This document shows positions 1 to 64,000 of a stretch of 64,000 nucleotides of DNA, piece after piece (within the stretch, counting starts at the first letter, position 1; the number at the start of each line of letters is the position of its first letter). The translations under genes and the position numbers were made by a program. The stretch is from assembly GCF_034048115.1 (NCBI RefSeq), contig NZ_CP139145.1, positions 2,418,001-2,482,000 of the forward strand, read 5' to 3'. Under the pieces are notes generated by a model. That model was not told where the DNA came from. It worked only from the letters and a program-made list of their open reading frames with translations, and did not search any database. Source of the stretch: Pseudarthrobacter sp. IC2-21 (GTDB taxonomy: Bacteria > Actinomycetota > Actinomycetes > Actinomycetales > Micrococcaceae).

Positions 1-88
1 GGCGGCGGTTGGACAGGGACTTGAGCTTTGCGTCCAGCCCCTGCAGTTCGAGCAACTTCAACTGTTCTGCCGGTGCTGCCTTAGCCAA
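1..88 (-). CDS. Zinc-ribbon domain protein, N-terminal fragment
   Basis: Only the first 29 codons are in the window and the gene runs off the left edge. A TTG start at 88 follows a strong GGAGGT ribosome site (complement of 94-99) by 5 bases. The peptide (LAKAAPAEQLKLLELQGLDAK) is the start of the coiled-coil region typical of the actinobacterial C4-type zinc-ribbon proteins (CT398-like, DUF164) that often lie just downstream of Nif3. The gene is co-oriented with Nif3 and 62 bases behind it, so an operon is likely. The function of the family is not established, and the diagnostic zinc-ribbon cysteines lie outside the window, so the name depends on the N-terminus and the neighbour. Confidence 0.65.
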   Translation of the reverse strand, partial: MAKAAPAEQLKLLELQGLDAKLKSLSNRR

Positions 89-150
89 CTGCTACCTCCG
101 CTTAAATCCTGCCGGCCGTAACCGGGCACCCGATCGGCGCTCCCTAGACT

Positions 151-1074
151 CTAGCGCCCGCCGGGAGTCAGAATGAAGTCCCACGGGTCACTGTTGGTGT
201 TGCTGACGCGGATCTCCACGTCGTGGCCCTGGTCCGAGAGCACGTTGCCCAGGGCCGATGCGGCCGCCGGAAGCCAGAGCCACTCGCTGGCAAAGTGCGA
301 AACGTCAATGAGATAGGGCCGGCCGTTCGCCGCCGACTCCCGGGCTTCGGACGCCGGATGGTGCCGGAGGTCGGCGGTGACATAAACATCAGCGTTGCTG
401 GCCCGCACCTCATCGAACAGGGAGTCGCCCGCGCCCCCACACACCGCGATGCGCCGCACCAGGCCGTCCTTGTCGCCTGAGACCCGGACTCCGCCGGCTA
501 CCGAGGGCAGGATGCCGAAGACACGCGCAGCGAAATCCCCCAGGCTCATGACGTCGGCAAGATCACCCACCCGGCCAATGCCCTCCTCGGGGAGACCGTT
601 CGCGGCGACAGTCAGCGGTGCCACATCCTCCAGTCCCAGCGCATCGGCCAGCACATCGGAAACACCCCCGACGGCGGAATCGCCATTGGTATGCACAGTC
701 AGCAGTGCCGTGCCTGACTCGATGAGCCGGTGGATCGCCTGGCCCTTGGCGGTGGTGGCGGCAACAGATGTGACCCCTTTGAGCAGCAGGGGGTGGTGGG
801 TTATTAGCAGCTCGGCGCCCCACTCCACGGCCTCGTCGATGACCGCCAGGGTGGGATCCACGGCGAACATCACTTTGCTGACGGATGCGGCGGGGTGACC
901 CGCCACCAGACCCACTTCATCCCAGTTTTCGGCCAGGGACTCAGGCCAGAGTTCCTCAACGGCCAGCAGGACCTGGCCCAGGGTGGGGGCAAGCGGCGTC
1001 TCTTCCTCGGCGCTGTCCCCGGAGCCGGTGCCGTCCCGGTCCGCATCTGTCACGCCGGTGTCTGCAGATTCCAT
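151..1074 (-). CDS. Nif3-like dinuclear metal center protein
   Basis: About 307 residues. The N-terminal core TLGQVLLAVEELWPESLAE..WDEVGLVAGHP, the metal-binding LLITHHPLLLKGV segment and the C-terminal DVSHFASEW stretch are hallmarks of the Nif3/YbgI/GTP cyclohydrolase 1 type 2 family, which forms toroidal hexamers around a two-metal site. The physiological substrate is unknown. The chosen ATG (1074) lacks a clear ribosome site; an in-frame GTG at 1119 would add 15 residues, and conserved sequence only begins near residue 30 of the shorter form, so the start is uncertain. The gene is divergent from msrA, with about 100 bases between them, and is followed by the zinc-ribbon gene, a common actinobacterial pair. 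Confidence 0.85.
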   Translation of the reverse strand: MESADTGVTDADRDGTGSGDSAEEETPLAPTLGQVLLAVEELWPESLAENWDEVGLVAGHPAASVSKVMFAVDPTLAVIDEAVEWGAELLITHHPLLLKGVTSVAATTAKGQAIHRLIESGTALLTVHTNGDSAVGGVSDVLADALGLEDVAPLTVAANGLPEEGIGRVGDLADVMSLGDFAARVFGILPSVAGGVRVSGDKDGLVRRIAVCGGAGDSLFDEVRASNADVYVTADLRHHPASEARESAANGRPYLIDVSHFASEWLWLPAAASALGNVLSDQGHDVEIRVSNTNSDPWDFILTPGGR

Positions 1075-1173
1075 AGACTCAGTTTTACCCCATCCCGCCG
1101 TTTGGCCGGCACGTGCCACAGTCTCGTAGGGTGGTCAGGGAATCATCCGGGGCGCTCAACCATTGAAGAGGTC

Positions 1174-1698
1174 ATGAAAACTTTTGTTCTCGGCGGAGGC
1201 TGCTTCTGGTGCCTGGACGCCGTTTACCAGAAAACCAAGGGCGTCACCTCAGTTGTTTCGGGGTATACGGGCGGTCATGATCCGCAGCCTGACTACTATT
1301 CGGTCTGCAGTGGAACGACGGGCCACGCCGAGGCTGTGGCGGTGACTTTTGACGAGTCCGTCATCCCGGCGGAAGTCATCCTTGACATGTTCTTCGCGCT
1401 TCATGATCCCACCACGCTCAACCGCCAGGGCTACGACGTGGGTACCCAATACCGCTCCTCGATGTTCTACGAGACTACTGAGGAGAAGATCCTCTTCGAG
1501 GAAGCCATTGAGCGGAACCAGGCACTGTGGTCCCATCCGATTGTCACCGAGGTCAGCAGGCTCGCACGTTTCCACGTGGCCGAGGAGATCCATCAGGACT
1601 ACTACGCCAAGTACCCTGAGCAGGGCTACTGCCAGGTGATCATCAACCCCAAGCTTGCGAAGGCCCGCAAATATTACTCTGCATGGCTTAATGCTTAG
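1174..1698 (+). CDS. msrA: Peptide-methionine (S)-S-oxide reductase MsrA
   Basis: 174 residues, the usual size for the family. The catalytic GCFWC motif (residues 9-13, reactive Cys10) is followed by the expected YTGG and later FHVAEEIHQDYY segments. The enzyme reduces the S epimer of methionine sulfoxide in oxidised proteins, normally recycled by thioredoxin in the cytoplasm. The ATG at 1174 is chosen because homology starts exactly there (MKTFVLGGGCFWC); the open frame extends upstream but that extension is not conserved. A purine-rich GAAGAGG sits very close to the start. It stands alone between the divergent Nif3 gene and cysK. Confidence 0.93.
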   Translation: MKTFVLGGGCFWCLDAVYQKTKGVTSVVSGYTGGHDPQPDYYSVCSGTTGHAEAVAVTFDESVIPAEVILDMFFALHDPTTLNRQGYDVGTQYRSSMFYETTEEKILFEEAIERNQALWSHPIVTEVSRLARFHVAEEIHQDYYAKYPEQGYCQVIINPKLAKARKYYSAWLNA

Positions 1699-1763
1699 CA
1701 GCGTCAGCGGCCCCTCGTTAGGCTGACCTCAGTATTCATCCTTCTTCAGATAGGCGTATGTAC

Positions 1764-2699
1764 ATGGCACGGATCTATGACGATGTGACGCAGCTGGTCG
1801 GCGGCACCCCGCTGGTTCGACTGAACCGGCTGAGCGAAGGCCTGGACGCCACCGTCGCGGTCAAGCTTGAGTTCTATAACCCGGCAAACAGCGTCAAGGA
1901 CCGCATCGGTGTAGCCATCGTGGACGCCGCGGAGAAGTCAGGCGCCCTCAAGCCCGGCGGCACTATCGTCGAAGGCACCTCCGGGAACACGGGCATTGCC
2001 CTCGCCATGGTGGGCGCGGCACGCGGCTACAAAGTCATTCTGACCATGCCCGAAACCATGTCCACCGAGCGTCGCGTGATGCTCCGCGCTTTTGGTGCCG
2101 AAATTGTGCTGACCCCGGGCTCGGAGGGCATGCGGGGCGCCGTAGAGAAGGCCCAGGAAATCGTGGCCAACACCGAAAACGCCATCTGGGCCCAGCAGTT
2201 CGCCAACGAGGCCAACCCCCAGATCCACCGCGAAACCACCGCTGAAGAAATCTGGTCCGATACCGACGGCAAGGTGGACATCTTTATTTCCGGCATCGGC
2301 ACCGGCGGAACCATCACCGGCGTCGGGCAGGTCCTGAAGGAGCGCAAGCCAGGGGTCCAGATTGTAGCCGTGGAACCTAAGGATTCAGCCATCCTGAACG
2401 GCGGCGCACCCGGACCCCACAAGATCCAGGGCCTGGGAGCCAACTTCATCCCGGAACTGCTGGACACCAGCGTCTACGATGAGGTCCTGGACGCCACCCT
2501 TGAGGATTCAGTGCGGGTTGCACGCGACCTCGGCGTCAAGGAAGGCATCCTCGGTGGCATCTCCTCAGGCGCCATCGTCTGGGGCGCCCTGGAACTCGCC
2601 AAGCGCCCGGAGAACGCCGGCAAGCTGATCGTTGCTGTAGTGTGCGACTTTGGCGAGCGTTACATCTCCACCGTGCTCTATGACGACATCCGCGGCTGA
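1764..2699 (+). CDS. cysK: Cysteine synthase (O-acetylserine sulfhydrylase)
   Basis: 311 residues of a fold-type II PLP enzyme that makes L-cysteine from O-acetyl-L-serine and sulfide. The PLP lysine lies in NSVKDRIG (Lys45); TSGNTG binds the substrate and the GTGGT loop holds the PLP phosphate. An ATG at 1758 is in frame, but the family starts at MARIYDD, so 1764 is preferred; the ribosome site is weak. cysE follows 39 bases downstream in the same direction, giving the last two steps of serine-to-cysteine synthesis. The products normally associate as the cysteine synthase complex. Confidence 0.95.
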
Positions 2700-2738
2700 T
2701 CCGGCCGTTGTCGCCCCGTTTCCTGTAGAAAGAACTTC

Positions 2739-3323
2739 GTGGGCTTTTTCGCAAGACTGAAGGAAGACCTCGACGCCGCCCGGTCACATGACCCGGCGGC
2801 TCGAGGTTCTTTTGAGAACTTTTTCGCCTATTCAGGGCTCCATGCCATCTGGATTCACCGGCTGACACATCATCTGTGGCAAACCCCCGGCCTGCGCTTC
2901 CCCGCGCGCCTGGTGGGCCAGTTTGGCCGTTTCCTGACAGGCATTGAGATCCATCCCGGAGCCACCATCGGCCGGCGCTTCTTCATCGACCACGGCATGG
3001 GCGTGGTCATCGGTGAGACTGCCGAGATCGGCGAGGACGTCATGATCTACCATGGCGTGACGCTCGGCGGGCGGTCTCTGGCCAAGGTCAAACGCCACCC
3101 CACCATTGAGGACCGGGTGACCATCGGCGCGGGAGCCAAGATCCTGGGACCCATCACCATCGGCCGGGACAGCGCCGTGGGCGCCAACGCCGTGGTGGTC
3201 AAGGACGCTCCCCCGGAGTCGATCGTGACCGGCGTGCCCGCCAAGTGGCGCCACCGCGACGCGCAGCGCGAGACTAAGCCAGCGGTGGACCCCGCCGAAT
3301 ACGACATCGAATACCGGATCTGA
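2739..3323 (+). CDS. cysE: Serine O-acetyltransferase
   Basis: 194 residues, the short EpsC-like form without the long N-terminal extension of enterobacterial CysE. It acetylates serine with acetyl-CoA to feed cysK directly upstream. An N-terminal helical part (residues 1-60) leads into a left-handed parallel beta helix of hexapeptide repeats, with the catalytic histidine region [17 protein letters not shown] and YHGVTLGG. The GTG start at 2739 gives the conserved [15 protein letters not shown]-terminus. The C-terminal end is only 3 bases from the stop of the convergent SDR gene, leaving no room for a dedicated terminator. Confidence 0.93.
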
Positions 3324-3326
3324 CCG

Positions 3327-4181
3327 TTATACCGCTCCCCCGGTTTTTCCCCCGGCCACACGCTTGAGCACCAGCAATACCAAGGGATCGAAAAGCCGGT
3401 CGGGCAGGATCCGCCGCAGCGTCAGGATGGCGCGGGCTCCGCTCCCTGCCGGGTACCGCGTCCGGGGCCGGGCGGACGTCGCCGCATGCAGGATCGCCGC
3501 TGCAATAACCGCGGGCTCCGTCGAGGTTTCCGCTCGCCCGGTGGACGCCAAAGCGCCCGACATCAGTTGGGCCTGGGCGGCGTAGGGCCCCGCGCCGCTG
3601 GCCTCACGCAGTCCCTGAGCAGCCACCCGTCCCCATTCGGAGAGTGTGCCTGCCGGCTCGATGATGGACACGCTGATCCCGTGCGGCTTCAGCTCCAGCC
3701 TCAGCGAATCGCTCAGGCCCTCCACCGCGAACTTCGAGGCGTGGTACCAGGCGCCGAGCGGCTCATAGAACTTTCCGCCGATGGAGGAAATGTTGATGAT
3801 CCGCCCCTGGCCCGCCTGCCGCATGCCCGGCAAGACCAACTGCGTCATCCTGGCAAGCCCGAAGACATTCACCTCGAACTGGCGCCGGCCCTCGGCCAGG
3901 TCCACGTCTTCCAGCGCCCCGTAGGACCCGTACCCGGCATTGTTGACCAGCACATCGATGCGTCCGCGCTCCGTCAGGACACGGCCGACGGCGGTACTCA
4001 TCGAGGCCTCGTCCGTCACGTCAAGTGCCAGGACCTGGACGCCGAGCGCCGCCAGCGGCTCCATCCTGTCCACGCGGCGGGCTCCCGCGTACACGAGGAA
4101 GCCGTGGCCGCTCAGGGTCCGGGCCGCCTCGAACCCGATTCCGGTGGACGCTCCGGTGATGAATGCGACTGGCTTGGGCAT
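3327..4181 (-). CDS. Short-chain dehydrogenase/reductase, classical type
   Basis: 284 residues. The N-terminal Rossmann motif TGASTGIG binds NAD(P); NNAGYG follows; the catalytic serine is in NISSIGG and the tyrosine-lysine pair is YHASK. Two basic residues after the second strand (ARRVDRM) suggest NADP preference, which is inference. The substrate is not predictable; relatives are annotated simply as SDR oxidoreductases. The ATG at 4181 has an AAGGAG ribosome site 6-7 bases upstream. The leader just upstream carries a 15-bp tandem repeat. The gene is convergent with cysE and has no operon partner of clear function. Confidence 0.85.
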   Translation of the reverse strand: MPKPVAFITGASTGIGFEAARTLSGHGFLVYAGARRVDRMEPLAALGVQVLALDVTDEASMSTAVGRVLTERGRIDVLVNNAGYGSYGALEDVDLAEGRRQFEVNVFGLARMTQLVLPGMRQAGQGRIINISSIGGKFYEPLGAWYHASKFAVEGLSDSLRLELKPHGISVSIIEPAGTLSEWGRVAAQGLREASGAGPYAAQAQLMSGALASTGRAETSTEPAVIAAAILHAATSARPRTRYPAGSGARAILTLRRILPDRLFDPLVLLVLKRVAGGKTGGAV

Positions 4182-4204
4182 CGTGGACTCCTTGATTGGA
4201 CTGG

Positions 4205-4261
4205 CACCTGCACCTGCTCGCCGGACACCTGTTGGCCGGACACCTGTTCGACTGGCACCTG
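4205..4261. repeat. 15-bp tandem repeat in SDR leader
   Basis: CACCTG occurs at 4205, 4211, 4226, 4241 and 4256; the last four are exactly 15 bases apart, and the two central units are nearly identical (GGACACCTGTT). The array lies 24-80 bases upstream of the SDR start, on its probable transcript. It is not part of a recognisable protein in any frame. Confidence 0.7.
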
Positions 4262-4342
4262 CTGCCGGGAAACGCCAACGGCCGGCGACTCCCAGACTAT
4301 CTTCGGGAGTGCCGGCCGCAGGGTGATTCAGTAAGCGCAGTT

Positions 4343-5779
4343 CTAGTGCGTGTCCACTGCTTCGATTTCAGACTTGTCCTCGCCCCAGAGGGTGTGGAAC
4401 GTGCCTGCGGAGTCGACGCGGCCGTACGTGTGGGCGCCGAAGAGGTCGCGCTGGCCCTGAATCAGGGCGGCAGCCACACGCTTGCGGCGAAGGCCGTCGT
4501 AGTAGGCGAGCGAGGAGGAGAACACCGGTACCGGGATGCCCAGCTGGACAGCCGTGGCCACCACGCGGCGCCAGGCCGGCAGTGCGTCCGCGATGGCCTT
4601 GGTGAACGCCGGGGCGAACAGCAGGTTGGCTGGCTTCTCCTCAGCGGCGTAGGCCTTGGTGATGTCCTTGAGCAGCTCGGCGCGGATAATGCAGCCGGCC
4701 CGCCACAGGGAGGCGATCTCGTCCAGCTTCAGGTCCCAGCCGTATTCCTTGGCGGAGGAGGTCAGCATGTCCAGGCCCTGGGCGTAGGACACGAGCTTGG
4801 ACGCGTAGAGTGCCTGGCGGACGTCCTCAACGAAGGTTTCCGGGATTTCGACGGCGGCTTCCCCGCCCGCCAGCAGTTCCTGGCCAAGCTTGCGCTGCTC
4901 GGTTTGGGAAGAAAGCGCACGGGCAAAGACGGATTCGGCGATTCCGGAGACCGGGGAGCCGAGCTCGAGGGCGGAGATGACCGTCCAGCGGCCGGTGCCC
5001 TTCTGGCCTGCGGCGTCAATCACAACGTCAACGAACGGCTTGCCGGTCTTGGCGTCGACATGACCCAGGACTTCGGCGGAGATCTCGATCAGGAACGACG
5101 AGAGGTCGCCCTTGTTCCACTCGGTGAAGATCTTGGCCTGCTCGGCGGGCTCGATGCCGGCGCCGGAGCGGAGGAGGTCGAAAGCCTCGCCGATAACCTG
5201 CATGTCGGCATATTCGATGCCGTTGTGAACCATCTTGACGAAGTGGCCGGCGCCGTCGGTGCCGATCCAGGCGCAGCAGGGCTCGCCGTCCACCTTGGCG
5301 GAGATCTTTTCGAGCAGCGGGCCGAGGGCCTTGTAGGACTCCTTCGAACCGCCGGGCATGATCGAGGGTCCGTTGAGTGCGCCTTCTTCGCCACCGGAGA
5401 CACCGACGCCCACGAAGTGCAGGTCCTTCTTGGCGAGGGCGGCCTCGCGGCGGCGGGTGTCCTCGTAGTGCGAGTTTCCGGCGTCGATGATGATGTCGCC
5501 GGCTTCCAGCAGGGGTTCAAGCTGCTCGATCACGGAGTCCACGGGCTTGCCGGCCTTGACCATGATCAGGACGCGGCGGGGCTTCTCCAGTGAGTCGACC
5601 AGCTCCTGCAGTGTTTCGGTGCGGATGAAGTTCCCGTCCGTACCGTGCTTTTCGAGCAGCGCGTCAGTCTTTTCCACGGACCTGTTGTGCAGGGCAACCG
5701 TGAAACCGTTGCGTGCCAGGTTGCGGGCCAGGTTGGCTCCCATCACCGCAAGGCCGGTGACACCGATGTGTGCAGACAT
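4343..5779 (-). CDS. gnd: 6-phosphogluconate dehydrogenase, decarboxylating
   Basis: 478 residues, the long (about 470-480) homodimeric form. It oxidatively decarboxylates 6-phosphogluconate to ribulose 5-phosphate with NADP+. Visible are the N-terminal dinucleotide motif GLAVMGANLARN, the arginine after strand two (NRS, NADP type), the substrate motif GVSGGEEGA, the catalytic lysine segment HFVKMVHNGIEY and the C-terminal AFTKAIADALPAWRRVV region. The ATG at 5779 is preferred over an adjacent TTG because GGAG lies 8 bases upstream. It is divergent from a FadR/GntR regulator, a typical arrangement for gluconate-responsive control, and it drains the gluconate made by the idonate operon 2 kb away. 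Confidence 0.96.
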   Translation of the reverse strand: MSAHIGVTGLAVMGANLARNLARNGFTVALHNRSVEKTDALLEKHGTDGNFIRTETLQELVDSLEKPRRVLIMVKAGKPVDSVIEQLEPLLEAGDIIIDAGNSHYEDTRRREAALAKKDLHFVGVGVSGGEEGALNGPSIMPGGSKESYKALGPLLEKISAKVDGEPCCAWIGTDGAGHFVKMVHNGIEYADMQVIGEAFDLLRSGAGIEPAEQAKIFTEWNKGDLSSFLIEISAEVLGHVDAKTGKPFVDVVIDAAGQKGTGRWTVISALELGSPVSGIAESVFARALSSQTEQRKLGQELLAGGEAAVEIPETFVEDVRQALYASKLVSYAQGLDMLTSSAKEYGWDLKLDEIASLWRAGCIIRAELLKDITKAYAAEEKPANLLFAPAFTKAIADALPAWRRVVATAVQLGIPVPVFSSSLAYYDGLRRKRVAAALIQGQRDLFGAHTYGRVDSAGTFHTLWGEDKSEIEAVDTH

Positions 5780-5952
5780 CAAAACTCCAATTCATTGTGT
5801 TCAATGGACGTGCAGAGGGCTCCGTGTTAGCCGTGAAGCAAGCTCCCACGAACCGATGGATCCGATTAAAGCATATATATTCGCTGTGCTGAGGGGAAGC
5901 TGCTTCCACTTTGTGGAACGCGGCAGGCCAATCCCCGTTTAGGCTTGACACC
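5780..5952. promoter_or_regulatory. Divergent gnd / FadR-type regulator promoter region
   Basis: 173 bases shared by two divergent genes. CATTG-TGTT-CAATG at 5793-5806 is a small perfect inverted repeat just upstream of the gnd ribosome site, and an AT-rich patch (TATATAT, 5875-5881) stands out from the GC-rich background. Either could take part in control by the divergent regulator; neither has been matched to a known operator. Confidence 0.35.
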
Positions 5953-6681
5953 ATGTCCACCAGCTTGCATCACCGTGCCATCGAGAATGTTGGCACCCGA
6001 ATCGTCACGGGTGACCTCCCCACCGGACACGTTATGCTGGCCGAGCAGCTGGAGGAAGAGCTGAAGGTTTCCCGGTCCGTGGTCCGTGAAGCCGTGCGCG
6101 TTCTCCAGTCGCTGGGCCTGGTGGAAACCATTAAGCGCGTGGGTATCCGTGTCCTGCCGCCCAGCCGCTGGAATCCCTTCGATCCGCAGGTGATCCGGTG
6201 GCGGCTTTCCAGTGAGGGACGGGGCGCCCAGCTGCGGTCGCTGATCGAACTGCGTTCCGCCGTCGAGCCCGCCGCTGCCGAGCTTGCCGCAAACAACGCC
6301 CCCGCGGCGCTGCGCTCCGAGCTGGTTGACATAGCCCATGCCATGCGCGACGCCGGGCACAACGGGGAAGCGCAAAGGTTCCTGGAACTGGACATCGCGT
6401 TCCACTCGGTGCTGCTTTCCGGGTCCGGCAACGAAATGTTCGCCAACCTGATGGGGCAGGTGGCTGAGACCCTTACCGGCCGAACCGTTCACGGCCTCAT
6501 GCCGGAACACCCCCACGAGGGCGCCCTGCAGTGGCATGTTGACCTGGCCGAGGCCGTGGCCGCCGGGGACGCCGCAGCCGCCCGCAGTGCCTCCGAGCAG
6601 ATCATGCGACGGACCACGTCCAGGCTTTCGGGAACCTGGACCGATCAGCCCCGCGTTTTTATACCGGTCCGCCGGCCCTGA
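5953..6681 (+). CDS. FadR/GntR-family transcriptional regulator (FCD domain)
   Basis: 242 residues. An N-terminal winged helix-turn-helix of GntR type (residues 5-75; LAEQLEEELKVSRSVVREAVRVLQSLGLVE) is followed by an alpha-helical FCD effector domain with the conserved ELRSAVEPAAAELAA helix and metal-ligand pattern (D-x3-H in LDIAFHSVLL). Such proteins usually respond to small carboxylates or sugar acids. Divergence from gnd and the nearby idonate genes suggest gluconate or 6-phosphogluconate as the signal; this is inference. The ATG at 5953 is chosen because HTH homology begins immediately after it; the open frame continues upstream without similarity. Confidence 0.88.
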   Translation: MSTSLHHRAIENVGTRIVTGDLPTGHVMLAEQLEEELKVSRSVVREAVRVLQSLGLVETIKRVGIRVLPPSRWNPFDPQVIRWRLSSEGRGAQLRSLIELRSAVEPAAAELAANNAPAALRSELVDIAHAMRDAGHNGEAQRFLELDIAFHSVLLSGSGNEMFANLMGQVAETLTGRTVHGLMPEHPHEGALQWHVDLAEAVAAGDAAAARSASEQIMRRTTSRLSGTWTDQPRVFIPVRRP

Positions 6682-6784
6682 ACTCCGATTCCGCAGGGAA
6701 CCACCCCTGGAATCCCCGGCCTGCCGGTGACACCGGGCCGCCGGTAAAACGGAGAAGCCGCTAATACCGGGAGGCCGCCGGAAG

Positions 6785-7966
6785 TTATTCGGAGTGGAAG
6801 CTGAGCAGCACTTTGCCTGATTCGGCCGAGTTCTTGGCGGTGGCGAAGGCTTCCAGGCCCTCGGTGAGAGGGTATTCGTGGGTGATGACGGGGTCGATGC
6901 GCAAGGTGCCGTCGGCCAGGGCGGCGATGACCTCGTCGATTTCGCTGTTGAACCGGAAGGAGCCACGCAGGTCCAGTTCCCGGGTGATGGCCAGGGAGAT
7001 CAGGACCGGCTGGGGGCCGCTCGGCAGCAGCCCGACCATGACCACCGTCCCGCCGCGGGCCGCGCCAGCGATGGCGGAGGCCAGGCCGTGGTGGCTGCCG
7101 GAAGACTCAATGACGACGTCGGCCTGCACCGCCGCGATGGCGTCCGCCTCCCCGGCCTGCAGGACCTGGTCCGCTCCCACGGCTATGGCGGTCTCCAGCG
7201 GTTTGGGGTGGACGTCCACGGCCGTGATCCGCGCGGCGCCGGCCCGCTTGAGGACGGCAACGGCCAAGGCACCGATCGGCCCGGAGCCGATCACCAGCGC
7301 GGACTTGCCGGCCACGTTCCCGGCCCGGGCCACGGCATGCCAGACCACACTGGCCGGTTCGATCAGCGCCGCGGTCCGCAGATCCATTCCCGCGGGCAGC
7401 GTCCGGAGCATCCGGGCGGGCAGGGTCACGAAGCGGGCGAATGCCCCGTCGGTGTGCGGGAACCGCGCCGCGGAGCCCAGGTAGGTGCAGCCCGGGGAGA
7501 GGTTGGGCCGGTCCGCCGGGTACCGCACCGTGCCGTCTCCCGGGCCAGGCGTTGCGGGGTGGACCGCCACCGCGGTCCCGGCGGCGGGGCCGGTACCGTC
7601 CGCCGCGGCCACCGCCACGGTCCCGGAAATCTCGTGGCCCAGCACCAGCGGCGCCTTCAGGATCGATTCCCCCGCGGCGCCGTGCAGCCAGTAATGCACG
7701 TCCGACCCGCAAATTCCGCCGTAGGCCACCTCCACCACGGCCTCGTGCGGGGCGGGTGCCTTCACCGGAACCTCCTCGATCCGCAGATCCCCGGCCGCGT
7801 ACGCGATCACCGCCGGCCCCGACTCCGGCAGGGCAAGAACCGGCGGGGCAGAAACCGCCGGCACCGAAACCGGCGGGGCAGAAACCGGAACCGCGGGCCC
7901 TGGCGCCGCAGATCCTGGGGCAGCGGATCCCGTGCCGGTTGCTTCAGTCATGGCTGACCCGTTCAT
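6785..7966 (-). CDS. idnD: Zinc-type alcohol dehydrogenase, probable L-idonate 5-dehydrogenase
   Basis: 393 residues of the medium-chain dehydrogenase family: a catalytic zinc site in GGICGSDVHYW and VLGHEISG, and a Rossmann domain with VIGSGPIGALAVAVLKRAGA. The overall pattern and the adjacent idnO point to oxidation of L-idonate to 5-ketogluconate. Two oddities stand out. The first 45 residues are an Ala/Pro/Val low-complexity extension built on a 30-bp in-frame repeat. The lobe that normally carries four structural-zinc cysteines retains a single Cys (SPGC), so the structural zinc is probably absent. The ATG at 7966 overlaps the idnO stop as TGATG; an ATG at 7951 is an alternative. The substrate is inferred from context. 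Confidence 0.75.
   Translation of the reverse strand: MNGSAMTEATGTGSAAPGSAAPGPAVPVSAPPVSVPAVSAPPVLALPESGPAVIAYAAGDLRIEEVPVKAPAPHEAVVEVAYGGICGSDVHYWLHGAAGESILKAPLVLGHEISGTVAVAAADGTGPAAGTAVAVHPATPGPGDGTVRYPADRPNLSPGCTYLGSAARFPHTDGAFARFVTLPARMLRTLPAGMDLRTAALIEPASVVWHAVARAGNVAGKSALVIGSGPIGALAVAVLKRAGAARITAVDVHPKPLETAIAVGADQVLQAGEADAIAAVQADVVIESSGSHHGLASAIAGAARGGTVVMVGLLPSGPQPVLISLAITRELDLRGSFRFNSEIDEVIAALADGTLRIDPVITHEYPLTEGLEAFATAKNSAESGKVLLSFHSE
7838..7887. repeat. In-frame 30-bp repeat in idnD N-terminal extension
   Basis: A 20-bp word beginning AACCGGCGGGG occurs at 7838-7857 and again at 7868-7887, offset by exactly 30 bases (ten codons). On the coding strand it specifies repeated VSAPPV units in the Ala/Pro-rich N-terminus. 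Slippage or unequal exchange would change the length of the extension without a frameshift. Confidence 0.75.
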
Positions 7967-8736
7967 CAGACCACCACCGTCATTCCGCCGTCGATAAAGA
8001 TCGTCTGTCCGTTCACAAAGTCCGACCCCGCCGAGGCCAGCCACACCGCCGGGCCCGCGAGGTCCTGCACGGTCCCCCACCGCGCCGCCGGGGTCCGGCC
8101 CAGGATCCAGGCGTTGAACTGCTCATCATCCACCAGGTTCTGGGTCATCTCCGTATGGATATAGCCGGGCGCGATCCCGTTGATCTGCAGCCCGGACCCG
8201 GCCCACTCAGCCGTCATGGCCCGGGTCAGGTTCCGCAACCCGCCCTTCGCCGCCACATACGGAGCGATCGTAGGCCGCGCCAGGTCCGTCTGCACCGAAC
8301 AAATATTGATGATCTTGCCCCGCCCGCGCGGAATCATATGCCGGGCCGCTTCCCGGCCCACCAGGAACGCGCTCGTCAGGTCCGTGGCGATTACCCGCTC
8401 CCAGTCCGCGACATCCAGCTCCAGCATCGGCACCCGGTGCTGGATTCCGGCGTTATTCACCAGGATCCCCAGCGGCCCCACCTGCTCCTCCACCCAGGCC
8501 ACGCCCCGGGCAGCCTCCGCATCACTGGTGACGTCAAACGCCACGCTGTGGATCCGCCCCGGCGCGAAATCGGCCGCCAACGCCACCTCCGCGGCCTTCA
8601 ACCGCTCCGTATCAAGGCCGTTCAACACCACCGTGGCACCGGCCTCGGCCAGCGCCCTCGCCAAGGCATGACCAATCCCCCGGCTCGAGCCTGTCACCAA
8701 AGCAACCCGCCCCGTCAGATCAAAAAGTGAACTCAT
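7966..8736 (-). CDS. idnO: Gluconate 5-dehydrogenase / 5-keto-D-gluconate reductase (SDR)
   Basis: 256 residues. It reduces 5-ketogluconate to D-gluconate in the idonate route. Features are the cofactor motif TGSSRGIG, NNAGIQHR, ICSVQ with the catalytic serine, YVAAK with Tyr-Lys, and the long family-specific stretch NGIAPGYIHTEMT...RTPAARWG..DFVNGQ, which matches enterobacterial IdnO closely. The catalytic motif reads YVAAKGG where most SDRs have YxxSK. The ATG at 8736 overlaps the upstream gene stop (ATGA) and the stop overlaps idnD, so translation of the three genes is probably coupled. Confidence 0.88.
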   Translation of the reverse strand: MSSLFDLTGRVALVTGSSRGIGHALARALAEAGATVVLNGLDTERLKAAEVALAADFAPGRIHSVAFDVTSDAEAARGVAWVEEQVGPLGILVNNAGIQHRVPMLELDVADWERVIATDLTSAFLVGREAARHMIPRGRGKIINICSVQTDLARPTIAPYVAAKGGLRNLTRAMTAEWAGSGLQINGIAPGYIHTEMTQNLVDDEQFNAWILGRTPAARWGTVQDLAGPAVWLASAGSDFVNGQTIFIDGGMTVVV

Positions 8737-9659
8737 GCTGAAACTATCCCTTTCATGGCGCCGCCCGCTGCGTCGCTGAGTTGTGAAATGGCCTGCCGGA
8801 CAACAGCCAGGTCCTGGTCGCCCAGGCCCTGACGCTTGAGTTCGGCGTAAAGTTCGACGCCGGCACTCGCCATCGGTGCCGCGGAGCCGGCCGCCCTGGC
8901 CGAGTCGAGCACGAAGGACAGATCCTTGTGCATGAATTTGGCCGGACCTGTGGGCGTGTAGTCCTTCCGCACCAGCCGCGGCCCCACGTTTTCCAGTACG
9001 CGGCTGCCCGCCAGGCCGCCGGCCAGTACCTCGAAGAGTGCCGCCGGGTCCATGCCCGAACGTTCAGCGAGTTCCGCGGCCTCGGCGAGGGCCGCCGTCG
9101 TGGTTCCCACGATCAGTTGGTTGCACGCCTTGGCCAGCGACCCTGAACCCAAGGGGCCCATGTGCCGGACCGTGGTTCCCATCGCGGCAAAGAAGGATCC
9201 GAGGCGCTGGAAGTCCCCGGGGGACCCGCCCGCCATGATGGCCAGGGTACCGTCGGCTGCCCCCTGTGTTCCGCCGCTGACCGGCGCGTCCACCACCACG
9301 GCCCGGCCCTGAGTTGCCCCTGCCACCCGGTTGCCGAAGTCCTTGACTTTTGCAGGTGAAACAGAGCTCATGACCACCAATGACGTACCGGGCGCCGGCG
9401 GAATTTCGGCCCAGCGTGCCAGGAGATCCTCCGCTGCCTCTTCGATGAAGGACAGGTCCGGCAGCATAAAAGCGATGACCGGCAAGTCACGCAGTGCCGC
9501 AACGCTCGGCGCCTGGCGGCCGCCGGCCGCCACGAAGTGCTGCAGGGGTCCGGCGGAACGGTTCCAGGCGGTGACGTCCCACCCGGCGCGAAGCAGATTC
9601 TCCGCCATGGGCAGCCCCATCAGTCCCAGGCCCACAAAGCCCGCTCGTTTGTCATCCAT
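8733..9659 (-). CDS. 3-hydroxyisobutyrate dehydrogenase-family oxidoreductase
   Basis: 308 residues. The beta-hydroxyacid dehydrogenase fold is shown by GFVGLGLMGLPMAENLL at the N-terminus, the substrate motif DAPVSGGTQGAADGTL and the catalytic lysine in GSLAKACNQ. Members include 3-hydroxyisobutyrate dehydrogenase, tartronate semialdehyde reductase and L-threonate dehydrogenase. Being first in an operon with idnO and idnD favours a sugar-acid substrate, but the exact one cannot be read from sequence. The ATG at 9659 has GAGG about 10 bases upstream; an in-frame GTG at 9677 is possible. It is divergent from the 2-hydroxyacid dehydrogenase gene, sharing a 73-bp promoter region with an inverted repeat. 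Confidence 0.82.
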   Translation of the reverse strand: MDDKRAGFVGLGLMGLPMAENLLRAGWDVTAWNRSAGPLQHFVAAGGRQAPSVAALRDLPVIAFMLPDLSFIEEAAEDLLARWAEIPPAPGTSLVVMSSVSPAKVKDFGNRVAGATQGRAVVVDAPVSGGTQGAADGTLAIMAGGSPGDFQRLGSFFAAMGTTVRHMGPLGSGSLAKACNQLIVGTTTAALAEAAELAERSGMDPAALFEVLAGGLAGSRVLENVGPRLVRKDYTPTGPAKFMHKDLSFVLDSARAAGSAAPMASAGVELYAELKRQGLGDQDLAVVRQAISQLSDAAGGAMKGIVSA

Positions 9660-9698
9660 CAATAGGCCTCGACTCACATCGTTGTGTGGTTAATGTAG

Positions 9699-9710
9699 GG
9701 ACATCTGTCC
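9699..9710. promoter_or_regulatory. Operator-like inverted repeat GGACA-TC-TGTCC
   Basis: A perfect 5-2-5 palindrome in the short gap between two divergent dehydrogenase genes, 23 bases before the plus-strand start and 40 before the minus-strand start. Its placement suits a repressor site acting on both. The regulator is unknown. Confidence 0.4.
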
Positions 9711-9732
9711 AATATCCTAGCCGCTATTCAGT

Positions 9733-10797
9733 ATGATGAACACTATGACGACTCAAACGACCGTCGCGATTGCCGTCCCGCTCGAAGCTGAGCTCGTGGA
9801 CCGCATCCGCGCAGTAGACCCTTCTGTCACCGTGCTCTACGAGCCTGACCTCCTTCCCCCGGAGCGTTTTCCTGCTGACCACTCCGGGGATCCGGATTTC
9901 AAGCGGACGCCCGCTCAGGAAGAGCAGTATTGGGACATGCTCAGCAAGGCGCAGGTCCTGTACGGCCTGCCAAACGAAAGCCCGGCAGGCCTGGCGCGCA
10001 TTGCACGCGAGAACCCGCGGCTGCAGTGGGTGCACGCCATGGCGGCCGGCGCCGGCGGCGCGGTCAAGGCTTCGGGGCTGGATCCGGAAACCCTCAGCAA
10101 GTTCAAGGTAACCACCTCGGCCGGGGTTCACGCCCTGCCGCTGGCAGAATTCGCCGCGCTGGGAATCCTCAACGGCTTCAAGCGCAGCGCCGAGCTGGTC
10201 CAGGACCAGGCCGCCAAGGTGTGGCCTGAACTCAGGACTCCCACCAGGCTGGTCAGCGGATCAACGCTGGTTGTTACGGGCCTTGGTGAGATCGGACTTG
10301 AGACGGCCCGCATTGCACGGGCCCTGGGCATGAAGGTCAGCGGCACCAAGCGCACTGTGGAACCCATCGAGGGGATCGAACACGTTGCTGGCAACGACGG
10401 GCTTGCCCGGCTCCTGGCCACTGCCGATGCCGTGGTGAACACCTTGCCCGGTACGCCGTTCACGGAGAAGCTGTTCAACCGCGATGCGTTTGCAGCGATG
10501 AAGCCCGGGACGGTGTTTGTGAACGTTGGCCGCGGCACCGTGGTGGACGAAGAGGCCCTCCTGGAAGCACTCAACAACGGCCAGGTCTCCTATGCATGCC
10601 TGGACGTCTTTGCCGTAGAACCCCTCCCCCAGGACAGCCCGCTGTGGGAGCACCCGAAGGTGCTGGTATCACCGCATACTTCCGCGCTCAGTGCGGCGGA
10701 AAACCGCCTGATCACCGAGCGTTTCTGCAGCAACCTTCGCACATTCCTCGACGGCGGCGACCTCCCGCACCTGGTGGACCCGGTCCACTTCTACTGA
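9733..10797 (+). CDS. D-2-hydroxyacid dehydrogenase family protein
   Basis: 354 residues. The NAD-binding domain carries VVTGLGEIGLETARIARALG, then the catalytic arginine region VNVGRGTVVDEEALLEAL, the glutamate segment LDVFAVEPLP and the histidine in VSPHTSALS. The family reduces 2-ketoacids or oxidises D-2-hydroxyacids such as glycerate, glyoxylate derivatives or phosphoglycerate. The N-terminal substrate domain is divergent, so the substrate is not assigned. ATGs at 9733, 9736 and 9745 are all possible and none has a good ribosome site; the transcript may be nearly leaderless. Context with idonate and sugar-acid genes suggests use of a carbohydrate-derived hydroxyacid. Confidence 0.82.
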   Translation: MMNTMTTQTTVAIAVPLEAELVDRIRAVDPSVTVLYEPDLLPPERFPADHSGDPDFKRTPAQEEQYWDMLSKAQVLYGLPNESPAGLARIARENPRLQWVHAMAAGAGGAVKASGLDPETLSKFKVTTSAGVHALPLAEFAALGILNGFKRSAELVQDQAAKVWPELRTPTRLVSGSTLVVTGLGEIGLETARIARALGMKVSGTKRTVEPIEGIEHVAGNDGLARLLATADAVVNTLPGTPFTEKLFNRDAFAAMKPGTVFVNVGRGTVVDEEALLEALNNGQVSYACLDVFAVEPLPQDSPLWEHPKVLVSPHTSALSAAENRLITERFCSNLRTFLDGGDLPHLVDPVHFY

Positions 10798-10835
10798 CGG
10801 GAACCGCCCCCGCACGCACCATAAGAGCTGCGTAG

Positions 10836-10882
10836 AGAGCCCCCGCTGGAATCCTGGCTCAAGGGATCCCGGCAGGGGCTCT
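10836..10882 (+). terminator. Terminator-like hairpin after 2-hydroxyacid dehydrogenase
   Basis: AGAGCCCC (10836-10843) pairs with GGGGCTCT (10875-10882) around a GC-rich loop that itself contains short pairs, followed by TCCCGTTG. It lies 39 bases after the stop codon; the U-tract is weak. Confidence 0.45.
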
Positions 10883-10972
10883 TCCCGTTGTCCGGCCGGA
10901 CGCCGGGCCTGGTTCCAGTGTCGCTACTCCGGGCCCGGTTCCAACGTCGCTGGTCCGGCAGGCCCCCACAAC

Positions 10973-11014
10973 AACCGCAGGCGGCCTCCCTTACCGGGGA
11001 GGCCGCCTGCGGTT
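10973..11014. terminator. Bidirectional terminator between convergent genes
   Basis: A perfect 18-bp stem (10973-10990 with 10997-11014) and a 6-base loop sit 18 bases beyond the transporter stop, between two convergent genes. On the minus strand it is followed by GTTGTTGTG, a weak T-rich tail. The stem strength suggests it stops transcription from both sides. Confidence 0.75.
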
Positions 11015-11031
11015 CGCGTCCAGAGGTTCGA

Positions 11032-12381
11032 CTAGCTGGCGTCCTCCACGAGGACCAGGTCGCGGCCGTTGGTCTCCGGGGTGAAGAACGTTGTGCCGAA
11101 GGAAATCAGGGCCAGGACCAGCGAATAGATCGCGGGGACCAGCCAGGAGTGGCCCGTGGCCGCCAGAAGGGCAACGCCGATCATGGGAGCAAAGCCGCCG
11201 GCGAGCACGGCCGAAAGTTCACGGCTGAGCGCTACGCCCGTGAAGCGGTGCTGGGAGCCGAAGAGTTCGGGCAACAGGGCGCACTGCGGGCCAAGCATGG
11301 ACTGAACCCCGAGGGCGATGCCCACCACCATGACCACCCAGACGAGGGTGACGCTGCCCAGGGTGACCAGGTAAAAGGCCGGCAGGGCGATGACGGCCTG
11401 GAACAGGGCGCCGTAGCGGTAGACGGGCACCCGCCCGAAACGGTCAGAGAGGGCTCCGAAGGTGACCACCATGACCGCCGCGAATCCGGCGGCAATGAGC
11501 AGGCCCGTGGGACCTATGAACTTGTCGCCCGCGAAAATGCCTGCCGGCATGCTGATGAAGGACACCAACAAAGCGGAGTAGATGGATGAGTTGCCGTTTT
11601 CGCCCATGCGCAGTCCGATGCCAATGAGCACATTCTTCTTCGAGTGCTTCCAGATCTGGCTAACGGGGTTCTTGACCACGGCTTTGTGCTTTTCAAGCTC
11701 CTGGAAGACCGGGGTCTCCTTGAGCCGGAGCCTGATGAACACCGCAATGACGATCAGGATGACGCTGGCCAGGAACGGCACGCGCCAGAGCCAGCCCTGC
11801 AGCACTTCCTTGTCCGCAAGCGCCATCAGGGCGAAGGTGCCGGCACCGAGCAGCGTGCCGAGCTGAATGCCGACAAACGGCAGCGAGGCGAAGAAACCAC
11901 GGCGGCGCCGCGGTGCCACTTCCGAGATCAAGGTGGTGGCGCCGGCCTGCTCCGCCCCCGCACCCAGACCCTGCAGGATGCGCAGCGCCACGAGCAGGAC
12001 TGCTCCGAGCATGCCGGCCTGCTCAAAGGTGGGCAGGAGTCCGATGGCAAAACTCGCCATGCCCATCAGCCCGATGGTCAGGATCAGGACCATCTTCCTG
12101 CCGAAGCGGTCGCCGATGTATCCGAAAACGACGCCGCCGAACGGCCGGGCGGCAAAGCCCACGCCGTAAGTGGCGAAGGAAGCGATCACTGCGCCGCTCT
12201 CGCCCAGCGGGGAGAAGAACAGCGGACCGAAGATGAGCGCGGACGCCAGGCCGTAAATGTAGAAGTCGTAGTACTCCAAGGCGGAGCCTACTGAGCTGGC
12301 AAGAGTTGCCCTTCGCAGCTGCTCAGGATCGACGGTGGCGCCGTCCACGTCAGCCAACGGTGAATTAGTACGAGTTGTCAC
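11032..12381 (-). CDS. MFS transporter, metabolite:H+ symporter (MHS) family
   Basis: 449 residues with about 12 membrane segments. The N-terminal LEYYDFYIYGLASALIF, the ARPFGG..FGYIGDRFGRKMVL loop (motif A) and RILQGLGAGAEQAGA are characteristic of the ShiA/ProP/KgtP-like MHS subfamily, which imports organic acids, betaines or aromatic acids with protons. The substrate cannot be set; sugar acids or keto acids fit the surroundings. The GTG at 12381 has GGGAG 6-7 bases upstream; the open frame extends further but without similarity. Two TTGAACAG words lie 80-105 bases upstream, and the IclR gene upstream is transcribed in the same direction and is the likely regulator. Confidence 0.88.
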   Translation of the reverse strand: MTTRTNSPLADVDGATVDPEQLRRATLASSVGSALEYYDFYIYGLASALIFGPLFFSPLGESGAVIASFATYGVGFAARPFGGVVFGYIGDRFGRKMVLILTIGLMGMASFAIGLLPTFEQAGMLGAVLLVALRILQGLGAGAEQAGATTLISEVAPRRRRGFFASLPFVGIQLGTLLGAGTFALMALADKEVLQGWLWRVPFLASVILIVIAVFIRLRLKETPVFQELEKHKAVVKNPVSQIWKHSKKNVLIGIGLRMGENGNSSIYSALLVSFISMPAGIFAGDKFIGPTGLLIAAGFAAVMVVTFGALSDRFGRVPVYRYGALFQAVIALPAFYLVTLGSVTLVWVVMVVGIALGVQSMLGPQCALLPELFGSQHRFTGVALSRELSAVLAGGFAPMIGVALLAATGHSWLVPAIYSLVLALISFGTTFFTPETNGRDLVLVEDAS

Positions 12382-12459
12382 AAGAACTCCCTCAAGAACA
12401 CTCCAGACCCCCGTTGGCCTGGTGGGATAGCGAAATCGCCTGTTGTGTAGATCACTATA

Positions 12460-12486
12460 TTGAACAGAGTACAGCAAGTTGAACAG
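12460..12486. promoter_or_regulatory. Paired TTGAACAG direct repeats upstream of the MHS transporter
   Basis: TTGAACAG occurs at 12460-12467 and 12479-12486, 19 bases apart, within the only AT-rich part of the transporter upstream region. The same core (TGAACA) forms a palindrome upstream of the adjacent IclR gene, so both may be bound by that regulator. Confidence 0.45.
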
Positions 12487-12539
12487 CTGGCAAGAGCCCT
12501 GCCCCGATTTCGTTACCGCCAAGCGGCCTGTGGACGTTT

Positions 12540-13337
12540 CTAGCCCATGGGATTGCCCAAAGACCGGGCCAGCTCTTTCAGCTCCTTGACCATCTGCGAC
12601 CCCTGCTCTTCGGAGTACGTCGCCTTGAGGGCAGTGACCGACAGGCCAAGGCTTGGCCCGTGGGCGCCGCGAGTGGGGACGGATACTGCCAGACACACAA
12701 CGCCGGTGGTGGACTCCTCATCCTCGAAGGCATAGCCCTGTGCCCTGATCTCGCGCAGCTGGGCCTTCAATTCCGCCCCCGTACGCAAAGATTTGGGGGT
12801 GAGTACCGGCAGCTCGGCCTGATCGGGAAACATTGCTTCAATGTCATGGTCATGGAGGCGGGCAATCAGGGCCTTACCTACGGCACACAGCGAGACGGGC
12901 ATTTTGTCGCCGATGTTTGAGGTCAGCCGCACCGCCGGGTGCCCCTCATACCGGGCCAGATAAATGACGTTCGTACCGTCCAGCATGGCAATGCGGACGG
13001 TCTCCCCCGAGAGCGTTGGTGCTTGTTCGCAGAACCGGTAAAACTCCTGCACTTCATCCAAACGGCTCAGGTAGGCGGCACCGAGCTCCACGAGTTTCCG
13101 GCCCAGAGTGAACTCCGCGCCGTGGCGGCTGATGAGCCGGGCCTCCTCCAGGGCCAACAACAGGTTGGAGGTGGATGATTTGGGGATTCCCAGCTCGCGG
13201 GCCAGGTCACTAAGCGTCAGCCTGCCGGTGGCTGAGGCTGCCAGGGCGTCCATGACTGCGGCGGCGCGGGTGACTGCCGGCGCCGGCGAGGCGCTCCCCA
13301 GGCCGTCGGAGGAGCGGGGGGTGCGGGAATCGGCCAT
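12540..13337 (-). CDS. IclR-family transcriptional regulator
   Basis: 265 residues. N-terminal winged helix (residues 20-85; VMDALAASATGRLTLSDLARELGIPKSSTSNLLLAL) followed by an IclR effector domain with GETVRIAMLDG, the conserved LCAVGKALIA helix and EESTTGVVCLAVSVP near the ligand pocket. Such regulators sense aromatic or small organic acids. The ATG at 13337 has AAGGAG about 7 bases upstream and removes a non-conserved leader, leaving an 18-bp palindrome in the promoter region, as expected for autoregulation. The transporter gene 158 bases downstream is the obvious target. Confidence 0.88.
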   Translation of the reverse strand: MADSRTPRSSDGLGSASPAPAVTRAAAVMDALAASATGRLTLSDLARELGIPKSSTSNLLLALEEARLISRHGAEFTLGRKLVELGAAYLSRLDEVQEFYRFCEQAPTLSGETVRIAMLDGTNVIYLARYEGHPAVRLTSNIGDKMPVSLCAVGKALIARLHDHDIEAMFPDQAELPVLTPKSLRTGAELKAQLREIRAQGYAFEDEESTTGVVCLAVSVPTRGAHGPSLGLSVTALKATYSEEQGSQMVKELKELARSLGNPMG

Positions 13338-13380
13338 GATTCTCCTTCGATCGGCACGCTGGGAGCACTTTGGGTACTGT

Positions 13381-13398
13381 TGTTCATTCAGCTGAACA
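13381..13398. promoter_or_regulatory. Perfect 6-6-6 palindrome upstream of the IclR gene
   Basis: TGTTCA-TTCAGC-TGAACA, 44 bases before the IclR start codon. An outer overlapping pair TACTGTT/AACAGTA (13375-13381, 13395-13401) adds symmetry. Size and position fit an autoregulatory operator, and the half-site recurs upstream of the transporter. Confidence 0.5.
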
Positions 13399-13487
13399 GT
13401 AACCATCATAATGGCTGGGGTGTGGTTCAGCGCAGAACCTCACAGGATCAGGCCGCGGCACCGCCTCGCGACACGGAGTGGAAGCAA

Positions 13488-13569
13488 TTGTTTGTTTCCG
13501 GCAGTTCACTGTATATTCATTTCAGACCCTCCACCGCGGCATCCCCCAATAGTCGCGGTGGAGGGTTTT
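13488..13569 (+). other. Promoter-like element followed at once by a terminator hairpin
   Basis: TTGTTT (13488-13493), an 18-base spacer and TATATT (13512-13517) resemble a housekeeping promoter. Ten bases later a perfect 12-bp stem begins (13527-13538 with 13554-13565) and ends in TTTT (13566-13569). No plus-strand gene precedes or follows it. It could specify a ~45-nt hairpin RNA, or the hairpin may only serve as the end of the minus-strand small gene at 13608. Confidence 0.4.
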
Positions 13570-13607
13570 CCAATGCCCGCCGGATGCGTCCGTGGCCGCC
13601 GGATGCC

Positions 13608-13898
13608 TCAGACTGCATCAGCCTCAGCTTCGCGCAGCCGCCACCCACCGCCGAGGCCATCGCGTTCCAGCACCATGGTGGTGAGCGCCGACCGCAGGTT
13701 GCTGCCCAGTCTCACCTGGATCTGGAGCACCTCCACATCGACGCGGCCCAGCCCCTTGGGCATTCGCCGCTGATCCTCCCACCAGCTCACCCGCTCGAAC
13801 CACCGCACCGTTTCGGCAGCCACGGCCCATTCCCTGCCTCCCCGGACGACCGCCGTCGGGATTCCTTCCCGCGACGTCTTCACCACCACATATTCCAT
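13608..13898 (-). CDS. Small uncharacterised protein (DUF6504-like)
   Basis: 96 residues from the ATG at 13898; a longer in-frame start at 13928 exists. The sequence is rich in Trp and Arg, with motifs RGGREWAVAAETVRWFERVSWWE and a C-terminal GGWRLREAEADA. The pattern (W-x-ER--WW, then VQVRLG-type strands, then GGWRL) resembles small actinobacterial proteins annotated DUF6504, a resemblance recalled rather than tested. No catalytic residues or membrane segments are evident. It stands alone between the IclR gene and tRNA-Val, with terminator-like hairpins on both sides. Coding is supported by the conserved-looking aromatic pattern. Confidence 0.55.
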   Translation of the reverse strand: MEYVVVKTSREGIPTAVVRGGREWAVAAETVRWFERVSWWEDQRRMPKGLGRVDVEVLQIQVRLGSNLRSALTTMVLERDGLGGGWRLREAEADAV

Positions 13899-14000
13899 GG
13901 CGGGAACACTAGGCGGAGGCACCGACAATCAGCCCTCGGACGCCGTCCCTCTTGGCTGTGTCCCCCTTGGCGGCGTCCCTCTTAGACGCGGCGGGGAAAC

Positions 14001-14047
14001 AAAAAACCCCGCCGTTCCCGGACCATGAGGTCTTGGAACAAACGGGG
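14001..14047 (-). terminator. Rho-independent terminator after tRNA-Val
   Basis: On the minus strand CCCCG and TTCC arms pair with GGAA and CGGGG arms around an inner GACC-TCAT-GGTC hairpin, followed by six T residues. It begins about 10 bases past the tRNA 3' end, a textbook position. Confidence 0.85.
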
Positions 14048-14056
14048 CTCTACGTG

Positions 14057-14129
14057 TGGGTCCTACCGGGATCGAACCGATGACATCCACGGTGTAAACG
14101 TGGCGCTCTACCAGCTGAGCTAAAGACCC
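14057..14129 (-). tRNA. tRNA-Val (anticodon UAC)
   Basis: 73 nucleotides with all four arms: acceptor GGGTCTT/AGGACCC, D-arm GCTC/GAGC, anticodon stem CCACG/CGTGG around loop TTTACAC (anticodon TAC), and T-arm ATCGG/CCGGT with TTCGATC. The discriminator is A and no CCA is encoded, as is common in actinobacteria. It reads GUA valine codons and by wobble other GUN codons. Confidence 0.97.
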
Positions 14130-14236
14130 AAATGGTTAGTTTTCGCACTTCAGCGCGTCAACCAACGAACATAAACTCTACCTGATGTGCAGGAGCAAAA
14201 GCCAATCCGCGCCCGGCAGCGGCTCATGCCCCTAAG

Positions 14237-15163
14237 TCAGAGGTCGGGAAGTTCGGCGGCAAGCCACGTCAGTGACTCGCCGACACCCGCATGGACCTTG
14301 ATGGTCGCCTGGGGATCGCCGCGGGTCTCACCGCGGTTGATGATCACCACCGGTTTGCCGTCCTTGGCCGCATGACGGACGAACCGCAGCCCGCTCATCA
14401 CGGTGAGTGAAGACCCGGCAACCAGGAGGGCGGCCGCCTCGTCCACCATCGCGTAGGCGGCCTCTACCCGCTCCTTGGGGACATTCTCGCCGAAATATAC
14501 AAAATCGGGCTTGAGTGTTCCGCCGCAGGCGGGGCAGGCCGCAACAACAAAGCTGCTGATCAGCGCCGAATCATCCACGGTTGCATCGGCATCGGGCGCC
14601 ATCTCCACGAGGCCGGATTCGGTGGCACGCGCCAGGAATTCCGGGTTCAGCTCTGTCAACACTCCGGCCAGCAGCCCCCTGGTGTAGGTCCGCCGGCAGT
14701 CCAGGCAGATCACCTGGTCAAAGCGGCCGTGAAGGTCGATCACGTTGGTGCTGCCCGCCTCTTCGTGGAGCCGGTCCACATTCTGCGTGATGAGTCCGCT
14801 CAACAGACCCCGCCGCTCAAGTTGCGCCACGGCGTGGTGCCCCTGGTTGGGATCGGCATGACGTAAATGCGACCAGCCAATATGGTTCCGCGCCCAGTAC
14901 CGCTGCCGGTTGGCCGGATCGCGAACAAACTCCTGATAGGTCATCGGAGAACGGGGGACGGCGTCCGGGCCGCGGTAATCCGGAATGCCCGAATCCGTGC
15001 TCAGCCCGGCGCCGGTCAGCAGCGCCAGGCGCCGGCCGGACAGCAGTGCCCGGACACTTTCCAACTCCCGCAACTGTTCAGCCGGCAGCAGGGCAGGCCG
15101 GGCAGCGGGAAGGCTGGCGAAGCCCGTCAGGCCCACGCCAACACCCCGCTGCCGCTGGTTCAT
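14237..15163 (-). CDS. Sir2-family NAD-dependent protein deacylase
   Basis: 308 residues. The NAD pocket GAGLSTDSGIPDYRG (residues 51-65), TQNVDRLHEEAG, the catalytic His145 in LHGRF and zinc cysteines C153/C156 (CLDC) and C210/C213 (CPAC) are all intact, so the enzyme should be active. The lysine-rich C-terminus of some sirtuins is absent. The acyl type is not set by sequence; residues of class III desuccinylases are not evident. The ATG at 15163 lies 7 bases after the peroxiredoxin stop; the three genes DUF3052, peroxiredoxin and sirtuin form one operon. Pairing of a sirtuin with a redox enzyme may reflect response to metabolic state, which is inference. Confidence 0.9.
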   Translation of the reverse strand: MNQRQRGVGVGLTGFASLPAARPALLPAEQLRELESVRALLSGRRLALLTGAGLSTDSGIPDYRGPDAVPRSPMTYQEFVRDPANRQRYWARNHIGWSHLRHADPNQGHHAVAQLERRGLLSGLITQNVDRLHEEAGSTNVIDLHGRFDQVICLDCRRTYTRGLLAGVLTELNPEFLARATESGLVEMAPDADATVDDSALISSFVVAACPACGGTLKPDFVYFGENVPKERVEAAYAMVDEAAALLVAGSSLTVMSGLRFVRHAAKDGKPVVIINRGETRGDPQATIKVHAGVGESLTWLAAELPDL

Positions 15164-15170
15164 TGTGGCC

Positions 15171-15665
15171 TCAGGCCTGGTCCAGGCCCGCCAGGACGTC
15201 GCGGTACTCGGAAAGCTCACGGGCCTGTCCGCGCGGATTCACCACAACGTAACGGATGGTTCCGGCTGCATCAATGATGAAGGTGCCGCGCTTGGCCATC
15301 CCGGTCTCAGTGTCGAAGACCCCATAGGTGCTTGCCACTGCCCCGTGCGGCCAAAAATCAGCCAGCAGATCGAAGCCGTAGGCTTCCTTTTCGGCGTAAG
15401 CCCGCAGGCTGAACTTGCTGTCCACTGAGACGGCCAGGACGGTGGCCCTGGCATCTTCGAAGACCGCCAGGTTGTCCCGGATTTCGCAGAGCTCTCCCGT
15501 GCAGATCCCGGAGAACGCGAAGGGGTAGAAAACCAGGACCACGTTCTGTCCGCGGAACGATGACAGCTTCACGGGCTCGCCGAACTGGTTCACCAGTTCG
15601 AAATCCGGGGCGGTCTCCCCCACCGCCGGGACGGGCCCGGGGGCCAGGGAAAGTGCCGGCGTCAC
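15171..15665 (-). CDS. Peroxiredoxin, AhpE-like
   Basis: 164 residues with a thioredoxin fold. Peroxidatic Cys55 lies in FYPFAFSGICTGEL, the layout of mycobacterial AhpE, a one-cysteine enzyme. A second cysteine at position 60 (five residues on) sits where Bcp/PrxQ enzymes carry their resolving cysteine, so the mechanism could be two-cysteine. It reduces peroxides and peroxynitrite in the cytoplasm. The GTG start overlaps the DUF3052 stop (GTGA), so translation is coupled. The order DUF3052-ahpE next to aceE matches the Mycobacterium tuberculosis Rv2239c-Rv2238c/Rv2241 neighbourhood. Confidence 0.9.
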   Translation of the reverse strand: MTPALSLAPGPVPAVGETAPDFELVNQFGEPVKLSSFRGQNVVLVFYPFAFSGICTGELCEIRDNLAVFEDARATVLAVSVDSKFSLRAYAEKEAYGFDLLADFWPHGAVASTYGVFDTETGMAKRGTFIIDAAGTIRYVVVNPRGQARELSEYRDVLAGLDQA

Positions 15666-16081
15666 TTATTCTTCTTGCTGACCAGGCGGGTTGCGCTCCA
15701 GTCCTTGGAGACACCCGCCGACGTTGTCAGGTGCAGGCCGGCTGTGGGCGCAGCCTCCTGGATTTCCGCCGGGGACACATAGCCCGGACGTCCGGACTTA
15801 GGTGTCAACACCCACACCACGCCGCCTTCACTCAATGTGGTCAGCGAATCCATGAGGGTATCCACCAGATCCCCGTCGCCGTCCCGCCACCAAAAAATGA
15901 CAGCGTCTACAACGTCATGGTCGTCTTCATCGAGGAGTTCGGACCCCGTGAGGTCCTCAATATCATCACGCAAGTCGAAATCGACATCATCGTCGTAGCC
16001 GAACTCCTGAATCAGATCCCCGCTTTTGAAACCCAATTTTTCCGCCACATTTACCGAAGTGGCGGCGTCGGCCTCGCTCAC
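15662..16081 (-). CDS. DUF3052 family protein
   Basis: 139 residues. The family is small, acidic and confined to actinobacteria. Recognisable segments are VAEKLGFKSGDLIQEFGYDDDVD, an aspartate-rich middle and a WVLTPKSGRPGYVSPAEIQEAAPTAGL C-terminal half. Some homologs have been discussed as FxsA-like or MarR-associated, but no activity is established. The GTG at 16081 is preferred over the upstream TTG (16093) because GGAGG lies 5 bases before it. It heads the operon with the peroxiredoxin and sirtuin and is divergent from aceE across 424 bases. Confidence 0.88.
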   Translation of the reverse strand: MSEADAATSVNVAEKLGFKSGDLIQEFGYDDDVDFDLRDDIEDLTGSELLDEDDHDVVDAVIFWWRDGDGDLVDTLMDSLTTLSEGGVVWVLTPKSGRPGYVSPAEIQEAAPTAGLHLTTSAGVSKDWSATRLVSKKNK

Positions 16082-16505
16082 GTGTTCCTCCAATACCTAA
16101 TACCTGCAATTTGCATAGTGATTTCCATTACCCCAAGCCAACACCCTTTGTGCCTGCGCTTCAAGCTGTCCACCCCGCGATCCACCATATTCTGCGTCAC
16201 ATCACGGGCTTCCGGCCTGCGTTGCAGGGGCTTTCGTCACACAACCAGTATGACGGCGAAATACAACTGCGGCGCCACGGACGCGGCTACGCATCGTGCT
16301 GAAGTCAGAGCTAGAGTGGCTGGTGACAACTATGCCTGCGGGGCGACCGCCAGGAATTGAATGCAGACATAGGCGTGATAGGACCCTGCCCGGCGCACAT
16401 GACCGGGCTGTTGTAACCGATACGTCGCACACGTCGCAGTCATCCCGGACAGTCACCCTGCCCGGCGTGAGGGCGCCGATGCATGCGCGCAAAGAGAGGT
16501 TGGAC
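16082..16505. promoter_or_regulatory. Divergent DUF3052 / aceE intergenic region
   Basis: 424 bases without a supportable gene. On the plus strand TTGAAT (16357-16362) and TAGGAC (16379-16384) with a 16-base spacer are a possible aceE promoter, which would give a ~115-nt leader. A short palindrome TGCAA-T-TTGCA lies at 16105-16115, close to the DUF3052 start. No riboswitch or strong hairpin was recognised. Confidence 0.35.
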
Positions 16506-19247
<2,742 letters not shown>

Positions 19248-19280
19248 TCAGCGGGCGCTGATCAACGGTCAGCGGAAATG

Positions 19281-19328
19281 AACGACGACGGCGGTCCCCA
19301 CCGAAAGGAGGGGGCCGCCGTCGTCGTT
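19281..19328 (+). terminator. Terminator after aceE
   Basis: A 14-bp stem (19281-19294 with 19315-19328) extended by CCCC/GGGG pairs closes over a short loop, followed by CCCTTCCGTTTG. It starts 34 bases after the aceE stop and separates aceE from the regulator gene. Confidence 0.8.
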
Positions 19329-19378
19329 CCCTTCCGTTTGCCGTGCGGGCTTGCGCCTGTGACGCACATCCGCCGACG

Positions 19379-19395
19379 TTGTAGCCTTTGCACAA
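19379..19395. promoter_or_regulatory. 17-bp inverted repeat upstream of FasR-type gene (site 1)
   Basis: TTGTAGCCTTTGCACAA lies 37 bases before the regulator start. The outer TTGT/ACAA are symmetric. It matches 13 of 17 positions with a second site before fabD, which is the main reason to call it an operator. Confidence 0.6.
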
Positions 19396-19432
19396 AATGG
19401 AGCTTGCGGGGCGGGCGCCGTATGCTCAGAAG

Positions 19433-20677
19433 ATGCCTGAGCCAACCACCCCGACTGCGAAGCGCAAGCCGGCTTCGCGCAGCACCGCGCCGGAGAAGTC
19501 TGAAACCCTGAAAAAGCTCAGGGCGAGCGTCGGCCAGCTGTCCACCACCACACTGCGGCAGTTGGAGAAGTCACTGCCCTGGTACTCCCGGCTCAGCTCC
19601 GACGAACGTTCGGCCCTGGGCATGGTTGCGCAGAACGGCATCGCCGCATTTGTCACCTGGTATGAGCGCCCCAGTTCGCCGTCGTGGATCCTCTCCGACG
19701 TCTTTGGTACGGCCCCCACCGAGCTGACCAGGTCCATCAGCCTGCAGAAAGCCCTCCAGCTGATCCGGATCGTGGTGGAGGTGGTGGAGGACCAGGTGCC
19801 GGTGATCGCCCCCGAAGCGGACCAGCCCTCGCTCCGGGAGGCCGTCCTGCGCTACTCCCGTGAAGTGGCATTCGCGGCTGCAGATGTCTATGCCAGGGCC
19901 GCCGAATCGCGCGGTTCGTGGGACACGCGGCTGGAGGCGCTGATCGTGGACGCCATCCTGCGGGGCGAAAACACGGATGCGCTGCGGTCAAGGATCGCTG
20001 CCCTGGGCTGGAAAGCCCAGGAGCGCTTCACCGTCATGGTGGGAAATTCCCCGTCCGAGCCCAGCGCCAGCTATGTCAGCGAATTGCGTCGTCTGGCCGG
20101 GCGCTACGCGGAAGACGCACTGGTGGGAATTCAGGGTGACCGTCTGATCCTGATCCTCGGCGGCGTTCAGGACCGCGAGACCGCGTACCTTAAGCTCAGC
20201 GAAATGTTCGCGCCCGGACCGGTGGTCTACGGCGCCGAGGCCGGCTCGCTGCTGGAAGCCAGCGGATCGGCCCAGTCGGCCTTCGCCGGCCTGACCGCCG
20301 CGCGCGCCTGGCCCTCGGCCCCACGGCCGGTAGCGGCGGACGACCTGCTGCCTGAACGCGTCATTTCCGGTGACGAGGCGGCGCGCCGCTCCCTCGTCAA
20401 AAACATCTACCGCCCCCTGGTTGCCGCCTCAAACGGGCTGGTGGAGACGCTGGGCACCTACCTCGAACTGGGCCATTCACTGGAGGCGACGGCGCGGGAA
20501 CTCTTTGTGCACGCCAACACGGTGAGGTACCGGCTCAAGCGCGTCTGCGACGTCACCGGCTGGGATCCGCTCCTTCCCCGCGAAGCGTTTGTGCTGCAGG
20601 CAGCCCTTGTGGTGGGCCGTCTTGCCGCGCCGCCTAAAGCGCCCGCCGAACGTAATCCGGCGCGGAATCAGTCCTGA
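19433..20677 (+). CDS. FasR/PucR-type regulator of fatty-acid synthesis
   Basis: 414 residues. The N-terminal half is helical and lacks a recognised effector domain; the middle resembles GGDEF-like PucR folds; the C-terminal 60 residues hold a PucR-type helix-turn-helix (SLEATARELFVHANTVRYRLKRV). This architecture and the position directly before fabD match Streptomyces FasR and M. tuberculosis Rv2242. Streptomyces FasR activates the fabD-fabH-acpP-fabF operon. The ATG at 19433 gives MPEPTTPTAKRK; in-frame upstream codons lack support. Matching inverted repeats occur before this gene and before fabD, suggesting autoregulation plus control of the operon. Confidence 0.88.
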   Translation: MPEPTTPTAKRKPASRSTAPEKSETLKKLRASVGQLSTTTLRQLEKSLPWYSRLSSDERSALGMVAQNGIAAFVTWYERPSSPSWILSDVFGTAPTELTRSISLQKALQLIRIVVEVVEDQVPVIAPEADQPSLREAVLRYSREVAFAAADVYARAAESRGSWDTRLEALIVDAILRGENTDALRSRIAALGWKAQERFTVMVGNSPSEPSASYVSELRRLAGRYAEDALVGIQGDRLILILGGVQDRETAYLKLSEMFAPGPVVYGAEAGSLLEASGSAQSAFAGLTAARAWPSAPRPVAADDLLPERVISGDEAARRSLVKNIYRPLVAASNGLVETLGTYLELGHSLEATARELFVHANTVRYRLKRVCDVTGWDPLLPREAFVLQAALVVGRLAAPPKAPAERNPARNQS

Positions 20678-20681
20678 CTCG

Positions 20682-20698
20682 TTGTAGACTTCCTACAA
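20682..20698. promoter_or_regulatory. 17-bp inverted repeat upstream of fabD (site 2)
   Basis: TTGTAG-ACTTC-CTACAA is a perfect palindrome with 6-bp arms in the 88-bp gap between the regulator stop and the fabD start. It shares 13 of 17 bases, in register, with site 1. Confidence 0.65.
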
Positions 20699-20765
20699 TC
20701 TGACCCCTTGAGCTTGGTGCAGAGAAACACCACGGAATGTCACAGTAATTTGGAAAGCTGGTTAA

Positions 20766-21695
20766 GTGCTTGCAATAGTCTGCCCTGGACAGGGCTCACA
20801 GACCCCGGGTTTCCTGGCCCCCTGGCTGGAACTGCCTTCGGTAGCAGGCCACCTGGCCTCCCTCAGCGAGATTGCAGGCATCGACCTGACAGCGCACGGG
20901 ACCACCTCGGATGAGGACACCATCAAGGACACTGCCGTTGCGCAGCCCCTGATCGTGGCTGCCGGGCTGGTTGCCGCAAGGTCCCTGTTCGACGTCGAAC
21001 TTGGCTCCCTCCCGGTGATCCTTGCCGGCCACTCTGTCGGTGAGATCACTGCTTCGGCCCTGGCTGGAGTGCTCACCGAAGAAGAAGCCATGACGTTTGT
21101 CCGCGAACGGGCCAACAGCATGGCCGCGGCCGCCGCTGTTACCCCGACCGGCATGAGCGCCGTGGTGGGCGGCGATCCGGCCGAGGTGCTGGCCGCCATC
21201 GAAGCGTCCGGAGCCACCCCGGCCAACGTGAACGGCGCCGGCCAGACCGTGGCTGCGGGGACGTTCGAACAGCTCAAGGCCCTCGCGGACCATCCGCCGG
21301 CCAAGGCACGCGTGATCCCCCTGAAGGTAGCGGGAGCTTTCCACACGTCGCACATGTCCCCCGCGGTGAGCGCCCTGGAAGCGCTGAAGCCGGCCCTCAA
21401 GCCGCAGAAGCCGCAGGTGCCGTTGCTGTCCAACTTTGACGGCCGTGAAGTGATCGACGGCGAGGCCGCCGTCGAGAGCCTCATTGCCCAGGTCTCCCGG
21501 CCGGTCCGCTGGGACCTGTGCATGGAGACGCTGCTGCAGCGCGGCGTCACTGGCCTGATTGAACTCGCACCGGCAGGCACGCTGGCTGGCCTCGCAAAGC
21601 GCGGCATGCCCGGCGTCAAAACCGTCGCAGTCAAAACCCCTGACGACCTCACGGCCGCACTGGCACTCTTCGCAGAATTGGAGGGAGACGCATGA
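20766..21695 (+). CDS. fabD: ACP S-malonyltransferase
   Basis: 309 residues. It transfers malonyl from CoA to acyl carrier protein for type II fatty-acid synthesis. The N-terminal CPGQGSQTPGF oxyanion region, catalytic Ser90 in GHSVGE, and the histidine segment AFHTSHM are intact. The GTG start (MLAIVCPGQGSQ) follows a weak GGAAAG. It is the first gene of the fab operon; the stop overlaps the fabH start as ATGA, which argues for translational coupling. Confidence 0.95.
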   Translation: MLAIVCPGQGSQTPGFLAPWLELPSVAGHLASLSEIAGIDLTAHGTTSDEDTIKDTAVAQPLIVAAGLVAARSLFDVELGSLPVILAGHSVGEITASALAGVLTEEEAMTFVRERANSMAAAAAVTPTGMSAVVGGDPAEVLAAIEASGATPANVNGAGQTVAAGTFEQLKALADHPPAKARVIPLKVAGAFHTSHMSPAVSALEALKPALKPQKPQVPLLSNFDGREVIDGEAAVESLIAQVSRPVRWDLCMETLLQRGVTGLIELAPAGTLAGLAKRGMPGVKTVAVKTPDDLTAALALFAELEGDA

Positions 21696-22753
21696 GCGTT
21701 CCCACGCTTAACCAGTCACCCGTCAACCAGTACAGCCGCATCCTCGGCCTGGGCGCCTACCGGCCTGACGTCATCGTCACCAACGAGGACGTCTGCCAGT
21801 GGATTGACTCTTCCGACGAATGGATCCGCCAGCGCACGGGGATCATCACGCGCCACCGGGCCTCCGCTGATGTCAGCGTCATCGACATGGCATCAGGTGC
21901 AGCGCAGGAGGCCCTCGAAAAAGCGGGAATCGACGCCTCCCAGCTCGGTGCCGTGATCGTATCCACCGTCACGCACCCCTACGCCACGCCCTCAGCCGCT
22001 GCTGCCGTGGCCGAGCGCATTGGCGCGACGCCGGCACCGGCCTTCGACATCTCCGCGGCCTGCGCAGGGTACTGCTACGGCATCGCGCAGGCTGATGCCC
22101 TGGTTCGTTCCGGTGCCGCAACGTACGTGTTGGTGGTGGGGGCGGAAAAGCTCTCCGATGTTATCGACAACCGGGAACGCACCATCTCCTTCCTCCTCGG
22201 CGACGGCGCCGGCGCCGTTGTCATCGGCCCGTCAGACACCCCGGGCATCGGCCCTTCGGTGTGGGGCTCGGACGGCAGCAAATGGGATGCGATCGGCATG
22301 ACGCGTTCCATCCTTGATGTGCGGGACCTCAGCATGGCCGCCCGGCAGTCCGATGAGTCCGGTGACTTCGCCCTGCTGGAAGAGGCGCAGGAACTGTACC
22401 CCACGCTGCGCCAGGACGGGCAGACCGTCTTCCGCTGGGCAGTCTGGGAAATGGCCAAGATGGCAGAGCAGGCGCTCGTGGCCGCCGGTGTCAAAGCCGA
22501 AGACCTCGTCGCCTTCATTCCCCACCAGGCCAACATGCGGATCATTGATGAGATGGTCAAGAAGCTCAAGCTTCCCGAGTCCGTCAAGGTAGCCCGGGAC
22601 ATTGCCGATGCCGGAAACACCTCGGCCGCGTCCATTCCCCTGGCCACCCACCGCCTGCTGAAGGAAAACCCTGAGCTCAGCGGGGGCCTCGCCCTCCAGA
22701 TCGGCTTCGGCGCCGGACTGGTTTTCGGTGCGCAGGTCATCGTTCTTCCTTAA
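21692..22753 (+). CDS. fabH: Beta-ketoacyl-ACP synthase III
   Basis: 353 residues of a thiolase-fold initiating condensing enzyme, joining an acyl-CoA primer to malonyl-ACP. The triad is Cys124 (DISAACAGYCYG), His in PHQANMRI and Asn in ADAGNTSAAS. In actinobacteria primers include branched acyl-CoAs, consistent with iso/anteiso lipids. Compared with classic FabH there is an N-terminal addition of about 15 residues. It overlaps fabD by 4 bases and is followed by acpP after 81 bases. Confidence 0.95.
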   Translation: MSVPTLNQSPVNQYSRILGLGAYRPDVIVTNEDVCQWIDSSDEWIRQRTGIITRHRASADVSVIDMASGAAQEALEKAGIDASQLGAVIVSTVTHPYATPSAAAAVAERIGATPAPAFDISAACAGYCYGIAQADALVRSGAATYVLVVGAEKLSDVIDNRERTISFLLGDGAGAVVIGPSDTPGIGPSVWGSDGSKWDAIGMTRSILDVRDLSMAARQSDESGDFALLEEAQELYPTLRQDGQTVFRWAVWEMAKMAEQALVAAGVKAEDLVAFIPHQANMRIIDEMVKKLKLPESVKVARDIADAGNTSAASIPLATHRLLKENPELSGGLALQIGFGAGLVFGAQVIVLP

Positions 22754-22834
22754 ACGTCCCACACAGGCCGCACCCCCGCGGGCTGAACCGTTTCCGGCAT
22801 CCCCTGCCGGCAATAACAAGAAAAGGAGCCGTCA

Positions 22835-23080
22835 ATGGCTAGCAATGAAGAGATCCTGTCCGGCCTGGCCGAAATCGTCAACGAAGAAACCGGTCTGGCC
22901 CCCGAGGCTGTCGAACTGGACAAGTCCTTCACCGAGGACCTGGACATCGACTCAATCTCCATGATGACCATTGTGGTTAACGCCGAAGAGAAGTTCGGCG
23001 TGCGCATCCCGGACGAAGAGGTCAAGAACCTCAAGACCGTGGGCGACGCCGTGAGCTTCATCGCCGGCGCACAGGCCTAG
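22835..23080 (+). CDS. acpP: Acyl carrier protein
   Basis: 81 residues, acidic, with the phosphopantetheine site Ser40 in DIDSISMMT (the usual DSL is DSI here). It carries the growing acyl chain for the fab enzymes encoded around it. The ATG at 22835 is preceded by AAAAGGAG, a strong ribosome site suited to a highly expressed protein. It lies between fabH and fabF in one operon. Confidence 0.96.
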   Translation: MASNEEILSGLAEIVNEETGLAPEAVELDKSFTEDLDIDSISMMTIVVNAEEKFGVRIPDEEVKNLKTVGDAVSFIAGAQA

Positions 23081-23108
23081 CCAAGGCTTCGGCCCCTTAA
23101 GGCTGACA

Positions 23109-23146
23109 GGACTGCCGGCCCGCCCCATCGGCGGGGCCGGCAGTCC
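23109..23146 (+). terminator. GC-rich hairpin between acpP and fabF
   Basis: GGACTGCCGGCC pairs with GGCCGGCAGTCC (12 bp) around a C/G-rich inner part. No U-tract follows, so it may act as a processing or stability element that sets a high acpP:fabF ratio rather than a full terminator. Confidence 0.5.
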
Positions 23147-23233
23147 ACCCTATTTCCGGGCACTAGCTGCCCAACACGCGGGACCCCGCCGGAGTAACCG
23201 GATACGGCCTGCCCACCGACAGAGAGTGATCCA

Positions 23234-24469
23234 ATGACACGCAAAGTAGTCATTACCGGTCTGGGTGCCACCACACCCATCGGCGGCGACGTACCGACAA
23301 TGTGGAACAACGCATTGAAGGGCGTCTCCGGTGCCCGCACCCTGGAGGACGATTGGGTTGCCAAATACGAACTGCCCGTCCACTTCGCCGCGCGCTGCAC
23401 CACCCCGGCATTGGATGTCCTGAGCCGTGTCGAGGCCAAGCGGATGGACCCGTCCACCCAGTTTGGGGTCATCGCCTCCCGTGAGGCATGGGCGGATTCC
23501 GGCATCACCGAAATCGACCACGACCGCCTTGCGGTCGCCTTCGCCACCGGCATCGGCGGCGTGTGGACCCTGCTGGATGCCTGGGACACGCTGAAGGAGA
23601 AAGGGCCCCGCCGTGTCCTCCCGATGACGGTGCCCATGCTGATGCCCAACGGCGTCGCAGCGGCCGTCAGCCTCGATCTCGGCGCCCGCGCGGGCGCCCA
23701 CACCCCTGTTTCGGCCTGTGCATCCGGCACCGAGGCCCTTCACCTGGGCCTGGACCTCATCCGCTCCGGCAAGGCCGACGTGGTCATGTGCGGCGGCGCC
23801 GAGGCGGCCATCCACCCCATGCCCCTGGCCGCGTTCGCTTCCATGCAGGCGCTGTCCCGCCGCAACGACGACCCGCAGGGCGCCTCCCGTCCCTATGACC
23901 TCGCCCGCGACGGCTTTGTGATGGGCGAAGGCGCCGGCGCGCTGGTCCTCGAGGCCGAGGAACACGCCCTTGCCCGCGGTGCCCGCATCTACGGTGAACT
24001 CGCCGGCACCTCCGTGACCGCTGACGCCTATCACATCACTGCTCCGGACCCCCAGGGCCTGGGCGCCACCCGCGCGTTGAAGGCAGCCATGTTCGACGGC
24101 CGTATCCAGGCCGAAGATGTGGTCCACGTCAATGCGCACGCCACCTCCACCCCGGTCGGTGACAAGCCCGAGTACACGGCTCTCTACGCTGCCTTGGGTA
24201 GCCACCTCGACAGCGTGGCAGTCTCCGCCACCAAATCGCAGATGGGACACCTCCTCGGTGCCTCAGGCGCCGTGGAGGCAGTACTGACGGTGCTGGCCGT
24301 CTATGAACGCAAGGCGCCTGTGACCATCAACCTCGAGAACCAGGACCCCGAGATCCCCCTGGACGTTGTCACTTCAGCCCGGGACCTTCCGGCAGGGGAC
24401 ATTGTGGCGCTCAGCAACTCGTTCGGTTTCGGCGGCCACAACGCCGTCATCGCCGTCCGCAGCGTCTAA
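23234..24469 (+). CDS. fabF: Beta-ketoacyl-ACP synthase II
   Basis: 411 residues. It condenses malonyl-ACP with the growing acyl-ACP. The catalytic Cys162 (VSACASGTEAL), the two histidines (NAHATSTPVGD and SFGFGGHNAV) and the conserved lysine (SATKSQMGHLLGASG) are present. It corresponds in position to kasA of mycobacteria, but no kasB-like second copy follows. It ends the fab operon and is followed by a strong terminator. Confidence 0.95.
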   Translation: MTRKVVITGLGATTPIGGDVPTMWNNALKGVSGARTLEDDWVAKYELPVHFAARCTTPALDVLSRVEAKRMDPSTQFGVIASREAWADSGITEIDHDRLAVAFATGIGGVWTLLDAWDTLKEKGPRRVLPMTVPMLMPNGVAAAVSLDLGARAGAHTPVSACASGTEALHLGLDLIRSGKADVVMCGGAEAAIHPMPLAAFASMQALSRRNDDPQGASRPYDLARDGFVMGEGAGALVLEAEEHALARGARIYGELAGTSVTADAYHITAPDPQGLGATRALKAAMFDGRIQAEDVVHVNAHATSTPVGDKPEYTALYAALGSHLDSVAVSATKSQMGHLLGASGAVEAVLTVLAVYERKAPVTINLENQDPEIPLDVVTSARDLPAGDIVALSNSFGFGGHNAVIAVRSV

Positions 24470-24490
24470 GACCAGCCCCGCTGAGACAAA

Positions 24491-24535
24491 GGAGGCCCCG
24501 CCGTTGTGCATTGCACAACGGCGGGGCCTCCTTTT
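24491..24535. terminator. Bidirectional terminator between fabF and DUF3145
   Basis: A near-perfect stem of 18-19 bp (24491-24510 with 24512-24531) ends in TTTT on the plus strand and is preceded by AAA, giving a T-run on the minus strand too. It serves both convergent genes. Confidence 0.9.
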
Positions 24536-24592
24536 GCTATGGAGATTGATGGATGACGGCGGGACGCACGGTTTGAAGGCGTCCGGCGGTTC

Positions 24593-25096
24593 TCAGCCCA
24601 CCTGGTGCAGCCAGCGGACGGGTGCACCCTCCGCGGCGTGGCGGAAAGGCTCGAGTTCCTCATCCCAGGCCTCACCGAGGGCAAGGGAGAGTTCGTGGTA
24701 AACAGCGGACGGATCGCCTGCGCCCGATTCGTAGGCGTAGCGGATCCTGTCCTCTGACACCATGATGTTGCCGTGGACATCGGTGGTGGCGTGGAAAATT
24801 CCCAGTTCGGGGGTGTGGGACCAGCGGCCGCCATCGACGCCCTGGCTGGGTTCCTCTGTGACCTCATAGCGCAGGTGCGCCCAACCACGAAGCGAGGACG
24901 CCAGCAGGGAGCCCGTGCCCGGGGTGCCGGTCCAGGAGAGCTCGGCCCTAAACATTCCGGGCGCGGCAGGTTGAGGGGTCCACTCAAGATCCGTTCGCTT
25001 ATCCACGACGGATCCGATAGCCCACTCGACGTGCGGGCACAGCGCCGTAGGCGCCGAGTGTACGAACAGCACACCGCGGGTCATTGCAACAGACAT
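24593..25096 (-). CDS. DUF3145 family protein
   Basis: 167 residues. An actinobacteria-only family of unknown function, recognised from MTRGVLFVHSAPTALCPHVEWA at the N-terminus, the WTPQPAAPGMFRAEL..W segment and the conserved LGEAWDEELEPFRHAAEG..VRWLHQVG end. The ATG at 25096 has GGAGG 5 bases upstream; a start at 25108 is less likely. It is convergent with fabF, as in other actinobacteria where DUF3145 lies beside the fab operon (recalled, not tested). No membrane segment or catalytic motif is evident. Confidence 0.88.
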   Translation of the reverse strand: MSVAMTRGVLFVHSAPTALCPHVEWAIGSVVDKRTDLEWTPQPAAPGMFRAELSWTGTPGTGSLLASSLRGWAHLRYEVTEEPSQGVDGGRWSHTPELGIFHATTDVHGNIMVSEDRIRYAYESGAGDPSAVYHELSLALGEAWDEELEPFRHAAEGAPVRWLHQVG

Positions 25097-25364
25097 TCCA
25101 TCCTCCATAGCTGTAGGTACGTCTTCCCCAACGACCTCTGCCTGGATGAAACTGCCCGTGCTGTGGTTCCAGCGGCGGTGCTCCTGCTGATATTAAGCTG
25201 TGTCCGGACTCGCTGTTCCGCGCGAAGCGAAGGAGCTTCAAGCGAAACTTGAAAGTTGCCGGACGTGACTCTTATTGTGCCGTACCCCGCCTCATTACGC
25301 CAGTGCGACGAGGAACACGTGAACGGCCCGCCGGCGGTCCTCCCGCAGGAGGCGCCCGGCGGGT

Positions 25365-26291
25365 TCAGGCTCGGGGATGCGCCTGCTGGTAACTTCTGCG
25401 CAGCCGATCCACCGATACGTGCGTGTAGATCTGGGTGGTGGCCAGGCTGCTGTGGCCGAGGATTTCCTGGACGGCACGAAGGTCCGCTCCGCCGTCCAGC
25501 AGGTGCGTGGCCGCGGAGTGCCTCAGGGCATGCGGGCCGGTCGCGGACGTATCGCCCAGGGCCTCGAAGAGGTCCTTGACCACGGAGCGCACCTGGCGCT
25601 GGTCAACGCGGTTGCCTCTCGTGCCGAGGAACAGGGCCGGGCCGCTGCGCTCCGTGGCCAGCAGAGGTCTGCCCCGGCGGAGCCAGTCGTCGAGGGCCAC
25701 GGCTGCCGGAACGCCGTAAGGGACGGTCCGTTCCTTGTTGCCTTTACCGATGACCCGGAGGGTTCGTCGGTCCGGATTGAGGTCGTCCACATCCAGACCG
25801 GCCAACTCCCCCACCCGAAGCCCGGTGGCGTAAAGGACTTCCACCATGGCACGGTTCCGCACCGCAACCGGCGAGCCGTCTGCGGCCGCGTCTTCCAGGC
25901 TGGCCAGCAGCCGCAGGACCTGTTGGGCCTGAAGGACCCCCGGCAGCGACTTTTCCGCTTTGGGTGCCTTGAGCCGCAGGGCAGGGTCCACGGCGATGAG
26001 TTCCTCCCGCACGGCCCACGTGGTGAAGGACCGTGCGGTGGCTGACCTCCGGGCCAGCGTGGAGCGGGCCATGCCGGCCTGGCTTTGGGCGCCCAGCCAA
26101 CTGCGGAAGGTGGCCAGCTCCAGGTCCGGGAGGTCCGTGATGCCTTCCGAGACGGCGAATTCCAGGAAGCCCCGCAGATCGGCAAGGTAAGCCCGTCTGG
26201 TGTGATCGGACCGGGCCCGTTCTGCCTCCAGATACCGGCCAAAGCCCGCCAGCGCCCGCTCAAACGGCGGGGGCAGTTCCTGATTATCCAC
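25365..26291 (-). CDS. xerC: Tyrosine recombinase XerC
   Basis: 308 residues from the GTG at 26291 (the frame is open to 26342). An N-terminal SAM-like DNA-binding domain (residues 8-95) precedes the catalytic domain with Arg159, Lys183, His254-x-x-Arg257, His280 and nucleophile Tyr289, so the site is complete. It resolves chromosome dimers at dif with XerD. Its position after dprA in the yraN-comM-dprA operon is the conserved actinobacterial location, so it is the housekeeping enzyme rather than a phage integrase. No dif site was identified nearby. Confidence 0.92.
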
Positions 26292-26342
26292 CGTTCCACT
26301 GTCCCAGAACCCTGCCCTCCAAGGGGTACGGGACACAGCCAA

Positions 26343-27545
26343 TTAGCCGGAATCCTTGGCCCGCTTCCAGCCGCCGCGCTCGGAGACAGCGAGCCCCAGC
26401 AACCCGAGCCTGCCCAGCCCGGCACGGACCGATTCAACGCTGAGGCCGGCGACGGCACACAACTTCTCCACCGAGGTGGTTGAGCGAAGGGGCAGGGCAT
26501 CGAGCAGGATCAGGTCTTCCAACGTCAGGCCATCGTGCTCGGCCTGCCGCGCCGCACCCGGCTCAGTGAGTGCCTCGCCACTGGGTGAAGCCAGTTCGGC
26601 GATCTCAGCGGCGTCGGTCACGCAGACGGCGCCCCCGTCACGGAGCAGGCGATGGCAGCCGGCCGAATTCGCACTGTGAACGGAACCAGGGACCGCCCCG
26701 ACGGCCCGGCCAAGATTCTCCGCATGATGGGCCGTATTCAGCGCTCCCGACCGCCACCGGGCTTCCACCACCACGGTCACTGCGGCCAGGGCAGCGATGA
26801 GTCTGTTCCGTTGAAGAAAGCGGTAACGGGTAGGTGCCGATCCCGGCGGGACCTCGGCGAGCACAGCTCCCTGGTTGCACACGGCCCGGAGGAGGTCTTC
26901 GTTGCCGGAGGGGTAGAACCGGTCCACGCCACCTGCCATGACAGCAATGGTCGGGACGGGACCGGATCCCCCGGCCAACGCCGCCCTGTGGGCATGAGCA
27001 TCTATACCGTACGCGCCCCCGGAAACGAGGGTGAAGCCCCGCTGCGCCAGAGAGTAGGCCAGGTCCCCCGTCACGGAGGCGCCGTAGCTGGTGCTGTCGC
27101 GCGAGCCCACCAGCGCCACGCTGCGGGCCGCCCCAGGAAGTTCCTGCTCCACGCCCCGCCACCAGAGGCAGATGGGCTCGTGAATGCCCAGGTCTCCGAG
27201 CTGTTTGGGCCAGAGCTCATCTGACGGGATGATCACCCGTCCGCCCAGGCGGGCCATCGTTGCCAGATCGCGTTCGGGGGCCAGATCCGGGATGCGCGGC
27301 GCCCACCGCTTCCGCGCTGCAGACAGGCCGCCCCAACTGGAGCCGGCGCCGTTGTCAGCCAGCAGACCCGTGATTTCCTGCTCCAGCCCCGGCCCAGGCG
27401 TAGCCTGGCCCGTGGCAATCCGCAGCGCATCTTCGGCGCCAGCCGCCTGAACGAGCGCGAGGGCCGCCGCATCCTGGGGTTCCATCAGCCGCGACAGCGC
27501 TGCCCGGGCAATCCGTTCGTTGTCCATACTGTATCCGTCCTTCAT
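26343..27545 (-). CDS. dprA: DNA-processing protein DprA
   Basis: 400 residues. The extended Rossmann core carries VALVGSRDSTSYG, VSGGAYGIDAHAHRAAL and the RNRLIAALA helix; a C-terminal winged-helix-like domain follows (residues 335-395). DprA binds single-stranded DNA and loads RecA during transformation. The ATG at 27545 overlaps the comM stop (ATGA); an internal ATG at 27527 is an alternative. No comEA/comEC genes are in the window, so competence cannot be judged from here. Confidence 0.93.
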   Translation of the reverse strand: MKDGYSMDNERIARAALSRLMEPQDAAALALVQAAGAEDALRIATGQATPGPGLEQEITGLLADNGAGSSWGGLSAARKRWAPRIPDLAPERDLATMARLGGRVIIPSDELWPKQLGDLGIHEPICLWWRGVEQELPGAARSVALVGSRDSTSYGASVTGDLAYSLAQRGFTLVSGGAYGIDAHAHRAALAGGSGPVPTIAVMAGGVDRFYPSGNEDLLRAVCNQGAVLAEVPPGSAPTRYRFLQRNRLIAALAAVTVVVEARWRSGALNTAHHAENLGRAVGAVPGSVHSANSAGCHRLLRDGGAVCVTDAAEIAELASPSGEALTEPGAARQAEHDGLTLEDLILLDALPLRSTTSVEKLCAVAGLSVESVRAGLGRLGLLGLAVSERGGWKRAKDSG

Positions 27546-29086
27546 GCAGCTGCCGAGGCAGCCTGCCGCAGGCCAAGGGCCTGGCCGATGTCGTTGGTGT
27601 CCGGCGAGTCGCGGTGCGACAGGTCCGCCAGCGTCCAGGCCAGCCGCAGCACCCTGTCATAACCCCTGGCCGTCAGCACGCCCCGCTCCAGGGAATGGTC
27701 CAGAATCCGGGTGGCCGATGCCGGCAGCCGTAACGCTCCGCGCAGGATCCGGCCGGGCACTTGGGCGTTCGTTTCCAGCCCGAGTGGGTGCAGCCGTTCC
27801 GCTTGCCGTCCGCGGGCGTCCCTCACCCTGCCTGCCACCGCGGCGGTGTCTTCCTCGGCCCCCGCCTGGCCAAAGTCTGCCAGTGACACGCGCTCCACCT
27901 GGAGCTGGATATCCACCCGGTCCAGGAGCGGGCCCGACATCCTTGCCACGTAGCGGCGCCTCATCATGGGCGTGCAAGTGCAGTCCAGGCCCTTTCCCGA
28001 GGCTTTGCCGCAGGGACACGGATTCGCTGCCAGGACCAGCTGGAAGCGGGCAGGGTAGGCGGCTGTTCCAGCCGACCGGTGAATGACCAGCTCGCCGCTT
28101 TCCAACGGTTGTCGCAGGGCGTCCAGGACCCTGCGTTCGTACTCCGGTGCCTCGTCCAGGAACAGCACCCCGCGGTGTGCACGCGATGCCGCACCGGGGC
28201 GCGGCAATCCGGATCCGCCGCCGATGATCGCCGCCGCCGTGGCTGAGTGATGGGGGTTCTCAAACGGCGGACGCCGTAAAAGGTGGGCGGTGGACGAAGG
28301 CAGCCCGCACAGTGAGTGGATGGCTGTAACTTCCATGGCCTCGTTATCGGCCAGGTCCGGCAGGAGCCCGGGAAGCCGCTCCGCAAGCATGGTTTTTCCC
28401 GCGCCGGGCGGTCCTGTCAGAAGCAGGTGGTGGGCCCCGGCGGCGGCCACCTCCAGCGCGCGCCGGGCATCACCCTGGCCGGAGACATCGGCCATGTCCG
28501 GGACAGCAGGGGCATCCTGTGCGGCATCCCCGTCACCGGGCTCGTCGTCGGGTTCGAAGTCCAGTGCCAGTTCCTGCGGATCCGCCCCGAAATCGAAGGC
28601 AAGCCGGGCGAGGGTCCGGTATCCCCTGACACTGGCCCCGGGGACCAGCGCTGCCTCGGCGAGGTTGGCCTGCGCTACCACCACGTCCTGATAGCCGGCC
28701 TGCACAGCGGCCATCACTGCGGGCAGGATCCCGCGTATGGGCCGGAGGCGTCCGTCCAGGCCGAGTTCGGCAATGAAGACAGTCCGGTCGGTGGGCCGGA
28801 TGTCATTCGCGGCCCGCAGGACGGCCATGGTGACGGCAAGGTCAAAGCCCGAACCGCGTTTGGGCAGCGACGCCGGGATGAGGTTGGCTGTGATCTTCCG
28901 CCTGCTCAAGGGAATGCCTGAGTTTTTCGCTGCGGACCGGATCCGCTCTTTGGCCTCATTGAGGGCCGCGTCCGGCAGGCCGAGAATCACGAATGCGGGC
29001 AACGTCTGGCCGATGTCGGCCTCGACCTCGACGATGTATCCGTTCAAACCCACCAGCGCCACGGAGTAGGTCCGGCCGAGTGCCAT
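27542..29086 (-). CDS. comM: YifB/ComM family Mg-chelatase-like AAA+ ATPase
   Basis: 514 residues. An N-terminal Lon-protease-like ChlI domain (residues 1-165, with VEVEADIGQTLPAFVILGLPDAA) is followed by an AAA+ module with Walker A TGPPGAGKT, Walker B GVLFLDEAPE, and a C-terminal Mg-chelatase domain with CPCGK and CTC cysteines near the zinc-like insertion. ComM is a branch-migration helicase in natural transformation in Vibrio and Acinetobacter; in actinobacteria its role is unproven. It abuts yraN without a gap and overlaps dprA by 4 bases. Confidence 0.93.
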   Translation of the reverse strand: MALGRTYSVALVGLNGYIVEVEADIGQTLPAFVILGLPDAALNEAKERIRSAAKNSGIPLSRRKITANLIPASLPKRGSGFDLAVTMAVLRAANDIRPTDRTVFIAELGLDGRLRPIRGILPAVMAAVQAGYQDVVVAQANLAEAALVPGASVRGYRTLARLAFDFGADPQELALDFEPDDEPGDGDAAQDAPAVPDMADVSGQGDARRALEVAAAGAHHLLLTGPPGAGKTMLAERLPGLLPDLADNEAMEVTAIHSLCGLPSSTAHLLRRPPFENPHHSATAAAIIGGGSGLPRPGAASRAHRGVLFLDEAPEYERRVLDALRQPLESGELVIHRSAGTAAYPARFQLVLAANPCPCGKASGKGLDCTCTPMMRRRYVARMSGPLLDRVDIQLQVERVSLADFGQAGAEEDTAAVAGRVRDARGRQAERLHPLGLETNAQVPGRILRGALRLPASATRILDHSLERGVLTARGYDRVLRLAWTLADLSHRDSPDTNDIGQALGLRQAASAAA

Positions 29087-29443
29087 CTACCCCACCCCCC
29101 GAAGGTGTTCCACCAGAGGGTCGCCGCCGCCGTCGTCCACTACGGCAACCACATCCACGCGCCGCAACGGCATTCTCAGCTCGCGGTCCCGGCACCAGGC
29201 GGCACCGAGCCGATGGAGGCGGGCGAGCTTCGCCGCGCCCACAGCTTCAAAGGGGTGCCCGTAGTCCAAGGACCGCCGGGTTTTCACCTCGGCGATCACC
29301 AGTGCGTCCCCGTCCAGTGCCACAATGTCTATTTCGCCTTCGGTGCAGCGCCAGTTCCGCTCCACCACCAGCATGCCCAGCGATTCAAGATACCCGGCGG
29401 CGAGCTCCTCGCCGCGCCGGCCCAACAGGTCTTTAGGTTTCAT
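29087..29443 (-). CDS. YraN family endonuclease-like protein (UPF0102)
   Basis: 118 residues. The RecB-like nuclease core is visible as GRRGEELAAGYLE, GEIDIVALDGDALVIAEVKTRR (E-x-D...E-x-K), which suggests metal-dependent nuclease chemistry, although activity is not established for most members. The ATG at 29443 has GGAGG 5 bases upstream. It starts the yraN-comM-dprA-xerC cluster, with stop and start codons of yraN and comM directly adjacent. Confidence 0.9.
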   Translation of the reverse strand: MKPKDLLGRRGEELAAGYLESLGMLVVERNWRCTEGEIDIVALDGDALVIAEVKTRRSLDYGHPFEAVGAAKLARLHRLGAAWCRDRELRMPLRRVDVVAVVDDGGGDPLVEHLRGVG

Positions 29444-29573
29444 TTCTACCTCCGCTCCAAGCCTGCGGCGGCTGGAGGGCGGGCGGCGAAAAGTTATCGG
29501 CCTATGTGGGTAACCTCAGACCATCACGTGACAAGGCGGCTTGTGGAGGAAGAGAGACGGACGTCGGGTGCCG

Positions 29574-29900
29574 TCAGTTGCCGAGGTCAACGTCCTTGGG
29601 CAATGCCAGTTCCTCGTTGCGCGGCAGTTCCTCGACGTTGACATCCTTGAAGGTCAGCACCCGGACCGTCTTTACAAACCGGGCCGAGCGGTACACGTCC
29701 CACACCCAGGCGTCCTGCAGGGTCAGGTCGAAGTACACCTCACCGTCCGCGCTGCGTGCCTGGAGGTCAACATGATTGGCGAGGTAGAACCGGCGCTCCG
29801 TTTCGACGACATAGCTGAAGAGCCCGACGACGTCCCGGTATTCACGGTAGAGCTGCAGCTCCATGTCGGTTTCAAAGTTTTCAAGATCCTCAGCGCTCAT
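29574..29900 (-). CDS. DUF2469 family protein
   Basis: 108 residues, strongly acidic at the N-terminus. The signature MSAEDLENFETDMELQLYREYRDVV..FSYVVETERRFYLAN is nearly invariant among actinobacterial DUF2469 proteins (M. tuberculosis Rv2901c). Function unknown. The ATG at 29900 is chosen because the conserved block starts there; an in-frame start 21 bases upstream is not needed. It keeps its family position between rnhB and yraN. Confidence 0.9.
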   Translation of the reverse strand: MSAEDLENFETDMELQLYREYRDVVGLFSYVVETERRFYLANHVDLQARSADGEVYFDLTLQDAWVWDVYRSARFVKTVRVLTFKDVNVEELPRNEELALPKDVDLGN

Positions 29901-29974
29901 GCTTCCATCTTGCACCATCAAGGACGCCCGGGTCGCCCGGGCACGGGATCATGCGCCCCGCGAGGCGTCGGGAA

Positions 29975-30775
29975 TCAGAGGTCCCCGCCCAGGAGGTTCC
30001 AGCTCACCCGGTGGTAGGGGGTGGGGCCGGCCGCCCGGAGCGCGTCGCGGTGGATGGTTGTGGCGTAACCCTTGTTGATGTCCCAGCCATAACCGGGATA
30101 TTCGGTGTGCAGCCCGCGCATCTGCTGGTCGCGCTCCACTTTGGCGATCACACTGGCGGCCGCCACGCTGAGGCATTGCATGTCCGCTTTGACCTTGGTG
30201 TGGACCGGAGCCTCGCAGCCTTGTTCCAGCACCGGCTCCTCGAACAGGGACAACTGTCCTGCCGGCGAGAGCCAGTTGTGGCTGCCATCGAGCAGCACAA
30301 TGTCCGGGCTCACGCCAGCGGCGAGGATCTCCAACCAGGCCCGGGTCCCTGCCAGCCGCAGTGCGGCGATGATTCCCAGTGCGTCGATCTCCTGCGCGGA
30401 GGCGTGCCCCACTGCCGACGCCACACTCCAGCTCCGCACCAGGGGTTCCAGCCGCTCCCTTTCGGGGGGACTGAGCAGTTTGCTGTCGCGCACGCCTGCC
30501 AACGGTTTTTGGGTGAGGAGGTCCACCACGGCAATTCCTACGCTCACGGGCCCGGCCAGGGCTCCGCGCCCCACTTCGTCGACGCCTGCCAGGTAGCGGG
30601 CGCCCTGGGCCTTAAACGTCCGCTCATGCCGAAGCGTGGGAGCTTTGGAACGGGGCCCCGTGGCAGGACGTGCCCGCGGCCCGGCAGGAGCCGCAGCAGG
30701 GGCAGGAGCCGGAGAAGGGGCAAGAGCGGCAGGAAGGGCAGCGGAAGCCGGGACTGCTGGTGAGGCTGTGGACAC
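29975..30775 (-). CDS. rnhB: Ribonuclease HII
   Basis: 266 residues. It cleaves RNA in RNA/DNA hybrids and removes single ribonucleotides. The acidic core is D66-E67 in [13 protein letters not shown], a later Asp in LLDGSHN and Asp in [21 protein letters not shown]. The first ~48 residues are an Ala/Pro-rich low-complexity extension not found in typical RNase HII (about 200 residues); no later start codon gives a better fit. The GTG at 30775 lies 2 bases past the lepB stop, so it is co-transcribed. Confidence 0.92.
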
Positions 30776-30777
30776 GG

Positions 30778-31596
30778 CTACTTCCCTGCGGGCACGTTCC
30801 GGAAGACGTCAGGGTAGTTGTCCAGGACGGAGATCCGGTTGAGCGGCCACGCGATGACAGCAGCCTTGCCCTCCACATCAACCAGATCGACGAAGCCGCC
30901 GTTGACATCCTGATGCGAGCGGGAATCCGCCGAGTGGTTGCGGTTATCGCCCATGACCCACACCTTCCCTTCCGGAACAACGACGTCAAATTCGCGGATC
31001 TGAGGTTCCTCGGCGGTGTTGACGTAGGTTTCATCAAGCGAGGTTCCGTTAATGGTCAGTTTACCGGCGGCGTCGCAGCAGATCACATGGTCTCCGGGGA
31101 GCCCGATGACCCTCTTGACGAGGTGCTGCTCCGAACTGTCGGGCAGCAGGCCAACGAACGTCAGGCCGTCCTGTACCCACGTAAAGGGACCCGAATCCTT
31201 CTCCGGTGCCGCGGCCAGCCAGCCCTGGGTGTCCCGGAAGACCACCACGTCGCCGCGGGAAAGGGCGAACGGCTCGGGCACCAGGAGGTTCACGAAGATC
31301 CGGTCGTTGACGTCCAGCGTGTTCACCATTGACTCGGAAGGGATGTAAAACGCCCGGAACAGGAACGTCTTGATGAGGAAGGACAGCACCACGGCAATGA
31401 CCACCACAGTGGCTACTTCCTTCAGCCACACAAGGATCTGGCTGGGCGCGCCGTCCGTTGCCTTCGAAGATCCGCGCCTGCCACGTTCCGGTGACGACGG
31501 CGGCACTTCAGTACCGCCGTCGGTAACTGGCTGAGCGGCACTTCCTGAAACGCCGTCACGAGGCGTCTCAGGTGTCGGCGCATTGTTCTCGGGCAT
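30778..31596 (-). CDS. lepB: Signal peptidase I (first copy)
   Basis: 272 residues. A polar, disordered N-terminus of about 50 residues leads to one membrane segment (56-78), then the catalytic Ser89 in YIPSESM and the general-base lysine in [10 protein letters not shown], with [11 protein letters not shown] (box E). It cleaves signal peptides on the outer membrane face. It is adjacent to a second copy, with start and stop codons abutting, and shares with it the ICCDA-x-GK-x-T-x-NGT stretch, which suggests tandem duplication. Confidence 0.93.
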
Positions 31597-32274
31597 CTAC
31601 GGTCCGTTCTCTGTGGTTGGTCCTGCCGCGGGCGGCCGTGGTACTTCTGCAAATCTATCAAGCGGCCAGACGATTTGGACCGGCCTGCCAATAACCCTGG
31701 ACAAAGGCACCATGCCGCCGCCCGGGGCGCCGAGCAGGCTTCGTGAATCAGCGGAAACCGAACGGTGGTCGCCCAGGAGCCAAAGCCTTCCCGCTGGTAC
31801 CACGGCAGTGAATACCTGGGTGCTGGGCTTGTCTCCGGGGAAGAGGTAGGGCTCCTCCAGGGCGGTCCCGTTCACGGTGATTTTTCCGCCGGCGTCGCAG
31901 CAGATCACGGTATCTCCTGGAAGCCCGATGACCCTTTTAACATAAGTCGTGTCGCTTCCGGCGAGGCCGAGCCACTGGGCGGCCGCGGTGACGGAATCCA
32001 GCACGGGACCCTTTCCGCTGTTCAGCGGGGCAAAGGATCCCCGGCCGTCAAAGACGACGATGTCGCCCCGGCGGATCGGCTCCTTGTCGAAGTCCGTCCT
32101 TGAGACCAGGATGCGGTCGCCGTCTTCAAGGACGGGTTCCATGGAGTCGGAGGGGATGAAATAGACGTCAAGCCATAGTGAACGGATAAGTCCGCTGACA
32201 ACCACGGCCAGGAAAAGCGCCAGGAACGCAAAACGCCAGCCCGTTCTTCCGGGCTGGCGTTTTGTCTGGTCCAT
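31597..32274 (-). CDS. lepB: Signal peptidase I (second copy)
   Basis: 225 residues, shorter than its neighbour because the cytoplasmic N-terminus is only about 12 residues. Membrane segment 13-35, Ser44 in FIPSDSM, Lys in [11 protein letters not shown], and GDHRSVSADSR where the first copy has [11 protein letters not shown]. Both paralogs look catalytically competent. The ATG at 32274 is the only plausible start before the membrane segment. Codons 4-16 contain a 15-bp perfect hairpin ending in TTTTG, which resembles an intrinsic terminator. The gene lies 83 bases after rplS. Confidence 0.9.
   Translation of the reverse strand: MDQTKRQPGRTGWRFAFLALFLAVVVSGLIRSLWLDVYFIPSDSMEPVLEDGDRILVSRTDFDKEPIRRGDIVVFDGRGSFAPLNSGKGPVLDSVTAAAQWLGLAGSDTTYVKRVIGLPGDTVICCDAGGKITVNGTALEEPYLFPGDKPSTQVFTAVVPAGRLWLLGDHRSVSADSRSLLGAPGGGMVPLSRVIGRPVQIVWPLDRFAEVPRPPAAGPTTENGP
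32229..32264 (-). terminator. Terminator-like hairpin within 5' coding part of lepB
   Basis: 15-bp perfect stem (32229-32243 with 32250-32264), 6-base loop, then TTTTGCG on the transcript. It begins only 10 bases after the lepB ATG and about 94 bases after the rplS stop, so it may attenuate read-through from the ribosomal operon or lower lepB translation. Confidence 0.6.
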
Positions 32275-32357
32275 GTTCCGTATTTCCTGGGGCGCTGTTG
32301 CTGGTGGCTCTGGCGCTGCCCTGGCACGGCTGGGCCTGCTTTGTAGGTCCTGAGGAC

Positions 32358-32717
32358 TTACTTGGCGGTCTGGAAGTCGCGCTTTTCCTTGATCTTTGCA
32401 GCCTTACCGCGCAGTTCACGCATGTAGTAAAGCTTGGCGCGGCGCACGTCACCCTTGGTGACGAGTTCGATCTTGTCGATGATCGGGGAGTGAACCGGGA
32501 AGGTTCGCTCCACGCCGACGCCGAAGGAAACCTTGCGGACCGTGAAGGTTTCGCGGATGCCGTCGCCCTGGCGGCCCAGGACGAAGCCCTGGAAGACCTG
32601 GACACGGGAGTTCTTGCCTTCGATGATGTTCACGTGAACCTTGAGGGTGTCACCCGCGCGGAACTCGGGAACATCGCTGCGCAGCGAGGCTGCATCTACG
32701 GAATCGAGAATATGCAT
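32358..32717 (-). CDS. rplS: Ribosomal protein L19
   Basis: 119 residues. Conserved L19 blocks: [44 protein letters not shown] and [22 protein letters not shown]. It sits at the 30S-50S interface of the ribosome. The ATG at 32717 has AGGAG 7-8 bases upstream. A 249-base gap separates it from trmD, longer than elsewhere in the operon; no second gene fits there. Confidence 0.97.
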
Positions 32718-32966
32718 AATTGCACTCCTGGTGAACGCCACAGGTCATTCACTTTGGGTTACGGCGGACAGGCCCGGGAACGCAGGACGTCCCGGAGATT
32801 GCCGCCGAAAGTTAAGTGGTCCGGTTCTTCCACTGATTGAAAGTACCGGTTGTCCAAGCTGTTGGTTGCGCTCCCCCTGTGGCAGGTGCGGACCCAGCAG
32901 ACACAAAGACTAATTTTGCCACACTCGCGGCCCTTCAGCCAATTGCCGTTGCTGCAGTCGATCCCG

Positions 32967-33794
32967 CTAGGCCGAAGCGCCTGCGCCCCGCTGGGCGTCC
33001 TCACCGTCCACCGGTGGCCGGGCGCGGAGGTGACCGTCGACGACGTCGTACCCGAGTTCGTAGAGAGCAGTCCGGTCGGCGCGCGGCAGCTTTCCGGCGT
33101 CGAACGTTTCGAGCAGGTCGGGGCGGCGTTCCGCCGTCCGCCGGTACTGTTGGTGGCGGCGCCACTGCGCGATTTTCCCGTGGTTGCCGCTCAGGAGCAC
33201 CGCCGGCACCTCCCGGTCCCGCCACACGGACGGCTTGGTGTAGACCGGATATTCGAGCAGCCCGTCGGAGTGGGACTCCTCCACCAGGGATTCGGGGTTG
33301 CCCACCACGCCGGGCAGGAGCCTGCCGATGGCCTCGACCATGGCCAGGACGGCCACTTCGCCACCATTGAGTACGTAGTCACCCAGGCTCACCGGCCGCA
33401 CCGTAAAGTGCTCGGCCGCCCATTCGATCACACGCTCATCGATTCCTTCGTAGCGGCCGCAGGCAAAAACAAGCTGCCCCTCTTCGGCGAGCTCATAAGC
33501 AAGTGCCTGGGTAAACCGCTCCCCTGCCGGTGACGGAACGATCAGCACCGGTTTGGTCCCGCTGCCCTCCCCGGCCACCGAGGCCAGCGCCTGCGCCCAG
33601 GGCTCGGCCTTCATCACCATGCCGGCCCCGCCACCGTAAGGGGTGTCATCCACGGTGCGGTGCCTGTCGGTGGTGAACGCGCGAAGATCATGGACGTGGA
33701 GGTCCAGCAGGCCATCCTGCCGGGCCTTCCCGATGAGCGAAAGTTCCAGGGGAGCCAGGTATTCGGGAAAAATGCTGACGACGTCGATTCTCAT
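32967..33794 (-). CDS. trmD: tRNA (guanine37-N1)-methyltransferase
   Basis: 275 residues of a SPOUT knotted methyltransferase that makes m1G37 and prevents frameshifting. Motifs: [42 protein letters not shown], and the SAM knot [17 protein letters not shown]. It has a C-terminal tail of about 35 residues beyond the usual helical domain. Its ATG directly follows the rimM stop, giving the conserved rimM-trmD pair. Confidence 0.96.
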
Positions 33795-34340
33795 CTACGC
33801 GTTGCCCTCAGCTTCGCCGGGCGCAGTGTCGTCGGAGTTGATCTCAAAGAGCCCGTCAGGCGGCGTGAGCAGGATGTAACCCCCGGCAACATTAACCTCC
33901 GGAACAATCTGCTCAACGAAGGGGATAAGGATTTCCTTGCCGTCAGCGTCTTCAATCACCAGCAGGTCCTGGACCGGCAGGGTGTGCAGGGCGGCAACCT
34001 TGCCCACCACCTGAGAGCCCACCCTGGCTTCGAGGCCTACCAGTTCGTGCTCATACCAGCCTTCGTCGTCATCCTCATCCAGCTCTTCGGTTTCGATGAA
34101 CAGCTTCGCCCCGCGGAGGGTTTCGGCCTGGTTGCGGGTTTCGATCTGCTCGAAGGCGAGCAGCAGAATGTCTTTATTCCAGCGGGCACTCTCAACAGTC
34201 AGCGGCCCGGCTGAGGCCGGCTCCACCACAAACTCGGTGCCCGGGACAAACCGGTCGGCGGGAGCATCAGTGAGCACCTGGACCGTCACTTCCCCGCGGA
34301 TTCCGTGCGGTTTGCCGATTCGTGCCACCTGAAGCTGCAT
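33795..34340 (-). CDS. rimM: 16S rRNA processing protein RimM
   Basis: 181 residues. An N-terminal beta-barrel (VARIGKPHGIRGEVTVQ) is linked to a C-terminal PRC-barrel (LVGLEARVGSQVVGKVAALHTLPVQDLLVI..EILIPFV). It assists maturation of the 30S subunit head with S19. An acidic stretch EELDEDDDEGWY joins the domains. The ATG at 34340 has GAGG 7 bases upstream. A hairpin 50 bases upstream separates it from khpA. Confidence 0.95.
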   Translation of the reverse strand: MQLQVARIGKPHGIRGEVTVQVLTDAPADRFVPGTEFVVEPASAGPLTVESARWNKDILLLAFEQIETRNQAETLRGAKLFIETEELDEDDDEGWYEHELVGLEARVGSQVVGKVAALHTLPVQDLLVIEDADGKEILIPFVEQIVPEVNVAGGYILLTPPDGLFEINSDDTAPGEAEGNA

Positions 34341-34390
34341 GTGTTCCTCTGTTCGGTCGTGGGATGAGCCACGGTGTTGGGATGAAAGCA

Positions 34391-34428
34391 CTCCGGCCCC
34401 TCCACCTTGACAGGTGGAAGGGCCGGAG
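34391..34428 (-). terminator. Hairpin between khpA and rimM
   Basis: A 16-bp stem (34391-34406 with 34413-34428, one G-U pair) with a 6-base loop. On the transcript it is preceded by seven U and followed by UGCUUUCAU. A possible attenuator that sets the ratio of rpsP-khpA to rimM-trmD transcripts. Confidence 0.6.
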
Positions 34429-34453
34429 CAAAAAAACTGGTACTGCCGAGCGC

Positions 34454-34696
34454 TTAGCGGCGACGGTCGGTGTCGACGACGTCGACCCTTACCGGTTCGC
34501 CGTCTGCCAGTGCCGCAACCACGGTGCGCAATGCACGTGCGGTGCGCCCCTGGCGGCCGATCACCCGTCCCAGGTCATCCTGGTGAACCCGGACCTCGAG
34601 GGTGTCCCCGCGCCGGTTGTTCTTGGAGCTGACCTTGACGTCTTCCGGCGAATCAACGATTCCCCGGACCAGGTGTTCGAGCGCTTCTGCCAGCAA
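34454..34696 (-). CDS. khpA: KH-domain RNA-binding protein KhpA
   Basis: 80 residues, a single type II KH domain. The GxxG loop is VIGRQGRTARALR, flanked by HQDDLGR and a C-terminal VRVDVVDTDRRR strand. KhpA, often with KhpB, binds many RNAs and affects cell division in Gram-positives. The TTG start at 34696 lies 1 base past the rpsP stop with GAGG 9 bases before it, so coupling with rpsP is expected. This is the conserved location after S16. Confidence 0.93.
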   Translation of the reverse strand: MLAEALEHLVRGIVDSPEDVKVSSKNNRRGDTLEVRVHQDDLGRVIGRQGRTARALRTVVAALADGEPVRVDVVDTDRRR

Positions 34697-34697
34697 T

Positions 34698-35114
34698 CTA
34701 CTCAGCCTCGGTGGCTTCTGCTTCGGCCGGGGCCTCGGCGGCGTCAGACTGCTTCGCCTTCTTGGTGATGGCTTCCGGGATGATCACGGAACCCTTTTCC
34801 GGGGCAACAAAGGCAGCCTTGGGAGCTTTGGTCTTCAGGGTGCCTTCCTGGCCCGGCAGGCCCTTGAACTTCTGCCAGTCACCGGTGATCTTGAGGATCG
34901 CGGCAACCTGCTCGGACGGCTGTGCGCCGACGCCGAGCCAGTACTGGGCGCGGTCCGTGTCGACCTCGATGTATGAGGGCTCTTCGGTGGGGTGGTACTT
35001 GCCGATCTCTTCGATGGCACGGCCGTCACGCTTGGAGCGTGCGTCCATAACGACGATGCGGTAGTACGGTGCGCGCATCTTGCCGAAGCGCTTAAGGCGA
35101 ATCTTTACGGCCAC
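34698..35114 (-). CDS. rpsP: Ribosomal protein S16
   Basis: 138 residues; the usual ~80-residue S16 core ([33 protein letters not shown]) is followed by an actinobacterial extension ending in an Ala/Glu-rich tail. It binds 16S rRNA in early 30S assembly. GTG at 35114 is chosen because the family begins MAVKIRLKR; a GTG at 35126 would overlap the AGGAG ribosome site. It is the first gene of the rpsP-khpA-rimM-trmD-rplS set, with a possible promoter box GGCACAATAA about 130 bases upstream (complement of 35244-35253). Confidence 0.95.
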
Positions 35115-35322
35115 TTTTGTGGTCACTCCTGTTTCAGAAAAGGGGTGAACCGACGTTCTGCACCCGTGGGGCGGGCCATACTTGCGGGTTCTAAGGACAG
35201 GATCCGGACGCGGAGAGAGGGGCCACGCAGATCGAGTACCTGTTTATTGTGCCAGATCAGCGTCAGGATTTCGACTTGACACGGGTCGGGGCCGGCGGGG
35301 CGGACCCGAAAACGCCAGGATA

Positions 35323-35760
35323 CTAGGAGGACCAGACGTACAAACCGGTCCGGTCGGCGTCGTCAACTCCACTGGCCAGCTCAGCGAGCTGCTGGATGTA
35401 GGTGCGGGCGTCGGCGGCACCGAACGGCATATCGTCCTGGGCGGCCCACTTTTCGGCGACGTCGTCCAGCACGTTGCCCTCGCCCTCGGTTTCGTAGGTG
35501 AGGAGGTCCGCGAGAGCCCGCACCATGGCCGGGGGTACGCCAAGAAGGGAGTCGCTGGAAACGTCCACCATTGCGAGTTCATAGCCTTCGCCGCCGGCAT
35601 GTACAGCCGTGCCGGCGAGGTCGCCCAGCTGCTCGATCTCGAAGTCACTGACGCCCGGGATCCTCAGCCCTGGTCCCGACGGCGAGCCGCCGGCATCGAG
35701 CACGCCGGCGCGTTTCAGCGCGGCATCGTGGCTAGCTACAAAGATTTCAGTGAAGCCCAT
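35323..35760 (-). CDS. Uncharacterised acidic protein
   Basis: 145 residues, acidic, with no membrane segment, signal peptide or known motif that I recognise. It starts MGFTEIFVASHDAALKRAGV and ends DDADRTGLYVWSS; the middle contains LGVPPAMVRALADLLTYE. The even, soluble-protein composition and a GAGGG ribosome site 8 bases before the ATG support coding. It lies alone between rpsP and the VOC protein gene, an insertion relative to the mycobacterial gene order. No function is proposed. Confidence 0.6.
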   Translation of the reverse strand: MGFTEIFVASHDAALKRAGVLDAGGSPSGPGLRIPGVSDFEIEQLGDLAGTAVHAGGEGYELAMVDVSSDSLLGVPPAMVRALADLLTYETEGEGNVLDDVAEKWAAQDDMPFGAADARTYIQQLAELASGVDDADRTGLYVWSS

Positions 35761-35874
35761 GGGAACAGCCCTCATTCCGTCGACGGTGCGGCCCGCGCGG
35801 GCAGCACCCAGTGCAGCCCCGGCCGTTCAAAATCAGCCTAGTGCATGGCAGGGCTGACTTCCGGCCAGGGTCAG

Positions 35875-36750
35875 TCAGCGGACAGCAACGCGGATGTTGT
35901 TGCGCCACGGATCCTCAAAGCGCAACTCGGCACCTGTGTGGTGGGAGGCCACTCCGGCGACTTTCAGGCGGTCAGCGAGGGCGCCGACGTCGTCTCCGGA
36001 CGGCACTTCGATGAGCACTTCGCCGAGGCCGAGGGTGTCCTTGCGGGGGCCGGCGCCGCGGCTGTTCCAGACGTTCATGGCCATGTGGTGGTGATAGCGG
36101 CCGGCCGAGACGAACAGGGCCTGCCCGTGCCAACCGGCGGTCTTTTCAAATCCCAGAGTGCCCACATAGAACTCGTGCGCTGAGTGGACGTCCCCCACCT
36201 GCAAGTGGATGTGCCCCACTCCGGCTTCGGTTCCCAGCTGGCTGTCCAGGGATTCCTGGCTGAGGTGCTGTTCAAGGTAGCGCTGGGGTGGGAGCGCCAG
36301 GCTGTCCATTACTACTTCGGTGCCGTTCCAGGACCAGTTCTTGCGGGGCCGGTCCCAGTAAAGCTCAATGCCGTTGCCCTCGGGGTCGTTGAAGTAGAAG
36401 GCCTCGCTCACCAGGTGGTCGGCGCTGCCGGTGAAAAGCCGGGGCTCGTACTGGGCAGCGGTGGCCACGGTGGCAGCCAGCGCGGCCTGGTCTTCGAAAA
36501 GGAGGGCCGTGTGGAACAGGCCGGCTTCTCCCCTGCCCGGCAGATGCAGCGAAGGAGCAGGGGCCAGGTGGACCAGGGGACGCTGGCGGCGGCCAAGGTA
36601 CAGGCCGCCGTCTTCTTCGGCGACGATTTCCAGGCCCAGGGCCCGCTGGTAGTAGTCGGTCATCAGCTTCATGTCACCTACCTTGAGCATCACCGTGCCC
36701 ATGGAGAGGTCGGCAGGAAGTAGATCCTGTGTGGTGGCTTCTGCAGTCAT
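35875..36750 (-). CDS. VOC-family protein (two glyoxalase-like domains)
   Basis: 291 residues with two vicinal-oxygen-chelate modules: residues 16-135 (VMLKVGDMKLMTDYYQRALGLE..FYFNDPEGNGIELYWDRP) and 175-290 (VGHIHLQVGDVHSAHEFYVGTLGFE..GRYHHHMAMNVW). The order resembles extradiol dioxygenases of the CatE type. Possible metal ligands include His in the second module (GHIHL, HHH) and Glu in GNGIELYW. The substrate is unknown. The ATG at 36750 has GGAG 7-8 bases upstream. It is divergent from the thiC riboswitch; nearby AT-rich sequence (36795-36830) likely holds both promoters. Confidence 0.85.
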   Translation of the reverse strand: MTAEATTQDLLPADLSMGTVMLKVGDMKLMTDYYQRALGLEIVAEEDGGLYLGRRQRPLVHLAPAPSLHLPGRGEAGLFHTALLFEDQAALAATVATAAQYEPRLFTGSADHLVSEAFYFNDPEGNGIELYWDRPRKNWSWNGTEVVMDSLALPPQRYLEQHLSQESLDSQLGTEAGVGHIHLQVGDVHSAHEFYVGTLGFEKTAGWHGQALFVSAGRYHHHMAMNVWNSRGAGPRKDTLGLGEVLIEVPSGDDVGALADRLKVAGVASHHTGAELRFEDPWRNNIRVAVR

Positions 36751-36862
36751 GTGAACGCTCCCGGTCCGCCGGCCTTCGGAGTGAAAGCCGCTATGCATCT
36801 AATTTACTTGAAGCTTCAATTTAATTCAAGTGTTCTTCGGGCATCCCTACCGGCTGTGGTAG

Positions 36863-39574
<2,712 letters not shown>

Positions 39575-39609
39575 GACCCAACCCTATTCCACGGCAATGA
39601 CATCAAAAG

Positions 39610-39663
39610 CAGGTAGCAGAAAGTGTCGTTTTGAGCGCTCATAACGACACTTACTGCTACCTG
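39610..39663. repeat. 54-bp near-perfect palindrome after ffh
   Basis: The sequence is symmetric about 39636/39637 with only two mismatched pairs over 27 bp arms; the outer arms are CAGGTAGCAG/CTGCTACCTG, the inner ones AAGTGTCGTT/AACGACACTT and the centre GAGCGCTC. It begins 14 bases after the ffh stop, so it can act as its terminator, but the symmetry through the loop is more than a terminator needs and suggests a dispersed palindromic repeat. Confidence 0.8.
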
Positions 39664-39676
39664 GTTGGGCGGGCGA

Positions 39677-41257
39677 TTACTTGCCGAGGAACTTGTCGAA
39701 GCCCTTGGGCAGGTTCAGCTGCGAGGGATCAAAGTCGCCGGACTGCTGGCCGAAGGCAGCGCCCGTCGGCAGGGCCTTCGCCGCACCTGCGCGCCGGGCC
39801 TCGGCATCCTTGAGTTCCTGGGCCGCCTTGGCCGGGTTGCCGGAACGGGCCTTCTTCTTCGGGGCGTTCTTGCTGCCCTTCCGTGCGCCGCCCGGACCGC
39901 CCAGGCCAGGCATTCCGGGGATGCCCGGCATGCCGCCCTGGGCCATCTTCTTCATCATCTTCTGGGCCTGCGCGAAGCGCTCCAGCAGGCCGTTGACCTC
40001 GGAGACGTGCACACCGGAGCCCTTGGCGATGCGGGCGCGGCGGGAGCCGTTGATGATCTTCGGCGCCACGCGCTCGTGCGGGGTCATGGAGCGGACGATT
40101 GCCTCGACGCGGTCGATCTCACGTTCGTCGAAGTTCTCCAGCTGCTGGCGAATGTTCTGCGCGCCGGGCATCATCATGAGCATCTTCTTCATGGAGCCCA
40201 TGTTGCGGATCTGCTGCATCTGCGCCAGGAAGTCGTCCAGGGTGAAGTCTTCCTGGTCGGCGAATTTCTTCGCCATCCGGGCTGCTTCGTCTTTGTCCCA
40301 GTTCTTCTCGGCCTGCTCGATGAGGGTAAGGACGTCGCCCATGTCCAGGATGCGGGAGGCCATGCGGTCCGGGTGGAAGAGCTCAAAGTCGTCCACACCT
40401 TCACCGGTGGACGCGAACATCACGGGCTTACCGGTGACGGACGCAACCGAAAGCGCGGCACCGCCGCGGGCATCGCCGTCGAGCTTTGAGAGCACAATGC
40501 CCGTGAAGTTGACCCCTTCATCAAAGGCCATCGCCGTGTTCACGGCGTCCTGGCCGATCATCGAGTCGATCACGAACAGCACTTCGTTGGGCACGATGGC
40601 GCGGCGGATCTGGCGCGCCTGCTCCATCATTTCGGCGTCGACGCCCAGCCGGCCGGCGGTATCAACGATGACGACGTCGTGCAGGGTGCGCTTGGCTTCC
40701 TCGACGCCGGCACGGGCGACGGCGACCGGGTCACCGGCCGGGTGGTCCAGTTCGGTGGAGGTGGCACCGGGGTGCGGCGCAAAGACGGGCACGCCGGCGC
40801 GCTTGCCCACCACCTGGAGCTGGGTGACGGCGTTGGGGCGCTGGAGGTCGCAGGCCACCAGCATGGGGCTGTGCCCCTGGGCCTTGAGCCACTTGGAGAG
40901 CTTGCCTGCCAGCGTCGTCTTACCGGCACCCTGGAGGCCGGCCAGCATGATGATGGTGGGGCCGGTCTTGGCAAGCCGGATGCGGCGGGTTTCGCCGCCG
41001 AGGATCTCGACCAGTTCCTCGTTGACGATCTTGACGATCTGCTGGCTGGGGTTCAGCGCACCGGATACTTCAGCCCCGAGGGAGCGTTCACGGACCCGGG
41101 CGGTGAATTCGCGCACCACTGGCACGGCAACATCGGCATCCAGGAGGGCACGGCGGATCTCGCGGACTGTGGCATCAACATCAGCCTCGGTGAGGCGGCC
41201 CTTGCCACGGAGGTTCTTGAAGGTTGCTGTCAACCGGTCAGAGAGTGAATTGAACAC
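39677..41257 (-). CDS. ffh: Signal recognition particle protein
   Basis: 526 residues. N domain (1-85), GTPase G domain with GLQGAGKTTLAGKL, VDTAGRLGVD, and SKLDGDARGGAAL, and a methionine-rich M domain (from ~300; SMKKMLMMMPGAQNIRQQL, MMKKMAQGGMPG). It binds signal peptides and 4.5S RNA and hands ribosomes to FtsY, encoded 6.6 kb away. The C-terminal ~90 residues are a Gly/Ala/Lys-rich extension. The GTG at 41257 starts MFNSLSDRL, the conserved N-terminus. Confidence 0.96.
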   Translation of the reverse strand: MFNSLSDRLTATFKNLRGKGRLTEADVDATVREIRRALLDADVAVPVVREFTARVRERSLGAEVSGALNPSQQIVKIVNEELVEILGGETRRIRLAKTGPTIIMLAGLQGAGKTTLAGKLSKWLKAQGHSPMLVACDLQRPNAVTQLQVVGKRAGVPVFAPHPGATSTELDHPAGDPVAVARAGVEEAKRTLHDVVIVDTAGRLGVDAEMMEQARQIRRAIVPNEVLFVIDSMIGQDAVNTAMAFDEGVNFTGIVLSKLDGDARGGAALSVASVTGKPVMFASTGEGVDDFELFHPDRMASRILDMGDVLTLIEQAEKNWDKDEAARMAKKFADQEDFTLDDFLAQMQQIRNMGSMKKMLMMMPGAQNIRQQLENFDEREIDRVEAIVRSMTPHERVAPKIINGSRRARIAKGSGVHVSEVNGLLERFAQAQKMMKKMAQGGMPGIPGMPGLGGPGGARKGSKNAPKKKARSGNPAKAAQELKDAEARRAGAAKALPTGAAFGQQSGDFDPSQLNLPKGFDKFLGK

Positions 41258-41356
41258 GCGCCGCGCACTTCTTTCAGTGGAGTTACAGGTGGAGCTACAG
41301 GGGGACTCGACTATCTAGGGTACCAAGACGGGCCTGCATGATGGCATGCTGGCAAG

Positions 41357-42760
41357 GTGACGAGCCAAACGAGTGTAAAAACCCTGCTCATCCTGGGGGC
41401 CTCCGGGGACCTGACCGGCCGCCTTCTCCTTCCGGGCCTGGCCCGTCTGGTGGCGAAAGGCCGCGCCGACGGCCTGACCCTGGTGGGTGCCGGCTCCGAT
41501 GACTGGAGCCCTGACCAGTGGAAGGACCGGGTCCACGACGCATTCGCCGACTCCGCAAAGGATGCGGACGCCGCCGGGAGAAAAGCGCTGATCACCCTGG
41601 AGAAAGCCACCACCTACCACCAGGTGGACGTCACCGCGGAGGGGGCGCTGGCAGTATTGCTGGCCGGCCTGGAAGGTCCCACCGCCATCTACTTCGCCTT
41701 GCCGCCGAGGATCAGCCAACTGGCCTGCGAATCCCTGCACCGCGACCAGGTCCCGGCCGGAACCCGGCTGGTCATGGAGAAGCCCTTTGGCTCCAGCGAG
41801 GCCTCGGCCCGTTCCCTGAACCAGACGCTCGCCGGACTCGTTCCCGAGGACCACATCCACCGGGTGGACCATTTCCTCGGCAAGGCAACTGTGCTGAACA
41901 TCCTGGGCCTGCGCTTTGCCAACAATTTCCTCGAGCCCGTCTGGAACCGGGAACACGTGGAGAAGGTGGAGATCATCTTCGACGAGGATCTGGCCCTCGA
42001 GGGGCGTGCACGGTATTACGATTCCGCCGGGGCGCTGCGGGACATGATCCAAAGCCACCTGCTGCAGATCATGGCACTGATGGCCATTGAGCCGCCCGCC
42101 ACCATCGGCGAGCGCGACCTGCGCGATGCAGTGGCAACTGTGCTGCGCGCCAGCAGCATCAGCGCGCCCTACGCGAAGTCCACCCACCGTGCCAGGTACA
42201 CGGCCGGTTCGATCGCGGGCAAGAAGGTCCCGGACTACGTCAAGGAGCAGGGTGTGGACGCGGCCCGGGAAACGGAAACCCTGGCGGAGGTCCGGGTGGA
42301 TATCGATAACTGGCGCTGGCAGGGGGTTCCCTTCATCCTGCGCTCCGGCAAGGCCCTTGGCACCAAACGCAAAGAGGCTGTGGTGACCTTCCTCCCCGTC
42401 CCGCACCTCCCTGGCGGGTTCACCGGGGTGGACTCCCCCAACCAGCTGCGGATCGGTTTCGGCCCGGACACCCTCCAGTTCGACGTGGACGTCAACGGGC
42501 CGGGCAACATTTTCTCACTCGGCAGGGTCACCCTGAACGCGGAGCTCAGCGATTCGGAGCTGCTGCCCTACGGCGAAGTCCTCGAGGGTGTCCTGAACGG
42601 GGATCCCCTGCTTTCAGTCCGCGGGGACACCGCGGAGGACTGCTGGCGGATCCTTGAACCGGTACTGAAGGCCTGGCAGCGCGGGACCGTGCCGCTGGAA
42701 GAGTACGACGCCGGCTCGGCAGGTCCTGCAGGCTGGCAGGGTTCGGTGCCGGCGGAGTAA
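41357..42760 (+). CDS. Glucose-6-phosphate dehydrogenase-family protein
   Basis: 467 residues. Cofactor motif LGASGDLTGRLLLPGL and active-site HRVDHFLGK are present, so the fold and catalytic His are retained, with EKPFGSS and YDSAGALRDMIQSHLLQ following. The usual GKE after the active site is GKA here and the protein is shorter than typical G6PDH (about 500), so it is probably a paralog rather than the main zwf. It stands alone on the plus strand between ffh and glnK, where mycobacteria carry glnD. The ribosome site before the GTG (41357) is weak. Confidence 0.82.
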   Translation: MTSQTSVKTLLILGASGDLTGRLLLPGLARLVAKGRADGLTLVGAGSDDWSPDQWKDRVHDAFADSAKDADAAGRKALITLEKATTYHQVDVTAEGALAVLLAGLEGPTAIYFALPPRISQLACESLHRDQVPAGTRLVMEKPFGSSEASARSLNQTLAGLVPEDHIHRVDHFLGKATVLNILGLRFANNFLEPVWNREHVEKVEIIFDEDLALEGRARYYDSAGALRDMIQSHLLQIMALMAIEPPATIGERDLRDAVATVLRASSISAPYAKSTHRARYTAGSIAGKKVPDYVKEQGVDAARETETLAEVRVDIDNWRWQGVPFILRSGKALGTKRKEAVVTFLPVPHLPGGFTGVDSPNQLRIGFGPDTLQFDVDVNGPGNIFSLGRVTLNAELSDSELLPYGEVLEGVLNGDPLLSVRGDTAEDCWRILEPVLKAWQRGTVPLEEYDAGSAGPAGWQGSVPAE

Positions 42761-42765
42761 GCCCG

Positions 42766-42814
42766 AAAGGACAGGGCGGGCAGGGAACCTGGTTCCCTGC
42801 CCGCCCTGTCCTTT
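42766..42814. terminator. Bidirectional terminator between zwf paralog and glnK
   Basis: A perfect 24-base arm (42766-42789) mirrors 42791-42814 around a single central T; the practical loop is CTG. AAAGG at one end and CCTTT at the other give modest T-tails in both directions. It lies between two convergent genes. Confidence 0.9.
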
Positions 42815-42854
42815 ACTGCCGCTTAGCGGCTACTGAAGTCCGGCGTGGTTGCTG

Positions 42855-43193
42855 TTAGATTGCTGCCACGCCGCGTTCTCCGGTGCGAACCCTCACTGCC
42901 TCGAAGACGTCCACCGTCCAGACCTTGCCGTCGCCTGCGCGTCCGGTGTTGGAGCTGGCGATGATGACGTCCAGGATGTCATCGGCCTGCTCATCTGTGG
43001 CAAGCACTTCCACCCGGATCTTGGGTAGGAGGTCCACGTTGTACTCGGCGCCACGGTAGACCTCGGTGTAACCGCGCTGGCGGCCGTAACCGCTTGCGGC
43101 ACTGACCGTCAGTCCCTGGACTCCGTAGGACTCCAGACCTTCCCGGATGGCTTCGAGCTTTTCCGGGCGGACGATGGCTGTGATCAGTTTCAT
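42855..43193 (-). CDS. glnK: Nitrogen regulatory protein PII (GlnK)
   Basis: 112 residues, full-length PII. The T-loop with Tyr51 (GYTEVYRGAEYNVD), the B-loop (SSNTGRAGDGKVWT) and the C-loop arginine region (AVRVRTGERG) are intact. It senses 2-oxoglutarate and ATP/ADP and plugs AmtB when nitrogen is ample; in corynebacteria and streptomycetes Tyr51 is adenylylated. The start overlaps the amt stop (ATGA). The modifying enzyme gene glnD is not in its usual place behind it. Confidence 0.95.
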   Translation of the reverse strand: MKLITAIVRPEKLEAIREGLESYGVQGLTVSAASGYGRQRGYTEVYRGAEYNVDLLPKIRVEVLATDEQADDILDVIIASSNTGRAGDGKVWTVDVFEAVRVRTGERGVAAI

Positions 43194-44533
43194 GCTTCCA
43201 CGCTTTCCTTGCCGGCAGCCGGCTGAGTCGTTTTGGCTGCGGACAGCTCGCTGGCCGGGGACTTCCCGGTGATCAGTTCGTGCAGGGGCTGGAAGCTTCC
43301 GCCCTGCCCGCCCACACCGAATTCGTAAGCCGTCTCAGCGTGCAGGCTGAGGTCCACACCGACGGTCTCCTGCTCCTGGGAGACGCGGAAGCCCATGGTC
43401 TTGTGGATAGCCAGGGCGATGATCAAGGTGAGGATCGCCGAGTAGGCAATGGCGATGCCGGCAGCTGCGAGCTGGGCCCAGAGCTGGGTGAGGCCGCCGC
43501 CGTAGAAGAGGCCGCCGCCCACGCCGTCAGTGGGGAGGGCGATGAAGCCCAGGGCAACGGTGCCGATGATGCCGGAGACCAGGTGGACGCCTACAACGTC
43601 CAGGGAGTCATCGAAGCCCCAACGGAACTTGAGTCCGACGGCCAGGGCGGAGGCCACGCCGGCGACGACACCGAGACCGAGGGCACCGACAGGGCTGACG
43701 TTGGCGCAGGCCGGAGTGATGGCAACCAGACCGGCCACAACACCGGAGGCCGCACCGAGGGAGGTGGGGTGGCCGTCGCGGATGCGTTCGGTGACGAGCC
43801 AGCCAAGCATGGCCGCTGCCGGGGCTGCGAGCGTGTTGATCCAGATCAGGCCGCCCTGCTCGGCCGTGGTAGCCGCACCGGCGTTGAAGCCGAACCAGCC
43901 GAACCACAGGATGGCCGCGCCGAGCATCACGAACGGGATGTTGTGGGGGCGGTGGTTCGGGTCCTTGCCGAAGCCGCGGCGGTTGCCGATGATCAGGACA
44001 AGGATGAGGGCCGCGACGCCGGCGTTGATGTGGACCACCGTGCCGCCGGCAAAGTCGATGGCAGGGCCGAGGGCCTGTCCAATGGCACCATCGGGGCCGA
44101 ACAGCCCGCCGCCCCAGATCATGTACGCCAGGGGGCAGTAGACCAGCGTGACCCAGACGGGCACAAAGACGGTCCAGGCGCCGAACTTGGCACGGTCAGC
44201 GATAGCGCCGCTGATGAGGGCCACCGTGATGATGGCGAAGGTGGCGGCGTAGCCGACCTTGATCAGGCCGTCCGGGGAGGTGATGCCTTCAAGGCCGAAG
44301 GTGGCGAACGGGTTTCCGACGATCTGGAAGAACCCTTCGCCGGAGCTCATCGAAGCCCCCCAAAGCACCCAGACCACGCCCACCATGCCGATGGAAATGA
44401 AGCTCATCATCATCATGTTCAGCGCAGCCTTGGCACGCGTCATGCCGCCGTAGAAAAATGCCAGACCCGGTGTCATGAACAGCACGAGTGCTGCCGCAAT
44501 CATGAGCCATACGTGACCTGCGGTAAGTTCCAT
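43190..44533 (-). CDS. amt: Ammonium transporter
   Basis: 447 residues, 11 membrane segments. Conserved: FFYGGMTRAKAALNMMMM, the ammonium-site and pore histidines in GGTVVHINAG and DVVGVHLVSG, NHRPHNIPFVMLGAAILWFGWFGFNAG. It admits ammonium/ammonia and is gated by GlnK. The ATG at 44533 has GGAGG 9 bases upstream; in-frame upstream codons are not conserved. The upstream region holds repeats and a GAAAC-n6-GTAAC pair like GlnR sites. Confidence 0.95.
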   Translation of the reverse strand: MELTAGHVWLMIAAALVLFMTPGLAFFYGGMTRAKAALNMMMMSFISIGMVGVVWVLWGASMSSGEGFFQIVGNPFATFGLEGITSPDGLIKVGYAATFAIITVALISGAIADRAKFGAWTVFVPVWVTLVYCPLAYMIWGGGLFGPDGAIGQALGPAIDFAGGTVVHINAGVAALILVLIIGNRRGFGKDPNHRPHNIPFVMLGAAILWFGWFGFNAGAATTAEQGGLIWINTLAAPAAAMLGWLVTERIRDGHPTSLGAASGVVAGLVAITPACANVSPVGALGLGVVAGVASALAVGLKFRWGFDDSLDVVGVHLVSGIIGTVALGFIALPTDGVGGGLFYGGGLTQLWAQLAAAGIAIAYSAILTLIIALAIHKTMGFRVSQEQETVGVDLSLHAETAYEFGVGGQGGSFQPLHELITGKSPASELSAAKTTQPAAGKESVEA

Positions 44534-44646
44534 GGTGCACGTCCTCCCTCTTATCGATGCTGCGGATGTGTTCCGCCTGCCAACGCCTTTTGCGTCCTGA
44601 AATGAGTTTGTCCGTGCCGTGTTTCTACCGCTGAGGTTTTTCATTG

Positions 44647-44711
44647 CTGGTTTGTTACAACAACCTCTAGGAAGTAAATGGTGCATATCTGGCTTGTTAC
44701 GGTTATGTTTC
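44647..44711. promoter_or_regulatory. Repeats and GlnR-like half-sites upstream of amt
   Basis: CTGG(T/C)TTGTTAC occurs at 44647-44658 and 44689-44700, 42 bases (four helical turns) apart. On the amt strand the right-hand copy reads GAAAC-ATAACC-GTAAC (44711 to 44696), which matches the GAAAC and GTnAC half-sites with 6-base spacing known for streptomycete GlnR. The region also serves the divergent MFS gene. Confidence 0.5.
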
Positions 44712-44760
44712 ACCACTTCCACCGGCCCCAGGCCTCCCGCCCTGCAAGGAAACCAGCATT

Positions 44761-44781
44761 ATGACGGCAGCCGCCCTGTGA
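44761..44781 (+). other. Six-codon upstream reading frame (MTAAAL)
   Basis: ATG at 44761, with AAGGAA about 10 bases upstream, opens a six-codon frame whose TGA overlaps the GTG start of the MFS gene (GTGA). The MFS start itself has no close ribosome site, so reinitiation from this frame is plausible. Confidence 0.4.
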
Positions 44782-46037
44782 GCCGCGCCACACCAAGGAT
44801 TCCGGCGCTCATCCGCCCGGAGCGGCCCCGGCTTCCCCGCGACGTGAAGGTGATGCTCGCCGCTGCCTTCCTGATTGCCCTCGGATTCGGACTCGTTGCG
44901 CCCGTTCTGCCGCAATTTGCCACGACTTTCGACGTCGGGGCAACGGCCGCCGCGGTGATCGTGAGCATCTTCGCTCTGATGCGGCTCGTGTTCGCGCCGG
45001 CCGGCGGCGCCCTGATTGGGCGGCTCGGCGAGCGGCCCGTGTATGTGTCCGGCCTGCTCATCGTGGCGGTCTCGACGGCGGCCTGCGCCTTCGCCCAGAA
45101 CTACTGGCAGCTCCTGGTCTTCCGTGGCCTGGGCGGAGTGGGGTCCGTGATGTTCACCGTGGCCTCGATGGCGCTGGTGGTCCGGCTGGCACCCCCGGAG
45201 AGCCGGGGACGGGTGTCCGGGGCTTACGCGTCCGCTTTCCTGGTGGGGAGCGTCCTGGGCCCAGTGGTGGGCGGCCTGCTGGCAGGGTTTGGGCTGCGCG
45301 TGCCGTTCCTGTGCTATGCCGCGGCGCTTATCGTCGCCGCCGTCGTGGTTCAAACCCAGCTCAGCCACACGACGTCCTCAGCGCGCGCTGCCGGGGCCCG
45401 GGCGCCGGCCATGCGCTTCGCCGATGCCCTTGGCGTGGGCGCCTACCGTTCGGTCCTGGTTTCCAGCTTCGCCAACGGCTGGGCAACATTCGGTGTGCGC
45501 ATGGCAACCGTCCCGCTTTTTGCGGTTGCAGAGCTGGGAGCAGGACCTGAAACAGCCGGCCTGGCTCTGGCCGTCTTTGCCGGTGGTAACGCGGCAGCGC
45601 TGACATTTTCCGGCCGGCTGGCCGACAGCCTGGGCCGCAAGCCGATGATGGTCGCCGGGCTGCTGGTGGCCGGACTCGCCACGGCTGCCATCGGCTTCAC
45701 CTCTGAACTGGCCTGGTTTTTGGCTGCTTCCACCGTGGCCGGAGCGGGTTCGGGCCTGCTGGGCCCCGCCCAGCAGGCCGCCGTGGCGGACGTGATCGGG
45801 AACGAACGCTCCGGCGGGAAAGTCCTGGCGGCCTACCAGATGACCACGGACATCGGAACAATTGCCGGGCCGGTTCTGGTGGGAATCCTCGCTGACCGGC
45901 TGGGCTACGGCTGGGCATTCGGCGTCACCGGCTGCGTCCTGGTGGTGGCAGCCGCCTGCTGGTCAGTCACACGCGAGCCGCTGGTACGCAGCAGCGGAGA
46001 GCTTCCCTCGGCAAAGACCGGACCGGCCGAAGAATAG
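44778..46037 (+). CDS. MFS transporter, 12 TM
   Basis: 419 residues. Twelve hydrophobic segments in two halves with motif A repeats GALIGRLGERPVYVSG (TM2-3) and GRLADSLGRKPMMVAG (TM8-9) and the VLGPVVGG motif C of TM5, typical of proton-driven drug or metabolite exporters (DHA1-like). The substrate is unknown. The GTG at 44778 (MSRATPRIPALIRPERP) is preferred; the long upstream frame overlaps the amt promoter. It is divergent from amt and precedes the GH79-like gene by 72 bases. Confidence 0.85.
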   Translation: MSRATPRIPALIRPERPRLPRDVKVMLAAAFLIALGFGLVAPVLPQFATTFDVGATAAAVIVSIFALMRLVFAPAGGALIGRLGERPVYVSGLLIVAVSTAACAFAQNYWQLLVFRGLGGVGSVMFTVASMALVVRLAPPESRGRVSGAYASAFLVGSVLGPVVGGLLAGFGLRVPFLCYAAALIVAAVVVQTQLSHTTSSARAAGARAPAMRFADALGVGAYRSVLVSSFANGWATFGVRMATVPLFAVAELGAGPETAGLALAVFAGGNAAALTFSGRLADSLGRKPMMVAGLLVAGLATAAIGFTSELAWFLAASTVAGAGSGLLGPAQQAAVADVIGNERSGGKVLAAYQMTTDIGTIAGPVLVGILADRLGYGWAFGVTGCVLVVAAACWSVTREPLVRSSGELPSAKTGPAEE

Positions 46038-46109
46038 CCGTGAATCTGCCGTTCATGCGCATTAGATAGGCTTACCGGCAACTCATTCAAACGTTGGAGA
46101 AACTCTCGT

Positions 46110-47801
46110 ATGTCCCTTCCTGTACAACCCTCACCGCGAAAGAGGCGGCGTGACGGCACCGACAACGGGCCGGCCCGGAAGAAGCGAATAGCACTGCTCG
46201 CGGTTGCCGCGACCGTCGCCCTGATCCTCGTGGCAGTGGCAGCGCTGCTCTTTCTGCCCACCCGCCAGAATCCGTCGGCAGCACCCAGTTCCGCGCCGGC
46301 TGTTTCCACGCCCGCACCGACTCCCGACAAGCCGCTGCCGCCGGCACCCGCAGTCACTTATTACAAACAGGCTGGACCGCCCGCCGGCTCTCCGCTGCAG
46401 GGCGTTGAACCGCTGAAGCTGGCTGTCTCCGGGGACCAGGTGGGTACGTCCCTCCCGACAGGACTTACGGGGATCTCCCTGGAGGCCACCGACCTCGGCG
46501 ACGAGGACCTCAGCAGCAGCAACCCCAGCATGGTCAAACTGCTCAGCGAACTCGACCAGCCCGTACTGCGCTTCGGTGGCAATGCCGTGGACCGACGATT
46601 CTTCTGGACATCCTCCAATGAATCCATTCCGGCTGGATACTCAGGCGACGCGGCACATCCGGTTCGGGCTGTAGGCCCCGCAGACCTGACGCGGCTCAAT
46701 ACACTGCTGCAGGCTACCGGGGCCCGAGTCAGCCTCACCGTTGATCTCGCTCATTACGACCCGGCGAGGGCGGCAGACATGATGAAGCACGCCACGGCAA
46801 TCCTGGGAGACCGGCTACTCAGTTTCACTGTTGGCAACGAACCAAACGGTTTTGTGTTCAATGGCGTGCGCAAGGATGGCTACAGCCTGGAAAAGTACCT
46901 GACGGAGCTCAAGGCATACGCCAAGGCAATCTACGCCGTGGCGCCAAACCTGCCCATCTCAGGGCCGGGGGCTTATGACCAGAAGTGGTGGCAACCCTTT
47001 GTCGACGTGGATATCCCCCAGAAGAAGATTCTTTCCTTCCACCACTACCCTCAGTACAGCTGCGATGGCAGCGACCCGATTGCTTCGCCTACCCTGGCCA
47101 ACCTCATGGACAGAAAGATTCATGATCGAGCCGCTGATTACCATCGGGCGGCCGTGGACGTCGGGAAGAAAGCAGGCCTGGAGACCTGGCTGCCGGAGAC
47201 CGGCATAGCCGCCTGCCCGGGTTCAAACGAGACCTCAAAGACACACGCTTCGGCCCTGTGGACGGTTGACTACGCCCTCAATGCTGCCCAACTCGGTATC
47301 ACTCAGGTGGGCTTCCATAGTTCAATGCTCGCCTGCAAGGGCGGCCCGCCAATGTCAGCGATTTGTAGCGCTGGAAGCTACCCGCAAGGGAACGGGGCCA
47401 TGTCCGGCCGTGCGAACTTCTTCGGAATGTCGATGCTGGGCGGGCTTGGCGAAGGAAAGTTCCTCAAGGTCAACAGCACTGGCGGCGGGTTGGCGTATTC
47501 CTACGCTGTGCAGCACGCAGATGGGAGCACCAGCGTCGTGATTGTCAACGAGAACAACCCGGAGACGGCGGCGCAAACAGACGTCACCATCGATCTTCCG
47601 GGCCGTCCGCTGACAGGGACGATGAGCCAGCTCACCGGGCCGAGCTACGGAGCCCAGGACGCGACGCAGATTGACGGCGCGGCTTCCGAGCCGGTACCGC
47701 TCGCTGACCGCCCCACGGTGCCCGGCTTCGTGTACGGAGAGCGCACGCAGAAGATCAAGCTCACCGCAGGAACCGCCACGGTGCTCAACTTCACCTACTG
47801 A
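46110..47801 (+). CDS. Membrane-anchored GH79-like glycoside hydrolase
   Basis: 563 residues. A basic cytoplasmic tail (KRRRD..KKR) and one membrane segment (27-49) precede a Pro/Ala linker (52-85) and an extracellular TIM-barrel: ISLEATDL, LRFGGNAVDR, acid/base Glu244 in GNEPNGF, nucleophile Glu363 in WLPETGIA, then a beta-sandwich C-terminus. The pattern fits the heparanase/beta-glucuronidase family GH79, so the target may be a glucuronic-acid-containing polysaccharide; the family call is by motif recall. GGAG lies about 10 bases before the ATG. It may follow the MFS gene on one transcript. Confidence 0.7.
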   Translation: MSLPVQPSPRKRRRDGTDNGPARKKRIALLAVAATVALILVAVAALLFLPTRQNPSAAPSSAPAVSTPAPTPDKPLPPAPAVTYYKQAGPPAGSPLQGVEPLKLAVSGDQVGTSLPTGLTGISLEATDLGDEDLSSSNPSMVKLLSELDQPVLRFGGNAVDRRFFWTSSNESIPAGYSGDAAHPVRAVGPADLTRLNTLLQATGARVSLTVDLAHYDPARAADMMKHATAILGDRLLSFTVGNEPNGFVFNGVRKDGYSLEKYLTELKAYAKAIYAVAPNLPISGPGAYDQKWWQPFVDVDIPQKKILSFHHYPQYSCDGSDPIASPTLANLMDRKIHDRAADYHRAAVDVGKKAGLETWLPETGIAACPGSNETSKTHASALWTVDYALNAAQLGITQVGFHSSMLACKGGPPMSAICSAGSYPQGNGAMSGRANFFGMSMLGGLGEGKFLKVNSTGGGLAYSYAVQHADGSTSVVIVNENNPETAAQTDVTIDLPGRPLTGTMSQLTGPSYGAQDATQIDGAASEPVPLADRPTVPGFVYGERTQKIKLTAGTATVLNFTY

Positions 47802-47817
47802 GTCCACCGGGAAACAT

Positions 47818-47874
47818 CGAGGGGCGGGCTTTCGCCGCTAAAGCATGTGCTTAGCGGCGAAAGCCCGCCCCTCG
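47818..47874. terminator. Bidirectional terminator/palindrome between GH79-like gene and ftsY
   Basis: A perfect 24-bp stem (47818-47841 with 47851-47874) and a small self-complementary loop, 16 bases after the hydrolase stop. The stem includes TTTCGCCGC and runs straight into an 18-bp direct repeat, so it may be a compound repeat element. Confidence 0.85.
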
Positions 47875-47908
47875 ACGTTGGGACGCTGGCTCGACGTTGG
47901 GACGCTGG
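47872..47908. repeat. Two tandem 18-bp repeats beside the palindrome
   Basis: TCGACGTTGGGACGCTGG occurs at 47872-47889 and again at 47891-47908, one base apart, ending right at the ftsY stop. The reverse complement of its core (CCAACGTC) also appears in the intergenic region near 10950. Confidence 0.8.
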
Positions 47909-49111
47909 TTAGTTGAGCAGCGCGTCCACAAAGCCCTCGGCATCGAACGGCGCCAGGTCATCGGCGCCTTCGCCCAGGCCGATCAGCTTGACCGGCACAC
48001 CGAGCGACTTCTGGATGGCCACCACGATGCCGCCCTTGGCGGTGCCGTCGAGCTTGGTCAGGACGATGCCGGTGATGTTGACAACCTCGGCGAAAACCCG
48101 GGCCTGGTTGAGCCCGTTCTGGCCGGTGGTGGCGTCCAGGACCAGCAGTACCTCGTCCACCTCGGCGAGCTTTTCGATGACCCGCTTGACCTTGCCGAGT
48201 TCGTCCATCAGGCCGGTCTTGTTCTGCAGGCGGCCCGCGGTGTCGATCATGACCACGTCGACTTCCTGGTCGATGCCTGCCTTGACCGCCTCGTAGGCAA
48301 CGGAGGCAGGGTCCGCACCGTCGACGTCGGACTTCACAGTGGGAACGCCCACGCGCTGCCCCCAGGTGGCCAGCTGCTCCGCCGCGGCAGCACGGAACGT
48401 GTCCGCCGCGCCCAGCAGGACGTCCTTGTCCTCTGCCACCAGGACACGGGCCAGCTTGCCCACGGTGGTGGTCTTTCCCACGCCGTTGACGCCAACCACC
48501 AGCATGATGGCCGGCTTGTCCGCGTGCCGCTCGGTGCGGAGGCTGCGGTCCATGGTTGGGTCCACCAGCTTGATCAGTTCCTCCCGGAGCAATGCTTTGA
48601 CCTGCTCGGGGGTCCGGGTGCCGAGTACCTTCACGCGTTCCCGGAGGGCGTCCACCAGCTGCATGGTGGGTTCGGTGCCCAGGTCCGCCAGCAGGAGGGT
48701 TTCCTCAACTTCGTCCCAGACGTTTTCGTCGATCTTGTCACTGGAGAGCAGGGCGAGCAGGCCCTTGCCCAGAATGTTGTTGGACCGGACCAGGCGTTCA
48801 CGGAGGCGGGTGAGGCGGCCTGCAACGGGCAGCGGCGTCTCCACCGGGATGGTTTCGAGGCCGGCGGCGTCGTCCGGGACGTCGGTGATTTCAAGGTCTT
48901 CGAGGTCGACGCCGGCCGGAGCCTGCCGTTCGGCCGGCGCCACGGGGGCGTCCTCCAGCAGCGTACCGCCGCCCCCGACGGGATCGTTGGCGTCACGCGT
49001 CCCGGGGTACTGGTTGATGTTCTTCCGCGTCTTCATCAGGACCGGGATGAGCCCGCCAATAACCACCAGGGCAGCAACGATGGACAGAATAATGGGGAGG
49101 ATGTCATTCAC
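47909..49111 (-). CDS. ftsY: SRP receptor FtsY
   Basis: 400 residues. It begins with a real membrane segment (3-25), unlike E. coli FtsY, then an acidic linker (45-95), the N domain and the GTPase domain with GVNGVGKTTTVGKLA, DTFRAAAAEQL, IDTAGRLQNK and LTKLDGTAKGG. It docks SRP-bound ribosomes to the translocon. The GTG at 49111 gives the membrane segment; the SD is poor. It lies 54 bases after smc, in the conserved smc-ftsY order. Confidence 0.95.
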   Translation of the reverse strand: MNDILPIILSIVAALVVIGGLIPVLMKTRKNINQYPGTRDANDPVGGGGTLLEDAPVAPAERQAPAGVDLEDLEITDVPDDAAGLETIPVETPLPVAGRLTRLRERLVRSNNILGKGLLALLSSDKIDENVWDEVEETLLLADLGTEPTMQLVDALRERVKVLGTRTPEQVKALLREELIKLVDPTMDRSLRTERHADKPAIMLVVGVNGVGKTTTVGKLARVLVAEDKDVLLGAADTFRAAAAEQLATWGQRVGVPTVKSDVDGADPASVAYEAVKAGIDQEVDVVMIDTAGRLQNKTGLMDELGKVKRVIEKLAEVDEVLLVLDATTGQNGLNQARVFAEVVNITGIVLTKLDGTAKGGIVVAIQKSLGVPVKLIGLGEGADDLAPFDAEGFVDALLN

Positions 49112-49165
49112 TCCCCTAGCTTCTCACAAACGCCGGAGCCGCTTGGGGGTCCCACCAGCACCGAT

Positions 49166-52100
49166 CTAGACGTCGGCCCCCAGCCGCTGGCTGATAACGG
49201 TTGACACGCCGTCGCCGCGCATGGTGACGCCGTAGAGCGCATCGGCGACTTCCATGGTCCGCTTCTGGTGGGTGATCACGATCAGCTGGCTGGACTCGCG
49301 AAGTTCTTCGAAGATGGTGATGAGGCGGCCAAGGTTGGTGTCGTCCAGGGCCGCCTCCACCTCATCCATCACGTAGAACGGCGAGGGGCGGGCCTTGAAG
49401 ATGGCCACCAGCAGGGCTACGGCGGTGAGGGACCGTTCGCCGCCGGAGAGCAGCGAGAGCCGCTTGATCTTCTTGCCGGCCGGCCGGGCTTCCACCTCGA
49501 TGCCTGTGGTGAGCATGTCCGACGGGTCGGTCAGGACCAGCCGGCCCTCGCCGCCGGGAAAGAGCCGGCCAAAGACGCGGACGAACTGGGCCTGGGTGTC
49601 TTCGAAGGCCTCGGCAAAGACCCTCTGCACCCGGTCGTCCACTTCCTTGATGATGTCCAGGAGGTCCTTGCGGCTGGACTTCAGGTCCTCAAGCTGGGTG
49701 CTGAGGAACTGGTGCCGTTCTTCGAGGGCCGCGAATTCCTCCAGCGCCAGCGGGTTGACCTTACCCAGGGCCGAGAGGTCCCGTTCGGCTTTCCGAAGCC
49801 GTTTCTCCTGTTCCTCCCTGACAAACGGTTTGCCCTCAACCACCGGGGCGCCGCTGCCGTCCACCGGTGTCCGCAGCGCGGCCCACTTATCACCGCTGTC
49901 CTCCGCAGGGACCGGCACCGGTACGTCAGGGCCGAAATCCGCCACCAGGACGTCCGGCGTGATGCCCAGTTCCTCGATGGACCGGCTTTCCAGGGTCTCA
50001 ATCCGCGCCCTGTGCTGGGTGCGGGCCAGTTCGTCCCGGTGCACCGAATCAGTCAATTCGGTGAGCTCGCGGGCCAGGGAGTCGTTGCCTCCGCGGATCG
50101 ACTGCAGTTCGCGGTCCCGTTGCTCCCGGTTCTCCTCCGCAAGATCGCGCTCTTCACGGGCCAGATCCACGGAGACGTCAATGTAGCGGATGGCCAGATC
50201 CGCCGCGGCTGCCACTGCCGCGGCCAGCCGGGCCTGGAGCCGCCGGCGGCGCGCCCTTTCGGCCGCCTCTTCCCGGGCTTTGCGCTCCGTGGCGGCTGCG
50301 CGTTCGAGCGAGACGGCCCGGTTCCGGGTGGCGGTCAGTTGTTCTTCGGTACTGCGGAGCGCGAGCCTGGCTTCCATTTCGGCGGACCGGGCCAGGGACG
50401 CTGCCCGGGCCAGGGCGTCGCGCTGTTCGGTGGACGGTTCTTCCTCCGCGGGCGCTTCCTGCGCCGCGGCCAGCCGGGCGGCGATGGCCGCGAGCGCCTC
50501 CTCCTCGGCACGTACGTTCGCTTCGGCCCTGGCCAGGGAAGCGGCAAGCCTGTCGCTTTCCCCGACGGCGCTGCGCAGGATTGAATTCAGGTGGCCGAGG
50601 CGCTCAGCGACGGCCGCGAGCCTGGCGTCCGAATCGTGCAGCCTGTCCAAGGCAGCGTCGGTCCGGGCCTGCGCTTTGGCGCGCCGCGCTTCCGCGCCGG
50701 CGAGCGCGAACCGGTTCCGCTCAAGATCCGCGGTGACGGCAGCGAGCCTGGATTCGGCGTCGTCGACGGCGGCCTGCACTTCAAGCAGCGACGGCGCCTT
50801 CGCGGATCCTCCGGTGACGGTCAGCGCTGTCAGAACATCCCCGGCCACGGTAACGGCGGTGAGCTCAGGCCGTTCACCGACCAATGCGCCGGCGGCCGCC
50901 ACGTCACCGACGACGACGGATCCCCCGAGAAGCGCGGCCACCGCCGCGCCGTGGTCCCCGCTGGCGGTCACCAGGTCAAGTGCCCGGCGGGCCTTGGCAG
51001 GCAACGAACCCGACGTCACCGTGCCCGGGCGCGCCGGTGCGGCCGATTCCAGCAGCAACACGGCGCGGCCGGCGTCGTCGTCCTTGAGCAGCTTCACCAC
51101 GGCGGCCGCCACTTCGGGATTGCGGACCACGATGGCTTCGGAGGCTTCCCCGAGTGCGGCGGCGATGGCCGTTTCATAGCCCGGTTCAACAGATAGCCCT
51201 GCCGCCAGCGTCCCGGCGACACCCTCGAGGCCGGCGCTGAGGACATGGGCCGCACCGTCTTTGCGGTTGAGTCCAAGCTGCAGGGCGTCGCGCCGGGCCA
51301 CCAGGGAGTCGCGTTCGCGGACGGCTTCCCTGCCGGCGGCGGTCAGATTGGCAATCTCCTGAACAACGGCGTCGAGTTCGGCGCTGGCGTCCTCGTAGTC
51401 GGCGTCGAGGGTTTCCTCGCCTTCCTCAACGCCGGCTACCTGGCTTTCGAGGGCGGTGAACTCGGACTGGGCCTTGCTGCGGCGGTCCTGCCCGGCGGCG
51501 AGCGAATCGCGGAGCCGGCCCAGTTCGGCCTGGGCGGACTCCACCCGCGACCTGGCCGCGCCCACCTGGCCGGCCAGCTTGGCGAGCCCTTCGCGGCGGT
51601 CTGCTGCGGCGCGGAGCACGGCCGTGAGGCGCTTGTCCTCGGCGGCGGCGGCCTGTTCAGCTTCGGACTTGGCACCTGTTGCCGACTCCAGGGCGCTCCG
51701 CCGGTCAAGGATGTGACGATCGAGTTCCGAGAGTTCCTCCCGGACCCGTGCGGCCTGCCGCTCCAACTGCTCCGGGTCCCGTCCAGAGTACGGTTCGGCA
51801 TCGGCGGCACCGAGGAGGCGGCCGCGTTCCCGGGCCAGGGAACCGAGGGAGCGGAGGCGTTCCCGCGCCGCGTTCAGCCGGTACCACGTGTCCCTCGCCC
51901 CGTTGAGCCTGGGTGTGGCCTCCGCCGCGAGGTGCTCGATGGCGGCCTGCTGCCGGCGCCCGGACTCCAGTTCCTGCTCCACCGCGGCCCTGCGGGCTTT
52001 CAGGGCTGCCTCATCCGCGACGTCCCGGGCCAGGGAGTTTCGCTCCCGGGCCAGGTCATCGGCCAACAGCCGCGCGCGTGCATCGCGGACATCGAACTGG

Positions 52101-52753
52101 ACCCTCTGGGCACGGCGGGCGACGTCGGCCTGTTTGCCGAGCGGGGTCAGCTGGCGCCTGATCTCTCCGGTCAGGTCCGTGAGCCGCTGCAGGTTCGCCT
52201 GCATGGCCTCCAGCTTGCGGACCGTCTTTTCCTTGCGGCGCCGGTGCTTGAGGATTCCGGCGGCTTCCTCGATAAATCCGCGGCGGTCCTCGGGGGTGGC
52301 GTGCAGGACTTTGTCGAGCTGGCCCTGGCCCACGATGACGTGCATTTCCCGGCCCAGGCCGGAGTCCGAGAGCAGTTCCTGGATGTCGAGGAGGCGGCAG
52401 CTGGCCCCGTTGATGGCGTATTCGGAGCCGCCGGTGCGGAACAGCGTCCGGGAGATGGTGACTTCGCTGTACTCAATGGGCAGGGCACCGTCGGTGTTGT
52501 CGATCGTCAGGGAGACATGTGCGCGGCCCAAGGGCGGGCGCCCGGACGTGCCGGCGAAAATGACGTCTTCCATTTTGCCGCCGCGCAGTGTCTTGGCCCC
52601 CTGCTCCCCCATCACCCAGGACAGGGCATCCACCACATTGGACTTTCCTGAACCGTTAGGCCCCACCACGGCCGTGACTCCGGGCTCGAAGTCGAACGTC
52701 GTTGCCGACGCGAACGACTTGAATCCCCGGACGGTAAGGCTCTTGAGGTGCAA
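49166..52753 (-). CDS. smc: Chromosome segregation ATPase SMC
   Basis: 1195 residues. The head has Walker A GPNGSGKSNVVDALSW, later LSGGERSLTAVALL signature and Walker B PFYVMDEVEAALDD; two long coiled coils, very rich in Ala, Arg and Glu, flank a hinge near residues 505-640. It organises and segregates chromosomes with ScpA/B, which are not in the window. The TTG start at 52753 (MHLKSLTVRGFKSFA) matches the family N-terminus. The gene is divergent from oleA over 277 bases, where no other gene is seen. Confidence 0.96.
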   Translation of the reverse strand: MHLKSLTVRGFKSFASATTFDFEPGVTAVVGPNGSGKSNVVDALSWVMGEQGAKTLRGGKMEDVIFAGTSGRPPLGRAHVSLTIDNTDGALPIEYSEVTISRTLFRTGGSEYAINGASCRLLDIQELLSDSGLGREMHVIVGQGQLDKVLHATPEDRRGFIEEAAGILKHRRRKEKTVRKLEAMQANLQRLTDLTGEIRRQLTPLGKQADVARRAQRVQFDVRDARARLLADDLARERNSLARDVADEAALKARRAAVEQELESGRRQQAAIEHLAAEATPRLNGARDTWYRLNAARERLRSLGSLARERGRLLGAADAEPYSGRDPEQLERQAARVREELSELDRHILDRRSALESATGAKSEAEQAAAAEDKRLTAVLRAAADRREGLAKLAGQVGAARSRVESAQAELGRLRDSLAAGQDRRSKAQSEFTALESQVAGVEEGEETLDADYEDASAELDAVVQEIANLTAAGREAVRERDSLVARRDALQLGLNRKDGAAHVLSAGLEGVAGTLAAGLSVEPGYETAIAAALGEASEAIVVRNPEVAAAVVKLLKDDDAGRAVLLLESAAPARPGTVTSGSLPAKARRALDLVTASGDHGAAVAALLGGSVVVGDVAAAGALVGERPELTAVTVAGDVLTALTVTGGSAKAPSLLEVQAAVDDAESRLAAVTADLERNRFALAGAEARRAKAQARTDAALDRLHDSDARLAAVAERLGHLNSILRSAVGESDRLAASLARAEANVRAEEEALAAIAARLAAAQEAPAEEEPSTEQRDALARAASLARSAEMEARLALRSTEEQLTATRNRAVSLERAAATERKAREEAAERARRRRLQARLAAAVAAAADLAIRYIDVSVDLAREERDLAEENREQRDRELQSIRGGNDSLARELTELTDSVHRDELARTQHRARIETLESRSIEELGITPDVLVADFGPDVPVPVPAEDSGDKWAALRTPVDGSGAPVVEGKPFVREEQEKRLRKAERDLSALGKVNPLALEEFAALEERHQFLSTQLEDLKSSRKDLLDIIKEVDDRVQRVFAEAFEDTQAQFVRVFGRLFPGGEGRLVLTDPSDMLTTGIEVEARPAGKKIKRLSLLSGGERSLTAVALLVAIFKARPSPFYVMDEVEAALDDTNLGRLITIFEELRESSQLIVITHQKRTMEVADALYGVTMRGDGVSTVISQRLGADV

Positions 52754-53030
52754 GGTGGTTCGGGTCTCCTGCTCGGCGCACTGGGCTGGTATGGGGGGCT
52801 GGTATCGGGGGAATGTAGCGGGGAAACGGCCCCTGTTACTTACAATCTACTGCGGGGCTGCGACAATTCCTTGCAGATCCGCGCGCAGGAGCCGCAGGTA
52901 CTACCGGCAGTGCGGGGCCGGCGGCATGTGCAGGAACTGGCCCGGACCCGGCATAGTTAAGCACTTGGGCTGGTGCTCGATGGTGCGGTCAGCCACCGGA
53001 GCGCAGTACAGACACGAATAGGGGCTTAAT

Positions 53031-54053
53031 TTGACAGGGAATGCAACATTCCGGCACAACAACACCGCTTTGCTTTCGGTGAGCAGCGTCGAAGCTCCCA
53101 AGATCGTCAGTTCCGCTGATTTCGACCGCAGGCTGGCCCCCACCCTGCGGCGCTTGAAGTTTCCCCCGCGCCTGCTTGAACGGGTGGCAGGGATCACCCA
53201 CCGCCGTTGGTGGGCGCCGGGGACCTCGTTCGACGACGCCGCCATCGAGGCGGGCGCTAAGGCTTTGGCCGAATCCGGGGTGGAAGCGTCGGAGGTGGGT
53301 CTGCTGATCAACACCTCCGTCACACGGCGCAGCCTGGAGCCGTCCGTCGCGGTGAAGATCCATCATGGCCTCAGCCTGCCGTCGTCGGCCATGAATTTCG
53401 ATCTTGCCAACGCCTGCCTGGGCTTCGTCAACGGCCTGACCCTGGCGGCCAACATGATCGACTCCGGCCAGATCAAGTACGCCATGATCGTCAACGGTGA
53501 GGATGCCCAGGCCACTCAGGAGGCCACCCTTGCCCGGCTGCAGCGGCCGGAGACCACCCGTGAGGACTTCGGCCGTGAGTTCGCCACCCTCACCCTGGGT
53601 TCCGGCGCGGCCGCAGCCGTGCTGGGCCCGGCGGACCAGCATCCAGGGGCGCACCGGATCGTGGGCGGCGTGATGCGCGCCGGCACTGAACACCATGAGC
53701 TGTGCGTGGGCGGCATCGACGGCATGGCCACGGACACCAAAGGCCTGCTGGACGGCGGCCTGCAACTGGTGGTGGACGCCTGGCACGAGGCCAAGCCGGA
53801 GTGGGACTGGGCAACGATGGACCGGTACGTCACCCATCAGGTGAGCAACGCGTACACCCAGGCCATCATCGACGCAGTGGGCCTGGATCCGGAAAAGGTC
53901 CCCATCACCTTTCCCCACTGGGGCAACGTGGGCCCGGCCTCGCTCCCCATGACCCTGGCTGCCGAAGCGCAGACGCTGGCGGCCGGGGACAGGGTGCTGT
54001 GCATGGGCGTCGGTTCCGGGCTCAACACCGCCCTGCTGGAAATCGTGTGGTGA
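53031..54053 (+). CDS. oleA: OleA, thiolase-fold acyl-CoA condensing enzyme
   Basis: 340 residues. OleA joins two fatty acyl-CoAs head to head to a beta-ketoacid. The thiolase-fold signature has Cys129 (FDLANACLGFVNG), His in YVTHQVSN and Asn in FPHWGNVGPAS, and the Glu required for OleA activity is present in RRSLEPS. The genomic neighbours (OleBC, OleD) decide the assignment over FabH. The TTG at 53031 has AGGGG 6 bases upstream. The stop overlaps the oleBC start (GTGA). Confidence 0.92.
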   Translation: MTGNATFRHNNTALLSVSSVEAPKIVSSADFDRRLAPTLRRLKFPPRLLERVAGITHRRWWAPGTSFDDAAIEAGAKALAESGVEASEVGLLINTSVTRRSLEPSVAVKIHHGLSLPSSAMNFDLANACLGFVNGLTLAANMIDSGQIKYAMIVNGEDAQATQEATLARLQRPETTREDFGREFATLTLGSGAAAAVLGPADQHPGAHRIVGGVMRAGTEHHELCVGGIDGMATDTKGLLDGGLQLVVDAWHEAKPEWDWATMDRYVTHQVSNAYTQAIIDAVGLDPEKVPITFPHWGNVGPASLPMTLAAEAQTLAAGDRVLCMGVGSGLNTALLEIVW

Positions 54054-56800
54054 CCGCAGACTGGCCCGGCGTTGACCCCGAATGGTCCCGGGAAATTGAC
54101 GTGCCGTCCACCTCAGCGGCGGATAAACCCGGCGCTGTGCGCACCTGGCACCTGCTCGATAACGGTCCGCAGCTCGCGCGCCGGGGACTGGTTCCTGCCG
54201 GCACGCTGCTGTGCGTGCACGGCAACCCGACGTGGTCCTTCCTCTGGCGCAGCCTGCTGGCCGCCGGCTCGGACGCCGGGTCCGCCGCCACTTCGGATAC
54301 CGGTACCGCCGCCGGGCGGCCGTGGCGCGTGGTGGCCGTGGACCAACTGGACATGGGCTTTTCGGAGCGAACCGGAACGTTCCGGCCCCTGGCAGACCGC
54401 ATCAACGACCTGGCCGACCTCACCGCCGCCCTCGGGCTGGACGGGCCGGTGGTCACGGTGGGCCATGACTGGGGCGGCGTCATCAGCCTGGGCTGGGCGC
54501 TGGCACACCAGGAACAGCTCGCCGGGGTGGTGCTGACCAACACCGCGGTCCACCAGCCCGCCGGCTCCCCCATCCCGGCGGCGCTGCGGCTCGCCCTGCA
54601 CCCTGCCGTCCACCGCTGGGGAACGACGACGTCGGACGCCTTCCTGCGGGTCACGCGTGCCCTGGCCCGTCCGCCCCTGGCCGCGGAGGTCCGCCGCGCT
54701 TTCATGGCCCCTTACCGCGGCGCCGGCCGCCGCACGGGCGTTGGCAACTTTGTTGCCGACATCCCGGCGGACGCGTCCCATCCCAGCTACCCGGCACTCA
54801 ATGACGTCGCCGAAGGCCTGCGAGGGCTGAGCGTTCCCGCGCTGATGCTCTGGGGCCCCGCTGATCCGATCTTCTCCGACCGGTACCTGAAGGACCTGCT
54901 CGGCCGTCTGCCGCACGCGCAGGTGCACCGTTTCGAAGGTGCCGGGCACCTCGTCGCCGAGGACCGGGACATCGCCGCCCCCGTCTTCGAATGGCTCGCC
55001 GGGCTTGGCCTGGCTGAGTCGTCCGCTCTTCCGCCGAAGGACGCCGCGGCCGGCGCTCCTGAGCCGGCGGACCACGCCGCAACGGAACAGGCAGGCACCG
55101 CTGTTCCGCCCCTCTGGGCGCCGCTCACCGGACTGGCAGCAGGAGCCGACGGCGGGGACACCGCCGTCGCGGAAATGGCTGCGGACGGGCAGGTCACCCG
55201 CTCTCTCACTTGGCTGGAGCTCGAACAGAACATAGCCCGCCTTGCGGCGGGGCTGCGGGACATCGGGGTGGGGCCGCAGAAAAGGGTGAGCCTGATGGTT
55301 CCGCCCGGCGTGGACCTGACCGTGGTGCTCTACGCCTGCCTGCGGCTCGGCGCGGTGGTGGTCGTGGCCGACGCCGGCCTTGGCACCCGCGGACTGAGCC
55401 GCGCAGTGAAAGGCGCCACCCCGGATTTCCTCATCGGAATCGACAGGGCCCTCACCGCCGCCTTGGTACTCGGGTGGCCCGGCCGGCGGATCAGCGTGCG
55501 GGAGTTACCCGCCGCCCGGCGCCGGCTCCTGGGAGTGGAAACCTCCCTCACCGCGCTCGCCCGCCGCGGAAGCCGCGCCGGTGAGGGGCCGACGTCGGAC
55601 TCTTCCGTTCCGGACGCGGCTCCGGCTCCCGACGCACCGGCCGCCGTCCTCTTTACGTCCGGTTCCACCGGACCTGCCAAGGGCGTTCTCTACACCCACC
55701 GGCAGCTCGCCGCGATGCGCGATACCCTGGCCGCAACGCTGGGGATCCGTCCGGGCGCACGGCTGGTGGCGGGCTTCGCACCGTTCGCTCTCCTGGGGCC
55801 CGCCCTCGGAGCGGTTTCGGTGACCCCTGCCATGGACGTCACGGCACCGCGCACCCTCACGGCCCGCGCGCTGGCAGACGCCGCCGCATCCATTGACGCC
55901 ACCGTGGTCTTCGCCTCGCCGGCGGCCCTCCGGAACGTCCTCGCCACCGCGGGGAGCCTGAGCCCCGCCGGGCACGGGGCACTGGAGCGCGTGGAGTTGC
56001 TGCTCTCCGCCGGCGCACCGGTCCCGGAGCCCCTCCTCGCCGAGGTGCAGCGGCTTATGCCGCGGGCTTCGCTGCACACCCCGTACGGGATGACCGAAGC
56101 GCTGCCTGTCACGGATATCTGCCTGGAGCAGATCCGCGCGGCCCGGGCGGACGCGGACGCACGAACCATGCCCGGAGCAGGCAATGGCGTGTGTGTTGGC
56201 CTGCCCGTGAACGGCGCGCGCGTAGCCGTGATCCCTTTGGCCGAAGACGGAACCGCCCCGGGTGACTGCCCGGTCACGGCGCCGGGGGTGACCGGCGAGA
56301 TTCTGGTCAGCGCGCCGCATGTGAAAGAGGCGTACGACAGGCTCTGGCTGACCCAGCGGGAGAGCGTCCGCACCGCCGGCTGGCACCGCACGGGCGATGT
56401 TGGGCATTTTGACGCCGCGGGCCGGCTCTGGGTGGAAGGCCGCCTCGCGCACGTCGTGACGGCGCCGGGTTCGGTGGTGACGCCGGTGGGTGCCGAGCAG
56501 GCCATCGAACACCTGGACGACGTCGGGCTGGCCGCCGTTGTGGGGGTCGGCCCCGCCGGGACGCAGGCCGTCGTGGCGGTCGTCGAGACGGTGCCTGCTG
56601 TGCGCCGGGCCGGGCCCGCCGCGCCGCACCTGGCCGGACGGGTGCGGGACGCCGCGCGCCTCGCGGGCGTCAGTGTCTCCGCCGTGCTTGCGGTCCCCGC
56701 CCAGCCAACCGATATTCGCCACAACGCCAAGATCGACAGGACCCGCCTGGCGCGGTGGGCCTCCCGCGTACTGGCCGGCGGCCGCCCGGGCACGCCATGA
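54050..56800 (+). CDS. oleBC: OleBC fusion: beta-lactone decarboxylase and beta-lactone synthetase
   Basis: 916 residues. Residues 1-325 form an alpha/beta hydrolase of haloalkane-dehalogenase type with HGNPTWSFLWR, nucleophile Asp140 in VGHDWGG and a late His in GAGHLVAED (OleB). A Pro/Ala linker (about 326-360) leads to an ANL-superfamily ligase: TSGSTGPAKG (536-545), TPYGMTEALP and RTGDVGHFD (OleC). OleC closes beta-hydroxyacids to beta-lactones and OleB decarboxylates them to cis-olefins. Fusion of B and C is known from Micrococcus and relatives. GTG start overlaps oleA, stop overlaps oleD. Confidence 0.93.
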   Translation: MTADWPGVDPEWSREIDVPSTSAADKPGAVRTWHLLDNGPQLARRGLVPAGTLLCVHGNPTWSFLWRSLLAAGSDAGSAATSDTGTAAGRPWRVVAVDQLDMGFSERTGTFRPLADRINDLADLTAALGLDGPVVTVGHDWGGVISLGWALAHQEQLAGVVLTNTAVHQPAGSPIPAALRLALHPAVHRWGTTTSDAFLRVTRALARPPLAAEVRRAFMAPYRGAGRRTGVGNFVADIPADASHPSYPALNDVAEGLRGLSVPALMLWGPADPIFSDRYLKDLLGRLPHAQVHRFEGAGHLVAEDRDIAAPVFEWLAGLGLAESSALPPKDAAAGAPEPADHAATEQAGTAVPPLWAPLTGLAAGADGGDTAVAEMAADGQVTRSLTWLELEQNIARLAAGLRDIGVGPQKRVSLMVPPGVDLTVVLYACLRLGAVVVVADAGLGTRGLSRAVKGATPDFLIGIDRALTAALVLGWPGRRISVRELPAARRRLLGVETSLTALARRGSRAGEGPTSDSSVPDAAPAPDAPAAVLFTSGSTGPAKGVLYTHRQLAAMRDTLAATLGIRPGARLVAGFAPFALLGPALGAVSVTPAMDVTAPRTLTARALADAAASIDATVVFASPAALRNVLATAGSLSPAGHGALERVELLLSAGAPVPEPLLAEVQRLMPRASLHTPYGMTEALPVTDICLEQIRAARADADARTMPGAGNGVCVGLPVNGARVAVIPLAEDGTAPGDCPVTAPGVTGEILVSAPHVKEAYDRLWLTQRESVRTAGWHRTGDVGHFDAAGRLWVEGRLAHVVTAPGSVVTPVGAEQAIEHLDDVGLAAVVGVGPAGTQAVVAVVETVPAVRRAGPAAPHLAGRVRDAARLAGVSVSAVLAVPAQPTDIRHNAKIDRTRLARWASRVLAGGRPGTP

Positions 56801-57792
56801 GGGTGCTGGTCACCGGCGCAAGCGGGCTGCTGGGACGTGAAGTGGCCCGGCTGCTGGTGCGGCAGGGGCACGCCGTCACGACGTTCCAGCGCCGCGCCGC
56901 GGGGGTCGACGGCGCCGCGGACTTTTCGGGGTCCGTTACGGACGGGGACGCGGTCCGACGTGCGGTGGCCGGGTTCGAAGGCGTCATCCATCTCGCGGCG
57001 AAGGTCTCCTTCACGGGGCGTGCCGCTGACTTCCATGAGGTTAATGTCGAAGGGACCCGCCGGCTGATCGAGGCCGCCCGCGAGGCAGGCGTGCGGGACC
57101 TGGTGTTCGTCTCCTCCCCCTCGGTGGCCAACTCAGGGGCCGCCATTGCCGGGCTGGGTGCCGAACCGGCAGACCCGGCCCGCGCACACGGGGATTACTC
57201 CCGCACGAAGGCAGCCGCGGAACTGCTGGCGCTGGCAGCGGACTCACGGGAATTCCGGGTCGCGGCGGTACGCCCCCATATTGTCTGGGGGCCGGGCGAT
57301 ACCCAGTTGGTGGAACGGGTGCTCGAGCGGGCCGCCCGCGGCCGCCTGCCGCTGCTCGACGCGGGCGCCGCCCTGATCGACACCACGTATGTGGACAACG
57401 CCGCCTCCGCCATCGTTGCCGCGCTGCACCGCATGGAACAGGTCCACGGCCGGGCCCTCGTGGTCAGCAACGGCGAACCCCGCCCGGTGGGTGAGCTGCT
57501 GGCTGGCATCTGTGCGGCGGGCGGCGTGCCGGCGCCATCGTGGCGGGTGCCGGGCAGGATTGCCCGTGCGGCGGGATCCGTGGTGGAAAAGATCTGGCTC
57601 CGTTCCGGCAGGGAGGATGAGCCGCCCATGACACGGTTCCTCGCCGAGCAGCTCTCCACCGCCCACTGGTTCGACCAGCGCGAGACCCGTGCGCTCCTCG
57701 ATTGGACCCCCGCCGTCTCCCTTGACGAGGGCCTGGCGAAGCTGGCCGCACACTACGGCGCGCCAACGACCGCACGGACTGTGCGTCCGTAA
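56797..57792 (+). CDS. oleD: OleD, NADPH-dependent 2-alkyl-3-ketoacid reductase
   Basis: 331 residues of the extended SDR/3-beta-HSD type. TGASGLLG binds the cofactor, Tyr-x3-Lys is in DYSRTKAAAE with the serine in VFVSSPSV, and RPHIVWGPGD follows. OleD reduces the OleA product to the beta-hydroxyacid used by OleC. The ATG overlaps the oleBC stop by 4 bases, so oleA-oleBC-oleD is one coupled operon. Confidence 0.92.
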   Translation: MRVLVTGASGLLGREVARLLVRQGHAVTTFQRRAAGVDGAADFSGSVTDGDAVRRAVAGFEGVIHLAAKVSFTGRAADFHEVNVEGTRRLIEAAREAGVRDLVFVSSPSVANSGAAIAGLGAEPADPARAHGDYSRTKAAAELLALAADSREFRVAAVRPHIVWGPGDTQLVERVLERAARGRLPLLDAGAALIDTTYVDNAASAIVAALHRMEQVHGRALVVSNGEPRPVGELLAGICAAGGVPAPSWRVPGRIARAAGSVVEKIWLRSGREDEPPMTRFLAEQLSTAHWFDQRETRALLDWTPAVSLDEGLAKLAAHYGAPTTARTVRP

Positions 57793-57888
57793 CGAGACGC
57801 CGGACGCAGCGATGAAGGCGCGTGGCGCTGCCCGTTTCGCGGGGTTGTGCGGGTTTCCACAGACTTGGCCGCAGACTGACCGGTCGCC

Positions 57889-57917
57889 TTGTTGAGGGTT
57901 TAAGCGGAGCCTAGAAT
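57889..57917 (+). promoter_or_regulatory. Strong promoter upstream of the structured leader
   Basis: TTGTTG (57889-57894), 17-base spacer, TAGAAT (57912-57917). Both hexamers are close to consensus, unusual in this GC-rich sequence. Transcription would start near 57924 and produce a leader of about 230 nt before the ATG at 58154. Confidence 0.7.
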
Positions 57918-58153
57918 CGCACCAACAGGGTTGCTATGAGCTGCTCAGCTTGGTGGTCTCTCACGGGTCTTCGGACCGGTTCCAGCCAAGCTAATTCCAT
58001 CACCGGTGCAGACGGCGGGGAAGCAGCACAGGAGCGTCAGCCCTGCGGACAACTGAATGTCTTGGTTTGGCTGCCCCTGGGGGGAGCGGCAACGGCCCGA
58101 AGCAACTCGCTGCGGGCCTGCTACGCAACAGCGCACTCAATCCAGGAGTTCAC
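57918..58153 (+). promoter_or_regulatory. Candidate structured leader RNA (riboswitch-like), unknown class
   Basis: The leader holds several helices. AGCTTGG (57947-57953) pairs with CCAAGCT (57986-57992) and encloses GGTC-TTCG-GACC (57966-57977), a UUCG tetraloop. CACCAA (57920-57925) can instead pair with TTGGTG (57950-57955), which is exclusive with the first helix. CAGCC/GGCTG (58038-58042, 58069-58073) encloses GACA-ACTGAA-TGTC; GGCCCG/CGGGCC (58094-58099, 58113-58118) lies before the AGGAG at 58144-58148. I could not match it to a known riboswitch class. The whole interval from the oleD stop to this gene has no other gene. Confidence 0.5.
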
Positions 58154-61100
58154 ATGCCCGTATCCTCAGCCGAGCGTTCCCTGCAGCCCCTGCGGCAGAC
58201 CGTCCTGGCAGTGACCCTCGCGCTCGTAGCTGCGCTCTTGCCTGTTGGCCTGCCGGCGTCCTTCCTCGCCAGCGCGGCAGCGGCCGACCCCTGCGCTCCC
58301 CTGATCAACGCCATCGCATGCGAGAACTCCAAGCCCGGAAGCCCGCCCTCTGAGTGGGATATCTCCGGGGCAGGCGATTCCGACATTCAGGGCTTTGCCA
58401 CCGAAATCAGTGTCAATGCCGGCCAGCCCATCCGGTTCAAAGTGGACACCACCGCCGCCAACTACACCATCGGCATCTACCGGACCGGCTGGTATCAGGG
58501 CCTTGGAGCCCGCAAGATCGCCGACGTTACCCCGTCCGCCCTGCGGCAGAACCAGCCGCAGTGCCGGACGGACGTGAGCACTGAACTCTATGACTGTGGC
58601 ACCTGGGCTGTTTCGGCGACATGGCAGGTACCCTCGGCCGCCGTCTCCGGTGTCTACATAGCGCTCCTGACCCGCCCTGACAACGGCGACCAGAGCCACA
58701 TCACCTTCATTGTCCGCAACGATGCGAGCCACTCGGATGTCGTCTTCCAAACATCAGACACGACGTGGCAGGCCTATAACAGCTACGGGGGCTCTAACTT
58801 CTACGAAGGAGCGGCAAACGGGCGCGCGTACAAGGTCAGTTACAACCGGCCCGTCAACACCAGGGGCGGTCCGGACGGCCGGGATTTCTACTTCAGCAAC
58901 GAATATCCGATGGTCCGCTTCCTGGAGAAAAATGGCTATGACGTCAGCTATATCAGCGGCGTGGATACCGATCGCAGCGGAGGCCTGCTTCGCAACCACA
59001 AAACGTTCCTTTCAGTGGGGCACGATGAATATTGGTCGGGGGCACAGCGGGCCAATGTGACGGCGGCCCGTGATGCGGGCGTCAATCTCCAGTTCCTCTC
59101 CGGAAACGAAATGTACTGGCGCACACGGTACGAACCGTCCGCAGTGGATGGGGCCGGGTACCGGACCATCACCTCCTACAAGGAAACGTGGGCCAACAGC
59201 AAGATCGATCCCAGCACTGAATGGACGGGCACGTGGCGCGATCCCCGGTATGCCTCACAGGCCAACGGCGGCGGCCTGCCTGAAAACGGCCTCACGGGCA
59301 CGCTGTACATGTCGAATTTCTCAGATTTGCCCGTTACCGTCAGCGCCGCGGAAGGTAAGGCCCGGCTTTGGCGCGGCACCTCACTCGCCACTCTCGCGAC
59401 CGGGACATCGGCCCAGCTGGCCCCGCACACGGTGGGCTACGAATCCAACGAGGACCTGGACAACGGGTTCCGGCCAGCAGGACTCATCCGGCTGTCCACA
59501 ACCACCGGGCCGGTAGACCAGTACCTTCAGGACTACGGAAACACGGTCAAAGCCGGAACAACCACCCACAACATCACGCTGTACCGTGCGGCCAGCGGGG
59601 CCCTGGTTTTCTCCGCGGGCAGCGTTCAGTGGACGTGGGGCCTTGACCAGGAGCATGACGGCCCCGGGGCGCCGGCAGATCCTCGGATGCAGCAGGCTCA
59701 AGTGAACCTGCTGGCCGATATGGGCGCCCAGCCGGGAACACGGGACCCTGCGCTCGCGCCCGCCACAGCCAGCACTGATACCGCTGGCCCGGTGGTCACC
59801 ATAGCCTCCCCTGCCGAAGGTGCTTCAATACCGCAAGGAAGCAGTGTCACTGCCTCCGGGAGTGCCACTGACACCGGGGGAATTGTTTCAGGCGTGGAAG
59901 TCTCCACCGACGGCGGAGCTTCCTGGCATCCCGCCCAGGGAAAGCAGAACTGGACGTACACCTACATCCAGAAGGGGCTGTCCAGCGCCACGCTGAAAGT
60001 CCGTGCCGTGGACGACAGCGCCAACATCGGCGCCGCGGCAACCCGCAGCCTCAACCTGACCGGCCCTTACACGGTCTTCGGCAGCCAGGTTCCGGCTGTG
60101 GTGGATTCCGGGGACGGCGGAGCGTACGAGCTCGGCTTGAAGGTCACCCCAACGGTGGATGGTTTCATCACCGGTGTGCGGTTCTACAAGAGCACCGCCA
60201 ACACCGGAACGCACGTAGGCTCCCTGTGGAACTCCGCCGGCCAGCGTGTGGCCAGTGCAACCTTCGCAGCGGAAACGGCCAGCGGCTGGCAGAAGGTCCT
60301 GTTTTCCCAGCCAGTTGCCGTGGGGGCCGGCCAGACCTACACCGTGTCGTACACAGCGCCGCGTGGCCACTACGCCGCCAAGGACCGCCAGTGGGACAGC
60401 TTCGGCTTCAACGATCCGCCGCTGACGGTCGCCGGCGGCTTCGCCAGCCCGCCGGCCGGAGTCTATGGCAGCCCGGATGCCTACCCGACGAGCAGCTACG
60501 GCAACGGAAACTATTACGTCGACGCCGTCTTTGACACCACAGACACCACGCCGCTGACGGCCGCAGGGCAGTGGCCCTTGGGCGGTTCGTCAAGCGTTCC
60601 GCAATCCACCACGGTGGGGGCCGTCTTCTCCAAGCCGGTAACGGCGTCAAGCGTCCAGCTGAAACTCACGGCCGCTGCCGGGACCGACGTCGCGGGGACC
60701 ACGGCTTACGACGCTGTGGCACGAAAAGCCACGTTCACGCCTGCGTCCGGCCTCGACCTGGGCACGACCTACACGGCTACGCTCAGTGCCACCGCTTCCA
60801 GTGGCGGATCCCTGACGGCGGGCGGAACCTGGTCCTTCACCACCGTTGTCTCACCGCCTGTGCCGGGGACGTGTCCGTGCAGCTTCTATGACGATTCCGT
60901 GCTTCCGGGACTCCCGGAAGTCAGGGACGGCGTGCCGCTCACCCTGGGCATTCGGTTCTCCAGCACCACCGACGGCACCGTGACCGGCGTCCGCTTCTAC
61001 AAGTCCGTAGGAAATACCGGTACGCACACGGGCACGCTGTTCACTGCCTCCGGCCAACAGTTGGCCACCGTGACGTTCGCCAACGAAAGCACCTCCGGTT

Positions 61101-62929
61101 GGCAGACAGCGTACTTCAACCAGCCTGTTGGCATGACCGCCAATACGGAATACATCATGGCTTACAAGACCACCACCGGCACGTACTCAGCGACCGTCAA
61201 CGGGTTCGGCCCGGGACTTAGCGCAGGCAATCTGAGGGCATCTTCGGACGCGGGCGCCTACTCCTACTCCAGTGATTTCCCCAATTCCCGTTCAACGGCC
61301 AGCTACCTCGTCGATGTGGTGGTCCAGTACCCGGATCCGCCCTTTACCGCCACCGCCCAGTCACCACTGCCCGGCTCATCAAGCGTGGCGCTGAACAGCG
61401 CAGTGTCCGCGGTCTTCTCCAAAGCCCTCACGGCATCCACCGTGAAGGCCACCCTCACCGGCCCGGGTACGGCGTCCGTCCAGGGGACGACGGCCTTCGA
61501 CGCCGCAACGTCCAGGATGACCTTCACCCCCTCGGCCCCGTTGGCTGCCGGCACCACCTACACAGCCACAGTGACAGCCACCTCCGCAACAGGCCAACAG
61601 CTCAGTTCCGGCGGCTCCTGGACCTTCACCACAGTCCCGGCACCGCGGACCGAAGGGACCTGCCCCTGCACCCTTTACCAGGACACCGTCACGCCCACGC
61701 TGATGGAGGCAAATGACGGCATCCCGGTGGCTTTGGGAGTCCGGTTCGCAAGTTCGGCTGCCGGCACCATTAGCGGCATCCGGTTCTACAAGGCCGCCGG
61801 CAATACCGGCACACACACCGGCTCGCTCTTCACCGTCACAGGCCAGCAGCTCGCCACGGTGACCTTCAGCGGGGAAACCTCAGCGGGCTGGCAGACTGCG
61901 ACCTTCAGCCAGCCGGTGGCCATCGCGGCCGACACGGAATACGTTGCCGCCTACCGCTCCCCCAGCGGCATCTATTCGGCCTCGCCCGGAGGGTTCGCCT
62001 CAGGGTTCACCAGCGGTCCGCTCCGCACGGCCTCGGGTTCCGGTTCCTTCTCCTACAGCGGCGACTTCCCGTCGTCGGGCTCCAGCGCCAGCTACCTGGT
62101 GGACCTTGTGTTTGAACAGGGCGGCAGCACACCGCCCCCGCCGGCACCCTTGACTGTCACCGCCCAGTCGCCGGCGCCGAATGCAACCGGCGTGGTGCAG
62201 AGCGCCCAGCCGAGCCTGACCCTGTCCGCCGCCGTGCAACCAGGATCGGCACTGGTGCTCTCGGCAGGAGGCGGCAACGTATCCGGCTCGTCGGCGCTGT
62301 CCGCGGATGCCCGCACCATCACGTTCAGCCCCGCACAGCCCTTACCTTCGAATACGCAGATCACCGCGAGCGCCAGCAACGTTGTGTCCACAACGGGCAC
62401 CTCGCTCGCTCCCACATCCTGGCAATTCACAACAGTCAACGCGGCGCCGGCGGCCCAGACCCTGTTTTCGTCCATGGTCCCCCAAGTGGCCGCCGCCGCT
62501 GACACCCGTGCCATCGAGCTGGGCACGGCGTTCCGGACCACGGCCCCAGGTAGGGTCACCGCCCTCCGCTTCTACAAGGGACCCAGCAACACGGGCATCC
62601 ACACCGGATCGCTCTGGGATCCGGCAGGTGCCAGGCTGGTCCGCCTGACTTTTACCAATGAAACGGCCACCGGATGGCAGTCCGCGGTATTGGCCAGCCC
62701 CATCCGGCTGACCGTCGGCGCCAACTACGTTGTCTCGTACAACGCGCCGGTTGGGCGCTACTCGTACACCCCCAACTTCTTTACCCAGATCTGGTCAAGC
62801 GGCGTCCTCCGCGCGCCCACCACCAACGGGTTGTACCGCCTGGGATCAGGAACGGCAGTACCGAACCGGACGGACACCGCCACGAACTACTTCGTTGACG
62901 TGGTGTTCGCGCCTGATCCGGCAGGCTGA
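58154..62929 (+). CDS. Large secreted protein with DMFase-like, Ig-like and DUF4082 repeats
   Basis: 1591 residues. A signal peptide (1-46) ends near ASAAAADP. Residues ~50-540 resemble the N,N-dimethylformamidase beta-subunit-like domain (GFATEISVNAGQPI, FKVDTT..YTIGIYRTGWYQGLGAR, VGHDEYWS, GNEMYWRTRY). An Ig-like domain follows (545-640). Then DUF4082 modules at about 641-795, 905-1058, 1169-1321 and 1434-1589 alternate with SbsA-like Ig domains at 796-899, 1061-1165 and 1330-1429. Such modules suggest extracellular polysaccharide or surface binding; substrate and catalysis are unknown. ATG at 58154 has AGGAG 5 bases upstream. The 230-nt leader suggests strong regulation. Confidence 0.82.
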   Translation: MPVSSAERSLQPLRQTVLAVTLALVAALLPVGLPASFLASAAAADPCAPLINAIACENSKPGSPPSEWDISGAGDSDIQGFATEISVNAGQPIRFKVDTTAANYTIGIYRTGWYQGLGARKIADVTPSALRQNQPQCRTDVSTELYDCGTWAVSATWQVPSAAVSGVYIALLTRPDNGDQSHITFIVRNDASHSDVVFQTSDTTWQAYNSYGGSNFYEGAANGRAYKVSYNRPVNTRGGPDGRDFYFSNEYPMVRFLEKNGYDVSYISGVDTDRSGGLLRNHKTFLSVGHDEYWSGAQRANVTAARDAGVNLQFLSGNEMYWRTRYEPSAVDGAGYRTITSYKETWANSKIDPSTEWTGTWRDPRYASQANGGGLPENGLTGTLYMSNFSDLPVTVSAAEGKARLWRGTSLATLATGTSAQLAPHTVGYESNEDLDNGFRPAGLIRLSTTTGPVDQYLQDYGNTVKAGTTTHNITLYRAASGALVFSAGSVQWTWGLDQEHDGPGAPADPRMQQAQVNLLADMGAQPGTRDPALAPATASTDTAGPVVTIASPAEGASIPQGSSVTASGSATDTGGIVSGVEVSTDGGASWHPAQGKQNWTYTYIQKGLSSATLKVRAVDDSANIGAAATRSLNLTGPYTVFGSQVPAVVDSGDGGAYELGLKVTPTVDGFITGVRFYKSTANTGTHVGSLWNSAGQRVASATFAAETASGWQKVLFSQPVAVGAGQTYTVSYTAPRGHYAAKDRQWDSFGFNDPPLTVAGGFASPPAGVYGSPDAYPTSSYGNGNYYVDAVFDTTDTTPLTAAGQWPLGGSSSVPQSTTVGAVFSKPVTASSVQLKLTAAAGTDVAGTTAYDAVARKATFTPASGLDLGTTYTATLSATASSGGSLTAGGTWSFTTVVSPPVPGTCPCSFYDDSVLPGLPEVRDGVPLTLGIRFSSTTDGTVTGVRFYKSVGNTGTHTGTLFTASGQQLATVTFANESTSGWQTAYFNQPVGMTANTEYIMAYKTTTGTYSATVNGFGPGLSAGNLRASSDAGAYSYSSDFPNSRSTASYLVDVVVQYPDPPFTATAQSPLPGSSSVALNSAVSAVFSKALTASTVKATLTGPGTASVQGTTAFDAATSRMTFTPSAPLAAGTTYTATVTATSATGQQLSSGGSWTFTTVPAPRTEGTCPCTLYQDTVTPTLMEANDGIPVALGVRFASSAAGTISGIRFYKAAGNTGTHTGSLFTVTGQQLATVTFSGETSAGWQTATFSQPVAIAADTEYVAAYRSPSGIYSASPGGFASGFTSGPLRTASGSGSFSYSGDFPSSGSSASYLVDLVFEQGGSTPPPPAPLTVTAQSPAPNATGVVQSAQPSLTLSAAVQPGSALVLSAGGGNVSGSSALSADARTITFSPAQPLPSNTQITASASNVVSTTGTSLAPTSWQFTTVNAAPAAQTLFSSMVPQVAAAADTRAIELGTAFRTTAPGRVTALRFYKGPSNTGIHTGSLWDPAGARLVRLTFTNETATGWQSAVLASPIRLTVGANYVVSYNAPVGRYSYTPNFFTQIWSSGVLRAPTTNGLYRLGSGTAVPNRTDTATNYFVDVVFAPDPAG
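60076..62920. repeat. Four-fold DUF4082 / Ig-like module repeat
   Basis: Repeats recur about every 800 bases. Each DUF4082 copy contains G(V/I/L)RFYK(S/A/G)..NTG(T/I)H(V/T)G(S/T)L, then (S/T)GWQ and a C-terminal Y(F/L)VDVV-like strand; each Ig copy contains (A/S)VFSK..TAS and (S)FTTV. Copies 2 and 3 are the closest pair, also sharing the opening GTCPC. DNA identity in the NTGTHTG core is high enough to allow recombination. Confidence 0.8.
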
Positions 62930-62938
62930 ATGACGTGA

Positions 62939-62977
62939 ACAGACCGGCAGCGGGTTTTCCTCCCGCCGCCGGTCTGT
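62939..62977 (+). terminator. Hairpin after the secreted protein gene
   Basis: ACAGACCGGC pairs with GCCGGTCTGT (62939-62948, 62968-62977), extended inward by GCGGG/CCCGC after one mismatch, with a TTTTCCT loop. It lies 10 bases after the stop and between convergent genes. Confidence 0.75.
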
Positions 62978-63010
62978 GTGATGACGCAAGCCTCGATGAC
63001 CGGCTCGGCC

Positions 63011-64000
63011 TCAGCGCACCACCGACGGCGACCAGGCGTGTTCGATGAAAAGTTCCGGCCGCGAAGCCCCTGCTACGTCCAGCCGCCAAATGTCGCTGTC
63101 GCCGGCCGAATCCTCCCGGCCCAGCCCGTACAGCACGGTGTGGCCGTCCAGCCACTCAACCTGGTCGTCAACGTTCCTGGTCTCGGCAAGGAGGGTCTCG
63201 GTTCCGGTGGCAATATCCAGGACCGCGATGTTCCAGTGCGGATTGACGCTGCCGGCCATGTTCTTTTTGTACGCAATGCTTTTCCCGTCAGGAGACACGG
63301 ACGGGCACTCAGCGGCGTCGTGGACGGCCGTGAGCTTCCGGGCCGAAACACTTCCTTCCACCAGCCATGTCCGGCCGTTCGATGCCGCCGTCGCATAGAA
63401 GGAATCGGACTGGCCCGGCATGAAGGTGACCCCCCAGATGTTCCGGTCCGACGGACTGACCTGCGCTCCGTTCACCCACAAGGCAAAGTCTTCAAGGCTG
63501 CCCGTTCCGGGGCCACCGTCCACCGGACTGATCACTGTCTCGGTCGAAAAGCCTGTTCCGGCATAGGAGTGGCCCGTCACGAAGACCGTTGTTGCCGCGG
63601 CACTTCCCGTGCCATCGAGCCTTGTCCGGCTGGGGATCCCCCGCAGCGCCCAGCTGCGGACCTCCTGCCAGTTCCTGTCGTAGAGTGCCGCCTCGTAGCT
63701 GGTGACCAGGCCACGGTTCGTCCGCAGGCACATCACTTCCCGTCTCGTCCCGTAGACACGGTCGCAGGCCGCACCGCCCACCGCCCGTTCCGCTCCCGGA
63801 GCGGACAACAGCACTGTGGCAGCCTGGCCATAGCCCTGGCCCGAGGCGGTGTTGCGGAACAGGACAAACGGCTGGTCCGGAAGCGACGATCCGGCCGCGG
63901 CGATCGCAGCGGAGGATGTTGCCAGGCTGGCAGCCTGAAAGCGCTGGAACGCCTGGGCGGCGTACACGCCAGCGCCGGCGACCACACTGACAGTCACCAC
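63011..64000 (-). CDS. Membrane-anchored beta-propeller (TolB-like) protein, 5' truncated
   Basis: At least 329 residues; the frame is open to the window edge, so the true start may lie beyond. The visible N-terminus VSVVAGAGVYAAQAF looks like part of a membrane or signal segment. The rest shows repeated beta-propeller blades with CPSVSPDGKSIAYKK (PD40-like), VEWLDGHTVLYGL and DSDIWRLDV motifs, as in TolB-type sugar- or protein-binding propellers. It is convergent with the large secreted protein gene and may belong to a neighbouring surface-polysaccharide locus; this is inference. Confidence 0.75.
   Translation of the reverse strand: MVTVSVVAGAGVYAAQAFQRFQAASLATSSAAIAAAGSSLPDQPFVLFRNTASGQGYGQAATVLLSAPGAERAVGGAACDRVYGTRREVMCLRTNRGLVTSYEAALYDRNWQEVRSWALRGIPSRTRLDGTGSAAATTVFVTGHSYAGTGFSTETVISPVDGGPGTGSLEDFALWVNGAQVSPSDRNIWGVTFMPGQSDSFYATAASNGRTWLVEGSVSARKLTAVHDAAECPSVSPDGKSIAYKKNMAGSVNPHWNIAVLDIATGTETLLAETRNVDDQVEWLDGHTVLYGLGREDSAGDSDIWRLDVAGASRPELFIEHAWSPSVVR

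Follow-up and report, generated by a model that had tools for sequence, protein, structure and literature searches.

A conserved, folded leader RNA upstream of a giant secreted protein gene in Pseudarthrobacter sp. IC2-21 and its relatives is predicted to hide the ribosome-binding site

A conserved, folded leader RNA lies upstream of the gene for a giant secreted protein in the window, by which we mean the whole 64,000-nt stretch of Pseudarthrobacter sp. IC2-21 DNA analysed here. Folding predictions indicate that it probably hides the ribosome-binding site of this gene, and we consider it rather probable that 57924-58153 is a genus-specific translational-control leader that hides the start site and is opened by a trigger. 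Computation supports the conservation of the leader, the covariation of its stems, its complementarity to the start site and its gene associations; occlusion in the cell, switching and the trigger are what we infer. In the proposed mechanism, the folded 5' domain would be followed by a block, C2, that base-pairs with the Shine-Dalgarno (SD) region, and the start site would be closed by default. In one group of relatives (group B), C2 could also pair with the first codons. A trigger, whether small molecule, RNA-binding protein or antisense RNA, would act on the folded 5' domain and release the start site. Polysaccharide and giant-protein genes carry a second leader type (type C), in which one loop is complementary to the SD and another to codons 2-4.

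A conserved leader RNA ahead of one giant-protein gene

The preliminary description of this DNA proposed a promoter, a UUCG-capped helix inside a 7-bp stem, a competing pairing and two further stems, and every element that it named is present in the sequence (Table 1). The promoter hexamers and their spacer were also placed correctly, but the term "near-consensus" was too strong, with 8/12 sigma-70 consensus positions matched. A scan of 57780-58250 with a threshold of 9/12 consensus positions reported no promoter, and no terminator-like site was reported from the same interval. Relatives have a -10-like hexamer (TAGACT, TACACT or similar) at the equivalent place. The AGGAG of the gene occupies 58144-58148, ahead of the ATG start at 58154. 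Among the literature matches listed, no paper dealt with the window leader.

Table 1 Features of the leader and its gene in the window
Feature	Position	Strand	Basis or remarks
Promoter, predicted	57889-57917	+	-35 TTGTTG 57889-57894, 17-nt spacer, -10 TAGAAT 57912-57917; from sequence
Leader RNA	57924-58153	+	5' end inferred from promoter; 3' half in 54/206 genus genomes, 59 copies
Outer stem GCTGC/GCAGC	57940-57944 / 58023-58027	+	Encloses inner hairpins; predicted fold of L008, similar in L009 and L025; no formal covariation count
7-bp stem AGCTTGG/CCAAGCT	57947-57953 / 57986-57992	+	Perfect pairing; covariation in 9 sequences
UUCG-capped helix GGTC/GACC	57966-57977	+	Sequence (GGTC-TTCG-GACC) and fold
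Word GGTTCC	57978-57983	+	Conserved in the window's subgroup (9/9 rows); common to type-C leaders
Hairpin CCG-GUGCAGA-CGG	58003-58015	+	Contains word GTGCAGAC (58006-58013), common to type-C leaders
Block C2 AACTGAATGTCTTGGTTTG	58051-58069	+	Predicted anti-SD strand; most conserved leader part together with SD
Hairpin GGCCC/GGGCC, inner AGC/GCT	58094-58098 / 58114-58118	+	Covaries between subgroups
Shine-Dalgarno region CCAGGAGTTCA	58142-58152	+	Predicted C2 target
C2:SD helices, predicted	58054-58058 with 58148-58152; 58060-58065 with 58142-58147	+	11 bp, one bulge
Giant secreted protein gene	58154-62929	+	Pfam: DMFA2_C, Big_7, three Big_5, four DUF4082 stretches

Conservation of the leader among close relatives, which the preliminary description had put forward as a check, turned out to be strong. 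A protein search of 150 genus genomes with the first 515 residues gave 46 matches with at least 75% identity, and the leader was present upstream of 43 of these orthologs; L022, L024 and L052 had none. R1, a covariance model built on the 3' half of the leader, then retrieved 59 copies from 54 of 206 genus genomes. All of these except one preceded the same giant DMFA2_C/DUF4082 protein gene (58/59; 46 at genes from the protein searches and 12 by tblastn with the first third of the protein). Genes were assigned by this first third, and a few frames are shorter, such as one of 764 residues in G053. The remaining copy (L187, G445:C7) precedes an apparent truncated remnant of the giant protein with a DUF4082-like end, as judged by eye. 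Searches of the genus with R1 and with R3, a model of the window's subgroup, found no second gene family for the window-type leader; R3 matched only window-type loci plus one partial match in G082 (E 0.07). The best R1 match outside the genus, in a sample of 295 family genomes, had an E value of 0.33. An exact pattern scan of named genomes returned 32 stretches, where chance alone would give about 7 (18 fixed bases against 257 billion); records of Arthrobacter, Paenarthrobacter or Pseudarthrobacter account for 22 of them, and the other 10 come from unrelated taxa. The window's own genome holds a single match to the conserved block within 3 mismatches. By the form of C2, the copies were sorted by script into group A (22, including the window) and group B (37, including L187).

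Several further observations concern the distribution. Two window-type leaders apiece occur in G076, G080, G112, G147 and G445, and in several of these genomes the contig with the second copy measures 150-320 kb and may be a plasmid. A marginal additional R1 match was located at G108:C61:29179-29283 (L197; 21.7 bits, E 0.084). Many group A and B relatives, such as L030, L036 and L012, have by eye a TAAATCTACTGC motif upstream of the promoter, perhaps a regulator site; there was no match to it within 2 mismatches near the window's leader. Orthologs in other genera (L114, L117, L119, L124-L132, L142) are without the leader, and upstream of them we noticed by eye repeated GAGTACTCG / CAAGTAGT / GAGTATGAATTACGCTTGTT-like motifs, possibly regulator-binding sites. 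Directly upstream of the window's leader, at 53031-57792, stand OleA-like, fused OleBC-like and OleD-like genes. Their domains (acyl-carrier-protein synthase-like, alpha/beta-hydrolase plus AMP-ligase, and NAD epimerase) assign them to olefin biosynthesis. This content agrees with the oleA-oleBC-oleD set in the available text of PMC7158056, and nothing connects the leader with the adjoining olefin cluster.

The folded 5' domain and the start-site-complementary block

Folding energy argues weakly for structure in the leader (z = -1.50; 14/200 shuffles fold equally well or better), and the case for it comes from conservation and covariation. RNAalifold on all group A and B leaders jointly gave no useful structure, and groups were handled separately: alignment A1 of the 3' half was cut from an initial 46 leaders to 36 by dropping near-identical ones; A2 held 25 of the 37 group B leaders (28 after near-identical removal, less L047, L048 and L049 with a different inner hairpin); A3 and A4 held 11 and 9 of the 22 group A leaders, picked by subgroup; and A5 held 13 of 14 sequences, L071 being excluded. 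The 7-bp stem of the preliminary description was borne out by compensatory changes among nine sequences of the window's subgroup, with 3/7 pairs altered on both sides against 0.9 ± 0.7 in shuffles (7/500) and 0-2 in slid controls, over which the counted structures are favoured through being derived from their own sequences or folds. The last stem close to the SD likewise holds its position while its sequence changes. The basal helix and two hairpins of subgroups A2/A3 covary (11 sequences; 14 two-sided cells vs 5.3, 0/500), as does the 5' domain of group B, with 9 pairs altered on both sides among 25 sequences vs 4.3 ± 1.4 in shuffles (1/500). For the 3' half (36 sequences), 24 two-sided cells were counted vs 9.5 in shuffles (0/500); by pairs altered on both sides the count equalled that of shuffles (4 vs 3.9, 338/500). 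Further pair types showed no excess over shuffles in the 3' half, group B 5' domain or A2/A3 counts. In an alignment-free comparison of the basal-helix strands, pairing within a genome beat the mean of cross-genome pairings in 40/46 cases. Conserved secondary structure with covariation is thus present.

The competing pairing fared differently. CACCAA (57920-57925) can pair with TTGGTG (57950-57955), as the preliminary description stated, but 55% of cells were standard-paired vs 52% in shuffles (165/500), and among eight leaders compared the pairing as drawn is the window's alone, L007 of the same species having identical letters. It was rejected as not conserved. The argument for a riboswitch that had been built on this mutually exclusive pairing thereby loses its basis; its place is taken by a conserved block that is predicted to occlude the ribosome-binding site, together with a second leader type that has words in common with the window's and stands on polysaccharide genes. 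Group B has a competition of its own for the strand CUUGGC, which can pair with a 5' GCCAAG (94% of cells) and is also one side of the covarying basal helix, paired in 72% of cells. The 5' hairpin GCCAAG/CUUGGC showed no covariation, one compensated version (L187) being seen by eye only. Two pairings here compete for one strand and only one of them covaries; mutually exclusive folds are conceivable in this group.

Block C2 is more conserved than its surroundings. Across 32 sequences, mean pairwise identity was 78% for C2, somewhat favoured by the anchor for cutting segments that sits inside it, 78% from SD to ATG, 41% for the 5' domain, 52% from C2 to SD and 59% for codons 1-15. In the window, UGAAU-g-UCUUGG would pair with CCAGGAGUUCA in a duplex of -10.9 kcal/mol, with a predicted pairing probability of 0.96, and keeping the SD free is predicted to cost 9.3 kcal/mol. 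The computation thus supports a closed state in the window's subgroup. The prediction is uneven over the 32 leaders, the C2:SD probability being 0.95-0.97 in 6 including the window, at least 0.5 in 10 and at most 0.41 in 22. In group B, C2:SD is not the dominant predicted state. SD accessibility fell under the shuffled mean in only 19/32 leaders (Wilcoxon P 0.032), and C2 was the best SD partner in only 4/34. An SD-complementary strand more conserved than its surroundings is strong in the window's subgroup and weak in subgroup A3 (-4.2 to -5.8 kcal/mol), and C2:SD pairing is also weak in L044, L048 and L187 of group B. No C2 x SD pair was altered on both sides in the 3'-half alignment (36 sequences).

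In group B, C2 is complementary to the first codons, with a mean of -8.88 kcal/mol vs -3.56 kcal/mol for resampled synonymous codons (P < 0.05 in 33/36; L187 excluded, near-identical leaders included), a pattern that points to synonymous-codon choice as its origin. The same comparison in the window's group A was not above the synonymous null (0/22). A conserved start-site-complementary strand is thus common, while its exact target shifts between groups. A candidate anti-anti-SD pairing by the 3' CCAAG segment of group B was rejected, as it was not above shuffles.

A second leader type on glycosyltransferase and giant-protein genes

Comparison of the upstream regions of 23 paralogs with 54-60% identity revealed a different leader, type C, in 12 of them, and L140 is a 13th type-C paralog. 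In these 13 sequences, the two counted hairpins covary (6/12 pairs altered on both sides, 10/500; 15 cells vs 5.9, 0/500). A model of type C (R2) found 27 copies in 25/206 genus genomes; among 198 order genomes, the only matches outside the genus had E values of 0.016 and 0.085. In the window's own genome (G000), R2 matched one locus, distinct from the window's leader, which is therefore no member of type C. The genes that follow type C encode 14 giant proteins (13 called from protein searches and L225 by its N-terminus), 10 WecG/TagA/CpsF-GT2 proteins and 3 GT28-like glycosyltransferases; of the 13 non-giant products, 10 were classified with Pfam, and the other three, L213, L214 and L218, through their similarity to L210. 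The own-genome copy (G000:C1:4217980-4218078, minus strand; L207, L228) heads a run of glycosyltransferase-like genes, in the order WecG-GT2, GT2, mannosyltransferase-like protein and GT1/GT4.

Both type-C loops are complementary to the start site. All copies but one (26/27) have the loop GGUUCC, whose pairing with the SD reaches -10 kcal/mol or better in 22/27, a count in which the script picked the wrong SD site for L225. Codons 2-4 (GUCUGCAC) are matched by the second loop, GUGCAGAC, with 8/8 pairs in 18 copies, 7 in 7 and 6 in 2, the last of which may be chance, the best of many registers having been taken. L217, with the loop GUGUGGAU, maintains 8 pairs via G-U. Against synonymous resampling, the type-C codons gave P ≤ 0.013 in 20 of 22 copies tested, the exceptions being L217 (0.113) and L224 (0.467). 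The rare codons TCT and GCA argue for a constraint on these first codons: in four stretches of window genes they make up 2.3% of serine codons and 12% of alanine codons, respectively. Shared ancestry of the leader and the first codons could account for part of the conservation. An ORF of 21-24 codons begins at the clamped start in four copies (L207 of the own genome, L215, L216 and L219), and its TGA overlaps the glycosyltransferase start; in L207 it has 24 codons and overlaps the start of the WecG-GT2 gene. This arrangement resembles translational coupling by stop/start overlap (ATGA, GTGA), but the short ORF comes after a structured leader and begins with loop-complementary codons.

The two leader types meet in seven genomes matched by both models (G000, G015, G035, G050, G099, G108 and G452), and in 7/7 the giant-protein gene has the window type while a glycosyltransferase gene has type C. 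Three independent words are common to the window's subgroup and type C, namely GGUUCC, GUGCAGAC and AACUGA, each conserved in 75% or more of eight window-subgroup leaders and in 60% or more of the type-C copies (27). About 0.24 shared conserved 6-mers would be expected by chance among 46 and 21, a figure to be read with the fact that the words were spotted before being tested, and reversed, complemented and reverse-complemented controls gave 0 shared words. Within the window's subgroup, L017 and L029 lack the word GTGCAGAC. Group B has only AACUGA and GGGGAG in common with type C. Word order differs between the types, and neither R1 nor R3 found type C. The window's own GUGCAGAC loop has no GUCUGCAC partner within 57801-58700. 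Three common words in a different order, with no cross-detection by R1 or R3, make common recognition probable on sequence grounds, and we do not claim homology.

Both leader types may belong to a common cell-surface regulon with a shared regulator. As a tentative extension, we propose a possible Arthrobacter translational regulon for extracellular matrix, in which the two types would clamp the start codon and one trigger would read GGUUCC, GUGCAGAC and AACUGA. Type C and group B would clamp the SD plus the first codons, type C via two near-invariant hairpin loops, and the first codons would be part of the RNA element and be kept before unrelated glycosyltransferases. If true, this would link giant DUF4082 exoproteins with the making of polysaccharides in a genus common in soil, and type C would exemplify an RNA element that reaches into the coding sequence and stays with its first codons ahead of unrelated genes. 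Two leader-RNA families absent from Rfam would be added, and the leaders offer defined bait RNAs for a trigger search.

Alternative explanations

A leader that opens on a trigger has to be weighed against one that only sets constant low translation or stabilises the mRNA, with no switching. Such a damper would fit the window's predicted SD occlusion, which comes with no supported alternative fold (the competing pairing is unconserved and the group B anti-anti-SD is at shuffle level), and the confinement of the window type to a single gene family. We regard it as somewhat unlikely, because the leaders retain some 120 nt of folded, covarying 5' domain, which exceeds the needs of occlusion, and type C recurs ahead of three gene families. 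A riboswitch of a new class, sensing a metabolite or second messenger, would make use of this long covarying domain together with the predicted SD sequestration, and the group B 5' hairpin (94% paired) and covarying basal helix, which compete for the same strand, would suit it. The genes of c-di-GMP and c-di-AMP riboswitches encode surface proteins, polysaccharide functions and cell-wall enzymes; the giant exoprotein and glycosyltransferases found here resemble the c-di-GMP targets in particular, but Rfam matched the leaders to neither class. The leaders are found in one genus only in the samples searched, sequence identity in the 5' domain is low (41%), unlike that of typical aptamers, and the group B 5' hairpin lacks covariation; a riboswitch is therefore unlikely in our estimate. 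Translational riboswitches and other SD-sequestering leaders share with the window's leader a long structured 5' region, a conserved SD-complementary strand and the lack of any terminator-like site found, while the window's group differs in having no supported two-state design, in its confinement to one genus and in its single gene family. The proposal of a new regulatory RNA class was accordingly sound in so far as the leader is structured, conserved and covarying, has no Rfam match and occurred, among the genomes sampled, in a single actinobacterial genus; calling it a riboswitch would go beyond the evidence.

The trigger of a start-site-hiding leader could itself be an RNA-binding protein or a trans-encoded antisense RNA that recognises the common words, as suggested by short conserved GGUUCC, GUGCAGAC and AACUGA amid variable surroundings, in an order that differs by leader type. 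We hold this specific form to be doubtful, as two of the words already have cis partners in type C, and ANTAR, the sole known protein target checked, gave no hexaloop pair in the 59 leaders. ANTAR-target RNAs are actinobacterial, can hold the ribosome-binding site in a stem and are reported from Arthrobacter in the available text of PMC8164766, which gives them two hexanucleotide loops with A1 and G4. Unlike these, the window-type leaders showed no A1/G4 hexaloop pair (0/59, where shuffles lead one to expect 0.65) in a simple scan that required stems of 4 or more pairs and tolerated no variation, and the ANTAR-target candidate was rejected. Attenuation by a leader peptide from a small ORF could start from the ATG at 57936 in the window, a codon seen only in L007, L008 and L009; start codons with an SD-like site were inconsistent among six leaders checked, and these six and the alignment contained no conserved short ORF, which leaves a leader-peptide attenuator very improbable.

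A class already in Rfam is the most improbable of the readings considered, to the point of being barely credible. The leader had no match at E ≤ 10 (57780-58250), and the failure of the preliminary description to fit it to known riboswitch classes stands; Rfam gave it no known aptamer model. The 13 paralog loci (12 of type C and L071) gave only one chance microRNA match, and the own-genome type-C leader gave four matches, all sub-threshold. At the gathering score, the whole window contained only a tRNA and a TPP riboswitch, both outside the leader, the latter at 36868-36975 on the plus strand with 63.6 bits.
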